From contig CP070736.1 of NCBI GenBank assembly GCA_020347645.1, positions 645,235 through 687,220 of the forward strand: DNA of 41,986 nt, read 5' to 3'. A program made the translations under genes and the position numbers. Positions within the stretch are counted from its first letter, which is position 1, and every line of letters starts with the position of its first letter. Shown here piece after piece: positions 1 to 41,986 of the stretch. The stretch comes from Methanobacteriota archaeon (lineage in GTDB: Archaea > Thermoplasmatota > Thermoplasmata > UBA10834). The notes under the pieces were generated by a model. The model did no database searches and was not told the origin of the DNA. It worked only from the letters and a program-made list of their open reading frames with translations.

Positions 1-660
1 GAGATTACCGAACAATACCTCAAGACCATCTACAACCTGACAGAGGAAGGAGGCATGGCGAAGACCACGGACATCGCCAACGTCCTTGAAGTCGCGCCAG
101 CTTCAGTCACGCAGATGCTTCACAAGCTGTGTAGGCAGGGATACGTCAAGCACGAACCGTATCGTGGAACCATCTTAAGCCGGAGGGGGAGACGTATTGC
201 CCGGAGAATAGCCAGAAAACACAGGCTCCTTGAACGATTCCTGAGCGATATGATAGGCATCGAACCCGAAGATGGTCACGACCAGGCGTGCAGAATGGAG
301 CACGCTCTCAGCAACGAGGCTGAAGAGGCCCTATGCAAGATGATGAACCATCCTGCTACATGTCCGAATGGAAAGCGCATTCCGAAATGCGAGAGAGGGA
401 TCCCGTGTGAAGACTGCACGCGAAAGGCGTTGAAGTTGTCTGACGTGGATGAGGGCAGAACAGCCACCATATCACACCTCGTCTCGAAGGACAAGGACGA
501 GCTCTGCCGAACACTAGCGATGGGGCTTGTGCCTGGGGCGACTGTGACCGTCGAGAAGAAGATGCCCCTCGGTGGACCCATAATAGTGAACCTAAAAGGC
601 ACCCGGGTGGCAATCGCTAGGAGCATAGGTGATGCTCTACGCATGGTCGAAGCCGCATAG
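1..660 (+). CDS. DtxR/IdeR-family iron-dependent transcriptional repressor, 5'-truncated by window edge
   Basis: Metal-sensing DNA-binding repressor, probably controlling the feoB gene 13 bases downstream. The reading frame is open from base 1, and the residues before the first ATG (base 55) already match the start of the DtxR winged helix (EITEQYLKTIY). The true start is therefore outside the window and the ATG at 55 is internal. Order of domains: helix-turn-helix (about 1-180), dimerisation/metal domain with the Cys-Arg-Met-Glu-His motif at 289-303, a Cys-containing linker (CPNG..C..CEDC), then a C-terminal FeoA/SH3-like domain (about 450-655). The Cys-x-x-Glu-His set matches the primary metal site of DtxR/IdeR rather than the MntR type, which suggests iron sensing. 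That is an inference from the family. No separate feoA gene is seen. Confidence 0.9.
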   Translation, partial: EITEQYLKTIYNLTEEGGMAKTTDIANVLEVAPASVTQMLHKLCRQGYVKHEPYRGTILSRRGRRIARRIARKHRLLERFLSDMIGIEPEDGHDQACRMEHALSNEAEEALCKMMNHPATCPNGKRIPKCERGIPCEDCTRKALKLSDVDEGRTATISHLVSKDKDELCRTLAMGLVPGATVTVEKKMPLGGPIIVNLKGTRVAIARSIGDALRMVEAA

Positions 661-673
661 CTGGTGATTCTAC

Positions 674-2569
674 ATGGAAATCTTTCTCGCGGGAACTCCG
701 AATGTCGGCAAGAGTGTCATCTTCAGCAAGCTCACTGGAATCGGTGTAATCAGCGCCAACTATCCTGGCACGACCGTAGAGTTCTCAGAGGGCGAGGTGA
801 AGTTCGGACAGATGACGATAGACGTTGTGGATTTGCCCGGCACGTATTCTCTCTCGGGTAACTCGGACGAGGAACGCGTGGCAACGAATCTGTTGTTCCA
901 TCGCCGACCAGATTCCGTAGTCCTCGTAGCCGACGCCACGAGACTCGAGCGTAGTCTAGTACTGGCCTTCGAACTAATAGAGTCTGGATACAATGTAGTC
1001 GTAGCCCTCAACATGTACGATTTGGCAGTGAAGAGCGGGCTCAAGATAGACATCAGCGCTCTCGAGGAAAGTCTTATGACTTCTGTGGTGCCCACGGTAG
1101 CAGTCCGCGGCGAGGGGGTCGATTCATTGCTACGAGAGGCGATTAGACTTCGTCCCAAGAGTGCCTTTCGTGTCAGGTACGACTCACACACAGAAGAGAT
1201 TATTTCTGAACTCGTCAGCATGATGGAAACTTCTGAGTGGGACTTCCCCATACGGGCAGTGGCTGTCCGCATACTCATGGGCGATAGAGCTGTCAGAGAA
1301 AAAGCTGGAAGACAGATTACGGAAGCTGCGGACTCACTAGCTATGGATTTTGAAAGACGACATCAAGAGAGCATCGAATCACACATTCAGAGGGATCGCT
1401 TCGGTGAAGCGGGAAGGATAGCAGCTGAGATTATCAGCCCGATCGACTCCGCCGAAAGAGGTAGAAAGACCGTTTCAGACATTACTCTGAATCCCATTAC
1501 TGGAATTCCGATATTAGTGGCCGTTCTCGCAACAGTATTCTTGATTCTTGTCTTTGGTGGAGGGTTTATAGAGACCCTCCTAGTTGATTCATATGAGGGT
1601 GTTGCAGAAGGATTCTTCGATGATGCGAAAAGTGGAGCTAGTCCCTTAGTGCAAGGTGTGCTGGATGGCGTCTATATTAGCATAGAGGCGATGCTGGCAA
1701 TAGTGATCCCCTACATCCTCGTGTTCTATCTTATACTCTCCGTGCTCGAGGATACGGGTTATCTAGTGAGAGTGGTCTCGCTGCTTGATGGAATCATGCA
1801 CAGAATGGGACTTCACGGAAGAGCGGTGATTCCTATGGTCGTGGGTTACGGGTGTAACATTCCGGCCTTGCTTGCCACGCGTACGATGGGATCGAAGAGG
1901 GAACGAATCATACTGGCAGTGTTGATAACTATCGCAATCCCATGCTCCGCACAGACGGCGATAATAATCGGAGCGCTGGGAAACTACTCCGGAGCAGAAT
2001 GGGCATTACTGATATTCGCAATTTTGATATTGCTCTTAGGACTGCTCGGCTTCGCTCTTCACAAGACAATCAGGTTCGAGGCCTCCCAACTCCTACTGGA
2101 AGTACCAGAGCTCAGAAGACCCACATTGAGCCAGACTCTAAGAAAGACGGGCATTAGAATCGGCGAGTTTCTGACTATCGCCTTCCCGCTCCTTCTTGTC
2201 GGCAGCATCATCCTCGAGGTAATGATGGCGGAGGGTATACTCCAGAGGCTCGTGGACCCCGCTGAGCCATTCATGACGGGGGTCTTGGGATTGCCGGCGG
2301 TAGCGGTAATCGCGCTCGTTTTCGGCATCCTACGCAAGGAGATGGCACTGCAGATGCTCATAGTCTTATTCGGGACCAGCGACCTGTCCGTCGCGCTTGA
2401 TGCGCAACAGATGTTTGTATTCGCCCTCGTGATGGCGATATTCATGCCATGCATTGCCGCGCTGGCGGTCCTAGTCAGAGAGTTTGGCGTCAAGGACGCG
2501 GCCGCGATCACTGCGGCTTCGATTGCCTTGGCACTAACCTTTGGAGCGGTAGCGAACCTAGTTCTCTAG
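674..2569 (+). CDS. feoB: Ferrous iron transporter FeoB
   Basis: Inner-membrane Fe(II) uptake protein with an N-terminal GTPase domain. G1 is GTPNVGKS (residues 7-14; Thr replaces the usual Asn), G2 region NYPGTTVE (29-36), G3 DLPG (53-56) and G4 NMYD (113-116). A helical linker follows to about residue 260, then two Gate-type membrane halves with several hydrophobic helices. Cysteines sit in the GYGCNIPAL and IPCSAQT segments typical of FeoB gates. At 631 aa it is at the short end for FeoB and has no C-terminal FeoC-like domain. It starts 13 bases after the DtxR-type regulator, so the two are probably one transcript and autoregulated by iron. It converges with ftsZ. Confidence 0.96.
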   Translation: MEIFLAGTPNVGKSVIFSKLTGIGVISANYPGTTVEFSEGEVKFGQMTIDVVDLPGTYSLSGNSDEERVATNLLFHRRPDSVVLVADATRLERSLVLAFELIESGYNVVVALNMYDLAVKSGLKIDISALEESLMTSVVPTVAVRGEGVDSLLREAIRLRPKSAFRVRYDSHTEEIISELVSMMETSEWDFPIRAVAVRILMGDRAVREKAGRQITEAADSLAMDFERRHQESIESHIQRDRFGEAGRIAAEIISPIDSAERGRKTVSDITLNPITGIPILVAVLATVFLILVFGGGFIETLLVDSYEGVAEGFFDDAKSGASPLVQGVLDGVYISIEAMLAIVIPYILVFYLILSVLEDTGYLVRVVSLLDGIMHRMGLHGRAVIPMVVGYGCNIPALLATRTMGSKRERIILAVLITIAIPCSAQTAIIIGALGNYSGAEWALLIFAILILLLGLLGFALHKTIRFEASQLLLEVPELRRPTLSQTLRKTGIRIGEFLTIAFPLLLVGSIILEVMMAEGILQRLVDPAEPFMTGVLGLPAVAVIALVFGILRKEMALQMLIVLFGTSDLSVALDAQQMFVFALVMAIFMPCIAALAVLVREFGVKDAAAITAASIALALTFGAVANLVL

Positions 2570-2615
2570 TCATGAGGAGCACCGAGCCGTCATGACGAAG
2601 ACGGGGCTGGGATCA

Positions 2616-3794
2616 TTATCTGACAAACATCGAACTGTCATCGTCGCATATCCCTTGAGTCGGAATGTTCAATTCACCCCTGTAATCCTCGCATGTGGGT
2701 GACATCACTGGATCCTCTCCATCTCGTATCAGGACATATTTCGATTGTGCGCCAGTTATGATTAGGAGGACTCTGATTCTGCCCTCGAACGCCTTGTCCA
2801 CAGAGCAGCCCCATATCAGTCGTCCGCGTTTGCGTATTCTTTCACCTACGATCTCTGCAGCCTTGGCGGCTTCTTCGATAGTCATGTCCGGTCCGCCAAC
2901 CACCCTGATTAGCGCACCCCTCGCATCCTTGAGGTCCATCTTTCCCAGAAGCGGGGATTCGAGTGCTTCCGCGACCGCCTCTTCGAGGCGTCTGTCGCCC
3001 TTCGAAGAGGATTCTCCGATTCCTATGAGAGAGACCCCGCCCTCGACTAATATGGTCTTGAGATCTGCATAATCGACATTCACCAGACCGGCACTCATCA
3101 GCATCTCCGTCAAGCCGGCCATCGTCTGAACGAGAAGCTCGTCTGCCACTTTGAATGCAGCCTGGACAGGCAGTCGAGGTACGAGCTCCAGCAAAGTGTC
3201 GTTCGGTATTACTATCGTCGTATCGCACATCTTGGCGAGTCTGCTGAGGCCGGCCATTGCGTTCCGCATCCGAAGCTCACCTTCGGACTTGAACGGGAGT
3301 GTGACCACGCCAACAGTCAAGGCTCGCATGTCCTTTGCCACATCAGATACTACTAGGGCGGTGCTCGTCCCCGTACCGCCTCCCATTCCAGCCGTTACGA
3401 AGATTATCTGGGCGCCTCTAACGCAGTCTTTGATATCGTCGATGTTCTCTAGAGCGGCTTTCTCACCGATCTCGGGGCGGGCGCCAGCGCCCAGGCCTTT
3501 TGTTAGGAGCTTCCCAATCAGCAGCTTCTTTTGCGCCTTGATATTGAGCAGGTGCTTCGCATCAGTGTTGATTGCGCACAGGTCGACACCTGATACCCCC
3601 GACCCCGCGCAACGATCCACCGTGTTACAGCCAGCGCCCCCGCACCCCACGACCTTGATGCACACTTCTAAGCTGTCCGCGATACTCTCCAGCTCCAGCT
3701 CGTCATCGGAGTCCGAGGGTGATTTCGCAGCGTCGTTCTCTGTTCTATTGGGGAGGTCGCCTGCGATAATCTCTTCTATCATCTTCTTTGGCAT
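2616..3794 (-). CDS. ftsZ: Cell-division GTPase FtsZ
   Basis: Tubulin-family GTPase that forms the cytokinetic ring. The N-terminal 40 residues are an acidic, probably disordered tail. The nucleotide-binding core begins at CIKVVGCGGAGCNTV (45-59), the tubulin signature GGGTGTS is at 138-144, and the catalytic T7 loop NVDYAD is at 239-244, so both GTP-binding and hydrolysis residues are present. The protein ends soon after the core at 392 aa, with a short tail. A TATA-like box 20-26 bases upstream of the ATG suggests a leaderless mRNA. Archaea often have two FtsZ paralogues; the sequence alone does not let me say which this is. It converges with feoB, 46 bases apart. Confidence 0.95.
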   Translation of the reverse strand: MPKKMIEEIIAGDLPNRTENDAAKSPSDSDDELELESIADSLEVCIKVVGCGGAGCNTVDRCAGSGVSGVDLCAINTDAKHLLNIKAQKKLLIGKLLTKGLGAGARPEIGEKAALENIDDIKDCVRGAQIIFVTAGMGGGTGTSTALVVSDVAKDMRALTVGVVTLPFKSEGELRMRNAMAGLSRLAKMCDTTIVIPNDTLLELVPRLPVQAAFKVADELLVQTMAGLTEMLMSAGLVNVDYADLKTILVEGGVSLIGIGESSSKGDRRLEEAVAEALESPLLGKMDLKDARGALIRVVGGPDMTIEEAAKAAEIVGERIRKRGRLIWGCSVDKAFEGRIRVLLIITGAQSKYVLIRDGEDPVMSPTCEDYRGELNIPTQGICDDDSSMFVR

Positions 3795-3812
3795 GCTTCA
3801 TCCCATCCCGTC

Positions 3813-3820
3813 CTTAAATG
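3813..3820 (-). promoter_or_regulatory. TATA-like box for ftsZ
   Basis: Reads CATTTAAG on the minus strand and is centred about 22 bases before the ATG. This puts transcription start at or very near the start codon. Inferred from spacing only. Confidence 0.45.
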
Positions 3821-4024
3821 CCCCAGACAACGTGCGCGCCGCATGTATTAAGATATATCGGTGGCTCTAATCGGCCACACGCATGTGCGCGCCCTCACAT
3901 CGCGCGGGCGGACGGGCGCCAGATACCGTCATCGGATTCCAATCATCGAATCCTGGAGCAGCGAACCCTAGACGAAGAATGCGCGAGTTAGGGAGAACAG
4001 GGTTGAAGCATCAATCTCGAAAAC
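3821..4024. other. Intergenic stretch without a recognised gene
   Basis: Between ftsZ and the small membrane protein. It holds an AT-rich patch (ttaagatatat, about 3849-3859), a short hairpin (GTGGC 3861-3865 with GCCAC 3874-3878), a GC-rich run around 3885-3920 and a 6-bp hairpin (GGATTC 3934-3939 with GAATCC 3948-3953). No coding region or known RNA family was recognised. Confidence 0.4.
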
Positions 4025-4032
4025 GATAAATA
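4025..4032 (+). promoter_or_regulatory. TATA-like box for the small membrane protein gene
   Basis: GATAAATA. Standard archaeal spacing puts transcription start near 4052-4056, inside the palindrome at 4051-4068 and about 20 bases before the GTG start. Confidence 0.45.
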
Positions 4033-4050
4033 CGCTCAATCCCGCTACAA

Positions 4051-4068
4051 TGTAGGTTCGAATCTACA
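4051..4068. repeat. 18-base near-perfect palindrome at predicted transcription start
   Basis: TGTAGGTTCGAATCTACA: 17 of 18 positions are symmetric if one G:T pair is allowed. It coincides with the predicted start site of the next gene and could be an operator or a 5' hairpin. The centre resembles a tRNA T-loop, but no tRNA body surrounds it. Confidence 0.4.
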
Positions 4069-4072
4069 GAGT

Positions 4073-4408
4073 GTGTGCGATGTGTCGAGTCGCGGTAAAG
4101 TGATAGTCGCGATGCTAGCTGCAATCACCGCGTTGACGACTGCCTCACTCCTTGTGCTGGCGGGCGTACCTGCAGAGTCGGGCGACTCGGCGGAGCAGAT
4201 GATGGTCTACTTGTCGTTGGTGGCGTTTGTGATGGCTTTGATTATGACTGGAACGCTCGCTCTTTTCTTCGCTGGGAAGGGTGGCAAGGCCACAGAGATG
4301 GGAGTTCTCCAGACCCGAATCGATGGGCGCATGGACGATGAGGTCTCTGAAATAGAACTTGAGTTCCGCGCCCTCGAAATGGAGACGGAGAGGGAAGAGG
4401 TCAGATAG
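4073..4408 (+). CDS. Small two-helix membrane protein of unknown function
   Basis: 111 aa with a GTG start. Two hydrophobic segments are visible: residues about 10-33 and about 42-66 (MMVYLSLVAFVMALIMTGTLALFF). A short acidic stretch (SGDSAEQ) links them. A basic patch (GKGGKATE) and a highly charged C-terminal helix rich in Glu, Asp and Arg follow, probably cytoplasmic. I do not recognise the family. Support for a real gene comes from the TATA-like box upstream, the membrane-protein composition and a hairpin directly after the stop. It stands alone between ftsZ (divergent) and tRNA-Thr (convergent). Confidence 0.7.
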   Translation: MCDVSSRGKVIVAMLAAITALTTASLLVLAGVPAESGDSAEQMMVYLSLVAFVMALIMTGTLALFFAGKGGKATEMGVLQTRIDGRMDDEVSEIELEFRALEMETEREEVR

Positions 4409-4425
4409 ACGAGGCTGTTCTCGTC
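4408..4425 (+). terminator. Hairpin after small membrane protein gene
   Basis: GACGAG (4408-4413) pairs with CTCGTC (4420-4425) around a 6-base loop, starting on the last base of the stop codon. There is no strong T-tract after it, so it may be a 3'-end hairpin rather than a true terminator. Confidence 0.35.
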
Positions 4426-4490
4426 AATCTGCACCATAGCTTGTTATACCCTCTATCCGAGTCTTCTGCCGCAACGATGCTGGCCAAATC

Positions 4491-4495
4491 AAAAA
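4491..4495 (-). terminator. T5 tract downstream of tRNA-Thr
   Basis: On the minus strand a TTTTT run lies eight bases after the tRNA 3' end, within CTTCTTCTTTTTGATTTG. Archaeal RNA polymerase can terminate on such T-tracts. Confidence 0.45.
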
Positions 4496-4502
4496 GAAGA
4501 AG

Positions 4503-4574
4503 AGCCACTGGAGGGATTCGGACCCTCGACCTACGCCTTACCAAGGCGTCGCTATACCTCTAAGCCACAGTGGC
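4503..4574 (-). tRNA. tRNA-Thr (anticodon GGT)
   Basis: Seen as a complete cloverleaf on the minus strand. The acceptor GCCACTG pairs with CAGTGGC, the anticodon stem is ACGCC/GGCGT around loop TTGGTAA, and the T-arm is GAGGG-TCCGAAT-CCCTC. The anticodon GGT reads ACC. The discriminator base is U, as known for archaeal tRNA-Thr. There is no intron and no encoded CCA. Confidence 0.95.
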
Positions 4575-4607
4575 ATCGGCGACCGTATCCATGGCATCTT
4601 GGCTGTC

Positions 4608-4619
4608 ATATTAAAAAGT
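4608..4619 (-). promoter_or_regulatory. TATA-like box for tRNA-Thr
   Basis: CTTTTTAATATG on the minus strand, centred about 39 bases before the mature tRNA 5' end. This allows a short 5' leader removed by RNase P. Confidence 0.45.
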
Positions 4620-4674
4620 TCCTTGCCACGTCTCCGAATCAACAGGGCCGATGAGCACACCGATACCCCCATGA

Positions 4675-4682
4675 TTTATTAT
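4675..4682 (+). promoter_or_regulatory. TATA-like box for the NEMF/RqcH gene
   Basis: TTTATTAT, centred 24-27 bases before the GTG (4703) and ATG (4706) start candidates. A leaderless mRNA is expected. Confidence 0.55.
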
Positions 4683-4702
4683 GGACCCAGCGAATCCCTT
4701 GA

Positions 4703-6637
4703 GTGATGAAGAGAGCCCTGAGCAGCTTCGACGTGAGAGCGTTGGTCCGCGAGCTGCAGAAATACGTCGGCTGGAGGGTCGATAAGATCTATCAACCTGA
4801 CGGACGCCACCTCGTCGTATCTGTCAAGGCCTCCGGAGAAGGAAAGGAGTTTCTACACTTCGTATTGGGGGAATGGCTGTACGCCTCCGAGACAGCTATC
4901 GATATGCCCCAACGCCCTTCCGATTTCGCGATGATGCTGAGAAAGAGGATTGCAAACAGCAGAATCGTTATGATCGAGCAGAAGGGGTTCGACAGGATAG
5001 TCGTCATAACCCTGGAGAAAGACGAACGCTATCAGTTAGTGTTTGAAATCTTCGGAAAAGGCAATGTCATTCTTGTGAAGGAAGGGCTTATCGTTCAGCC
5101 GCTTATTAGTCGTAAATGGAGACATCGAGAGGTCAAGGCGAAGAGGGAATTTAAATTCCCACCCCCTGTGTTTGATCCTTCCTCGATGTCGGCCGATGAT
5201 CTTCTCGAGATTCTCAGGACTTCCGATTCGGACATCGTAAGAACGCTTGCCACGAAACTCAACCTTGGTGGGAGGTACGGTGAGGAAACCTGCGAAAGGG
5301 CTCAGGTGGAATGCGACAAGCCGGCAGCCGAAATCTCACTAGAGGAGGCAAGAAGCCTATTGGAGGGTGTGAAGACGATCATTGGCGATATTCTGAATGA
5401 ACTTGTGGGATACATAGTCGAAAGAGACGGTGAACCAGTCGATGCCGTTCCTCTGAGGATGGCCATCTACGATGGCTACCAACACGAGAAATTTGAGACG
5501 TTCTCTGAATGCATAGGGCAATACATCACCAGGATTCCGAAGCCGCAGGGGAGGGATGATACCGATGGGTTTCAGGCAGACCTCGATCGTTTGAAACGGA
5601 AACTTGCACAACAGGAGGATGCTGCACTGAGACTGCGGCGCGAAGGAGCTGAAGCACGGGCAGTTGGCGACTCAATATTCGCATCCTACGGTGATTTCGT
5701 CGATACACTCCAAAGGGCAAATGACCTTCTGGCCCGGTCTGATAGTCTAGAGAATATTCCTGGATTCATATCGTTCGACCGGAAGTCCGCCATATTGCGG
5801 GTAGTCATCGGAGACGGGACTTACGATCTTGATGTGAACGGGACTGTGGAGACGAACGCACAGAGGTACTATGAGAGGAGCAAGAAGCTGAAGACCAAAC
5901 TCGAAGGGGTCTTGCCGGCGCTGGAGGAAACTAGGACAGCCATCGCCGAATGGAGCAGAAAGCGGAGGGGCGCTGAGAAGGGACGGTCGACCTCGCTGAC
6001 CGAGTCTGCCAAACGCTTCTGGTTCGAACGGTACAGATGGTTTATATCGAGCGAGGGCGCGATAGTCCTTGGTGGAAAGGATGCCAAGACCAACGACACA
6101 CTCGTCAAGAAGCACCTTCAGCTCGGCGACCGATATGTGCACGCGGACATCCACGGAGCCCCGAGCGTCGTCGTCAAGATGAAAGAGGGGGTTGGAGAGC
6201 AAACGCTCATGGAGGCTTGCGAGTTCGCCATCGCTACATCGAAGGCATGGACCGCTGAGATGGGCTCCGGCGTTGGCTACTGGGTCATGCCCGAACAGGT
6301 CAGCAAGACCCCGCAGAGCGGTGAGTTTCTTGCCAGAGGTGCATTCGTCATACGTGGGAAACGCAATTACTCGAACAAGACTGAGATAAGGCTCGGCGTG
6401 GGCGTGACGGAGTTCGAGGGTGAGAAAAAGATGATGTGCGGACCGGTAGATGCCGTGAAGGCGCGATGTACGAGCTATGTCCTGATAAGGCCCGGGGCAA
6501 TCGACAAGAACGAGTTTGCCAAAGCCGTCGCGAAAGCATTCAGAGTGTCTATAGAGGATGTTCAAAGGATACTGCCACCAGGGAACGTTGATATCGAAAA
6601 GACTGTTGGCACAGAACTGGAGCTCGGGGCTACCTGA
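4703..6637 (+). CDS. NFACT-family ribosome quality-control protein (NEMF/Rqc2/RqcH homologue)
   Basis: Binds stalled large ribosomal subunits that carry peptidyl-tRNA; eukaryotic Rqc2 and bacterial RqcH recruit tRNA and add C-terminal tails to the stuck peptide. Order: NFACT-N domain (about 1-230), with the conserved FDRIV segment whose Asp97-Arg98 pair matches residues needed for tailing, and Asp10 near the N-terminus; a middle HhH/coiled-coil part (about 280-430); then the NFACT-R domain (about 440-580) with RYRWFISSEG, DRYVHADIHGAPS and the GVGYWVMPEQVSKT stretch. 644 aa is normal for the archaeal form. GTG (4703) is followed directly by ATG (4706), and either may be used. Its 3' end overlaps the convergent nfo gene by 8 bases. 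Confidence 0.93.
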   Translation: MMKRALSSFDVRALVRELQKYVGWRVDKIYQPDGRHLVVSVKASGEGKEFLHFVLGEWLYASETAIDMPQRPSDFAMMLRKRIANSRIVMIEQKGFDRIVVITLEKDERYQLVFEIFGKGNVILVKEGLIVQPLISRKWRHREVKAKREFKFPPPVFDPSSMSADDLLEILRTSDSDIVRTLATKLNLGGRYGEETCERAQVECDKPAAEISLEEARSLLEGVKTIIGDILNELVGYIVERDGEPVDAVPLRMAIYDGYQHEKFETFSECIGQYITRIPKPQGRDDTDGFQADLDRLKRKLAQQEDAALRLRREGAEARAVGDSIFASYGDFVDTLQRANDLLARSDSLENIPGFISFDRKSAILRVVIGDGTYDLDVNGTVETNAQRYYERSKKLKTKLEGVLPALEETRTAIAEWSRKRRGAEKGRSTSLTESAKRFWFERYRWFISSEGAIVLGGKDAKTNDTLVKKHLQLGDRYVHADIHGAPSVVVKMKEGVGEQTLMEACEFAIATSKAWTAEMGSGVGYWVMPEQVSKTPQSGEFLARGAFVIRGKRNYSNKTEIRLGVGVTEFEGEKKMMCGPVDAVKARCTSYVLIRPGAIDKNEFAKAVAKAFRVSIEDVQRILPPGNVDIEKTVGTELELGAT

Positions 6638-7469
6638 CAAGGGATCTGAGGGTCTTCAGTTCGTGAGCGTACCGCTCTTCTCCCTTCGGAGTCTCGAGCA
6701 CCATCGGAATTCCTTCGAGACGCTCATCGTTCATAAGGTTGGCGAACCCTTCCAAGCCGATATGTCCCTCGCCTATCTGTTCGTGCCTGTCCAATCTAGA
6801 CCCCAGTTTACCCTTGGAATCGTTCAGGTGCACTGCCTTGATCTTCTTTCGGCCCAGGGTCTCCTCGAGCTTGACCATAGTATTCTCATAGCCTTTTGAT
6901 GCTCTGATGTCGTAGCCAGCGGCGTATGCGTGACATGTGTCAAAACAGATACCCGCGTTTCCAGGCTCATCAAGGAGATCGATGATTCCCGCGAGCTGCT
7001 CGAACGAGTGCCCTAGCACGCTGCCCTGGCCGGCCGTGTTTTCAAGCAATAACTGCACCTCTGACGAGCTGAACTCCGACCGAACCCAGTTCAGCGATTC
7101 AGCGATCTTCTCGATGCCTGTTCGCTCACCGGATCCCACATGTGCTCCGGGATGGAAAATGAGGAATCTGACCCCCAGTCTTCTTGCCCTCATCATCTCG
7201 TCGAGGAACGCCTCGCGTGACTTCTTCAAGAGCGCCTTGTCCGGACTGGCGAGGTTGATGAGGTACGAATCGTGGATGACCGTCTCTGTTATGTCGTTCT
7301 CCTCGATGCCTGCTCTGTATCTCTCTACATCTTCATCGGATAACTGCTTCGCCTTCCATTGCATCTGGTTCTTCGAGAAGATCTGCATGCAATCGCACGT
7401 GAGCGCTCGCCCCCGCTCAGGCGCCTTGAAGATTCCCCCAGAGATTGGCACATGGGCTCCAAGTAGCAT
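6630..7469 (-). CDS. nfo: Endonuclease IV (AP endonuclease)
   Basis: Base-excision-repair enzyme that cuts 5' to abasic sites in a trinuclear zinc TIM barrel. All nine expected metal ligands are visible: His66, His106, Glu143, Asp177, His180, His214, Asp227, His229 and Glu259. They lie within HDSYLINL, FHPGAHVG, LLENTAG, CFDTCHAYAAGYD, HLNDSKGKLGSRLDRHEQIGEGHIG and VLETP. 279 aa is the usual length. The start is supported by a GGAG ribosome-binding site (7478-7481) eight bases upstream and by a TATA-like box further up. So this gene, unlike many neighbours, probably has a short leader. Confidence 0.97.
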   Translation of the reverse strand: MLLGAHVPISGGIFKAPERGRALTCDCMQIFSKNQMQWKAKQLSDEDVERYRAGIEENDITETVIHDSYLINLASPDKALLKKSREAFLDEMMRARRLGVRFLIFHPGAHVGSGERTGIEKIAESLNWVRSEFSSSEVQLLLENTAGQGSVLGHSFEQLAGIIDLLDEPGNAGICFDTCHAYAAGYDIRASKGYENTMVKLEETLGRKKIKAVHLNDSKGKLGSRLDRHEQIGEGHIGLEGFANLMNDERLEGIPMVLETPKGEERYAHELKTLRSLVR

Positions 7470-7503
7470 CTCTGCAACTCCTAACGTCCTATTCGCTACT
7501 GCG

Positions 7504-7513
7504 TAGATAAGCC
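7504..7513 (-). promoter_or_regulatory. TATA-like box for nfo
   Basis: GGCTTATCTA on the minus strand. The predicted start site, near 7482, leaves a leader of about 12 bases that contains the GGAG motif. Confidence 0.4.
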
Positions 7514-7587
7514 TCTGGGTCGGAGTGCAAGCGCAAACAGGGGATTATCTCCAACGAGTGTCTTCACAGTTCCAAGCCTTGGCTTTG

Positions 7588-7605
7588 GTGCCTTTACCAA
7601 GGCAC
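7588..7605. repeat. Hairpin in the nfo-mttB intergenic region
   Basis: GTGCCTT (7588-7594) and AAGGCAC (7599-7605) form a 7-bp stem with a TACC loop. A small palindrome CCAAGCCTTGG (7572-7582) lies just before it. Both are in the 338-base gap between two divergent genes, which shows no other coding signal. Confidence 0.45.
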
Positions 7606-7626
7606 TGTCCTTAACAAGATCTCAGC

Positions 7627-7700
7627 TGCGTCAATGAACGACGGCTTGCGCTGTTTAACCATGAACCTGTTGGTCATGTCGATGAGGATTCATTGACGCA
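7627..7700. repeat. 12-base perfect inverted repeat spaced by 50 bases, upstream of the MttB-family gene
   Basis: TGCGTCAATGAA (7627-7638) is the exact reverse complement of TTCATTGACGCA (7689-7700). A smaller inverted pair, CATGA/TCATG, lies in the loop. Related TTGAC elements continue toward the promoter: TTGACCGC (7703-7710), GTCAA (7716-7720) and TTGACGC (7761-7767). The cluster looks like operator sites or a structured leader. No transposase or target duplication is seen. Confidence 0.5.
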
Positions 7701-7778
7701 AATTGACCGCGTCGTGTCAATCGCCCCGCAAAACGTACACTCCGACCCGCCAAAAGGTACTTGACGCTCGATTGCTTC

Positions 7779-7788
7779 ACATATTTGG
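7779..7788 (+). promoter_or_regulatory. TATA-like box for the MttB-family gene
   Basis: ACATATTTGG, centred about 25 bases before the ATG at 7808. It predicts a leaderless transcript and argues against the longer in-frame start at 7703. Confidence 0.5.
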
Positions 7789-7807
7789 CGCAGAGACAGT
7801 GATACAC

Positions 7808-9226
7808 ATGGCGAGAGCGAAGATTTGTTTCATGGACGACGATGAAGTTGAAAGGGTACATACGACAGCCATACGACTGCTGGATGAGGTTGGCATTCTA
7901 GTTCACAGCGAATCTGTGAGCGGCATGCTAGAATCAAATGGAGCGAGACGATCCAAAGATGGAACACGAATGCTCATCTCAGAGGACATGGTGAAGAACG
8001 CTCTCTCTGTCGCTCCGAAGTCCGTCCTGCTCGCTTCAACGGATGCTGCACAAGATATCAGGATACCGGCCGCTAATGGCAGAATATTTGTCGCCAATGG
8101 TGGCGAAGGCGTTCAAATGGTGGACCTTTTGACTGGTGACAGGAGATCCCCTGTACTCGCGGACCTGCGCAACTTCGCAATACTGGTCGATGACTTGCCT
8201 CAAATAGACTTCTTCTGGGGAATGGTAGGAGCGCTCGATCAGCCTGCCCACCTTAAGGAGTTGCTAGAGATGAAGACATCATTCGAATGGACTACCAAGC
8301 ACATTCAGTTGGGTGCGATAACTGCGGAGCAAGCGCGCAAAATGGTTCGCATGGCTTCCGTGCTAATGGATGGGGAAGACAATCTGGCCAAGAGACCTAT
8401 CATATCATCTGTTCAGTGTCCCATATCGCCTCTTACATTCGAGAAGGGACTTGTTGAAGCCCAGGTGGAGTTTTCCCGCGCCGGTATTCCTGTTGTAGCC
8501 ATGACGGCCCCTGTTGCAGGTCTTTCCTCGCCGGTGACGATATCGGGAACGGTTGCCCAGACAACTGCGGAGAACCTCGCAAGCCTAGTGATATCTCAAG
8601 CAGCCCGGAAGGGCGCACCCTTCATTTTCAGCTCGGACTCGAGCCCTGCAGACCTCAAGACGGGGTCCATAGACTACGGCGCACTAGAAACACCTCTTTT
8701 CAGGGCGGCATCGGGACAGATGGCGGAATACTATGATCTGCCCAAGATGGTCGCTGGCCTCGGGCTGGAGAACCTTTCGTACGCAATAGACAACATTTGG
8801 GAGGGCGTCCACTATATGACGAACTGCGCCCTGGTGGGGTCCGATCTCTCGGCTGGCTTTGGCGGTCTCGACCAGGCGATCGGGGCGTCCTACGAGCAGC
8901 TTGTGTTGGACGCTTGGGTATGGGAAATTGCACGCGAATTCATCCGCGAGTTCGACTTCGGAGATGACGCCATATCATACGACACTATAAGGGACGCGGG
9001 GCTGGACAGAAATTTCCTGACGAAGAGACACACGTCGCAGAGGCTCCGAGGAGAGGCGATTGCCACCCGCGTCGCGGACTGCACTGTTGCTGAGAGACTG
9101 AAGGCAGTAGACACGAGGGATGCGATAGCCAGGGCATACAAGGAAGCCTCTCGCATACTTGACAGCCATCACGAACCCAAGATAGACTCAGACCAGGCAT
9201 CGGCTATGGACAGGATAATCAGGTGA
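7808..9226 (+). CDS. MttB-family corrinoid-dependent methyltransferase (non-pyrrolysine type)
   Basis: Member of the trimethylamine methyltransferase (MttB) superfamily, which moves a methyl group from a quaternary or tertiary amine to a corrinoid protein. The N-terminal segment EVERVHTTAIRLLDEVGILVHSE and the long TIM-barrel core (PISPLTFEKG, SPVTISGT, MTNCALVGSDLSAGFGG) support this. The 472-residue frame has no in-frame UAG. It therefore belongs with the non-pyrrolysine members, which in studied cases act on glycine betaine, proline betaine or carnitine; the substrate here is unknown. No corrinoid protein, corrinoid reactivase or MtbA gene is in the window. The ATG at 7808 is preferred because of promoter spacing and family alignment; an in-frame start at 7703 would add 35 atypical residues. 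Confidence 0.88.
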   Translation: MARAKICFMDDDEVERVHTTAIRLLDEVGILVHSESVSGMLESNGARRSKDGTRMLISEDMVKNALSVAPKSVLLASTDAAQDIRIPAANGRIFVANGGEGVQMVDLLTGDRRSPVLADLRNFAILVDDLPQIDFFWGMVGALDQPAHLKELLEMKTSFEWTTKHIQLGAITAEQARKMVRMASVLMDGEDNLAKRPIISSVQCPISPLTFEKGLVEAQVEFSRAGIPVVAMTAPVAGLSSPVTISGTVAQTTAENLASLVISQAARKGAPFIFSSDSSPADLKTGSIDYGALETPLFRAASGQMAEYYDLPKMVAGLGLENLSYAIDNIWEGVHYMTNCALVGSDLSAGFGGLDQAIGASYEQLVLDAWVWEIAREFIREFDFGDDAISYDTIRDAGLDRNFLTKRHTSQRLRGEAIATRVADCTVAERLKAVDTRDAIARAYKEASRILDSHHEPKIDSDQASAMDRIIR

Positions 9227-9255
9227 CGAGAGGCACATGAGACGGGGGGTCGAGG

Positions 9256-9329
9256 CGCCCGAGCTGGGATTCGAACCCAAGTCCGGAGCTCCGCAGGCTC
9301 CTAGGATATCCAAGCTACCCCACTCGGGC
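9256..9329 (-). tRNA. tRNA-Arg (anticodon GCG)
   Basis: Complete cloverleaf on the minus strand: acceptor GCCCGAG/CTCGGGC, anticodon stem GGAGC/GCTCC around loop CTGCGGA, and T-arm CTGGG/CCCAG-like with TTCGAAT. Anticodon GCG reads CGC. The discriminator is G. There is no intron and no encoded CCA. Confidence 0.94.
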
Positions 9330-9362
9330 GTTTCTCGATTATCTCGGCTCCCTCCATACGGG

Positions 9363-9387
9363 CGACGGTAGAAATAGCTAACCGTCG
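9363..9387 (-). terminator. Stem-loop after the ABC-2 operon
   Basis: CGACGGT (9363-9369) pairs with ACCGTCG (9381-9387), extended by a few pairs with one bulge. It lies nine bases after the stop of the last ABC permease gene and before tRNA-Arg. There is no T-tract, so it may be a 3'-end hairpin or a processing site between operon and tRNA. Confidence 0.35.
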
Positions 9388-9395
9388 AGAGGGCG

Positions 9396-10274
9396 TCAAT
9401 AGGCCGTCGTCCAGTCTATCTTGCCCTTCTTGCGCGCGATGTAATCCGCTATCCTGAATACGCCGATTGACAATGCGAAGAATACGCCGACGGAGATGAG
9501 GAGATACAGCATAATGGTCAAGTCACTGACGTTACTCATACCGGTCACGTCGTATCCTGAAGTGTCCGCGAGCTCCCTCATCACCCCGGGCTCCATACCA
9601 CGTCTGACTGCCTCCATCCAGTACGTCACAGGCAGAAACCTGGATATCGATTCGGCCCACGTGGGAAGTATCGTGATCGGAAACACGACACCCGACAGCA
9701 CGTAAAAGACGCCTGCCAGACCCTCGTTGATGCCGATGCTGTGCTTGGCAGTGAGAAAGGAGACGCCCCCCAAAGCGAGTCCGAGTATGCATATGGATGC
9801 GAGTCCCAAGACGAGTGAGAGCGCCAATAGCGGCCAGTCAATCGAGGTCAGGTCGATGGCGACGTCGAGAGCCACCACGCCGAACAGGATGGTTATGAAG
9901 ACACCGAACGAAGTGATGGCAATCTTGATCGCCGACCGTCCCATGATGTACATGTAGAAGTTCATCGGTGCGATGTAGACCTGCTTCAACGTCATGTAAT
10001 GCTCCCTATCATCGTGAATGACCCAAGTCACACCAAAGAGCACTTCGGCGACGAACATGTACATTGCATTTCCAACGTACATGTAAGAGAAGAACGCGTT
10101 GGCGGTCTCTCCGCCGGTAACAACAATGTACATTAGCACGAGTATCAATGTCCCGGCGATTGGCTTCACGATGGAATAGGTCAGGAACAGGAACGGGTCG
10201 GTCCAATTGGCCTCCATCTGCCATCCAAGCCATGCCGAGTCCTTGAACACTTTGAGGTTATTGGTTACTGCCAT
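9396..10274 (-). CDS. ABC-2 type transporter permease (second permease)
   Basis: Integral membrane half of an ABC exporter. An N-terminal amphipathic start (NNLKVFKDSAWLGWQMEANWTDPFLF) and six hydrophobic segments spread over 292 residues fit the ABC-2 fold of DrrB/NodJ-type exporters. The segment GVSFLTAKHSIGINEGLAGVFYVLSGVVFPITILP carries the typical ABC-2 signature near helix 5. The ATG overlaps the end of the upstream permease gene by 10 bases, so translation is probably coupled. Two non-identical permeases with one ATPase imply a heterodimeric channel. The substrate (drug, lipid or polysaccharide) cannot be read from the sequence. Confidence 0.87.
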   Translation of the reverse strand: MAVTNNLKVFKDSAWLGWQMEANWTDPFLFLTYSIVKPIAGTLILVLMYIVVTGGETANAFFSYMYVGNAMYMFVAEVLFGVTWVIHDDREHYMTLKQVYIAPMNFYMYIMGRSAIKIAITSFGVFITILFGVVALDVAIDLTSIDWPLLALSLVLGLASICILGLALGGVSFLTAKHSIGINEGLAGVFYVLSGVVFPITILPTWAESISRFLPVTYWMEAVRRGMEPGVMRELADTSGYDVTGMSNVSDLTIMLYLLISVGVFFALSIGVFRIADYIARKKGKIDWTTAY

Positions 10275-11086
10275 CTCAAGGTCAACCTCCCAGTGGTCTT
10301 TCCAAGATACTCCATGTATCTCAGTGCGTATCTTGAAAGGATCATGAATACGACGCAGAGTCCGGAAAGAAGCGCTACCTCAGTGTTCAATGAAAGGAAG
10401 GCGTCCTCTGTACCTCCGGGGAATATTATTTGTCTGAGAGCGTCCAAGCCGAGGGTTATCGGAATGATAGATGCACCAGCGGCCGCCCAGAATCCGAGGT
10501 GTTTTACCGGGAAGTAGAACCCAGAAGCGAAGTATACTGGTTCCATCATCAATGCAGACAGATGGTAGGCCTCTCTGCCAAGCAGGAGGTAGAGCGATGC
10601 GAACATCATGCCCATACCGTACAGGGCTATCATCGTCACTACGAAAACAACTATGAGCATTACAGGGCTGGCGAGCGAGAACACGACGTTGAATGCTATC
10701 GCTCCTATGGCCAGTGTCATCGCGGCCTGTATCGTAGTCTCGAAGAGCCCGCCGACCGCCATCCCGGCCAGGATCGACATTCTTGATATCGGCGCCATAA
10801 GGTACAGCGGAAGATTTCCGATCTCCTTCTCCCAGTAGAGCTGCGACGCCATCGACCACAGGATATTAAGCCAGAAAGCGGTCATAGCGCCGCCAAGCAC
10901 AACATATCCTATGAGTTCCGCCCGGGCGTCCAAGAACTTGTAGACATAGGCATAACCGGCGATTGTGAACAGAGGAAGGATGACATCGAAGATGAACCAA
11001 CTTGGCTCTCTTGTCGAACCTATAAGCCTTGGATAAGCTCTGCCCCTCACTGCCCGAAGGTTCTTCAAGAGATAGCTCTCAGTCAT
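10265..11086 (-). CDS. ABC-2 type transporter permease (first permease)
   Basis: 273-residue membrane protein with about six hydrophobic helices and the ABC-2 pattern: cytoplasmic N-terminus (LLKNLRAVRGRAYPRLIGSTREPSWFIFDVILPLFTIAGYAYVY) and a GREAYHLSALMMEPVYFASGFYFPV segment before the last helices. It starts with the 4-base ATGA overlap at the stop of the ATPase gene and runs into the second permease gene with a 10-base overlap. The three genes form one translation-coupled export operon. Confidence 0.87.
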   Translation of the reverse strand: MTESYLLKNLRAVRGRAYPRLIGSTREPSWFIFDVILPLFTIAGYAYVYKFLDARAELIGYVVLGGAMTAFWLNILWSMASQLYWEKEIGNLPLYLMAPISRMSILAGMAVGGLFETTIQAAMTLAIGAIAFNVVFSLASPVMLIVVFVVTMIALYGMGMMFASLYLLLGREAYHLSALMMEPVYFASGFYFPVKHLGFWAAAGASIIPITLGLDALRQIIFPGGTEDAFLSLNTEVALLSGLCVVFMILSRYALRYMEYLGKTTGRLTLRWQ

Positions 11087-12060
11087 GCCAGGCCTCTCCC
11101 GACCAACTTGATGAACACATCCTCAAGCGTCGGCTCGGTCTTTTGGAGCGACATTATCCTGGACCCTTTCGATACAACCTCTGATACAATCTCGGACACG
11201 CATGATTCGTCCTCCAAGACGAACCTTAGCTTTGTCGTGCCGCTCTCAACATCCTTGTAAGACGTATAGCTGTTCAGCCCTGGTATGTTGTCGAAGCCGT
11301 TGATCCCCCCGAGTCCATAGACGGACAGGGTCAGTGTCGTGTTCATCTTGACCGTCTTCTTCAGATTGTTCGGCGTGTCACAGGCGAGGATTTTGCCTCC
11401 GTCAATGATGGCGATCCGATCACAGAGTTCGTCCGCTTCCATCATGTAATGTGTGGTCAGAAGCACCGTTCGGTTCCTGTCGCTCTGGACCCAGTCCATG
11501 ACGAAGTCCCTCACCGCCCTTGCCGCATTGACGTCGAGACCGAGGGTAGGTTCATCCAGGAACACAATCTCAGGGTTCGTGACGAAGCCGCGAATGACGT
11601 TCATCTTCTGCCGCTCGCCAGTGGATAGAGTCCTTACTTTCGCCTTGGCCTTGCTGCTGAGCCCGAACCGCGCTAGGAGCTCCTCGATCCTGGCGTGCGC
11701 CTCCTTGCTCTTTATGCCGTAGAACTGAGAGAACATCCAGAGATTCTCTCTCACGGTCAGCAGGCCGTACCCAGAGATCTCTCCACCGGAAACCATGTTG
11801 ATGCGTTCCCTGACCGCCGTCAAGTCCTTTTCGACGTCCAATCCCGCGACATATGCCTTCCCCGAGGTCGGCAGGAGGAGCGTGCTCAGAATCTTCAGCA
11901 AGGTTGTCTTGCCTGCGCCGTTGGGGCCCAAAACGCCGAACAACTCACCCCTTTCGATGCGTAGGTCGACTGAGTCGAGAGCCGTAACTACACTGCCCTC
12001 CTTCTTCTTCTTGGGTCGAAATATCCTGGTCAGAGACTGGGTCTCAACAGCATGCGGCAT
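11083..12060 (-). CDS. ABC transporter ATP-binding protein (DrrA/ABC-2 exporter type)
   Basis: Cytoplasmic ATPase that powers the two permeases encoded downstream. Walker A GPNGAGKT at 45-52, signature LSTGERQ at 145-151, Walker B/Glu IVFLDEPTLGLD at 165-176 and the switch His in LLTTHYM are all intact. The C-terminal 90 residues, ending PTLEDVFIKLVGRGLA, match the accessory domain found in drug and polysaccharide exporter ATPases of this group. The N-terminus has a Lys-rich insertion (PKKKKEG) before the first strand. It is the first gene of the operon, with a TATA-like box about 30 bases before the ATG. Confidence 0.94.
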   Translation of the reverse strand: MPHAVETQSLTRIFRPKKKKEGSVVTALDSVDLRIERGELFGVLGPNGAGKTTLLKILSTLLLPTSGKAYVAGLDVEKDLTAVRERINMVSGGEISGYGLLTVRENLWMFSQFYGIKSKEAHARIEELLARFGLSSKAKAKVRTLSTGERQKMNVIRGFVTNPEIVFLDEPTLGLDVNAARAVRDFVMDWVQSDRNRTVLLTTHYMMEADELCDRIAIIDGGKILACDTPNNLKKTVKMNTTLTLSVYGLGGINGFDNIPGLNSYTSYKDVESGTTKLRFVLEDESCVSEIVSEVVSKGSRIMSLQKTEPTLEDVFIKLVGRGLA

Positions 12061-12086
12061 TCAAACACACACCTGATACGCTTCAT

Positions 12087-12097
12087 CGAATAAATCC
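12087..12097 (-). promoter_or_regulatory. TATA-like box for the ABC-2 operon
   Basis: GGATTTATTCG on the minus strand. The predicted start site, near 12066, lies about six bases before the ATG. Confidence 0.5.
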
Positions 12098-12106
12098 TCG
12101 GTCGCG

Positions 12107-12134
12107 AAAAACGCATTAAGGACGCATCGCGTCC
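12107..12134 (-). terminator. Hairpin plus T5 tract after rps17e
   Basis: On the minus strand GGACGC (12134-12129) pairs with GCGTCC (12125-12120) around a 3-base loop. A TTTTT run at 12111-12107 follows. It sits about 20 bases after the S17e stop, a plausible end for that transcript. Confidence 0.5.
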
Positions 12135-12155
12135 GATCAACGGACAGATGACATG

Positions 12156-12347
12156 TCACGCCTCGTACAGCTTCCTGTACCTTGTGACATAGCCAGCAAT
12201 CTTGTTTCTCATGGAGACGGAGCGCACATCGGTGAGCTTTGAGACCATCTGCTTGTTGTGCTGGTAGTCGCCTGTGAACTGGTCGGGGTATTTGTGCACC
12301 AGCTCGACGGCCACCCGTTTGATGTACGTCGGTCTTATGTTACCCAT
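12156..12347 (-). CDS. rps17e: Small-subunit ribosomal protein S17e (eS17)
   Basis: 63-residue ribosomal protein shared by archaea and eukaryotes. The sequence MGNIRPTYIKRVAVELV, with LTDVRS and RNKIAGYVTR, is diagnostic. The frame extends upstream to 12449, but the internal ATG at 12347 is the right start: it gives the normal family N-terminus and length, a GGTGAG ribosome-binding site sits four bases before it, and a TATATATA box lies at 12381-12389. The longer frame would overlap the end of thyX. Confidence 0.95.
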   Translation of the reverse strand: MGNIRPTYIKRVAVELVHKYPDQFTGDYQHNKQMVSKLTDVRSVSMRNKIAGYVTRYRKLYEA

Positions 12348-12380
12348 TGGCTCACCGTGAGGGCTTCCCAATGAGAAGGG

Positions 12381-12389
12381 TATATATAT
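12381..12389 (-). promoter_or_regulatory. TATA box for rps17e
   Basis: ATATATATA. The predicted transcription start, near 12359, leaves a 12-base leader with the GGTGAG motif. It is one of the clearest TATA boxes in the window. Confidence 0.65.
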
Positions 12390-12429
12390 GATTTGTGGAG
12401 CGTCGCTCGCCGTTTCCGACCTACATTGG

Positions 12430-13146
12430 TTACTCGTCTGAGCTATCACTCATCTCGAAAAGGTCCTTCTCAGTCGGCAGGGCGGTCTTATCGTAGGGTC
12501 TGCCGCAGGAATACTCGCCCTCGGGACAGGCACCCCTGAAGCACCCAGGCCCAGCATCGGAGAATAGGATCGGAGCTACCTTTCTGGCCTCGATCAGCAT
12601 CATCCAGGCCATCAATCGTATCTCCCACTGTGCACGCTTACAACATCTGAGTCTAAACAGATGCCAAAGCTCCCTTGCGTTCATCGTCAGCGTTATGTTC
12701 GTATGGCAGGCGTTCGGGAGTACGTATCGGGCGTCTTCCTTAGGGACCTTCAGTGCGAGCGCGCGATATGCCTCCCACGCGTCGTCCATGGCCTTCGCGT
12801 AGATGGCGCTCGCTTCGGGGTCACGATCTATAGTCGGCGGAAACACATAATCTGCCTTCTCCATGCCCACGTATCTCTGGCTCTGCTGTGAATACGATGC
12901 TATCCGATGCCTTACGAGCTGGTGGGTAAGGGACCTCGAAACCTCCTCCACGCTAAATGTGAAGTGGGCGTGTTCTACGACTGAAAGGTGCCCCATGCCT
13001 ACCACTTTCTCTATCATCTTCCTCGCTTTGTCATCGGAAGTCGCCTCGAACAGCTCGGTTGCTCCCTTCTCCGAATAGCACGACTGCGCCGCAGCGGCGC
13101 AGATTCTGTCAGGATTCTCCGTGTGATTGATGAGGGTAACCTTCAC
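12430..13146 (-). CDS. thyX: FAD-dependent thymidylate synthase ThyX
   Basis: Makes dTMP from dUMP using methylene-tetrahydrofolate, FAD and NADPH. The ThyX motif RHR-x7-S is present as RHRIASYSQQS (residues 79-89 from the GTG). QRY follows it, and the dUMP/FAD-binding segment LPNACHTNITLTMNARELWHLFRLR comes later. Family sequences start near 'KVTLI', which favours the GTG at 13146 with an AGGTG motif just upstream; a TTG at 13161 would add five residues. The C-terminus has an unusual Cys cluster (GCFRGACPEGEYSCGRP) that may bind metal. Confidence 0.95.
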   Translation of the reverse strand: MKVTLINHTENPDRICAAAAQSCYSEKGATELFEATSDDKARKMIEKVVGMGHLSVVEHAHFTFSVEEVSRSLTHQLVRHRIASYSQQSQRYVGMEKADYVFPPTIDRDPEASAIYAKAMDDAWEAYRALALKVPKEDARYVLPNACHTNITLTMNARELWHLFRLRCCKRAQWEIRLMAWMMLIEARKVAPILFSDAGPGCFRGACPEGEYSCGRPYDKTALPTEKDLFEMSDSSDE

Positions 13147-13186
13147 TCGAGCACCTGCCAACTGAGCAGCCTAAGGAGTTTCCATT

Positions 13187-13194
13187 CTATATGC
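13187..13194 (-). promoter_or_regulatory. TATA-like box for thyX
   Basis: GCATATAG on the minus strand. The predicted start site near 13164 gives an 18-base leader to the GTG start, or almost none to the TTG start. Confidence 0.45.
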
Positions 13195-13247
13195 TTTTCA
13201 TGGAAGCGTCGAATGTGGAGCGACGAACCACCATATCGCAGGAGAGG

Positions 13248-13967
13248 TTACCTCTGCCAGCTATTGTCTTCGTTCAGATAGAAGGTCGTGCTGTGCTCGG
13301 AAGGTTCGTCGAAGGTCATCGAGGTGCCGCCCATGAGCTGTTTCAGGCGCACCACCTCCAAGTCTTGCCTAGCGAGGGCCGTGGCTATGCCAGGCACGTG
13401 ACCATCGCCGACCACGGCTACGACGTTGGTATGAGTCTCCGCTACCTCAGAAATACGCTCGGCCATTATCCTGTTTCTGTCGTCAATCAAAACCTTCTTT
13501 AGCACCGGGAACTGCTCTTCTACGCTCTTCAGATAACCCTCGTCGTTGTTCTGGTATGCCTCCATCTCGCGCTCGACAGTCTCTTTAGAGGAGACGAGAC
13601 CAATCAGCGCTCCCGCCAGGAGCTTGATTCTCTCCCTCATGGTCATCTTCTTCCATAGCACCGTCAACATGGCCGATGCGTCCACATCCACGAACGCAAT
13701 CTTCGCGTTGATCTCCCTTGCCGCTTCAGCCGCTGCGAGCATTTCGGCGCCTACCTCCGCGCCGAATCTATCGGCCATCTTCTTCTGGAACATCGCCATC
13801 AGGGAGTATTGGAGAGGTACGCGTCCTGACCTCGAGCCGCTTCGGAGAGACTGATACCTCGCCCTGTCAAGCTCTATGCAGACTACATCCGGACCTTTCG
13901 AACGTATAAGCTGTGTGACTTGGTCGGATATGGCAAACACGTGTCCCACGCCGATGAGCGTTATCAT
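13248..13967 (-). CDS. TraB/PrgY-family protein (TIKI-fold, archaeal short form)
   Basis: Member of the TraB family, named after the enterococcal pheromone shutdown protein and related to TIKI-type metalloproteases. Conserved elements are visible: the GVGHVF motif near the N-terminus, VCIELDRARYQSL, AMFQKKMADRFGAEVGAEM, VDVDASAML, DDRNRIMAERI and the second histidine motif VGDGHVPGI. At about 239 aa it lacks the C-terminal membrane helices of the longer archaeal members, so it is probably soluble. Function in archaea is unknown. The ATG at 13967 is preferred because the shared TATA element predicts transcription start near 13972; an in-frame ATG at 13982 would lie upstream of that. Confidence 0.85.
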   Translation of the reverse strand: MITLIGVGHVFAISDQVTQLIRSKGPDVVCIELDRARYQSLRSGSRSGRVPLQYSLMAMFQKKMADRFGAEVGAEMLAAAEAAREINAKIAFVDVDASAMLTVLWKKMTMRERIKLLAGALIGLVSSKETVEREMEAYQNNDEGYLKSVEEQFPVLKKVLIDDRNRIMAERISEVAETHTNVVAVVGDGHVPGIATALARQDLEVVRLKQLMGGTSMTFDEPSEHSTTFYLNEDNSWQR

Positions 13968-13992
13968 TTCCGCTCGGGCCATCGTGGGAGGA

Positions 13993-14003
13993 TTTTAATA
14001 AAT
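13993..14003. promoter_or_regulatory. Shared bidirectional TATA element between traB-like and HAD genes
   Basis: TTTTAATAAAT is the only AT-rich element in a very short divergent gap. It is centred 25 bases before the HAD ATG (14023) and about 26 bases before a start site near 13972 on the other strand. One TATA region may serve both genes. Confidence 0.5.
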
Positions 14004-14022
14004 CTTTCCGCAATCTTGGCGC

Positions 14023-14661
14023 ATGGTCAAGCTCGTAGTGTTCGACATGGACGGAGTTCTGGTCGACATCGAAAGCTCATGGGTACATGTCCATCGCCAT
14101 TTCGGTGTTAACAACGAGCAATCACTCGAGTCCTACCTGAGAGGAGAGATAGACGACATGGAATTCATAAGAAGGGACGTCGCCCTGTGGATGGACAAAG
14201 ACCCTGCGCTCACCGTTGATGATGTAAAGAGCATACTCTCGACCGCTCCATTGATGAAGGGTGCGCGCAGGACCACGGCGTCGTTGAGGAGTCGAGGCAT
14301 CAGGACGGCGATAATCTCTGCTGGCATCGATTTACTGGCAGAGAGGGTGGCAATCGACCTCGGGATGGATTCCTTTTACGCGAACGGTTTTGTTATCGAC
14401 GGCTCTGGGAGGCTGACGGGAGAGGGCGTGCTCAACGTCAGGCTTGACCAGAAAGGAGAAAAGGTACGCATGATAGCCGACCTGTTCGGCTTCGATGGAG
14501 AGGAGGTCGCAAGCATAGGCAACTCGCGTTACGATGTGCCCATGTTCGACGCGGCTGGCCTTGGGATTGCATTCTGCCCGGAGGACGATGAGACAAGGGA
14601 CTCAGCCGACAAGGTGGTCGATGAGAGAGACCTCTCAAGAATCCTTGACTTCATTCACTAA
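14023..14661 (+). CDS. HAD-superfamily phosphatase, phosphoserine-phosphatase-like
   Basis: Phosphomonoesterase with the haloacid dehalogenase fold. Motif I is FDMDGVLVD with nucleophile Asp8 and acid/base Asp10, motif II is Ser99 in IISAG, motif III is Lys144 or Lys147 (DQKGEK), and motif IV is GNSRYD (166-171), where Asn replaces the more usual Asp of GDSxxD. The layout most resembles SerB-type phosphatases, but the substrate is not certain. The ATG is preceded by a TATA-like element at leaderless spacing. It converges with the pcm gene, eight bases apart. Confidence 0.85.
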   Translation: MVKLVVFDMDGVLVDIESSWVHVHRHFGVNNEQSLESYLRGEIDDMEFIRRDVALWMDKDPALTVDDVKSILSTAPLMKGARRTTASLRSRGIRTAIISAGIDLLAERVAIDLGMDSFYANGFVIDGSGRLTGEGVLNVRLDQKGEKVRMIADLFGFDGEEVASIGNSRYDVPMFDAAGLGIAFCPEDDETRDSADKVVDERDLSRILDFIH

Positions 14662-14669
14662 ACCTAGAG

Positions 14670-15326
14670 TCAGTAGCCGAATTCCCCTATCAACGGGACA
14701 AACACGCATCCGCCGTAGTTCTCTTTGAGCAGTTGGTGACCCCTCCTCTCGACGCAGATGAGATCCTGATAAGCCCTGCTGCCAACTGGCACCAACATCT
14801 TCCCGCCGTCCGCGAGCTGTTCCAGGAGGGGGGCAGGCACGTCTGGCGCGCTGCACGCGACGAATATCCTATCGAAGGGCGCATGCTCCGCCAGTCCTTT
14901 CGATCCATCTCCAATGATAACCGTGACCGTGTCCTTATAGCCCGTTCGTCTCAAGTTGCCCTCGGCGAACCGAGCGAGCGGTTCGATCCTCTCGATTGTA
15001 TACACGTGCCCGTCAGGCGAGACCGCCTCTGCCACAACCGCAGCGTGATATCCCGAACCGGCCCCGACTTCGAGGACCTTCTGGCCCGACTTGAGGTCGA
15101 GTTTCTCCACCATGATCGCCACCATATGCGGCGCCGAAATGGTCTGCCCTGTCCCTATGGGCAGCGGCGTGTCGACGTAAGCTTCGCTCCTGAGTCTTTC
15201 GGGCACGAACTCTTCCCTTGGCACCCGTCTCATGGCCTCTTCCACTACGGAGCTGACGATGTAGCCTCGTCTTACCAGTCTATCGACGAGCATATCACGA
15301 CTCCTCTCCATCGAATCCAACTCCAT
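14670..15326 (-). CDS. pcm: Protein-L-isoaspartate O-methyltransferase
   Basis: SAM-dependent repair enzyme that methylates isoaspartyl residues in aged proteins. GQTIS at 60-64 (here followed by Ala-Pro), the SAM motif LEVGAGSGYHAAVVA (85-99), VYTIER and VTVIIGDGSKGL are all typical. 218 aa is the normal length. The ATG at 15326 lies about 29 bases from a TATA-like box, which suggests a leaderless mRNA; a second ATG at 15311 is possible. It runs in the same direction as the zinc-protein gene upstream, 51 bases away, but has its own promoter. Confidence 0.95.
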   Translation of the reverse strand: MELDSMERSRDMLVDRLVRRGYIVSSVVEEAMRRVPREEFVPERLRSEAYVDTPLPIGTGQTISAPHMVAIMVEKLDLKSGQKVLEVGAGSGYHAAVVAEAVSPDGHVYTIERIEPLARFAEGNLRRTGYKDTVTVIIGDGSKGLAEHAPFDRIFVACSAPDVPAPLLEQLADGGKMLVPVGSRAYQDLICVERRGHQLLKENYGGCVFVPLIGEFGY

Positions 15327-15351
15327 CGATATGCCAATGCAGGTATGCGAT

Positions 15352-15358
15352 GTTAAAT
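15352..15358 (-). promoter_or_regulatory. TATA-like box for pcm
   Basis: TTTAACA on the minus strand, centred 29 bases before the ATG at 15326. Confidence 0.4.
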
Positions 15359-15377
15359 CTTGGCGAATCGCTCACCG

Positions 15378-15992
15378 TTAATACGAAGTCTTTCTGACTA
15401 TGTTGGCGTAAACCCTCACCGCGTCTCTCGCGGCGACCGCCCCTCTCCGCACGGTCTTCGATTCGGTTTTTATTGCATGTATGACCACGTCCTTTTTGCC
15501 AACGCGCATCATATCTCCGATAAAGAGTTCCTCGTCCGGAGCAACTATCTTGTGTTCCGGATAAGTCCGCCCGTGGTGGTTGATGGAGAACGGTACCTTC
15601 ACTTTGTCAAAGCGCTTAGCCCAGATCGCGGCAATCTCCTTGGCTCCGCACGTATCTACGCGCTTGCCTGCCCTCGTCTCGATTGACGTCACCAAGACAG
15701 GCAGGTCGCCGCACATGATTTCGTCATCCACTGAGATGACTTCGTCTGCTCCGAGCGTTATCGACAAGCGCCTCGACTCTTTTAGCCAACTGACGATCAC
15801 GGGCAAGGATATCGGTTTCTCGCTCTTGAGAACCACATGATGGATGCGTCCGCATGATCTGCATTTGACAGTCGAGTCTAGCACTCTTGTGTTCCTTCCT
15901 GATATCTTGCCAGACAAGACCTTATGAAGGGTTTCGCCCTTACAAACCGGGCATTCCGCTTTCACTGACGTTGGTGTCGTCATCGATATCAT
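15378..15992 (-). CDS. Archaeal zinc-finger protein, HVO_0476-like
   Basis: 204 residues with an N-terminal zinc ribbon: Cys14-x2-Cys17 (CPVC) and Cys44-x2-Cys47 (CRSCG), followed by a beta-rich domain (SLPVIVSWLKESRRLSITLGADEVISVDDEI) and the strongly conserved MCGDLPVLVTSIETRAGKRV stretch. The arrangement resembles the conserved archaeal HVO_0476 family; I assign it by pattern memory and the role is unknown. A second ATG at 15983 could also be used. It starts 19 bases after the stop of the metallo-beta-lactamase gene, so the two may be cotranscribed. Confidence 0.75.
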   Translation of the reverse strand: MISMTTPTSVKAECPVCKGETLHKVLSGKISGRNTRVLDSTVKCRSCGRIHHVVLKSEKPISLPVIVSWLKESRRLSITLGADEVISVDDEIMCGDLPVLVTSIETRAGKRVDTCGAKEIAAIWAKRFDKVKVPFSINHHGRTYPEHKIVAPDEELFIGDMMRVGKKDVVIHAIKTESKTVRRGAVAARDAVRVYANIVRKTSY

Positions 15993-16011
15993 ACGATGCT
16001 GTTCATACGAC

Positions 16012-16674
16012 TTACTTCTTTCTCACGGGTTCGAAAGGGTTGTCATGGCCCGGTATCACGACATCAGCCCATTCCAGGATCTTCTCCATGCTTTCCATCG
16101 CCATGCGGCGGTCGATGTGAATAGCTGGAGGAGCGTTCGAGTCGTAGTTGGCCTTGGTGGGTATGGCGTCCCCGCATATTGCGTACTTCCTGTCGGACTC
16201 GACGAGCACGGTTATGCTGTCCAGGGTATGACCAGGCGTCTCAAGCACAGTGATCCCGTCCGAGATGCGGAAGCCTCCTCCCACTTTGATTGACTTGGGC
16301 GGGGCATCTTCGAGTGCGTGGGCCAGAAACATCGCTTCGGTGAAGAGGTCGTTGCCGCCGCAGTGGTCGGCATGCAGATGTGTGTTTACGACGCGTTGGA
16401 CGGCCTCTGCGGCCAATGGGACTTCCTTGATACGCTCCCTCAACAACCCCATTCGCCCAGGCGAACCGGTATCGACGATTATCATACATTGTCCGGATGT
16501 GATTAGGGTGACCGTCGAGGAGGCGTCGACGACGCGTTCTTTCTCCCTCACGACGAAGCCCGCGCACAGGACCTTGACTTCTGGTTCGGAAAAGTGGCTA
16601 ATCAGAGCATATGCCCCCGTTCGCAGGTGATAGTCTCGCGTGAAATCCGGATCCGCGCTCCACAGTGCGGACAC
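16012..16674 (-). CDS. Metallo-beta-lactamase-fold hydrolase
   Basis: Binuclear-metal hydrolase of the lactonase/glyoxalase-like group. The metal motif THLHADHCGG (HxHxDH) is intact, with later ligands in LETPGHTLDS, the bridging Asp in CGDAIPTKANYD and a C-terminal His in VIPGHDNP. Substrate unknown. The start is uncertain. The GTG at 16674 overlaps the rhomboid gene by 73 bases in another frame. The family N-terminus (VKVLCAGF) begins just after the rhomboid stop, where no standard start codon exists. The next in-frame candidate is GTG at 16551, which would remove the first strand. The core assignment is firm. Confidence 0.85.
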   Translation of the reverse strand: MSALWSADPDFTRDYHLRTGAYALISHFSEPEVKVLCAGFVVREKERVVDASSTVTLITSGQCMIIVDTGSPGRMGLLRERIKEVPLAAEAVQRVVNTHLHADHCGGNDLFTEAMFLAHALEDAPPKSIKVGGGFRISDGITVLETPGHTLDSITVLVESDRKYAICGDAIPTKANYDSNAPPAIHIDRRMAMESMEKILEWADVVIPGHDNPFEPVRKK

Positions 16675-17474
16675 TTCGCCTTAGATAGAAATTCCTCTAT
16701 CCAGGCACTCCTGACATCTGCAATCTCCTCGTCCTCCAATCGTCTGATTATCGCCTTAAGCTCCGGTGTTCTCGCGAGCCTGCGCAACGCGTTCAGAGAT
16801 ATCATCTTCTTGACCCTTCGGTGAAGGGGCATCTTGACCACATAAGGAGCGGTTGCTAAACCGGCGACAAGGCCGCCCACATGAGCCTCGACGGCTATGT
16901 TCGCGCTGCCGATAGCATAGAATATCTGGAGAAGCAGGAACAGCCCGACGATTGTCCAAGTGCGCATCGGGATGAAAGGTATAAAGATTATCATCATGCG
17001 CTCGTTTGGGAACATTCTGGCAAACGCTCCAAGAATCCCGCTTATCGCCCCAGAAGCACCGACTACGAACACAGTGTCGTTCCATCTGAGAGCTGCGAGC
17101 AACAGAGTCCCACAGACGCCTGCCAAGATGTAGATAACTATGAAGTGGCGAACGCCTATCCTTTGCTCGAAAATGGTACCGAGGAATGCGAGGCCTAGAA
17201 TATTCATCAGCAAATGTCCGAAGTCCGCGTGGGTAAACATCGATGTGCAGACTGTGTAGAAATGTTCTGTGTCGATGAGGTCTTTTGGCGTGAATGCCAT
17301 CTCGACGAACGTAGTGCTGTGAGTATAGTGACTCGCATCTGAAACGCCCACCATCATCGCGAAGAGGGCGGCACAGGCTACGCTAGCTACCAATGAGTAG
17401 CTCAACTGTCTGTAGTAGGAATACAGCGTGGTCGCGATTATCACTATGAGGGCCACTACAACCCAGATGTCCAA
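16602..17474 (-). CDS. Rhomboid-family intramembrane serine protease with C-terminal zinc ribbon
   Basis: Membrane protease that cuts helices within the bilayer. The catalytic Ser141 sits in GASGAISG and His198 in AHVGGLVAG, with the helix-2 motif HLLMN (His87, Asn91) that shapes the oxyanion site. Six or seven hydrophobic helices span about residues 5-215. The cytoplasmic tail ends in a zinc-ribbon-like motif, Cys268-x2-Cys271 and Cys284-x3-His288 (CPHCG ... CERGH). The start is a TTG with a GAGGTG ribosome-binding site five bases before it. The tail coding region overlaps the start of the metallo-beta-lactamase gene. Confidence 0.93.
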   Translation of the reverse strand: MDIWVVVALIVIIATTLYSYYRQLSYSLVASVACAALFAMMVGVSDASHYTHSTTFVEMAFTPKDLIDTEHFYTVCTSMFTHADFGHLLMNILGLAFLGTIFEQRIGVRHFIVIYILAGVCGTLLLAALRWNDTVFVVGASGAISGILGAFARMFPNERMMIIFIPFIPMRTWTIVGLFLLLQIFYAIGSANIAVEAHVGGLVAGLATAPYVVKMPLHRRVKKMISLNALRRLARTPELKAIIRRLEDEEIADVRSAWIEEFLSKAKCPHCGARIRISRETITCERGHML

Positions 17475-17563
17475 CTACACACCTCTTGGTCGTTCGATAC
17501 ATAGTCGTTCTGTCCGCCGTCGATATCGACTCACAGTCCGTGGGATTAATGCGCCTCTGTGGT

Positions 17564-17573
17564 AAAACATTAA
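17564..17573 (+). promoter_or_regulatory. TATA-like box for the HemK2-like gene
   Basis: AAAACATTAA, about 31 bases before the ATG at 17600. A very short leader is expected. Confidence 0.4.
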
Positions 17574-17599
17574 GCATCGGATAAGACCATCAACATGCG

Positions 17600-18196
17600 A
17601 TGAAGCTCGATCCGTCAGTAGACATCGACCTCCTGCCGGAGGTATACGACCCGAACGATGATTCTTATCTCATACTGGAGGCGATAGAAGTCTCCGCTGG
17701 GGAGAGGTTGCTCGATATGGGGTGCGGAACGGGACTTATAGCCATCCATGCGGCGAAGGCGGGGGCAGAAGTTGTCGCCGCAGACATAAATCCAAACGCA
17801 GTGAACTGCACGCGCAGGAACGCCCACAAGAATGGCGTACGGTTGGACGTCGTCCAGAGCGACCTGTTCGAGAATGTACGCGGGGTTTTCGATGTTATCG
17901 CATTCAACCCGCCGTACCTCGCAGGCGAAGATACAACGACCACGTGGATAGAAAGGTCGTGGAGCGGGGGTGATGACGGAATCGACGTCGCTGGACCTTT
18001 CCTCGAACAGGCCTCTGAGCACCTCACCCCGAGCGGCAGGATCTACATCATCCTTTCATCCCTCGGTGGTCTCAGGACGCTTTTGAGGATGGCTAGGAGG
18101 CAGTACCGCTCGACAATGGTCAACGAGAAGCATATGTTCTTCGAATCGATATTCGCATATCGATTAGAACGGGACATTCTGGCCGGTGATAAGTGA
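17600..18196 (+). CDS. HemK2/Mtq2-like class I methyltransferase (release-factor glutamine methyltransferase)
   Basis: SAM-dependent N5-glutamine methyltransferase. The EVYDPNDDSYLILEAI start is characteristic of the HemK2/Mtq2 branch, which methylates the GGQ glutamine of eRF1/aRF1 together with Trm112. The SAM motif is LLDMGCGTGL (37-46), acidic residue in ADINPNA, and the catalytic NPPY tetrapeptide is at 103-106. 198 residues is the short form without the N-terminal domain of bacterial PrmC, which supports Mtq2. No Trm112 gene is seen here. The gene is divergent from the rhomboid gene. Confidence 0.9.
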   Translation: MKLDPSVDIDLLPEVYDPNDDSYLILEAIEVSAGERLLDMGCGTGLIAIHAAKAGAEVVAADINPNAVNCTRRNAHKNGVRLDVVQSDLFENVRGVFDVIAFNPPYLAGEDTTTTWIERSWSGGDDGIDVAGPFLEQASEHLTPSGRIYIILSSLGGLRTLLRMARRQYRSTMVNEKHMFFESIFAYRLERDILAGDK

Positions 18197-18204
18197 AACA
18201 TAAG

Positions 18205-18213
18205 CTTTATTAA
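18205..18213 (+). promoter_or_regulatory. TATA-like box for the small charged protein gene
   Basis: CTTTATTAA. Transcription start is predicted near 18235, leaving a leader of about 20 bases with a GGACGGGTG stretch before the ATG. Confidence 0.5.
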
Positions 18214-18254
18214 CCGACCGGAACCATCCTTCAATTCCTTCTAGGACGGGTGCG

Positions 18255-18443
18255 ATGGCAGAAGAGAAGAAGAGGAAGTACAATGACGAAGAGAGCCTTG
18301 ACGAGCTCTGCCGAAAGTTCCTGGCCAATCGTGAGAAGGAAGAAGGAGCAGCCATAGAGTACTGCAGGAGCTTCCTCACGGTGCTTTCCAAGAAGGATAT
18401 CAAGTCAGGAGCCGTCTTATCCTCTCGCTCAAAACCTCGCTGA
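18255..18443 (+). CDS. Small highly charged protein of unknown function
   Basis: 62 residues, rich in Lys and Glu (MAEEKKRKYNDEESLDEL), probably alpha-helical and soluble, with two Cys. I do not recognise it. Support: a clear TATA-like box, a purine-rich leader and a good ATG. The last 14 codons plus the stop run antisense over the 3' end of gatE (44-base overlap), and these residues (LSSRSKPR) look less natural than the rest. The true gene may have been longer or may end there by chance. No homology can be claimed. Confidence 0.5.
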   Translation: MAEEKKRKYNDEESLDELCRKFLANREKEEGAAIEYCRSFLTVLSKKDIKSGAVLSSRSKPR

Positions 18444-20283
18444 TTACCTTGCCGTCGGCTTTTCCCCGCAGCTCCCTCATAGCTATGCCCATTAGAGGCC
18501 CGAGGCTCGCTTCGCCACGCTCCCTTATGAAATCGGTACGCTCCGACACTATGCGGTCGCATACCTCTCTAACAGCGTCTGCTTCCATTTTCACAACGCC
18601 CAGGCTCTCCAGAGCCCGCACCACGCTAAGGTCGTCATTGCGAATCATCCATGCTATAATCTCTGGTACGGCTTCCTTCGCGAAAGAGCCCTCGTTGAGC
18701 TGTTCCATTAGAGGACGGAGCACGTCCGCCCCAATCCTCGCTACATCAAGGCCGTCCTTGGCCAGCTCAGGCAGTATCTGAAGATAGATGCGCGCCACCA
18801 CCTGGGCATTGCCGAATGAAGTGGCGAGCAGCTCGAACTCATCGTCGAGAGCGTCATCTATCAAGGTCTTCGCTTGATCGGAGCTGATGCCGAACTCCTC
18901 TACGAACCGGCTGGCCTTCTCCTCAGGCAGTTCTGGCATGTTTGATCTGATACCCTCGAGCACTGCCTCGTTGATGCGTATCGGAGGAACATCCGTCTCC
19001 GGATACATCCTGTGTCTGCCTGGCAACGGACGACTGTAGACCGTAGTTCCATCCGGAAGCGGGTCCCGCGTCTCTTCAGGCACGCCTTCGATTGCGATAT
19101 TCGCTCTCTCGACCACTCGTTTCAAAGCAGCTCTGGCCCGTTCCCCGTCGTCTGCTATCATGGCAAACGCGTCGTCTGGATCCGGGCATAGTCTATCGAC
19201 GAGCAACATCACTTCGTCCTTCGTGATGCCGTAATTCGGAAGCTCGTCCGAATGAAACAGTCCTTTGACGCCTGCCACACGGGCGTGCGCCGCTATCTCG
19301 GCGCCCAATCTTGTCACACCCTCTTCGGTCTTAGACAGCGTATTCGCGAACTTCGGGAGCCTGATAGCGAGTATCTTCCCGCCCGAGTCGAGTGCACGAG
19401 ACACAACTCTGCACTTGGAGTCTGCAAGCAAATCGGACAAGTCCACGACCTCTGACGAGAATTTCACCGCACCTCTCCGCCCAAGCAGATCCTTCACCTC
19501 AAGGAGAGCGAGTTGTCGCTTTACCTCCATCTCGACATAGACCGGCAGTAGCTTCAGGTCCTGAGCGCCCTTGATCTCCACTCGAGCCCCTCCTGGTATG
19601 GATATGTTCAAATCCTCCCGTATGGTCCCGATGCCCCGTCTGACCTTCCGTGTGGCGCGCAAGAGGGTTCCTAGCCTCAGGGCGACCCTCCGTGCCTCTT
19701 CGGGAGTTGTGACATCCGGTCCAGTGGCGATCTCTATCAACGGAATTCCCAGACGGTCCAGGCGATATGTGATTTCTGTGTCTTCTTCGGACATCTTCCT
19801 GGCAGCGTCCTCCTCGAGACAGATGGAAGGTATCGATATGCGCCTGCCGTCTATGTCCATGTGGCCGCCGGTAGCGATCAGAGCGGTTCTCTGAAAACCG
19901 CATGTGTTTGAACCATCTATCACAATCTTCCTCATGAAGTGTATCTCATCAACGGGCTTTGCGTCCAGAAGCAGAGATACCTCCAATGCGGCTTCTATCG
20001 CCAGCTCATTAGCGCTATGAGGAGGCTCCTCGTCAGCCTCGACCAGACAGGAGCAGTCTACGGTCTGGTATCGGAAAAGCAGTCTGCGCTCCGCCTCCTC
20101 GAGTGCGGCCTTGTCGATCTCACCCATCTCGCTCTGTGTCGGTCTGAGTCTCCGAAGGAACTCGCTCTGATAACCGTCTACAAGCGTCGAATCGCACTGG
20201 CAGAAGAGCTTGCCCGTGCTAAGCTGCTGGTGGATCTCAATGCCCACCCTAACGCCTGGTGTCCCGTAGTCCAACTCACACAC
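18400..20283 (-). CDS. gatE: Glutamyl-tRNA(Gln) amidotransferase subunit E
   Basis: Archaeal-specific subunit that binds Glu-tRNA(Gln), phosphorylates the Glu and receives ammonia from GatD to make Gln-tRNA. The N-terminal GatB-like core begins at VGIEIHQQLSTGKLFC, with the kinase-site residues around SEMGEIDKAALEEAERR and IPLIEIATGPD. An AspRS-like insertion lies in the middle, and a C-terminal helical/YqeY-like tail (about 470-627) binds tRNA. 627 aa is normal. The GTG at 20283 gives an 8-base overlap with gatD; a TTG three codons later matches the usual N-terminus equally well. The 3' end overlaps the small charged gene. Confidence 0.97.
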   Translation of the reverse strand: MCELDYGTPGVRVGIEIHQQLSTGKLFCQCDSTLVDGYQSEFLRRLRPTQSEMGEIDKAALEEAERRLLFRYQTVDCSCLVEADEEPPHSANELAIEAALEVSLLLDAKPVDEIHFMRKIVIDGSNTCGFQRTALIATGGHMDIDGRRISIPSICLEEDAARKMSEEDTEITYRLDRLGIPLIEIATGPDVTTPEEARRVALRLGTLLRATRKVRRGIGTIREDLNISIPGGARVEIKGAQDLKLLPVYVEMEVKRQLALLEVKDLLGRRGAVKFSSEVVDLSDLLADSKCRVVSRALDSGGKILAIRLPKFANTLSKTEEGVTRLGAEIAAHARVAGVKGLFHSDELPNYGITKDEVMLLVDRLCPDPDDAFAMIADDGERARAALKRVVERANIAIEGVPEETRDPLPDGTTVYSRPLPGRHRMYPETDVPPIRINEAVLEGIRSNMPELPEEKASRFVEEFGISSDQAKTLIDDALDDEFELLATSFGNAQVVARIYLQILPELAKDGLDVARIGADVLRPLMEQLNEGSFAKEAVPEIIAWMIRNDDLSVVRALESLGVVKMEADAVREVCDRIVSERTDFIRERGEASLGPLMGIAMRELRGKADGKVISEVLSERIRRLLT

Positions 20284-21565
20284 TCCTTCTCGAAGCGATC
20301 TCGCCAGCGATGTTGCTCAGCATGATCTTCTTCGCCTCCTCAGGGTCCTCCGTCTGTCCCAAAGTCCACATGAGCTTTACGAATGCTGTTTCTGGCAGCA
20401 TATCCTCCAAAGGCACTGCTCCGGCGGATATCATATCCCGGCCTGTAGAATACACGTTGAGATTGACAGCTCCGTGAAGACACTGCGTTGTGACTGCCAC
20501 AAACACGCCGTCTCTGACTGCTTTGTCTATCGATTCGACCAGTCTGTCGGACACATGTCCGAGACCTGTTCCAGCTATTACTATCCCCCTCACGTTGCCC
20601 GCAATCATGTCGAAATGCTCTGGTTCGAATCCTGGGTAGAACTGCAGCATACTGACGCGCTTGTTCATCTTGTCGAGGACTTCAACGGAGCCCTGGCTGC
20701 GCTTTGTGTGCTCGCCCGCAAAAGCGATCTTCCTTCCCTCTATGCGCGCTAGAGGCTCGATATTGACACTCCTGAAGGCGTCGCGCCTGGACGAGTGCAT
20801 CTTGCGCACTTTCGTGCCTCTGTGGGCATGGCAGTGGTCGTCCGATATATCGCCGTGCATAACCACGACGACTTCACCCAAGTCAGCATCGACACATAAC
20901 CTTGCAGCTGCTAGAAGATTCATTGTAGCATCGGAGGATGGGCGGTCGGACGAGCGTTGCGAGCCGACGCAAACGACGGGGCCCGTGAGCGCTCTTAGCA
21001 TGAACGATAACGCTGCAGAGGTGAACCCCATGGTATCAGTACCGTGCGGTATGATCACGCCTGACGCACCGGAGTTGAGCTCTTCCGCGGCTGCTCTTGC
21101 GAGTTCCTGCCAATGCGATACATCCATGTTCTCGCTGTATATCGAGTACAGGACCCGCGCCTTGACGTCGCAGATGTCCATAAGCTCCGGGACGGAGAAC
21201 ACGAGCTCCTCGGCAGACTTGGCCGGGTGGACAGCGCCCGTCCTATAGTCGACATACGACGCGATGGTGCCTCCCGTTCCAAGGAACGCGACCTTCTTTT
21301 TCGACGGATCGACTGGCATTGTACGCTCGACTGCATCCTTCGTCTGTTTTTCTGACACACGCCTCACCTTCGAATCCTTTCCAAGCTCCAAGCCGATGTT
21401 GTACCCGCTTGCGAGCTTCAGGGTGACTATGGAAGGGTCGCTGAAATCGTGATGAGGCATAAGAACACCGCGATAAGTCTCTCCGTCTTTGGAGACTTCG
21501 ATCTCGTCACCCACATCAATCTCAGCTTCCTCAAGAGATTGGCCTAGTCGGCCAGGATACCTCAT
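20276..21565 (-). CDS. gatD: Glutamyl-tRNA(Gln) amidotransferase subunit D
   Basis: Asparaginase-like glutaminase subunit of the archaeal amidotransferase. It has an N-terminal SH3-like domain (about 10-70; DVGDEIEVSKDGETYRGVL). The type II asparaginase fold follows, with nucleophile Thr in GTGGTIAS, the second triad in HGTDTMGFTSAAL and GSQRSSDRPSSDATMNL. 429 aa is normal. It is the first gene of the gatDE pair and overlaps gatE by 8 bases. A TATA-like box lies about 30 bases before the ATG, and the gene is divergent from purD. Confidence 0.97.
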   Translation of the reverse strand: MRYPGRLGQSLEEAEIDVGDEIEVSKDGETYRGVLMPHHDFSDPSIVTLKLASGYNIGLELGKDSKVRRVSEKQTKDAVERTMPVDPSKKKVAFLGTGGTIASYVDYRTGAVHPAKSAEELVFSVPELMDICDVKARVLYSIYSENMDVSHWQELARAAAEELNSGASGVIIPHGTDTMGFTSAALSFMLRALTGPVVCVGSQRSSDRPSSDATMNLLAAARLCVDADLGEVVVVMHGDISDDHCHAHRGTKVRKMHSSRRDAFRSVNIEPLARIEGRKIAFAGEHTKRSQGSVEVLDKMNKRVSMLQFYPGFEPEHFDMIAGNVRGIVIAGTGLGHVSDRLVESIDKAVRDGVFVAVTTQCLHGAVNLNVYSTGRDMISAGAVPLEDMLPETAFVKLMWTLGQTEDPEEAKKIMLSNIAGEIASRRSV

Positions 21566-21589
21566 GGCTCGGTAGATGGAACTTGTCGC

Positions 21590-21600
21590 CTAAAATGATT
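21590..21600 (-). promoter_or_regulatory. TATA-like box for gatDE
   Basis: AATCATTTTAG on the minus strand. Transcription start is predicted near 21569, four bases before the ATG. Confidence 0.45.
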
Positions 21601-21671
21601 TGCTGGACTGCGTTCCGCCGCACGACGTGTACGAAGGGTGGTTGCCTGAGGCAATGTACTTAAGAGGCGAA

Positions 21672-21679
21672 CTTTATGC
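21672..21679 (+). promoter_or_regulatory. TATA-like box for purD
   Basis: CTTTATGC, spaced for a leaderless start at 21699. An alternative element TACTTAAG (21657-21664) would give a 13-base leader with GGGGGATG. Which one is used is not clear. Confidence 0.4.
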
Positions 21680-21698
21680 ACCGAGGGGGATGCTTTAG

Positions 21699-23027
21699 AT
21701 GAAGATACTGGCCGTCGGCGGAGGAGGGCGTGAACACGCGATTGTCGAAGCGTTGGCACGTTCCGGACACGACATCTTCGCCTGCATGAGCAACAGCAAT
21801 CCGGGGATAGCACGGCGTGCGAAGGATTGCCTTCTTGTCAACGAGAAGGATGTAGCGAAGGTTGTCGATTTCGCTACCACTAAGGGGGCATCGTTGGCCG
21901 TGATCGGGCCTGAAGCGCCTCTCGAAGTCGGAATCGCAGACGCTCTTGAGGCGGCAGGGGTGCCTACGGCAAGCCCCACAAAGGCCGCCGCGATGATAGA
22001 GACTTCAAAGAGCTTCTCACGCGAATTGATGGCAAAGCATGGCATCGACGGACGCGCCAAGTTCGCTGTTGCGAGCGATATGGACGAGGTGAAGGGCGCA
22101 ATCGACAAATTGGGTGAGGAAATCGTAGTGAAGCCAACAGGCCTCACAGGCGGCAAAGGGGTGAAGGTCTTCGGCGAACACCTCATGTCCAGGGATGACA
22201 TCGTCTCCTATGCAAAGGACATTCTTGACAAGCGCATCGGGGGGAGCGCCCAGCTTGTCATCGAAGAGAAGCTTATCGGCGAGGAGTTTACGCTGCAGGC
22301 GTTCTGCGACGGCAAGACGCTAGCACCGATGCCTGCTGTTCAGGACCACAAACGCGCCTTCGAAGGAGACAGAGGACCAAACACTGGGGGCATGGGCTCA
22401 TACTCCCAAGCTGGGGGACTCCTGCCGTTCCTCAAGGATGACGAATATGAAGACGCCGTCGGAATTATGAAAGGGGTTGTAGATGCTCTCAGAGAGGAGG
22501 GTGCGGAGTACAGAGGAGTACTGTACGGGCAGTTCATGCTTACCAGAGAAGGCCCAAAAGTTGTGGAGTTCAACGCGAGGTTTGGAGACCCAGAAGCCAT
22601 GAACGTCCTTGCAATACTCGAGGAAGACTTTGGGTCTATATGCGAGAGTATGGCTGGAGGAGGCTTGTCAGCAAGGGATGTGGTCTTCGCCTCGAAGGCT
22701 ACCGTCTGCAAGTACGTCGTGCCTGAAGGCTATGGCGTGAAGCCATTGGCGGGTGAGGAGATTCGCATCGATGAGGAGGCGATAAGAAGCGAAGGCGCCG
22801 TTCTGTTCTTCGCCAATGTCAATGCAGACGGGGAGCGCATTTTGACCACGACCTCAAGATCGGCCGGAGTAGTGGGCATAGCGGAACAGATAGAGGAGGC
22901 GGAGACGATTGCTGAGAACGCAATCAAACATGTCTCCGGAAGGATTGCCGTACGCCATGACATCGGTAAACAGGCTATGATTGAGTCGCGCGTGCGCCAT
23001 ATGGAGCAGATAAGGAGGCATGACTGA
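21699..23027 (+). CDS. purD: Phosphoribosylamine-glycine ligase (GAR synthetase)
   Basis: Second step of purine synthesis: joins glycine to phosphoribosylamine using ATP. The N-terminal MKILAVGGGGREHAI, the ATP-grasp segments VVKPTGLTGGKGVKV and AQLVIEEKLIGEEFTLQAF, the GPNTGGMGSYS stretch and the metal-site EFNARFGDPEAM are diagnostic. 442 aa is normal. Its TGA stop shares one base with the ATG of the translin-family gene (TGATG), so the two are probably translated in series. Confidence 0.97.
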   Translation: MKILAVGGGGREHAIVEALARSGHDIFACMSNSNPGIARRAKDCLLVNEKDVAKVVDFATTKGASLAVIGPEAPLEVGIADALEAAGVPTASPTKAAAMIETSKSFSRELMAKHGIDGRAKFAVASDMDEVKGAIDKLGEEIVVKPTGLTGGKGVKVFGEHLMSRDDIVSYAKDILDKRIGGSAQLVIEEKLIGEEFTLQAFCDGKTLAPMPAVQDHKRAFEGDRGPNTGGMGSYSQAGGLLPFLKDDEYEDAVGIMKGVVDALREEGAEYRGVLYGQFMLTREGPKVVEFNARFGDPEAMNVLAILEEDFGSICESMAGGGLSARDVVFASKATVCKYVVPEGYGVKPLAGEEIRIDEEAIRSEGAVLFFANVNADGERILTTTSRSAGVVGIAEQIEEAETIAENAIKHVSGRIAVRHDIGKQAMIESRVRHMEQIRRHD

Positions 23028-23653
23028 TGAAGAACCTCGATGCCGCTATTGTCAAGATAGAGGCGGAATTGGATGAGAAGGACCATGTAAGGGAGATCGC
23101 ACTGAAATCCTCGAGAGCGGTGGTCAGACTCTCAGGCTCGGCTCTGAAGGATCTGCACAGGGGAGAGAAGATCGACGAGAAACTCTCCGAACTCAAGGAC
23201 GAGGTGTCCAGACTGTCGAGCCTCCTCGGCGATCATCCTGACCTTGTGCGCACAGGCTACGTCGAGAACGCGTTTCAGGAATACGCAGAGGTCGGAATCG
23301 TCCTATCGCTGCTCGAAGAAGACGACGTCCCGCTCCCTGAGGATCTCGGTATTGGCAGTGTTCCGTACCTCTTGGCGCTAGGGGACACAGTCGGAGAACT
23401 CAGAAGGTTCGCCCTTGAGGACCTGAGACGGGGAAACACCGATCAGGCAAACCGCTTTCTCGATAGGATGGAGGAGATCTACCACGCGCTCGTCCGCTTC
23501 GACTACCCCGACGCCATCGCCGCGGTCAAGCATAAGCAGGACGTCGCAAGAAGCCTTCTCGAGAAGACAAGGGGTGATGTTGCCGTCGCGACGAACGCTC
23601 GGCGGCTTCACGACCGATTGGACGACCTTATGAAAAAGCCTGGTCAGGGATGA
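23027..23653 (+). CDS. Translin-family protein
   Basis: All-helical nucleic-acid-binding protein related to eukaryotic translin and TRAX, which form octameric rings. The pattern IALKSSRAVVRLSGSALKDLHRGE, VENAFQEYAEV, YLLALGDTVGELRR, RMEEIYHALVRFDYPDAI and HKQDVARSLLEKTRGDV follows the family over its length. Acidic residues at positions 85, 88, 120 and 124 lie where TRAX and archaeal relatives place RNase acids, so ribonuclease activity is possible but inferred. It is coupled to purD by a TGATG junction. Its stop codon directly abuts that of the convergent thioredoxin gene. Confidence 0.88.
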   Translation: MKNLDAAIVKIEAELDEKDHVREIALKSSRAVVRLSGSALKDLHRGEKIDEKLSELKDEVSRLSSLLGDHPDLVRTGYVENAFQEYAEVGIVLSLLEEDDVPLPEDLGIGSVPYLLALGDTVGELRRFALEDLRRGNTDQANRFLDRMEEIYHALVRFDYPDAIAAVKHKQDVARSLLEKTRGDVAVATNARRLHDRLDDLMKKPGQG

Positions 23654-24070
23654 TTAGACAAAGTGTTTCTTCAGCACTGCCTCGATATTCTCCCTAGGAT
23701 GGGCTCCTGTCATTCTCTCGATCTGTTGGCCATCCTTGAAGAACAACAGCGTTGGGATGCTGTTTATGCTGAGTGACATTGCGGTCTTCGGAGCCTGATC
23801 CGTATTCAGTTTGGCGAATTCGACCCTTCCCGAATAATCTCTCGCTAGTGCCTCAAGCGTAGGCGCCAACATCTTGCATGGTCCACACCATGGAGCCCAG
23901 CAATCAACTACGAGCTTTGACGAACTCTTGACCTTCTCGTTGAAATCCGCGTCAGACAGATCTACAATACTTCCGGACAAGGCAATCGCTCCCGCATGCA
24001 TCGATAGAAAGTAGGAGTGATATTTAGGACTATCCCCGACCTCGGTCGGAGCAGCGGCTGCTTCGCTCAC
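23654..24070 (-). CDS. Thioredoxin with N-terminal extension
   Basis: Dithiol-disulfide oxidoreductase. The active site WCGPC is at 61-65, followed by the cis-proline segment INSIPTLLFF, so the fold is complete. Compared with a standard thioredoxin of about 105 aa it has an extra 35 or so N-terminal residues (AAAAPTEVGDSPKYHSYFLSM...), weakly hydrophobic but not a clear membrane helix or signal peptide. The GTG start forms a GTGA overlap with the stop of the CARDB gene, which makes it the third cistron of the aglB operon. An internal ATG at 24001 could give a shorter protein. Cys57 near the active site is extra. Confidence 0.93.
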   Translation of the reverse strand: MSEAAAAPTEVGDSPKYHSYFLSMHAGAIALSGSIVDLSDADFNEKVKSSSKLVVDCWAPWCGPCKMLAPTLEALARDYSGRVEFAKLNTDQAPKTAMSLSINSIPTLLFFKDGQQIERMTGAHPRENIEAVLKKHFV

Positions 24071-24876
24071 TTCTTTTTCGGCGAAGGTTTCTGGAGGTAT
24101 GTCAAGAATACGAAAACGGCCATTATTATCACACCGACCGTTAGGATCGCTCCTAGCGGGTTGCTCTCATCACCGACATAGATCGTCAACGAGCAGATAT
24201 TGTTGCCGTTGCTGAACTCGACCAAGTCATTTGCGCCGTCGATTACGACTTTGACGGTATGCTTGCCATCATCGATGTTCGCCCAGGTCCAGTTATAGCT
24301 GAGGACGGTGCTGCTCCCAGCTGCAAGGTCGAACGTCTGGGTTCCTAGATATTCGTCGTCGGCGTAGAACTTGGCGGTCACATTCACCGCGTCGATCGAA
24401 CCGGTGTTGTATACCGTTGCCCTCAGGACTATCGGATCTACCACCCTTATTTCGATCTCCCTCGTCTTTTCCGTGGTGTCACCTGATACGAGATCCTCCG
24501 ATGTGACGTTGAACATTATCTTGATCGTCTGGGGGGCATATCCGGGCATGGTGAGATTCAACTTGAACTTCCCAGAAGAGGATGTTCCCGTTGACGGCGA
24601 TACCAACGAACCCGTCTTGTTGTCGGCAATGATCTCGGCCTTATAGCTGTAATTGCCGCCCAGGTCTCCTGCGGGGCCTCCGGTTACGGTCAGAGCACAC
24701 ACAACCACCTCGGATTTCGCCGCGTATGTCGGGCAGTCGATGCCGATGCTTATGTCGCTGTAAGCTCCGGCATTCCTGGCTAGAGGCAGAACGCCCGCGA
24801 TGGAAATAGCCAATACTGCTGCCAAAAGTGCCGTTGTCATCAACAGTAGTCGAACGCGGCTATCGGATGCCATCAT
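24067..24876 (-). CDS. CARDB-domain secreted membrane-anchored protein, sequon-rich
   Basis: 269 residues. An N-terminal hydrophobic signal segment (about 9-38) is followed by two beta-sandwich regions. The second, RATVYNTGSIDAVNVTAKFYADDEYLGTQTFDLAAGSSTVLSYNWT, is a CARDB-type adhesion domain. A C-terminal membrane helix (about 242-262) ends in a Lys-rich tail. Topology is therefore outside with one anchor. Six Asn-x-Ser/Thr sequons are visible (NYS, NKT, NLT, NVT, NVT, NWT), more than expected for this length, so it may be a substrate of the neighbouring AglB. It overlaps the aglB stop by 4 bases (ATGA). Specific function unknown. Confidence 0.8.
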   Translation of the reverse strand: MMASDSRVRLLLMTTALLAAVLAISIAGVLPLARNAGAYSDISIGIDCPTYAAKSEVVVCALTVTGGPAGDLGGNYSYKAEIIADNKTGSLVSPSTGTSSSGKFKLNLTMPGYAPQTIKIMFNVTSEDLVSGDTTEKTREIEIRVVDPIVLRATVYNTGSIDAVNVTAKFYADDEYLGTQTFDLAAGSSTVLSYNWTWANIDDGKHTVKVVIDGANDLVEFSNGNNICSLTIYVGDESNPLGAILTVGVIIMAVFVFLTYLQKPSPKKK

Positions 24877-27800
24877 CGCGCCTCCCCTTTTCGCTTGCCA
24901 CCCAGACCCTTCCTACGACGAAGCAGAATGAACGCTGCTATGAGTACACCTATAGCGCATGCGAGGCCGATATTCACCATGATATTGGAGCTATCGTACA
25001 CATACGAGACATCGTCCCTGTCGGCCTCGAGATCGCCGGGAAGGATACTGATATCCGGCAGGTAGATCGGCACGGACGTGAAGGTTATTTGGCTCGTGTC
25101 GTTCACCGCGCTGACTACGATCGTAGCTTCAGCGCTCGGATCGGGGTCGTTTCTGAGGGTCGTGTATTCCAGCACGAGCTCCTCTTCACCATTAAAGTCG
25201 ACGCTCAATGTGTCAACCTCTTCAGAGGTGGCAGCGGATATCAGACGTGTGCTCCAGCCGAGGGATTTCAGGGTATCGATGTTCGTGACCTCGACTGCGA
25301 ACTCCGTCCAGACATTGCCCGTGTTGACCACGACGATTGGTGTCTGGACTGTGTCTCCAGACGCTTCATAGGCAGGTTCAGAGATGGTTATCTCCGATCT
25401 GTAGATCGAAGGTACCTTGACAACCAAGTCGACTTCCGCTCTCGCGCTGGAAGAGGACTCGGATCTTATCTGCACGGGAACCACTGAGTCTCCGCCCGGT
25501 GCATCTTCCAGGACCGTTATCTCTGCGACGAACACCGCCTCGTTTCCATTTGTTCCAAAGTCGATGTACTGCGTCGTCGGAACGAATGCCACTTCAAAGC
25601 CTTGTCCATCATAGAAGCAGGTGTAATCGTCACCAATGTTGCCCGTGTTCTCCACTGTGAACGCATAGGTCACAGCCTGGCCAGGAATAGCTGGCAATGC
25701 GACGGACGAATTCCAGTCAGCTTCAACGGAGCGAATGTCATATCTGTTCAGAGCGAAATCGACGAAGACGTCAACGGAGCCGATCTCAACGGATTTCGAT
25801 AGGGAGTATTCGACCGTCATGCCGGCTTCGACCCGTTCGGTATTTGCCGCTAGAACGTAGTCTCCCGACGGAACTAGCACCGAAAAGTAGCCGCTGGAAT
25901 CGCTCCTTACTGATAGCGTCGCATCGCCCTTGGACAGAGTCAAGGGTTCCTCTATGCCGATATCCTCTGCTGTCACCCTGCCGGACAGAAACTTCCCATC
26001 AGAGAAATCGATGTCGAATATCGCCGTCTCATCCCTGGCAACCTCGATGAACCCAAGCGAGACGCTGCTATCCTGGGTGCGCTTTGCATATACCGTGTAG
26101 TCACCGGGCTGCACCTGAGCGGCGTACGAGCCCGATGGGTCTGTGTAAATAGTGACTCCTAGGCCATAGGCGGTGTTGGGCGACAGTACTATCTGTGCCT
26201 GTGTCGGCGAACCGTCGATTCCTGTGGCGACCCCTGTAATCGTGGTGTTGTCCAGGCGCATGTCCATATCTGGATTGAGCGTGACATCTTCAGATGCGAG
26301 GCTAATGATCTCGGAAGCGGTGTATTCCACATATAGGACTCTCCCTCCTTCTGCGAACGTCGATTCGACACTGAAATCCAACGCATAGGACCCTGGTGGC
26401 AACACGATTTCGTACGACCCGTAAGTCGAGGACGTGACCGCTACCGCTACGCCTTCGGGCGTGGTTGCCGTAACCTTGACTGGCTTCGTGGACGGCACGG
26501 AGTCGATATGCGCAACTCCCGTAACGTTGCAGGCCTTCTCGAGCATCAAATCGAACTGTGTCGAACCGATAGCCACATCGGCCTTGACCATGCTCGCGTA
26601 GACCGCATCCCCGATCTTCCCGGAGGCGAAAATCTGATACGTACCCGGCTCAACATAAGCAGAGTAGGTGAAACCGTCGAGTTTCAGAGTTACATCCTCT
26701 GGGCCTTCTATCTTGACTTCGATATCTTCCGCCGCACCGAGTACGTTGCCGTGGAGTTCTACCCTCCTCACTGCCGAGATGTCGTAGACGAATGCGTCTT
26801 CCGAAGGCTCGAATGTCTCGGTCGACAGATATTGAATCCGAGAATCACCACCGAGGAGTGATTCATGGTCTATCTCAACTCGATAATCAGAAGGAGAGAT
26901 TGCGACCGTGAACTGTCCGTCCGTTCCAGTTATGGCGTAAATGGGATCCAGCGTCATGAGATTCGGAAGGAAAGAGACCGTTGCGCCTCGCACACTGACC
27001 GAGTCACAGACGACTCTGCCCGTTACCGTCAGATCATCAGGCGTAGCGAACAGCGTCACATTCTTTGCGTCGTCTCCAAACAAGCCAGGCGTGCTCCATT
27101 CTGAATAACCCGGTTCGGCCAAGGAGAATGTGACTTCGACGCCCTGCTTGGCCATGATCCTGTAGTCGCCTTCATCATCGGCTCTCGTCGTGTAGACTCT
27201 GCCGTACGCATCTGTGACTTCCATTAGAGCGTAGGCGCCGAACTCCGCTTCTCCAATCGAGCCGGAGCTGTCGTCATCCTTCCATAGGGTTCCGGTAACG
27301 ATCACTCCCCTCTCCCCGAGAAGACGTAGGTCGTTCATGTCCGAATCGACCGTCAGCGAACCAGAGTACAAGCCGTCTCCAACAATAGCCCAGCACAAGA
27401 CTTCGTATTGGCCTCCTGGCAGACGAAGGTCAAACTCCCCGAGACCGTTCGTCAAAGAGAATATCCTCGTGCCGTCCTCGGCGATGAACACGACGTGGGT
27501 GTTCTTGATCAAGGTGCTTCGCACACCCCTTGGAGATCCGGTGACCGTGAACGCTGATTCGAGTTGGAGGGTGCCTGTTATGATGTCGGACGCGCAGCCG
27601 TCGATCGTTCTGAAGCCGGCGTAGTCCGCTTCGCCAGCAGAGTAGGCGGAGTACAACGTCCAGTAGCCGCGCGGCACATCTGCCTCCACCCAGCCGAACC
27701 TGTCGGCCAGGCCGGATATGTAGTCTCTTGGATAGTATACGTCATTGATTATGTACGGTGCGTAGGAAACAGGAGTACCATTCTTAGTCACTCTCATCTT

Positions 27801-30800
27801 TATGGTAATCCGCTCGAATGCTGTACAATCGCGTTCGAGCGACCCGCCCTCACCCAGGTTCATGCGCTCGTTAAACAGCATTAGCTCGGGATCATACGTA
27901 ACGAGGTTGTACCTGCCTCCCAAGACCTGTGGGAAGACATACGAGCCCGACTCGTTAGTGACGGCAGCGAACGAATTTTCGAAGAAGGCGTTCTCAAGCA
28001 CCAGCTCCAGACCCGCAACAGGAGCGCCGTCCACGGTCGTCACATTGCCCCTCAATCTAGCGGGTTTCAGCGGGAGGGGCAGCTCGGCCGTCTTTTCCGA
28101 GCTCACGTTGAGCGTCTCGGACATCAACATCTTGGTATCCATCATCTCAGCATAGACCTCATACTGCCCTGGTGGCAGTAGCATGCTGTAGTAGCCATCA
28201 GATATGTCTGCGGCTGTAAGGACGCCGTTGGCTTTGTTCTCAGCGAAGACGACTCCCTCTCCGATCGGGTCGTCATCCTGAGACGTGAAGTTGCCATCCT
28301 CGTTGAGGTCCCAGAAGATGTCGCCTACGAGTTCCCCGCTCTTCACGACGCAATCCTTCGTTATGATGTAATCATACACGCCGTCGAAGTCCAGATCCTG
28401 TCTGACCCTCATGGCCTGATCGTCGGTAACGGTCAGCTCGTATCTGGATATCTCCTGGCTCCCCTGGAGCTTCGTGTTCTTGGCGTCATCTCCTGAGGAT
28501 ACAACCAGAGTTACCTCGCCGAATGGGGCTAGCAGAGAATATCGCCCGTTCGCATCGGTCAGACAAGTGTCATGAGGGATGCCGTACTCGTCCTGCACGG
28601 TCATCCTCGCGCCGGATACGATGGTCCCTTCTTCGGTCGTTACTGTCCCGTTCAAGAACGCGCCATGATAGTACTTCAGGAAGACTGTGCCGCTCATGTA
28701 TAGCGTGCGAGCACCCTGGTCGATTACCCCTTCGATCTCGCCCGCGCTTATCGCCGAAAGCATGTCTTGTGCATCGTCGTAACTCACGGCTCTCCATGCG
28801 TTCTGATGAAACGGCACAAGGTCGGCGGTGTATGGATTGTAGAATGCAGTTCTGTAAACCATTTTGAAATGCGACATATTCCAGCCAGGCATAGGTTGCT
28901 CGTTTTGAATCGTACCGCTGTATCCGGGAAGACCGTCGTTCTGCGCACCCAAGTCTGAGCCGCTGAACCCACACATAGCCCTGTAGAACATGCTATCGTA
29001 GAACATGTCCTTGTACTCTATCACATAGTTGGCGATTGACATATCGGACGTCACCGATTCCAGGGCAATCGTCTGCCCCTGACTGGTGACTGCCTTTATC
29101 TCGAAGAAATCGATGGGGATTGAGCCGCCCTGGATACGCCGGTCTGAGAGTTTGGCCGGAGCATAGAAGATTCCCGTGTTGGTCGCGGATATGGGGAACA
29201 GTCGCGAGTCGACGTTGAAGTAGCGTATCTCCCAGCCGAGGAGTGCGCACAGATCGTCGTAGAACGACACCAGTGAATCGAGGCCGGCATCGCAGAGCAC
29301 CTCCCTTCCGAAAACGATCCGCGCATTGTAGCTGCTAATGTCACTGGCCATAGGGCCGTATCTGTCAGGGTCTTTTATGATCTCATCAGTCAGCTCCGCA
29401 ATCGAACCTGTGAATGCGTTGATCATCTGTTCGCTCGATATGCCGTGCTTCTCGAACAGCGATAGGACCTTCTCCCGTGAGGAAAGCCTTCCGTATCCGG
29501 ATTGGGCCAACTCGAAAGCGAACAGAGCTATCGCATCCTCCTCACCCTGCGCCATCAGAGCGTTGCCGGTGAGTTGGTAGCCGTTCTGGAAGTTGTCCGC
29601 GACGGTCGGATGCTTGCCCTCCTGTACTGCCTCGAAACCGTAGTCCCACCAGGCAACATACGCGGGGCGAGCCGTCTCAGGATACTTGTCGGAATCCTGT
29701 TCCGCAAACCAATCCCAAGCCGACGGATAGTACTGGCTTGGCAGGGGTAATGAATAGCCGAACGCGCCCAAATACCAGTTGGAACCGTTGTATGTGTCGT
29801 ACCCTCCCGGTCTCATGAAGCTAGGCATGCTGAAGTAGACCTGCTTGTCGTATTCACGCTTGCTCTCTGACGGTATGCCTGCGTCCACGCTGTACCAGAC
29901 GTTCGGCATAATGATAAAGAATGCCAGAAAGAGGGCGCCAACGACGTGGCGAATCTTGATGCTCTTTCGGAGAATCTGCTTGATTGAACCGCTTGCTCCG
30001 GAAAAGGATTTTCTCACGCCGCCAAAATCTAGCTTGTCAATTATGATGGTCAGAACCCAACCAGCTGCGAGAGCGAACGCGGGAGCAGCGTTGAACATGA
30101 ATCTACCTGCCGACATCGCCATGAAAATGGCGGCGCTAAGCCAGACGACCATGAATATCGATCCGGCAGCTGTCTGCTTCGGCACCCTCGTTATCGCATA
30201 GAACAGCCCGGCCAACGAAATGAAGAAAGTCACCATGCCAAAGGACATAGCGAGCTCGCTGAACTCAGGCGCACGGGCCTCAGCAATGGTTGAGTACAGT
30301 TTGCTCTGGACGAAGTAGCCCTGACCCGTCATGATGGCCTCGCCGAGAGCTGGGAAAGCAACGGCTATTCCCATGATTCCGATTATCAGCACCAAGGCAA
30401 CCGTCGGAACCGCCATGGTCCACGGATAATCTCTGGACACGACGAACATCATGGCGAATATCATTGCCGCTAGAAAGAGGTACACCGGCACATCGAACCT
30501 GACGCTTATCAGCGTCTGCTCGTAGTATACGGGGAAAGATATCAGATAGCCGAACCCCATCGTCACAAATACTAGCAGAGTCACGCCGAGAGAATCTATG
30601 TTCTTGAACCTATTGAGTAGAATCTGGATAAGAAGATATGCGAGGATAAGCACTGCGACATAAGTAAACCCGACCCAAGCCATGACAACGCAGCCGAAAG
30701 ACACCCCGGCAAGAAGCGCATAAAGCAAGGCGGCCTTGCTGCGCGAAAGATACTGTCCCAGACCAGCGCGAATGCTGGCGATGCTTTTCCAATTGTCGAC

Positions 30801-31454
30801 CCATCGGACATGCTCTTGGATCTTAACAGCTCTGAGCAGGAGATAGAAGGTCAGGACTATGAAAAACAGTATGAACGCATCATGGTCAGCATTTGACAGG
30901 ACGCTTCTCTGAACATGGCTGGGAGTTATTGCCAGAAGGAAGGCCGCGACGAGTCCTGCCCTCCTGCCGAAAGTCTCCTTTCCGAGGAAGTACACGGGCA
31001 CTACCGTCAGCGCTCCCCAAAATGCAGTCGACCAAACGAACATGAAGCCAACAGCGTCGCTCATCGTCTCGAAGAGGTCTTCCGCTATCACTGCGGGGAG
31101 CGCCACAGACATACTGTAGAACGGTGGTCGCGGGTTTCTTATGCCGTCTGGGAAGTTAATCAGCGGATCCCAGTACATGGAATCCCCCGTCTCTACATGA
31201 TAGTCTATGATCCTCCTCCAGTAATACGAGTCCGAACCACCGGACACGATGAAGTCATTATCTACACTCATGTCAAAAGCGAAGTACGATCTGATAAACA
31301 GTGCTAATAGGAAGATGAAGACCATCATGGCTAGGACAGACCAATTCGCCCCGATCCACTTCCTGAACTCGGTAGGCGCTCCTCCCCCACGGAAAAGCTT
31401 GGACAGAAGCGACCTAGGAGGATCATCTCTTGACTCAGACAACGACTCTTCCAC
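24873..31454 (-). CDS. aglB: Giant oligosaccharyltransferase AglB (STT3) with surface-domain C-terminal extension
   Basis: Catalytic subunit that moves a lipid-linked glycan to Asn sequons outside the cell. Residues 1-520 hold about 11-13 membrane helices. The first acidic motif is GGSDSYYW (Asp75), the second NADHDAF (Asp190/Asp192), and the WWDYG acceptor-binding motif is at 602-606. A globular part runs to about 930. Then come about eleven repeats of a CarboxypepD_reg/SdrB-like beta-sandwich (933-1905; recurring GxV...G...YS...PGxY pattern). Two Ig-like domains follow (1914-2125), then a membrane helix (about 2159-2178) and a basic tail. At 2,193 aa it is about twice the usual 850-1,050. 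At least 13 sequons lie in its outer parts. It is first in an operon with the CARDB and thioredoxin genes. GTG start. The frame is continuous and shows no sign of a chimera. Confidence 0.93.
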   Translation of the reverse strand: MEESLSESRDDPPRSLLSKLFRGGGAPTEFRKWIGANWSVLAMMVFIFLLALFIRSYFAFDMSVDNDFIVSGGSDSYYWRRIIDYHVETGDSMYWDPLINFPDGIRNPRPPFYSMSVALPAVIAEDLFETMSDAVGFMFVWSTAFWGALTVVPVYFLGKETFGRRAGLVAAFLLAITPSHVQRSVLSNADHDAFILFFIVLTFYLLLRAVKIQEHVRWVDNWKSIASIRAGLGQYLSRSKAALLYALLAGVSFGCVVMAWVGFTYVAVLILAYLLIQILLNRFKNIDSLGVTLLVFVTMGFGYLISFPVYYEQTLISVRFDVPVYLFLAAMIFAMMFVVSRDYPWTMAVPTVALVLIIGIMGIAVAFPALGEAIMTGQGYFVQSKLYSTIAEARAPEFSELAMSFGMVTFFISLAGLFYAITRVPKQTAAGSIFMVVWLSAAIFMAMSAGRFMFNAAPAFALAAGWVLTIIIDKLDFGGVRKSFSGASGSIKQILRKSIKIRHVVGALFLAFFIIMPNVWYSVDAGIPSESKREYDKQVYFSMPSFMRPGGYDTYNGSNWYLGAFGYSLPLPSQYYPSAWDWFAEQDSDKYPETARPAYVAWWDYGFEAVQEGKHPTVADNFQNGYQLTGNALMAQGEEDAIALFAFELAQSGYGRLSSREKVLSLFEKHGISSEQMINAFTGSIAELTDEIIKDPDRYGPMASDISSYNARIVFGREVLCDAGLDSLVSFYDDLCALLGWEIRYFNVDSRLFPISATNTGIFYAPAKLSDRRIQGGSIPIDFFEIKAVTSQGQTIALESVTSDMSIANYVIEYKDMFYDSMFYRAMCGFSGSDLGAQNDGLPGYSGTIQNEQPMPGWNMSHFKMVYRTAFYNPYTADLVPFHQNAWRAVSYDDAQDMLSAISAGEIEGVIDQGARTLYMSGTVFLKYYHGAFLNGTVTTEEGTIVSGARMTVQDEYGIPHDTCLTDANGRYSLLAPFGEVTLVVSSGDDAKNTKLQGSQEISRYELTVTDDQAMRVRQDLDFDGVYDYIITKDCVVKSGELVGDIFWDLNEDGNFTSQDDDPIGEGVVFAENKANGVLTAADISDGYYSMLLPPGQYEVYAEMMDTKMLMSETLNVSSEKTAELPLPLKPARLRGNVTTVDGAPVAGLELVLENAFFENSFAAVTNESGSYVFPQVLGGRYNLVTYDPELMLFNERMNLGEGGSLERDCTAFERITIKMRVTKNGTPVSYAPYIINDVYYPRDYISGLADRFGWVEADVPRGYWTLYSAYSAGEADYAGFRTIDGCASDIITGTLQLESAFTVTGSPRGVRSTLIKNTHVVFIAEDGTRIFSLTNGLGEFDLRLPGGQYEVLCWAIVGDGLYSGSLTVDSDMNDLRLLGERGVIVTGTLWKDDDSSGSIGEAEFGAYALMEVTDAYGRVYTTRADDEGDYRIMAKQGVEVTFSLAEPGYSEWSTPGLFGDDAKNVTLFATPDDLTVTGRVVCDSVSVRGATVSFLPNLMTLDPIYAITGTDGQFTVAISPSDYRVEIDHESLLGGDSRIQYLSTETFEPSEDAFVYDISAVRRVELHGNVLGAAEDIEVKIEGPEDVTLKLDGFTYSAYVEPGTYQIFASGKIGDAVYASMVKADVAIGSTQFDLMLEKACNVTGVAHIDSVPSTKPVKVTATTPEGVAVAVTSSTYGSYEIVLPPGSYALDFSVESTFAEGGRVLYVEYTASEIISLASEDVTLNPDMDMRLDNTTITGVATGIDGSPTQAQIVLSPNTAYGLGVTIYTDPSGSYAAQVQPGDYTVYAKRTQDSSVSLGFIEVARDETAIFDIDFSDGKFLSGRVTAEDIGIEEPLTLSKGDATLSVRSDSSGYFSVLVPSGDYVLAANTERVEAGMTVEYSLSKSVEIGSVDVFVDFALNRYDIRSVEADWNSSVALPAIPGQAVTYAFTVENTGNIGDDYTCFYDGQGFEVAFVPTTQYIDFGTNGNEAVFVAEITVLEDAPGGDSVVPVQIRSESSSSARAEVDLVVKVPSIYRSEITISEPAYEASGDTVQTPIVVVNTGNVWTEFAVEVTNIDTLKSLGWSTRLISAATSEEVDTLSVDFNGEEELVLEYTTLRNDPDPSAEATIVVSAVNDTSQITFTSVPIYLPDISILPGDLEADRDDVSYVYDSSNIMVNIGLACAIGVLIAAFILLRRRKGLGGKRKGEAR

Positions 31455-31487
31455 CTAGAGGATAGTAGCCCACCGATACCTGGAGGG

Positions 31488-31497
31488 CTATATATAC
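31488..31497 (-). promoter_or_regulatory. TATA box for the aglB operon
   Basis: GTATATATAG on the minus strand. The predicted start site near 31466 leaves a 12-base leader before the GTG. Confidence 0.6.
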
Positions 31498-31594
31498 GTT
31501 GTCGGTGTGGACTGAGACGACAAACTAGCGTCATTGGGGTGTCTGGCATATCGCGACAAGCGGTATGAGGCGGTGTGGAGGGCCGCCCTCGACT

Positions 31595-32236
31595 TCAGAT
31601 GGCGGAGAGGGCCTCTTCTGAGATCTTCCTGGCGGCTTCGCGAGGGTCTTCTGCCTGATATATCGCCCTTCCGACTATAACGTAATCCGCCCCCGCTTCA
31701 AGGGCGGATGATGCTTTTCCACCCTGAGCGCCAACTCCTGGGCTGATGATTTCCAGGTCGCCAACTATGCCCCTCAGTGCAGCGATTCTCTCAGGACGCG
31801 TCGCAGGGGCGACAATGCCTCTTGCACCTACGATTCTTGCCATGTCGGCGATCTCGTCCGCCACGGAGGCGGTGAACTGCTCTCCCCCTGGATGGCTCAT
31901 CTCAGTAACGACGTAAGTCGAACCCTTCGAGGTCTCAACACATGCTCTGACCGAATCTTCACCAGGGAAGCCGTGACAGATGACTGCGCTGGCTCCTCGA
32001 GCCAAGGCCTCCTGCACTATGAGTCTGTTGATGCTTGGGATGTCCGCAATCTTCATGTCGCAAATGACGGGTTTGACCTTTGAGATTTCTGTTATGACCT
32101 GCGGTCCTGCAGCCAGAGTCAATGGCCAATTGATCTTCACGGCGTCCACATAGTCTCGGACTGTTTCAGCTACACGCATGGCCTTCTCGCTTGAGGTCAC
32201 ATCCAGTGCCAGAATTACCCCATTCCTCCTCTCCAT
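31595..32236 (-). CDS. pyrF: Orotidine 5'-phosphate decarboxylase
   Basis: Final step of UMP synthesis. The catalytic charge network is intact from the ATG at 32236: Asp12 in LALDVT, Lys34 in VKINWPL, and the DMKIAD set Asp60-Lys62-Asp65. The phosphate-binding end ISPGVGAQGG and VIVGRAIYQAEDP is also present. 213 aa is the archaeal size. The frame extends upstream to 32338, but that start would add 34 unrelated residues; the TATA-like element at 32258-32268 points to a leaderless start at 32236. Divergent from the radical SAM gene. Confidence 0.96.
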   Translation of the reverse strand: MERRNGVILALDVTSSEKAMRVAETVRDYVDAVKINWPLTLAAGPQVITEISKVKPVICDMKIADIPSINRLIVQEALARGASAVICHGFPGEDSVRACVETSKGSTYVVTEMSHPGGEQFTASVADEIADMARIVGARGIVAPATRPERIAALRGIVGDLEIISPGVGAQGGKASSALEAGADYVIVGRAIYQAEDPREAARKISEEALSAI

Positions 32237-32257
32237 GATGCAGGCCATCACAGGCCA

Positions 32258-32268
32258 AGTTATTAGCC
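32258..32268 (-). promoter_or_regulatory. TATA-like box for pyrF
   Basis: GGCTAATAACT on the minus strand, centred about 27 bases before the ATG at 32236. It decides the start of pyrF. Confidence 0.55.
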
Positions 32269-32292
32269 TTTTGCCCCGGTTCGTCGAAAGAC

Positions 32293-32300
32293 GTTTTATC
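32293..32300 (+). promoter_or_regulatory. TATA-like box for the radical SAM gene
   Basis: GTTTTATC, about 29 bases before the GTG at 32326. A leaderless or near-leaderless mRNA is likely. Confidence 0.45.
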
Positions 32301-32325
32301 GGAGTGAATTGGATACGGTGGTTCA

Positions 32326-33405
32326 GTGACCAGGCCAAAGAGCATGAAGAGAGGTTCAGCGTACACTGGCGAACTGCCGAGAGGGTGCGCTCTCTGCGAG
32401 AAGGGGGCCAAACTCGTGCTGCTGGTTACGGGCAGATGCGCACGCAGATGCACATACTGTCCACTTTCGCCGGCAAAAAAGGGACGCGACGTGTTCTTCG
32501 CCAATGAGAAGAGCATCAAACGGATCACGGAGGCTATTGATGAGGCCAGAGTTATCACGGCCCTCGGGACGGGCATCACGGGGGGCGACCCGTTGCTCGC
32601 AATCGATCGTACCGCTCGCGCCATAAGAGCGCTGAAGAGGGAGTTCGGCGACAGACACCATATCCACCTTTACACGTCGATAGCGGAACTGCACAGGGTG
32701 AGGCGAGTGGCGAAGGCGGGTCTGGACGAGATTCGGTTCCATCCGCCCATAGGCGTGTGGAAGAGACTTCGGAAGACGGCTTTTACAGAAGCGGTTTCTA
32801 CGGCGAAGGGGCTGGATATGACTGTTGGACTGGAATTGCCTGTCATCCCGGGAAGGAAGGACGACCTGTCAGCGGCGATCGCCTTCGCCTTCGATGAGGA
32901 TATGGATTTCGTGAACCTGAACGAGCTTGAGTTCTCAGAGACGAATTGGAGGGCGCTCAAACGGCAGGGCCTGCATGTCAGAGATGATGTTTCCTCAGGA
33001 GTGGCCGGCAGCGAACAGCTCGCGATGGAGCTGCTCAGAACGTGCAGGACCGTGCCCGTACACTACTGCTCCTCGGCTTTCAAGGATGGCGTTCAGCTTA
33101 GAAACAGAATGGCCAGGAGAGTGAAGCGTGTTAAGAAGGCATATGAGATCGCCACGGACGACTCGACCCTGGTCAAAGGTGTGATTGAGACGGATGATCC
33201 CGAGAACGTAATGTTTCTTCTGCGAAAGGAGTACGATGTGCCCAATCATCTGATGTGGCATGACCGTGAGAAACACCGGCTCGAATTGGCCGCGTGGGTC
33301 CTCGAAGAGATAGCTTCGTACATATCGCTCGACTCGTACATAGTTGAGGAGTACCCCACCGCTGACAGATTGGAGGTAGAAAGGCGGCCTATCAAGCGAC
33401 GCTGA
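32326..33405 (+). CDS. Archaeal radical SAM protein (COG2108-like)
   Basis: Iron-sulfur enzyme that cleaves SAM to start a radical reaction. The cluster motif Cys38-x3-Cys42-x2-Cys45 (GRCARRCTYCPLS) is intact. A CALC pair at 21-24 precedes it, typical of an archaeal group related to pyruvate-formate-lyase activases. TGITGGDPLL (SAM-binding GGE-like strand), LDEIRFHPP and VGLELPVIPG fit the barrel. Two further Cys (RTCRT, HYCSSAF) near residues 240-247 might bind a second cluster. Substrate unknown. GTG start at leaderless spacing; an ATG at 32344 is an alternative. It overlaps the convergent nusA by 14 bases. Confidence 0.87.
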   Translation: MTRPKSMKRGSAYTGELPRGCALCEKGAKLVLLVTGRCARRCTYCPLSPAKKGRDVFFANEKSIKRITEAIDEARVITALGTGITGGDPLLAIDRTARAIRALKREFGDRHHIHLYTSIAELHRVRRVAKAGLDEIRFHPPIGVWKRLRKTAFTEAVSTAKGLDMTVGLELPVIPGRKDDLSAAIAFAFDEDMDFVNLNELEFSETNWRALKRQGLHVRDDVSSGVAGSEQLAMELLRTCRTVPVHYCSSAFKDGVQLRNRMARRVKRVKKAYEIATDDSTLVKGVIETDDPENVMFLLRKEYDVPNHLMWHDREKHRLELAAWVLEEIASYISLDSYIVEEYPTADRLEVERRPIKRR

Positions 33406-33817
33406 TACTGTGTACGTTGTGGTGTCTACTGACGACCTCGCGCGCGATTCTCAGATTCCTGCCGTTCTTTCCAATCGCTTTGCCCTTGACCTTAGGATCT
33501 ACGGTGACTGTCGCATGGACGATATTGCCCCTGTTTTCCAGCGACACCCCCTGCACGCTGTAGGTGTGGAAGACGTTGCGTATGAACGTCTCAGGGTCGT
33601 CGGAATACTCGATCACATGGATGTCTTTTCCAGTGAGGTTCTTCAGGCGGATGACGTTTTCACCCTTCTTTCCGACCGCCCTGCTCCCCTGGTTCTTCTC
33701 CACGACGAAGACGAGCTTTTCTTCAGTCTCCAGACAGTCCTTCACCTGCGTATTGGTGACCTTCTCGAAAAGCGAGATGTACCGGAGGGTGTCCCCGGTG
33801 AAGGTGATGTCGCCCAT
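33392..33817 (-). CDS. nusA: Archaeal NusA-like transcription factor (two KH domains)
   Basis: RNA-binding transcription elongation/termination factor. It consists only of two KH domains, with GKKG at 49-52 and GKNG at 116-119. It lacks the polymerase-binding N-terminal and S1 domains of bacterial NusA, as usual in archaea. 141 aa is normal. It is the last gene of the rpoB-rpoA1-rpoA2-rpl30e-nusA operon, nine bases after L30e. Here it is followed by a convergent gene rather than by rps12 and rps7. Confidence 0.96.
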   Translation of the reverse strand: MGDITFTGDTLRYISLFEKVTNTQVKDCLETEEKLVFVVEKNQGSRAVGKKGENVIRLKNLTGKDIHVIEYSDDPETFIRNVFHTYSVQGVSLENRGNIVHATVTVDPKVKGKAIGKNGRNLRIAREVVSRHHNVHSISVA

Positions 33818-33826
33818 ACGACCACT

Positions 33827-34108
33827 CTACTGCAACGATAGTATGTTCGAGTCCCCGGGCTTTACTATCGCCAGCGCGGAGATCGCGAAAGGCTTTCCAC
33901 AAGCTGCTCCGAGTTCGACATTCGTTCCCGGGAAAACGTAGGTCCTGGCCGCACCCATCGAATTGAATTCGTTCTTCGCGGGGCAGTTCGAAGATACGAT
34001 GACCATCTTTGCCTCCCCACTCCTCAGCGACTTTCTGGTTTGTTCGAGGCCGAATCTGATCTCTCCCGTCGTGGACGCTGTCTTCAACGCTCTTGCGACG
34101 TCAATCAT
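33827..34108 (-). CDS. rpl30e: Large-subunit ribosomal protein L30e (eL30)
   Basis: 93-residue ribosomal protein of the L7Ae/L30e RNA-binding fold. [31 protein letters not shown] and [23 protein letters not shown] are diagnostic. The ATG at 34108 overlaps the rpoA2 stop as ATGA and gives the family N-terminus ([11 protein letters not shown]); an upstream in-frame start at 34141 would overlap rpoA2 by 37 bases and is not needed. Placement between rpoA2 and nusA is the classic archaeal order. Confidence 0.96.
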
Positions 34109-35550
34109 TTCTTTTGACCTCCTTTCTTGGTCGGAGACCAAACAAGGTTCACCGCGCCGGTGCCGACAGTAACTGGCTGGCCGACTATAATGTTTTCCAC
34201 TACGCCCTCCAAGGAGTCCACCTCGCCGGTCATTCCCGCACGCAGCAGGTGAGCAGAGGTTATCTCGAATGCCGCCCTGGCGAGAACGCTAGACTTACGT
34301 CCGGAGATGCCGTGCCGGCCTATTGCCTTCACTTCGCCGTCGTTCGTCATGAGGTCGGATACGAGCATGATATGTCTCAGATCGACAGTCAGTCCCTGCT
34401 CCTCGAGCGTCTTGGAAGCTTCCTCGATTATCGAGTTTCTGGCAGCTTCAATGCCGAGGACCTCGTGTATCTCCATTATGCTGTTCGTAGTCGTTCGCGA
34501 TTTGTCGATGTGCTCATGTCCGAGCACCTTCTCCAGGTTCGAGCCCTCGGTGTATATGACATACCCTCCGCCGACCTTCCTTATCACGGCCCGGTGTATG
34601 CCCTCGATACCTTTGATAGGGGCGGATTTCGTGTCCTCAGACAACCGCAAGAGCTTCTTGTAGGACGGTTCGTCGCACCGAACCACGATATTGTCTTCGC
34701 GCAGATCTATCAGTCCCTTCATTCCCTTGGTCTTGCTCAGCCGCTTGTGGACCTCGATGGGCGTCAGACCCTTGCGCTCCATCTTGCGCCTATCCAGTTT
34801 GACCAACACCTCCATATTGGAGATGTCCGTCTCGACATCGGCGATGTCGATCACGGTGGTCCGCTCTATGTCCGAAGCTATCGCCCTAACCTTGTCGAGG
34901 TCGTTCCTGGCTTCCTCCTCTAGGTGTATCTCCATAATGGGAGTGCTCGGGACCCTCCGAGCGTCGACTATCTCGATAAGCCGTGGCAGACCGAGTGTTA
35001 CATTCATCTCGGCGACTCCCGCGTAGTGGAAAGTCCTCATCGTCATCTGCGTACCGGGTTCGCCTATGCTCTGAGCCGCGATGATCCCGACTGACTCGTT
35101 GGGGTCGATCACGTGTCCCTCGAACCGCTCGCACGCGAGGTCCAACACCTGCGCCAGGAGTTTCTCAGGCAGCTTGACGTCCTCTATCCGCGTTGACAAA
35201 TCCTTTATGACGGCTCTCGGAAGCGTCTTGCCCGACTTCTCCAGCATCTTAATCATCTTTATTTCGGTGGCGGTCGGCGGTTCTATCTTGGCGGGAATGT
35301 CCTTCTTCGTTATCTTCGGCTTCTTGAGCGGCTTAGCGGTCTTCTTCTTCGGGGCGCGATCCTTCGTCTTGATAGCGTTCAAGACGCGCTTGAGCTTCTT
35401 CTCGCCGAGTATCTTCTCTATCTTCCTCAACGTCTTTTCATTGGCTCTGGCAACCTTTGTGTATGTATAGCCGTTCTCTACCAGCAGCTTCGCGACCTTC
35501 TCGTCGACCCCTTTCCTAGTGAAGACTTCGATAGTGCTCTTGTTCGCCAT
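34105..35550 (-). CDS. rpoA2: DNA-directed RNA polymerase subunit A'' with N-terminal helix-hairpin-helix-like extension
   Basis: C-terminal half of the split largest subunit. The trigger-loop region (region G) [26 protein letters not shown] is at 153-178, and the end of the subunit has [20 protein letters not shown]. Core A'' begins near residue 95. Before it lies an extra module: residues 1-60 look like a helix-hairpin-helix or SAM-like fold ([30 protein letters not shown]), joined by a Lys/Pro-rich linker (61-90). 481 aa is therefore long for A''. The start is the ATG at 35550, four bases after the rpoA1 stop; the frame remains open to 35778 inside rpoA1 but that stretch is not protein-like. 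Confidence 0.96.
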
Positions 35551-35554
35551 TGGC

Positions 35555-38338
35555 TCATCCCTCCTCCCCGCCAGCGTCGAAGTCCGAATCTTCACCTGCT
35601 TCGGAATCTTCAGGTGTCTCCAGCATGTCTCTATCCTGTATGCCGTAACTGACGACGCCCTTCTCCTGAATCTGTGCGATAAGTTCGCCCTTGTCGCCGA
35701 GGACTGTGAGCAGTACATCGTCGACGTCCACCGCGTCGCCCTGCACGCTCCTAGCTGGGTCGATATTGTCCTCGCCATAGACGAACTGGATAATCGTGTT
35801 CGCCGTATTCCGCACAGTGCCGTCCTGCATTACCTTTAGGTCCTCGAGGGCGTTGATCAGCCTTCTCTGCATGTAGCCGGAACGGGATGTCCTAACAGCG
35901 GTGTCGACCAGTCCCTCTCTGCCGCCCATTGAGTGGAAGAAGTACTCCGAAGGCGTCAGTCCGCTCTTGTAGGAGTTCTTTATGAAGCCTCTTGCCTGCG
36001 AGCCTAGGTCTCCCTGTTTGAAGTGGGGGAGCGTTCTATTCCAGTAGCCTCTCGACAACCTCTCCCCTCTCACGGCCTGTTGGCCAATTGCGCCGGCCAT
36101 CTGGCTAAGGTTCAGCATCGAACCTCTCGCGCCGCACTTGGCCATTATGACCGCCGAGTTCTCCAGTCCCAGGTGACGGCCCGCAATCTGTCCCGCAGTG
36201 TCCCTCGCCTTGCCAAGCACCTTCATGATCTCGACTTCAAGTGTCTCTTCGAGAGAACGGCCTGGCATCTGTTCGAGCTCGCCGTTCCTGTATGCCGCGA
36301 TGTGCTCCTCCACCTTCATCCGCGCCTGGACCATTGCGTCGTCTATCTCGCGCTTGGCCTGGTTCGGTATGTCCTCGTCGTCTATCCCCGTTGTGAACCC
36401 GCGAATCGTGATAGCGCCTACCGCGATCTTGGTGGCCTTGTCAATGAATGCTCTGGACTCGTCTGAACCGTAGTCTCTGGATAGTTTGTCTAGTATCCGG
36501 CCCTTGAACGCTCCCAGCGCCTTCTCATCGATGGTTCCAGAAATCAGTTGACCGTTCCTTATGACCACGAAGGCATCGTTCTCGCAATTCTCCTTCTTGC
36601 ACTCACTGCACTTCTGGCAGATCGATGACTTGAATTTCATGTGCAGATCGGTGGGGAGTATCATGCTGAAGAGCTGTTTTCCGGTCCAGCGCTCGACCGG
36701 ACTCTTGACCGCGGGCTTGGGAAGGTCTGCGACCCCGGCCTTCTCCAGTATCTTCATCGTCTCCTCTCTTGTGAACGACGAGTCCTTGTGTGTCAATATG
36801 AACGACCCTGTGATATGATCATGGATAGCCCCGATTACAGGGCCGCCAAACCTCGGGGACAGAATGTGCTCCTGCACCCTCATGAGGACCTTCGCCTCCG
36901 CCCTTGCCTCCTCGCTCTGGAGCGCGTGCAAGTTCATCTCATCGCCGTCGAAGTCCGCGTTGTAGGGCGGGCATACGCACAGGTTGAACCGGAATGTCTT
37001 GTACGGCATGACCCTGACCTCGTGTGCCATGATCGACATCCTGTGAAGGGACGGCTGTCTGTTGAAAAGCACGATGTCCCCGTCAAGTAGATGCCTCTCT
37101 ACCACGTACCCGGGTTCGATCCCCTCGGCGACCGTCTCGGCGTTCTTGTCTGTTATCTTGATGCGTCGTCCATCCGTTCTGATAACGTAGTTCACTCCGG
37201 GCCTGTACACGGTGCCCTCAGGCATCGGCCCGCGAGCGCACATCTCTTTGGCGATATCCAGGTTGCGGTCCGTGACCCGTATCGGAACTGTGAGTTCCCT
37301 AGCAGCAGTCATGGGCACGCCCACCTCGTTAATCGACAGCATGGGATCAGGCGATATCACCGTCCTTGCGGAGAAGTTGACTCGCTTCCCGGACAGATTG
37401 CTCCTGAACCGACCTTCCTTGCCCTTCAGACGCTGCACGAGTGTCTTGAGCGGCCGACCGGACCTGTGTCTCGCTGGTGGTATGCCGGAGGTCTGGTTGT
37501 CGAAGTAAGTCGTAACGTGGTACTGCAACAACTCCCACAGGTCTTCGACGATCAGCTGCGGTGCGCCGGCGTCTCTGTTCTCACGAAGTCGTTGGTTGAT
37601 CCTCAGCACATCGACGAGTTTGTGTGTCACATCGTCCTCGGACCTGTCACCCGAGTCAAGCGTTATTGATGGCCTGACCGTCACGGGGGGCACTGGAAGC
37701 GCAGTGAGTACCATCCACTCCGGTCTACACACGGAGGGGGCGATGCCCAGCACGACCAGGTCCTCGTCAGGAATGCGCTCCAGCCTTTCCCTGACCTCTT
37801 TGGGCGTGAGCTTGTGGCCCTCCTCGCGAAATGTCGTCGGTTTGTCGAGCGTGATCTTCAGCTGGACGGCGTCGCAGTGCGGGCATATGGTCTTGGACGA
37901 AGCGTCCTTTGCTGATTCAGCGGATATGTAGGAACTCTCGAACGAATCGCCCGTGAGCTCCTCCATCCTGTTTCTCTGTTTCGTGTATTCCTGCGCCTGA
38001 TCCTTCGTAAGAAGGAGACGGCCACACGATCTGCATGTTGACTGAAGCAGCTTCTTCATCTCCTTCACGTAGCCGACGTGAATGACCGGCATCGCCAGAT
38101 CGATGTGGCCGAAGTGTCCTGGACACTCGTCCACCTTCTTGCCGCAGGTCTTGCACCTCAGTCCGGGTTCTATGACTCCGAGGTGCGGATCCATCAGACC
38201 CATGTCTATTGGGAATCCGTCGTCATCATAAGTGTCCGCGGTGATTACCTTGGTCGCCGTCATCTTGCGGATCTCCTCCGGCGACAGCATCGCGAACCTG
38301 ATTGCAGATATCCTCTTGGTGACACCCGTGACCATCAT
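35555..38338 (-). CDS. rpoA1: DNA-directed RNA polymerase subunit A'
   Basis: N-terminal half of the largest subunit, with the catalytic metal motif NADFDGD at 460-466. The N-terminal zinc sites are C62-x2-C65/C72/H75 ([17 protein letters not shown]) and C102/C105 with C152/C155. Clamp and lid regions look complete ([23 protein letters not shown]). An unusual cysteine knuckle lies at Cys574, Cys577, Cys580 and Cys585 ([12 protein letters not shown]), in the funnel region before the [19 protein letters not shown] segment. The C-terminus is an acidic tail ([21 protein letters not shown]). 927 aa. It starts with ATGA on the rpoB stop. Confidence 0.97.
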
Positions 38339-41300
38339 TTCAAATCCTCCAGTTGAAGGCGCATGACGACCCCCAGCGACAGAAGCTCATCAAGCAACAG
38401 CTTAAACGCGTACGATGTCTGCACCTGATAGATCTTCGAGTTGTTGCCACATACCGGACACCTGAACGAGCCTCGCCTGTCCAGGATTGCTATGTGACCG
38501 CAGTTGGGGTTGCCGCACACATATTGCAGCGTGCCGTCTGACTCGTCCAATAGACGGTCCCTAATGACCATGGCCGCGCCGTGACCTATAAGGCAGTCTC
38601 GTTCCATCTCGCCGAATCTGAGCCCGCCCTGTCTCGAGCGGCCCTCGGTTGGCTGCCTGGTGAGTATTTGCACAGGTCCGCGACTCCTGACATGGAGCTT
38701 TCCGGAGACCATGTGGTGGAGTTTCTGATAGTATATCACACCGATGAAAATCTCGGCCTCGATCTTCCTTCCAGTTATGCCGTCGTACATGACTTCCTTC
38801 CCGTTGTGTTTGAAACCGTTCTTGATAAGCGAGGCCCTGAGCGCCTCTTCCCGCTCCCCACTGAATGGCGTGCCATCAATGATCCTGCCCTCCATCGAGC
38901 CGACCTTGCCACCGATCATCTCCAGCACATGAGCGACGGTCATTCTCGACGGGACCGCATGTGGGTTTATCAAAAGGTCCGGCACGACGCCGTCCTCGGT
39001 GAATGGCATATCCTCCTGGTCCACCAGCAGGCCGACGACTCCCTTCTGTCCGTGCCTGGAAGCGAACTTGTCGCCCAGTTCCGGTGTCCGCTCGTCCCTG
39101 ACCTTGACCTTGACGAGTCGGGAACCGTTCTCTGACTCCGTGAGCATGACGCTATCGACCCATCCCTTCTCGCCGGGACGGACGGTGACAGACGTCTCAC
39201 GCCTCTTCTGAGGTGTCAGGAAATCGGCCTCCTCCTCAAGGAACCTCGGTGGTGACGTCTTTCCTATGAGCACATCCCCACCATCGACCCTGGTTTCGGG
39301 ACTGATTAGGCCGTCCTCGCCCAGATTGCTGTAGGAGACATCTGCACGCGCTCCCCTTACGTCTGGGCTTGGTATCTCAAAGTGGTCCTCCTGACCACCG
39401 GGATATCTCCGCTCTTCCGCCCTGTAGGTCCTCATGAAGGTGGACCTTCCGAGGGCTCGTTCCACGGAGGATTTGTTCATGATGACCGCGTCCTCCATGT
39501 TGTATCCCTGGTATGACAGAATACCGACCACGAAGTTCTGTCCCGCAGGCCTGCGGTCGAAGCTGACGAATTCCATAGGTTTGGTCGTAACCAAAGGCTT
39601 CTGCGGATAGTGCAGCACGTGACTCCTCGTATCCGGTCGAATTCTGTAGTTCGATGAACTGAGTCCGAGCGACTGTTTCGCCATGCCCGAGCCCATCGTT
39701 ACCCTCGGACTCGAATTGTGTTCTGGATACGGAACCACCGCAGAGCACACGCCCAGTATTACCATCGGGTCTGTTTCGAGGTGTGTGTGATCTTCCTTGA
39801 GAAGCGATTCTGTCTGCATCAGCCCTCCACATGATTTGCATTCCAGAGACGCTTTGCCATCCTCACCGGGGTTTCTCCACTCAACGTCTATGACCGACAG
39901 CACTTTGCCGCAGTGCTCGCATATCGCGGGTGTGTCGTAGGCGGACATAGCGATGTATGAGTCTTCCTCCTCCTCGGCGTCGATCCATTCGACGACGCCT
40001 TCGCGTATCAGATCGGACCATTTCGCCTTGCCTGAATGCATGTCCTCGATGTGTTTTCGTGCGAGCATGGTCTTGCCGTTCCGCACTACGAGCAATGGGC
40101 GCCTTAGCCTCCCTTCATCGCAATTGATTATGATCTCGTTCATGTTGAGGTCGAAACGTATGTTGACCTCTGGAGAGAGTAGACCGGAGCGGCGCCTCTG
40201 ACGCATTTCCTCGACCAGCTCTCTTGGCTTGTCGTGCAGGCCGATGAGGTCGCCGTTCGTGTAGACTCTCGTCTCAGTGGTCTGATGCTCGCTGACCTCC
40301 CTTACCCCGAGATCGCGAAGCAGCCAGATTACCTCACTCTCGTTCGTACCTTCAGAGACATCGACTATGAGCGCGCAGTTCTTGACTAAGCCGCAGTTCT
40401 GCCCTTCAGGCGTCTCATTCGGACATAGTCTGCCCCACTGAGTTGGGTGAAGGTCTCTGGCCTCGAAGTGTGGCTGGCTTCTGGTGAGGGGGGAAGTGAC
40501 CCTTCTGAGATGTGATAACGCACTCATGTTCGAAGTCCTATCCAGAAGTTGGGAGACTCCCGCTCTCCCTCCAACCCAGTTACCAGTTGCGAAAGCGTGC
40601 AGAAGCCTGTGTGTGAGCAGGTCCGGCCTTATAGCAGACGAAATTCTGAGGCCCTTCTTGCGAGTGTATCCCCTTTCCAGTTGGTACTTGAGGTCCTTAA
40701 TCAGGTTCGTTAGTGCGACCCTGAACAGGTCCTCCATCAAATCGCCAGCGAGCTTCAGACGTTTGTTGGCGTAATGGTCCTTATCGTCCTCCTTCCTCTT
40801 GCCGAGTTCCATCTCAAGGATGGTCCTCGCGGCCCTTCCGAGGAATATCGCCTTCTTCAGTCGCACGTCTGGTGTGTCGCCGAGGTGAGGAAGCAGAGAC
40901 CTGTCGATGATGCTCTCGACCTTCTTCGCCCTGTACTCTTTGGCCTGACCGGTGGCGAACTTCCGCTCGAGGTAGAGTATCGCATCCTCGGTGGTGAATA
41001 TTCCGCTAGGAGGATAGAGCTTCTTGTTCTGGCACTCCTCTATGTTTGCATAAACGATATTCGCCATCTGCGGATCGGAGACTATTGACCTGTAGATCTC
41101 CTCGTCGCTTTCCATGCCGAGCGCTTTCATGAGCACGATGAGCGGGATCTGGCCGGATGCGGCCGGGACGGACACCACAAGAACGCCATCCTTCTTCTTT
41201 TCCATGAGTGTGAGGGCTCGATAGCCCTCCTTCTGCGAAAACACCTTGGCGACGTGGAGACTCGTGCCGTATCTCTCGTTCAGCTCGACCATCACCCTGT

Positions 41301-41925
41301 TCGGTGCTAGGTCCTCGAGCGATATGAGCGCGCGTTCCGTTCCGCCTATGATGAAGTATCCACCCGGATCGCACAGGTCCTCGCCCATCATCGAGAGGAA
41401 CTTGTTAAGCTCTTCGTCCGTAGGCTCGCGGTCTAGGTCCAGATTGTCCCGATGTAGGTTGCATTTCTTCGACTTGACCATAACGGGTAGGCTGCCAATT
41501 TGGACCTTTTCAGGTTCGCGTTCTATGCCATCCTCGACAACTGTGAACTCGAGGTAGATTGGTGCAGAGTAGTTGAGGTTCCTGAGCCGCCCCTCCATCG
41601 GATATAAGGCGTGGGTTGCACCGTTCGCCTCCTTTATGACTGGACGTCCGACGGAAATCGTGGGTCTGGCGTTTGAGTCGATCTGGCCGGTCTTCTCGTC
41701 CCTCTTTCTTCCAAGTCGTATCTCGATGATCTTACCCTCGGTTCTGTCTGGGTCGAGCCTGATGACGCCTCGAAAGGACTCGTCAGGCGATGCGCGGACG
41801 TTGTCCACTATCTTCTGCATCCTGCTATTGGGATGATCCAGCGTTGGCAGGAAGTCGTTGTACGAAGCGATGTGGTGGTTAACGATGCTTCGCTCTTGAA
41901 AGTAGGTTTCCACTAGTTCCCTCAA
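38335..41925 (-). CDS. rpoB: DNA-directed RNA polymerase subunit B (unsplit)
   Basis: Second-largest polymerase subunit in one piece, as in Thermoplasmatota and Crenarchaeota but not in most methanogens and haloarchaea, where it is split. Signatures: [16 protein letters not shown] (501-516), [28 protein letters not shown], and the C-terminal zinc site CGNPNC...CPVC. An extra zinc ribbon, Cys669-x2-Cys672 and Cys696-x2-Cys699, sits between [12 protein letters not shown] and EDHTHLE. The only in-frame start is TTG at 41925, since an in-frame TAG lies at 41944-41946. A GGTGAG motif is just upstream. The N-terminus ([19 protein letters not shown]) is complete. Confidence 0.97.
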
Positions 41926-41928
41926 AGT

Positions 41929-41937
41929 CTCACCCCC
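41929..41937 (-). promoter_or_regulatory. Ribosome-binding site deciding the rpoB TTG start
   Basis: GGGGGTGAG on the minus strand, three bases before the TTG codon. It supports the TTG start and implies that rpoB is translated from a leadered or polycistronic mRNA, probably including a gene upstream of the window. Confidence 0.6.
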
Positions 41938-41986
41938 GAACCACTAATCTGTAGCAGATCGACATTCCGCTAGTATCGCTCCGCCT

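Follow-up and report, generated by a model that had tools for sequence, protein, structure and literature searches.

A giant AglB of Thermoplasmatota with a membrane-anchored outer array and a linked CARDB protein, kept in methanogens that have lost its catalytic motifs

Archaeal oligosaccharyltransferases (OSTs) are usually viewed as single compact enzymes. We know of no eleven-domain array, second membrane anchor or CARDB neighbour for the AglB-L of Archaeoglobus fulgidus. This enzyme, 875 aa long in its PDB entry, shares with the protein described here the STT3 fold, the motifs and the core, the two aligning at residues 32-626 with an E value of 8e-19 (PDB 3waj, 5gmy). NOMO, of the BOS/multipass translocon of the ER (PDB 9c7v_B), is likewise a membrane-anchored array of prealbumin-like domains, numbered up to PLD12 (PMC11186639). 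However, NOMO, whose partners are nicalin and TMEM147, is a stand-alone protein, its array unfused to an OST, whereas the array reported here, of 11 such domains plus 2 Ig-like ones, sits behind the STT3 half of an AglB. TRAP and OST1, in eukaryotes and Asgard archaea, are membrane-anchored outer beta-sandwich proteins beside the OST or the translocon, and offer an analogy for the CARDB protein encoded next to this AglB (PMC11417166, PMC11186639).

The window, that is, the whole stretch of 41,986 nucleotides that was analysed, encodes the giant AglB in a frame with no internal stop from its GTG codon onwards (Table 1). The initial annotation had described a fusion of 2,193 residues, leaving the strand unstated; the fusion is real, and it lies on the minus strand. 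Its STT3 half matches PF02516, the STT3 N-terminal GT-C membrane domain, with an E value of 3.9e-20 (73.2 bits, the cut-off being 24.5). The motifs that had been read as intact (GGSDSYYW, NADHDAF and WWDYG) are confirmed by position, and TIAEA is there as well, which completes the set of AglB/STT3 motifs checked (GGSD, ADHD, TIAEA, WWDYG). A DK/DM-type sequon-binding motif would lie behind WWDYG, and the 3waj alignment ends at residue 626. Within the core, Pfam gives a weak AglB_core-like match at residues 594-641. The protein scores 213 bits with TIGR04154 (archaeo_STT3, archaeosortase A-associated), whose curated cut-off is 450 bits.

Table 1. Features of the aglB locus, with positions in the window and residues of the giant AglB
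Feature	Positions	Strand	Remarks
Giant AglB, 2,193 aa, GTG start	24873..31454	minus	stop at 24873-24875
Multi-pass STT3 (GT-C) membrane region, residues 1-524	29883..31454	minus	PF02516; last helix ends at residue 517
First catalytic motif GGSDSYY, residues 72-78 (GGSDSYYW from 72)	31221..31241	minus	
Second acidic motif NADHDAF, residues 188-194	30873..30893	minus	
TIAEA (TIXE) motif, residues 389-393	30276..30290	minus	
WWDYG motif, residues 602-606	29637..29651	minus	
Extracellular AglB core domain, residues 525-925	28680..29882	minus	3waj match (residues 32-626) and AglB_core-like match
Eleven CarboxypepD_reg/prealbumin-like repeats, residues 919-1890	25785..28700	minus	
Two Ig-like domains, about residues 1901-2152	24999..25754	minus	AlphaFold2 strands to residue 2120
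C-terminal membrane helix (2155-2181) and basic tail RRRKGLGGKRKGEAR	24876..24992	minus	
CARDB partner, 269 aa	24067..24876	minus	shares 4 nt with AglB stop; PF07705 E 4.2e-16
Thioredoxin, 138 aa	23654..24070	minus	shares 4 nt with CARDB gene; no membrane helix seen

Behind the core, the repeats have their anchors at residues 975-1861, spaced 80 to 118 residues apart. With each repeat left out in turn, a profile of the remaining ten found it (E 6e-14 to 0.01, two of them weakly, at 0.003 and 0.01), and the repeat profile had no match in 20 shuffles of the sequence, so that the earlier count of "about eleven" is borne out at eleven. Two of the families that had been proposed for a domain search match in Pfam, CarboxypepD_reg at 5.3e-36 with 7 stretches and SdrD_B at 1.9e-7. 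AlphaFold2 models residues 925-2120 as beta-sandwiches strung one after another (mean pLDDT 77), in which the packing of the domains is undefined because the pTM is 0.39. The two Ig-like domains, a part of which is weakly matched by NF041740, the C-terminal helix and the basic tail also agree with the first description. Given this second membrane helix at the C-terminus, the outer chain is held in the membrane at both ends. The extension is very acidic, and thirteen sequons, where at least 13 had been announced, lie outside the membrane part (residues 525-2155). Arrays of CarboxypepD_reg domains also occur elsewhere in the source genome (L161-L164), in a 1,967-aa surface-type protein, a 558-aa array, a 918-aa solute-binding protein and an 813-aa protein.

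In the order to which the source belongs, 20 of 21 genomes encode the giant protein, mostly in frames of 2,185-2,265 aa that are collinear without large gaps. As such frames recur in independent genomes, an assembly or frameshift artefact is ruled out. Identity between genera of this order is 33-39% in the extension and 62-68% in the enzyme half; the extension thus changes faster. Nearly all families of the class have frames of 2,000-2,400 aa, and in most of them the extension profile spans almost its full length (E 1e-79 to 1e-233), while it aligns piecewise in several (L081, L170, L171, L174). In the rows of one methanogen family, f4, this profile has no match, and the full-length profile still matches piecewise. 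A length survey of 390 Thermoplasmatota genomes found STT3 frames of 2,000-2,700 aa to be common, and two families with frames of about 3,150-3,260 aa.

Judged by the span of the extension in most class families and by STT3 frames of 2,000-3,260 aa across the phylum, the fusion is standard in Thermoplasmatota. The reading of the initial annotation therefore stands as far as it concerns an active-looking AglB with a large membrane-anchored outer array, and needs qualifying in that the fusion is no peculiarity of one genome. As refuting conditions it had named a stop or a frameshift between the STT3 part and the repeats, which is excluded, and fusions that prove standard and already described in the lineage; the first half of the latter applies, and as to the second, we found no published description in the open-licence literature. 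Other members of the phylum have a short AglB of 900-1,430 aa with zero to five recognised repeats. The C-terminal helix is absent from the short forms examined, and no separate array gene was seen downstream of them in the loci read, which belong to other classes. STT3 fusions of about 3,180 aa, in which few repeats were recognised, come from two other families (L095, L096), possibly marine Poseidoniales.

A second constant element is the CARDB partner. Wherever a locus of the class left room to look, a single-pass CARDB protein is encoded directly downstream of aglB on the same strand (67/67 loci, of which 42/42 have intact and 25/25 lost motifs), as it is in the window. From its N-terminal signal or helix, the protein runs through an Ig-like pair with CARDB domain to a C-terminal helix and a KKK tail. 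Mostly, the two frames share 4 nt or stand no more than some tens of bases apart, larger apparent overlaps (up to 703 nt, L185) being an artefact of choosing the first possible start codon. The linkage survives the loss of upstream pyrF synteny. Among other classes, in two loci with no CARDB gene (L099 and L102), the giant AglB itself ends in a CARDB domain (Pfam 2.7e-8 and 1.7e-10, respectively) and a membrane helix, and looks as if the partner had fused to it; L097 and L100 end in the same way, weakly. Compared with PDB folds, the partner model retrieved only generic Ig pairs, and its sequence matched neither TRAP nor OST1. Downstream of the partner, the thioredoxin neighbour is restricted to the order of the source and family f10. 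It was considered as an OST3/OST6 subunit and rejected on three grounds: this restricted occurrence, a sequence with no membrane helix and an OST3_OST6 score below cut-off.

Family f4, probably Methanomethylophilaceae, is methanogenic, since its genomes carry mcrA. The giant protein is encoded in all 27 of its genomes that were searched, running across the ends of a single contig in one case (G135) and split between contigs in two (G371, G150). In 25 of these 27 genomes all the catalytic motifs are lost, and in the two members of genus g23 they are intact; three further f4 genomes (G123, G144, G169) also lack every motif, which brings the total to 28 of 30. The f4 array is divergent, with few repeats still recognised. 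At the f4 loci L168, L167, L169, L183-L207 and L213-L215, full-length orthologues with replaced motifs are adjoined by an intact CARDB gene. The motifs have also been lost in a genus of another methanogen family, f9 (G187, locus L175). The tree requires two changes, and no bootstrap tree was compatible with one, which indicates at least two independent losses. Between the closest f4 pairs, dN/dS is 0.10-0.22; between distant motif-lost pairs it is mostly 0.3-0.7, with one pair at 0.14-0.18. These ratios point to clear purifying selection on the giant protein in close f4 pairs, and to a looser one over longer spans. We infer that the f4 enzyme has lost its activity.

The N-x-T sequons differ between the motif-intact and the motif-lost f4 proteins. 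Taking shuffles of each sequence as the expectation, the extensions of 42 motif-intact proteins contain 763 N-x-T for 283 expected (2.7-fold), and those of 25 motif-lost f4 proteins 151 for 141 (rank test between the groups, p 2e-11). In the CARDB partner, the observed and expected numbers are 221 and 56 in motif-intact loci (4-fold) versus 24 and 24 in motif-lost ones (p 5e-11). Both p-values overstate the independence of the data, because the motif-lost rows form one clade, and the comparisons were chosen once a subset had been inspected, several patterns having been tried. For N-x-S and for the reversed pattern, motif-intact and motif-lost extensions do not differ, and the reversed pattern is not enriched.

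Since the N-x-T excess accompanies intact motifs and is gone in motif-lost f4, the extension is probably glycosylated where the motifs of the enzyme are intact, and the pattern fits a loss of glycosylation where they are gone. The proposal of self-glycosylation made in the initial annotation thus gains support with regard to glycosylation of the array, and the enrichment cannot tell action in cis from action in trans. The window protein itself has a modest excess (11 versus 6.5, z 2.0). Against the pattern, however, the second lineage with lost motifs, G187, keeps a moderate one (23 versus 15, z 2.5), which may reflect a more recent loss.

The question is then what the outer chain does. The account that we favour, and that we hold to be somewhat better than an even bet, combines an active AglB, a tethered arch and the CARDB protein in one glycosylated complex with a second role that needs no glycosylation. 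The outer part of AglB would have lengthened early in Thermoplasmatota into an arch, made of the core domain, the eleven prealbumin-like domains, the two Ig-like domains and the second membrane helix. AglB would most likely act as a complex with the adjoining single-pass protein, and the enzyme would glycosylate secreted proteins as well as the N-x-T sites that its extension and its partner carry, in cis or in trans. Because the giant protein was kept after catalytic loss, arch and partner would hold a role independent of glycosylation, and a second, structural task for the outer chain is probable. As our first choice, it would serve proteins as scaffold or chaperone when they appear at the membrane, in the manner of the NOMO array beside the ER translocon; a fixed envelope element ranks close behind.

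In its most specific form, which we put forward only tentatively, giant AglB and CARDB protein would be a two-part, OST-fused scaffold acting on proteins that exit the translocon, a prokaryotic counterpart of NOMO and TRAP, which became a pseudo-oligosaccharyltransferase in one methanogen family. NOMO2 was the sole PDB sequence below E 0.1 for the extension profile (E 1.9e-14), and 6 of 8 homologues matched Pfam NOMO_5th. The similarity lies at the level of the profile: taken one by one, NOMO domains score weakly, a search with the window sequence by itself found nothing, and the top 50 Foldseek matches of the extension were generic beta-sandwich proteins, NOMO being absent from them. Strict homology to NOMO is thus unsupported by the fold search or the single-sequence search. 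As the fold search does not single out NOMO, we write that the array may work like NOMO, and do not count it as a member. Two other arrays of the source genome gave E 0.11 or no match against NOMO2; they are no fair control for the profile match, because they were run as single-sequence searches.

Alternatively, as the initial annotation had considered, the array may mainly be a structural component of the cell surface. It would then rise as stalk or arch in a glycoprotein coat, AglB would form the base in the membrane, and the partner would be a further coat component. The source genome has other surface-type proteins with the same types of domain; the extension diverges more quickly than the enzyme half and is very acidic and rich in sequons; and the array outlasts catalysis. 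However, there is one gene copy per genome, joined to an enzyme that is normally needed in small amounts, and the number of repeats and the order of domains show a constancy that would be unusual in a coat protein. We regard this reading as the main rival, possible but less likely than the favoured account.

That the array only holds or orients substrates for glycosylation, with no other job, would fit its fusion to the OST in all class families seen and the adjacency of AglB core and array in the chain. In f4, however, array and partner persist although the motifs have disappeared and the sequon excess is gone; this argues against acceptor handling for glycosylation as the sole job, and we consider this explanation improbable. 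Finally, an f4 STT3 half that transfers something else, served by the array, would account for its being the better conserved half and under purifying selection, but all the checked metal- and sequon-binding motifs have given way to residues that differ from one f4 genus to another, no new acidic set common to them was seen, and we give this idea very little credit.

Under the favoured account, a complex with a second role, the OST of a whole phylum is coupled to a scaffold that is long and anchored, a fixed partner protein accompanies it within the class, and one methanogen family provides a natural experiment in which catalysis was apparently lost while scaffold and partner were kept. New here are this fixed CARDB partner, the motif loss with retention of the giant protein and the pattern of N-x-T enrichment. 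The role of accessory domains beside an OST thereby becomes testable where there is no glycosylation, which bears on the origin of the multi-subunit OST and translocon of eukaryotes. The vanishing N-x-T excess also suggests a means to spot, from sequence only, archaea that have lost N-glycosylation.

An MTTB-family methyltransferase is encoded in the window at 7703-9226 on the plus strand, in a genome with no mcrA match. In several class families (L170-L174, L165, L166, L177, L178), the second acidic motif of AglB is altered, for example to DGRMHTP or YANYLSF, and GGSD, TIXE and WWDYG are retained.
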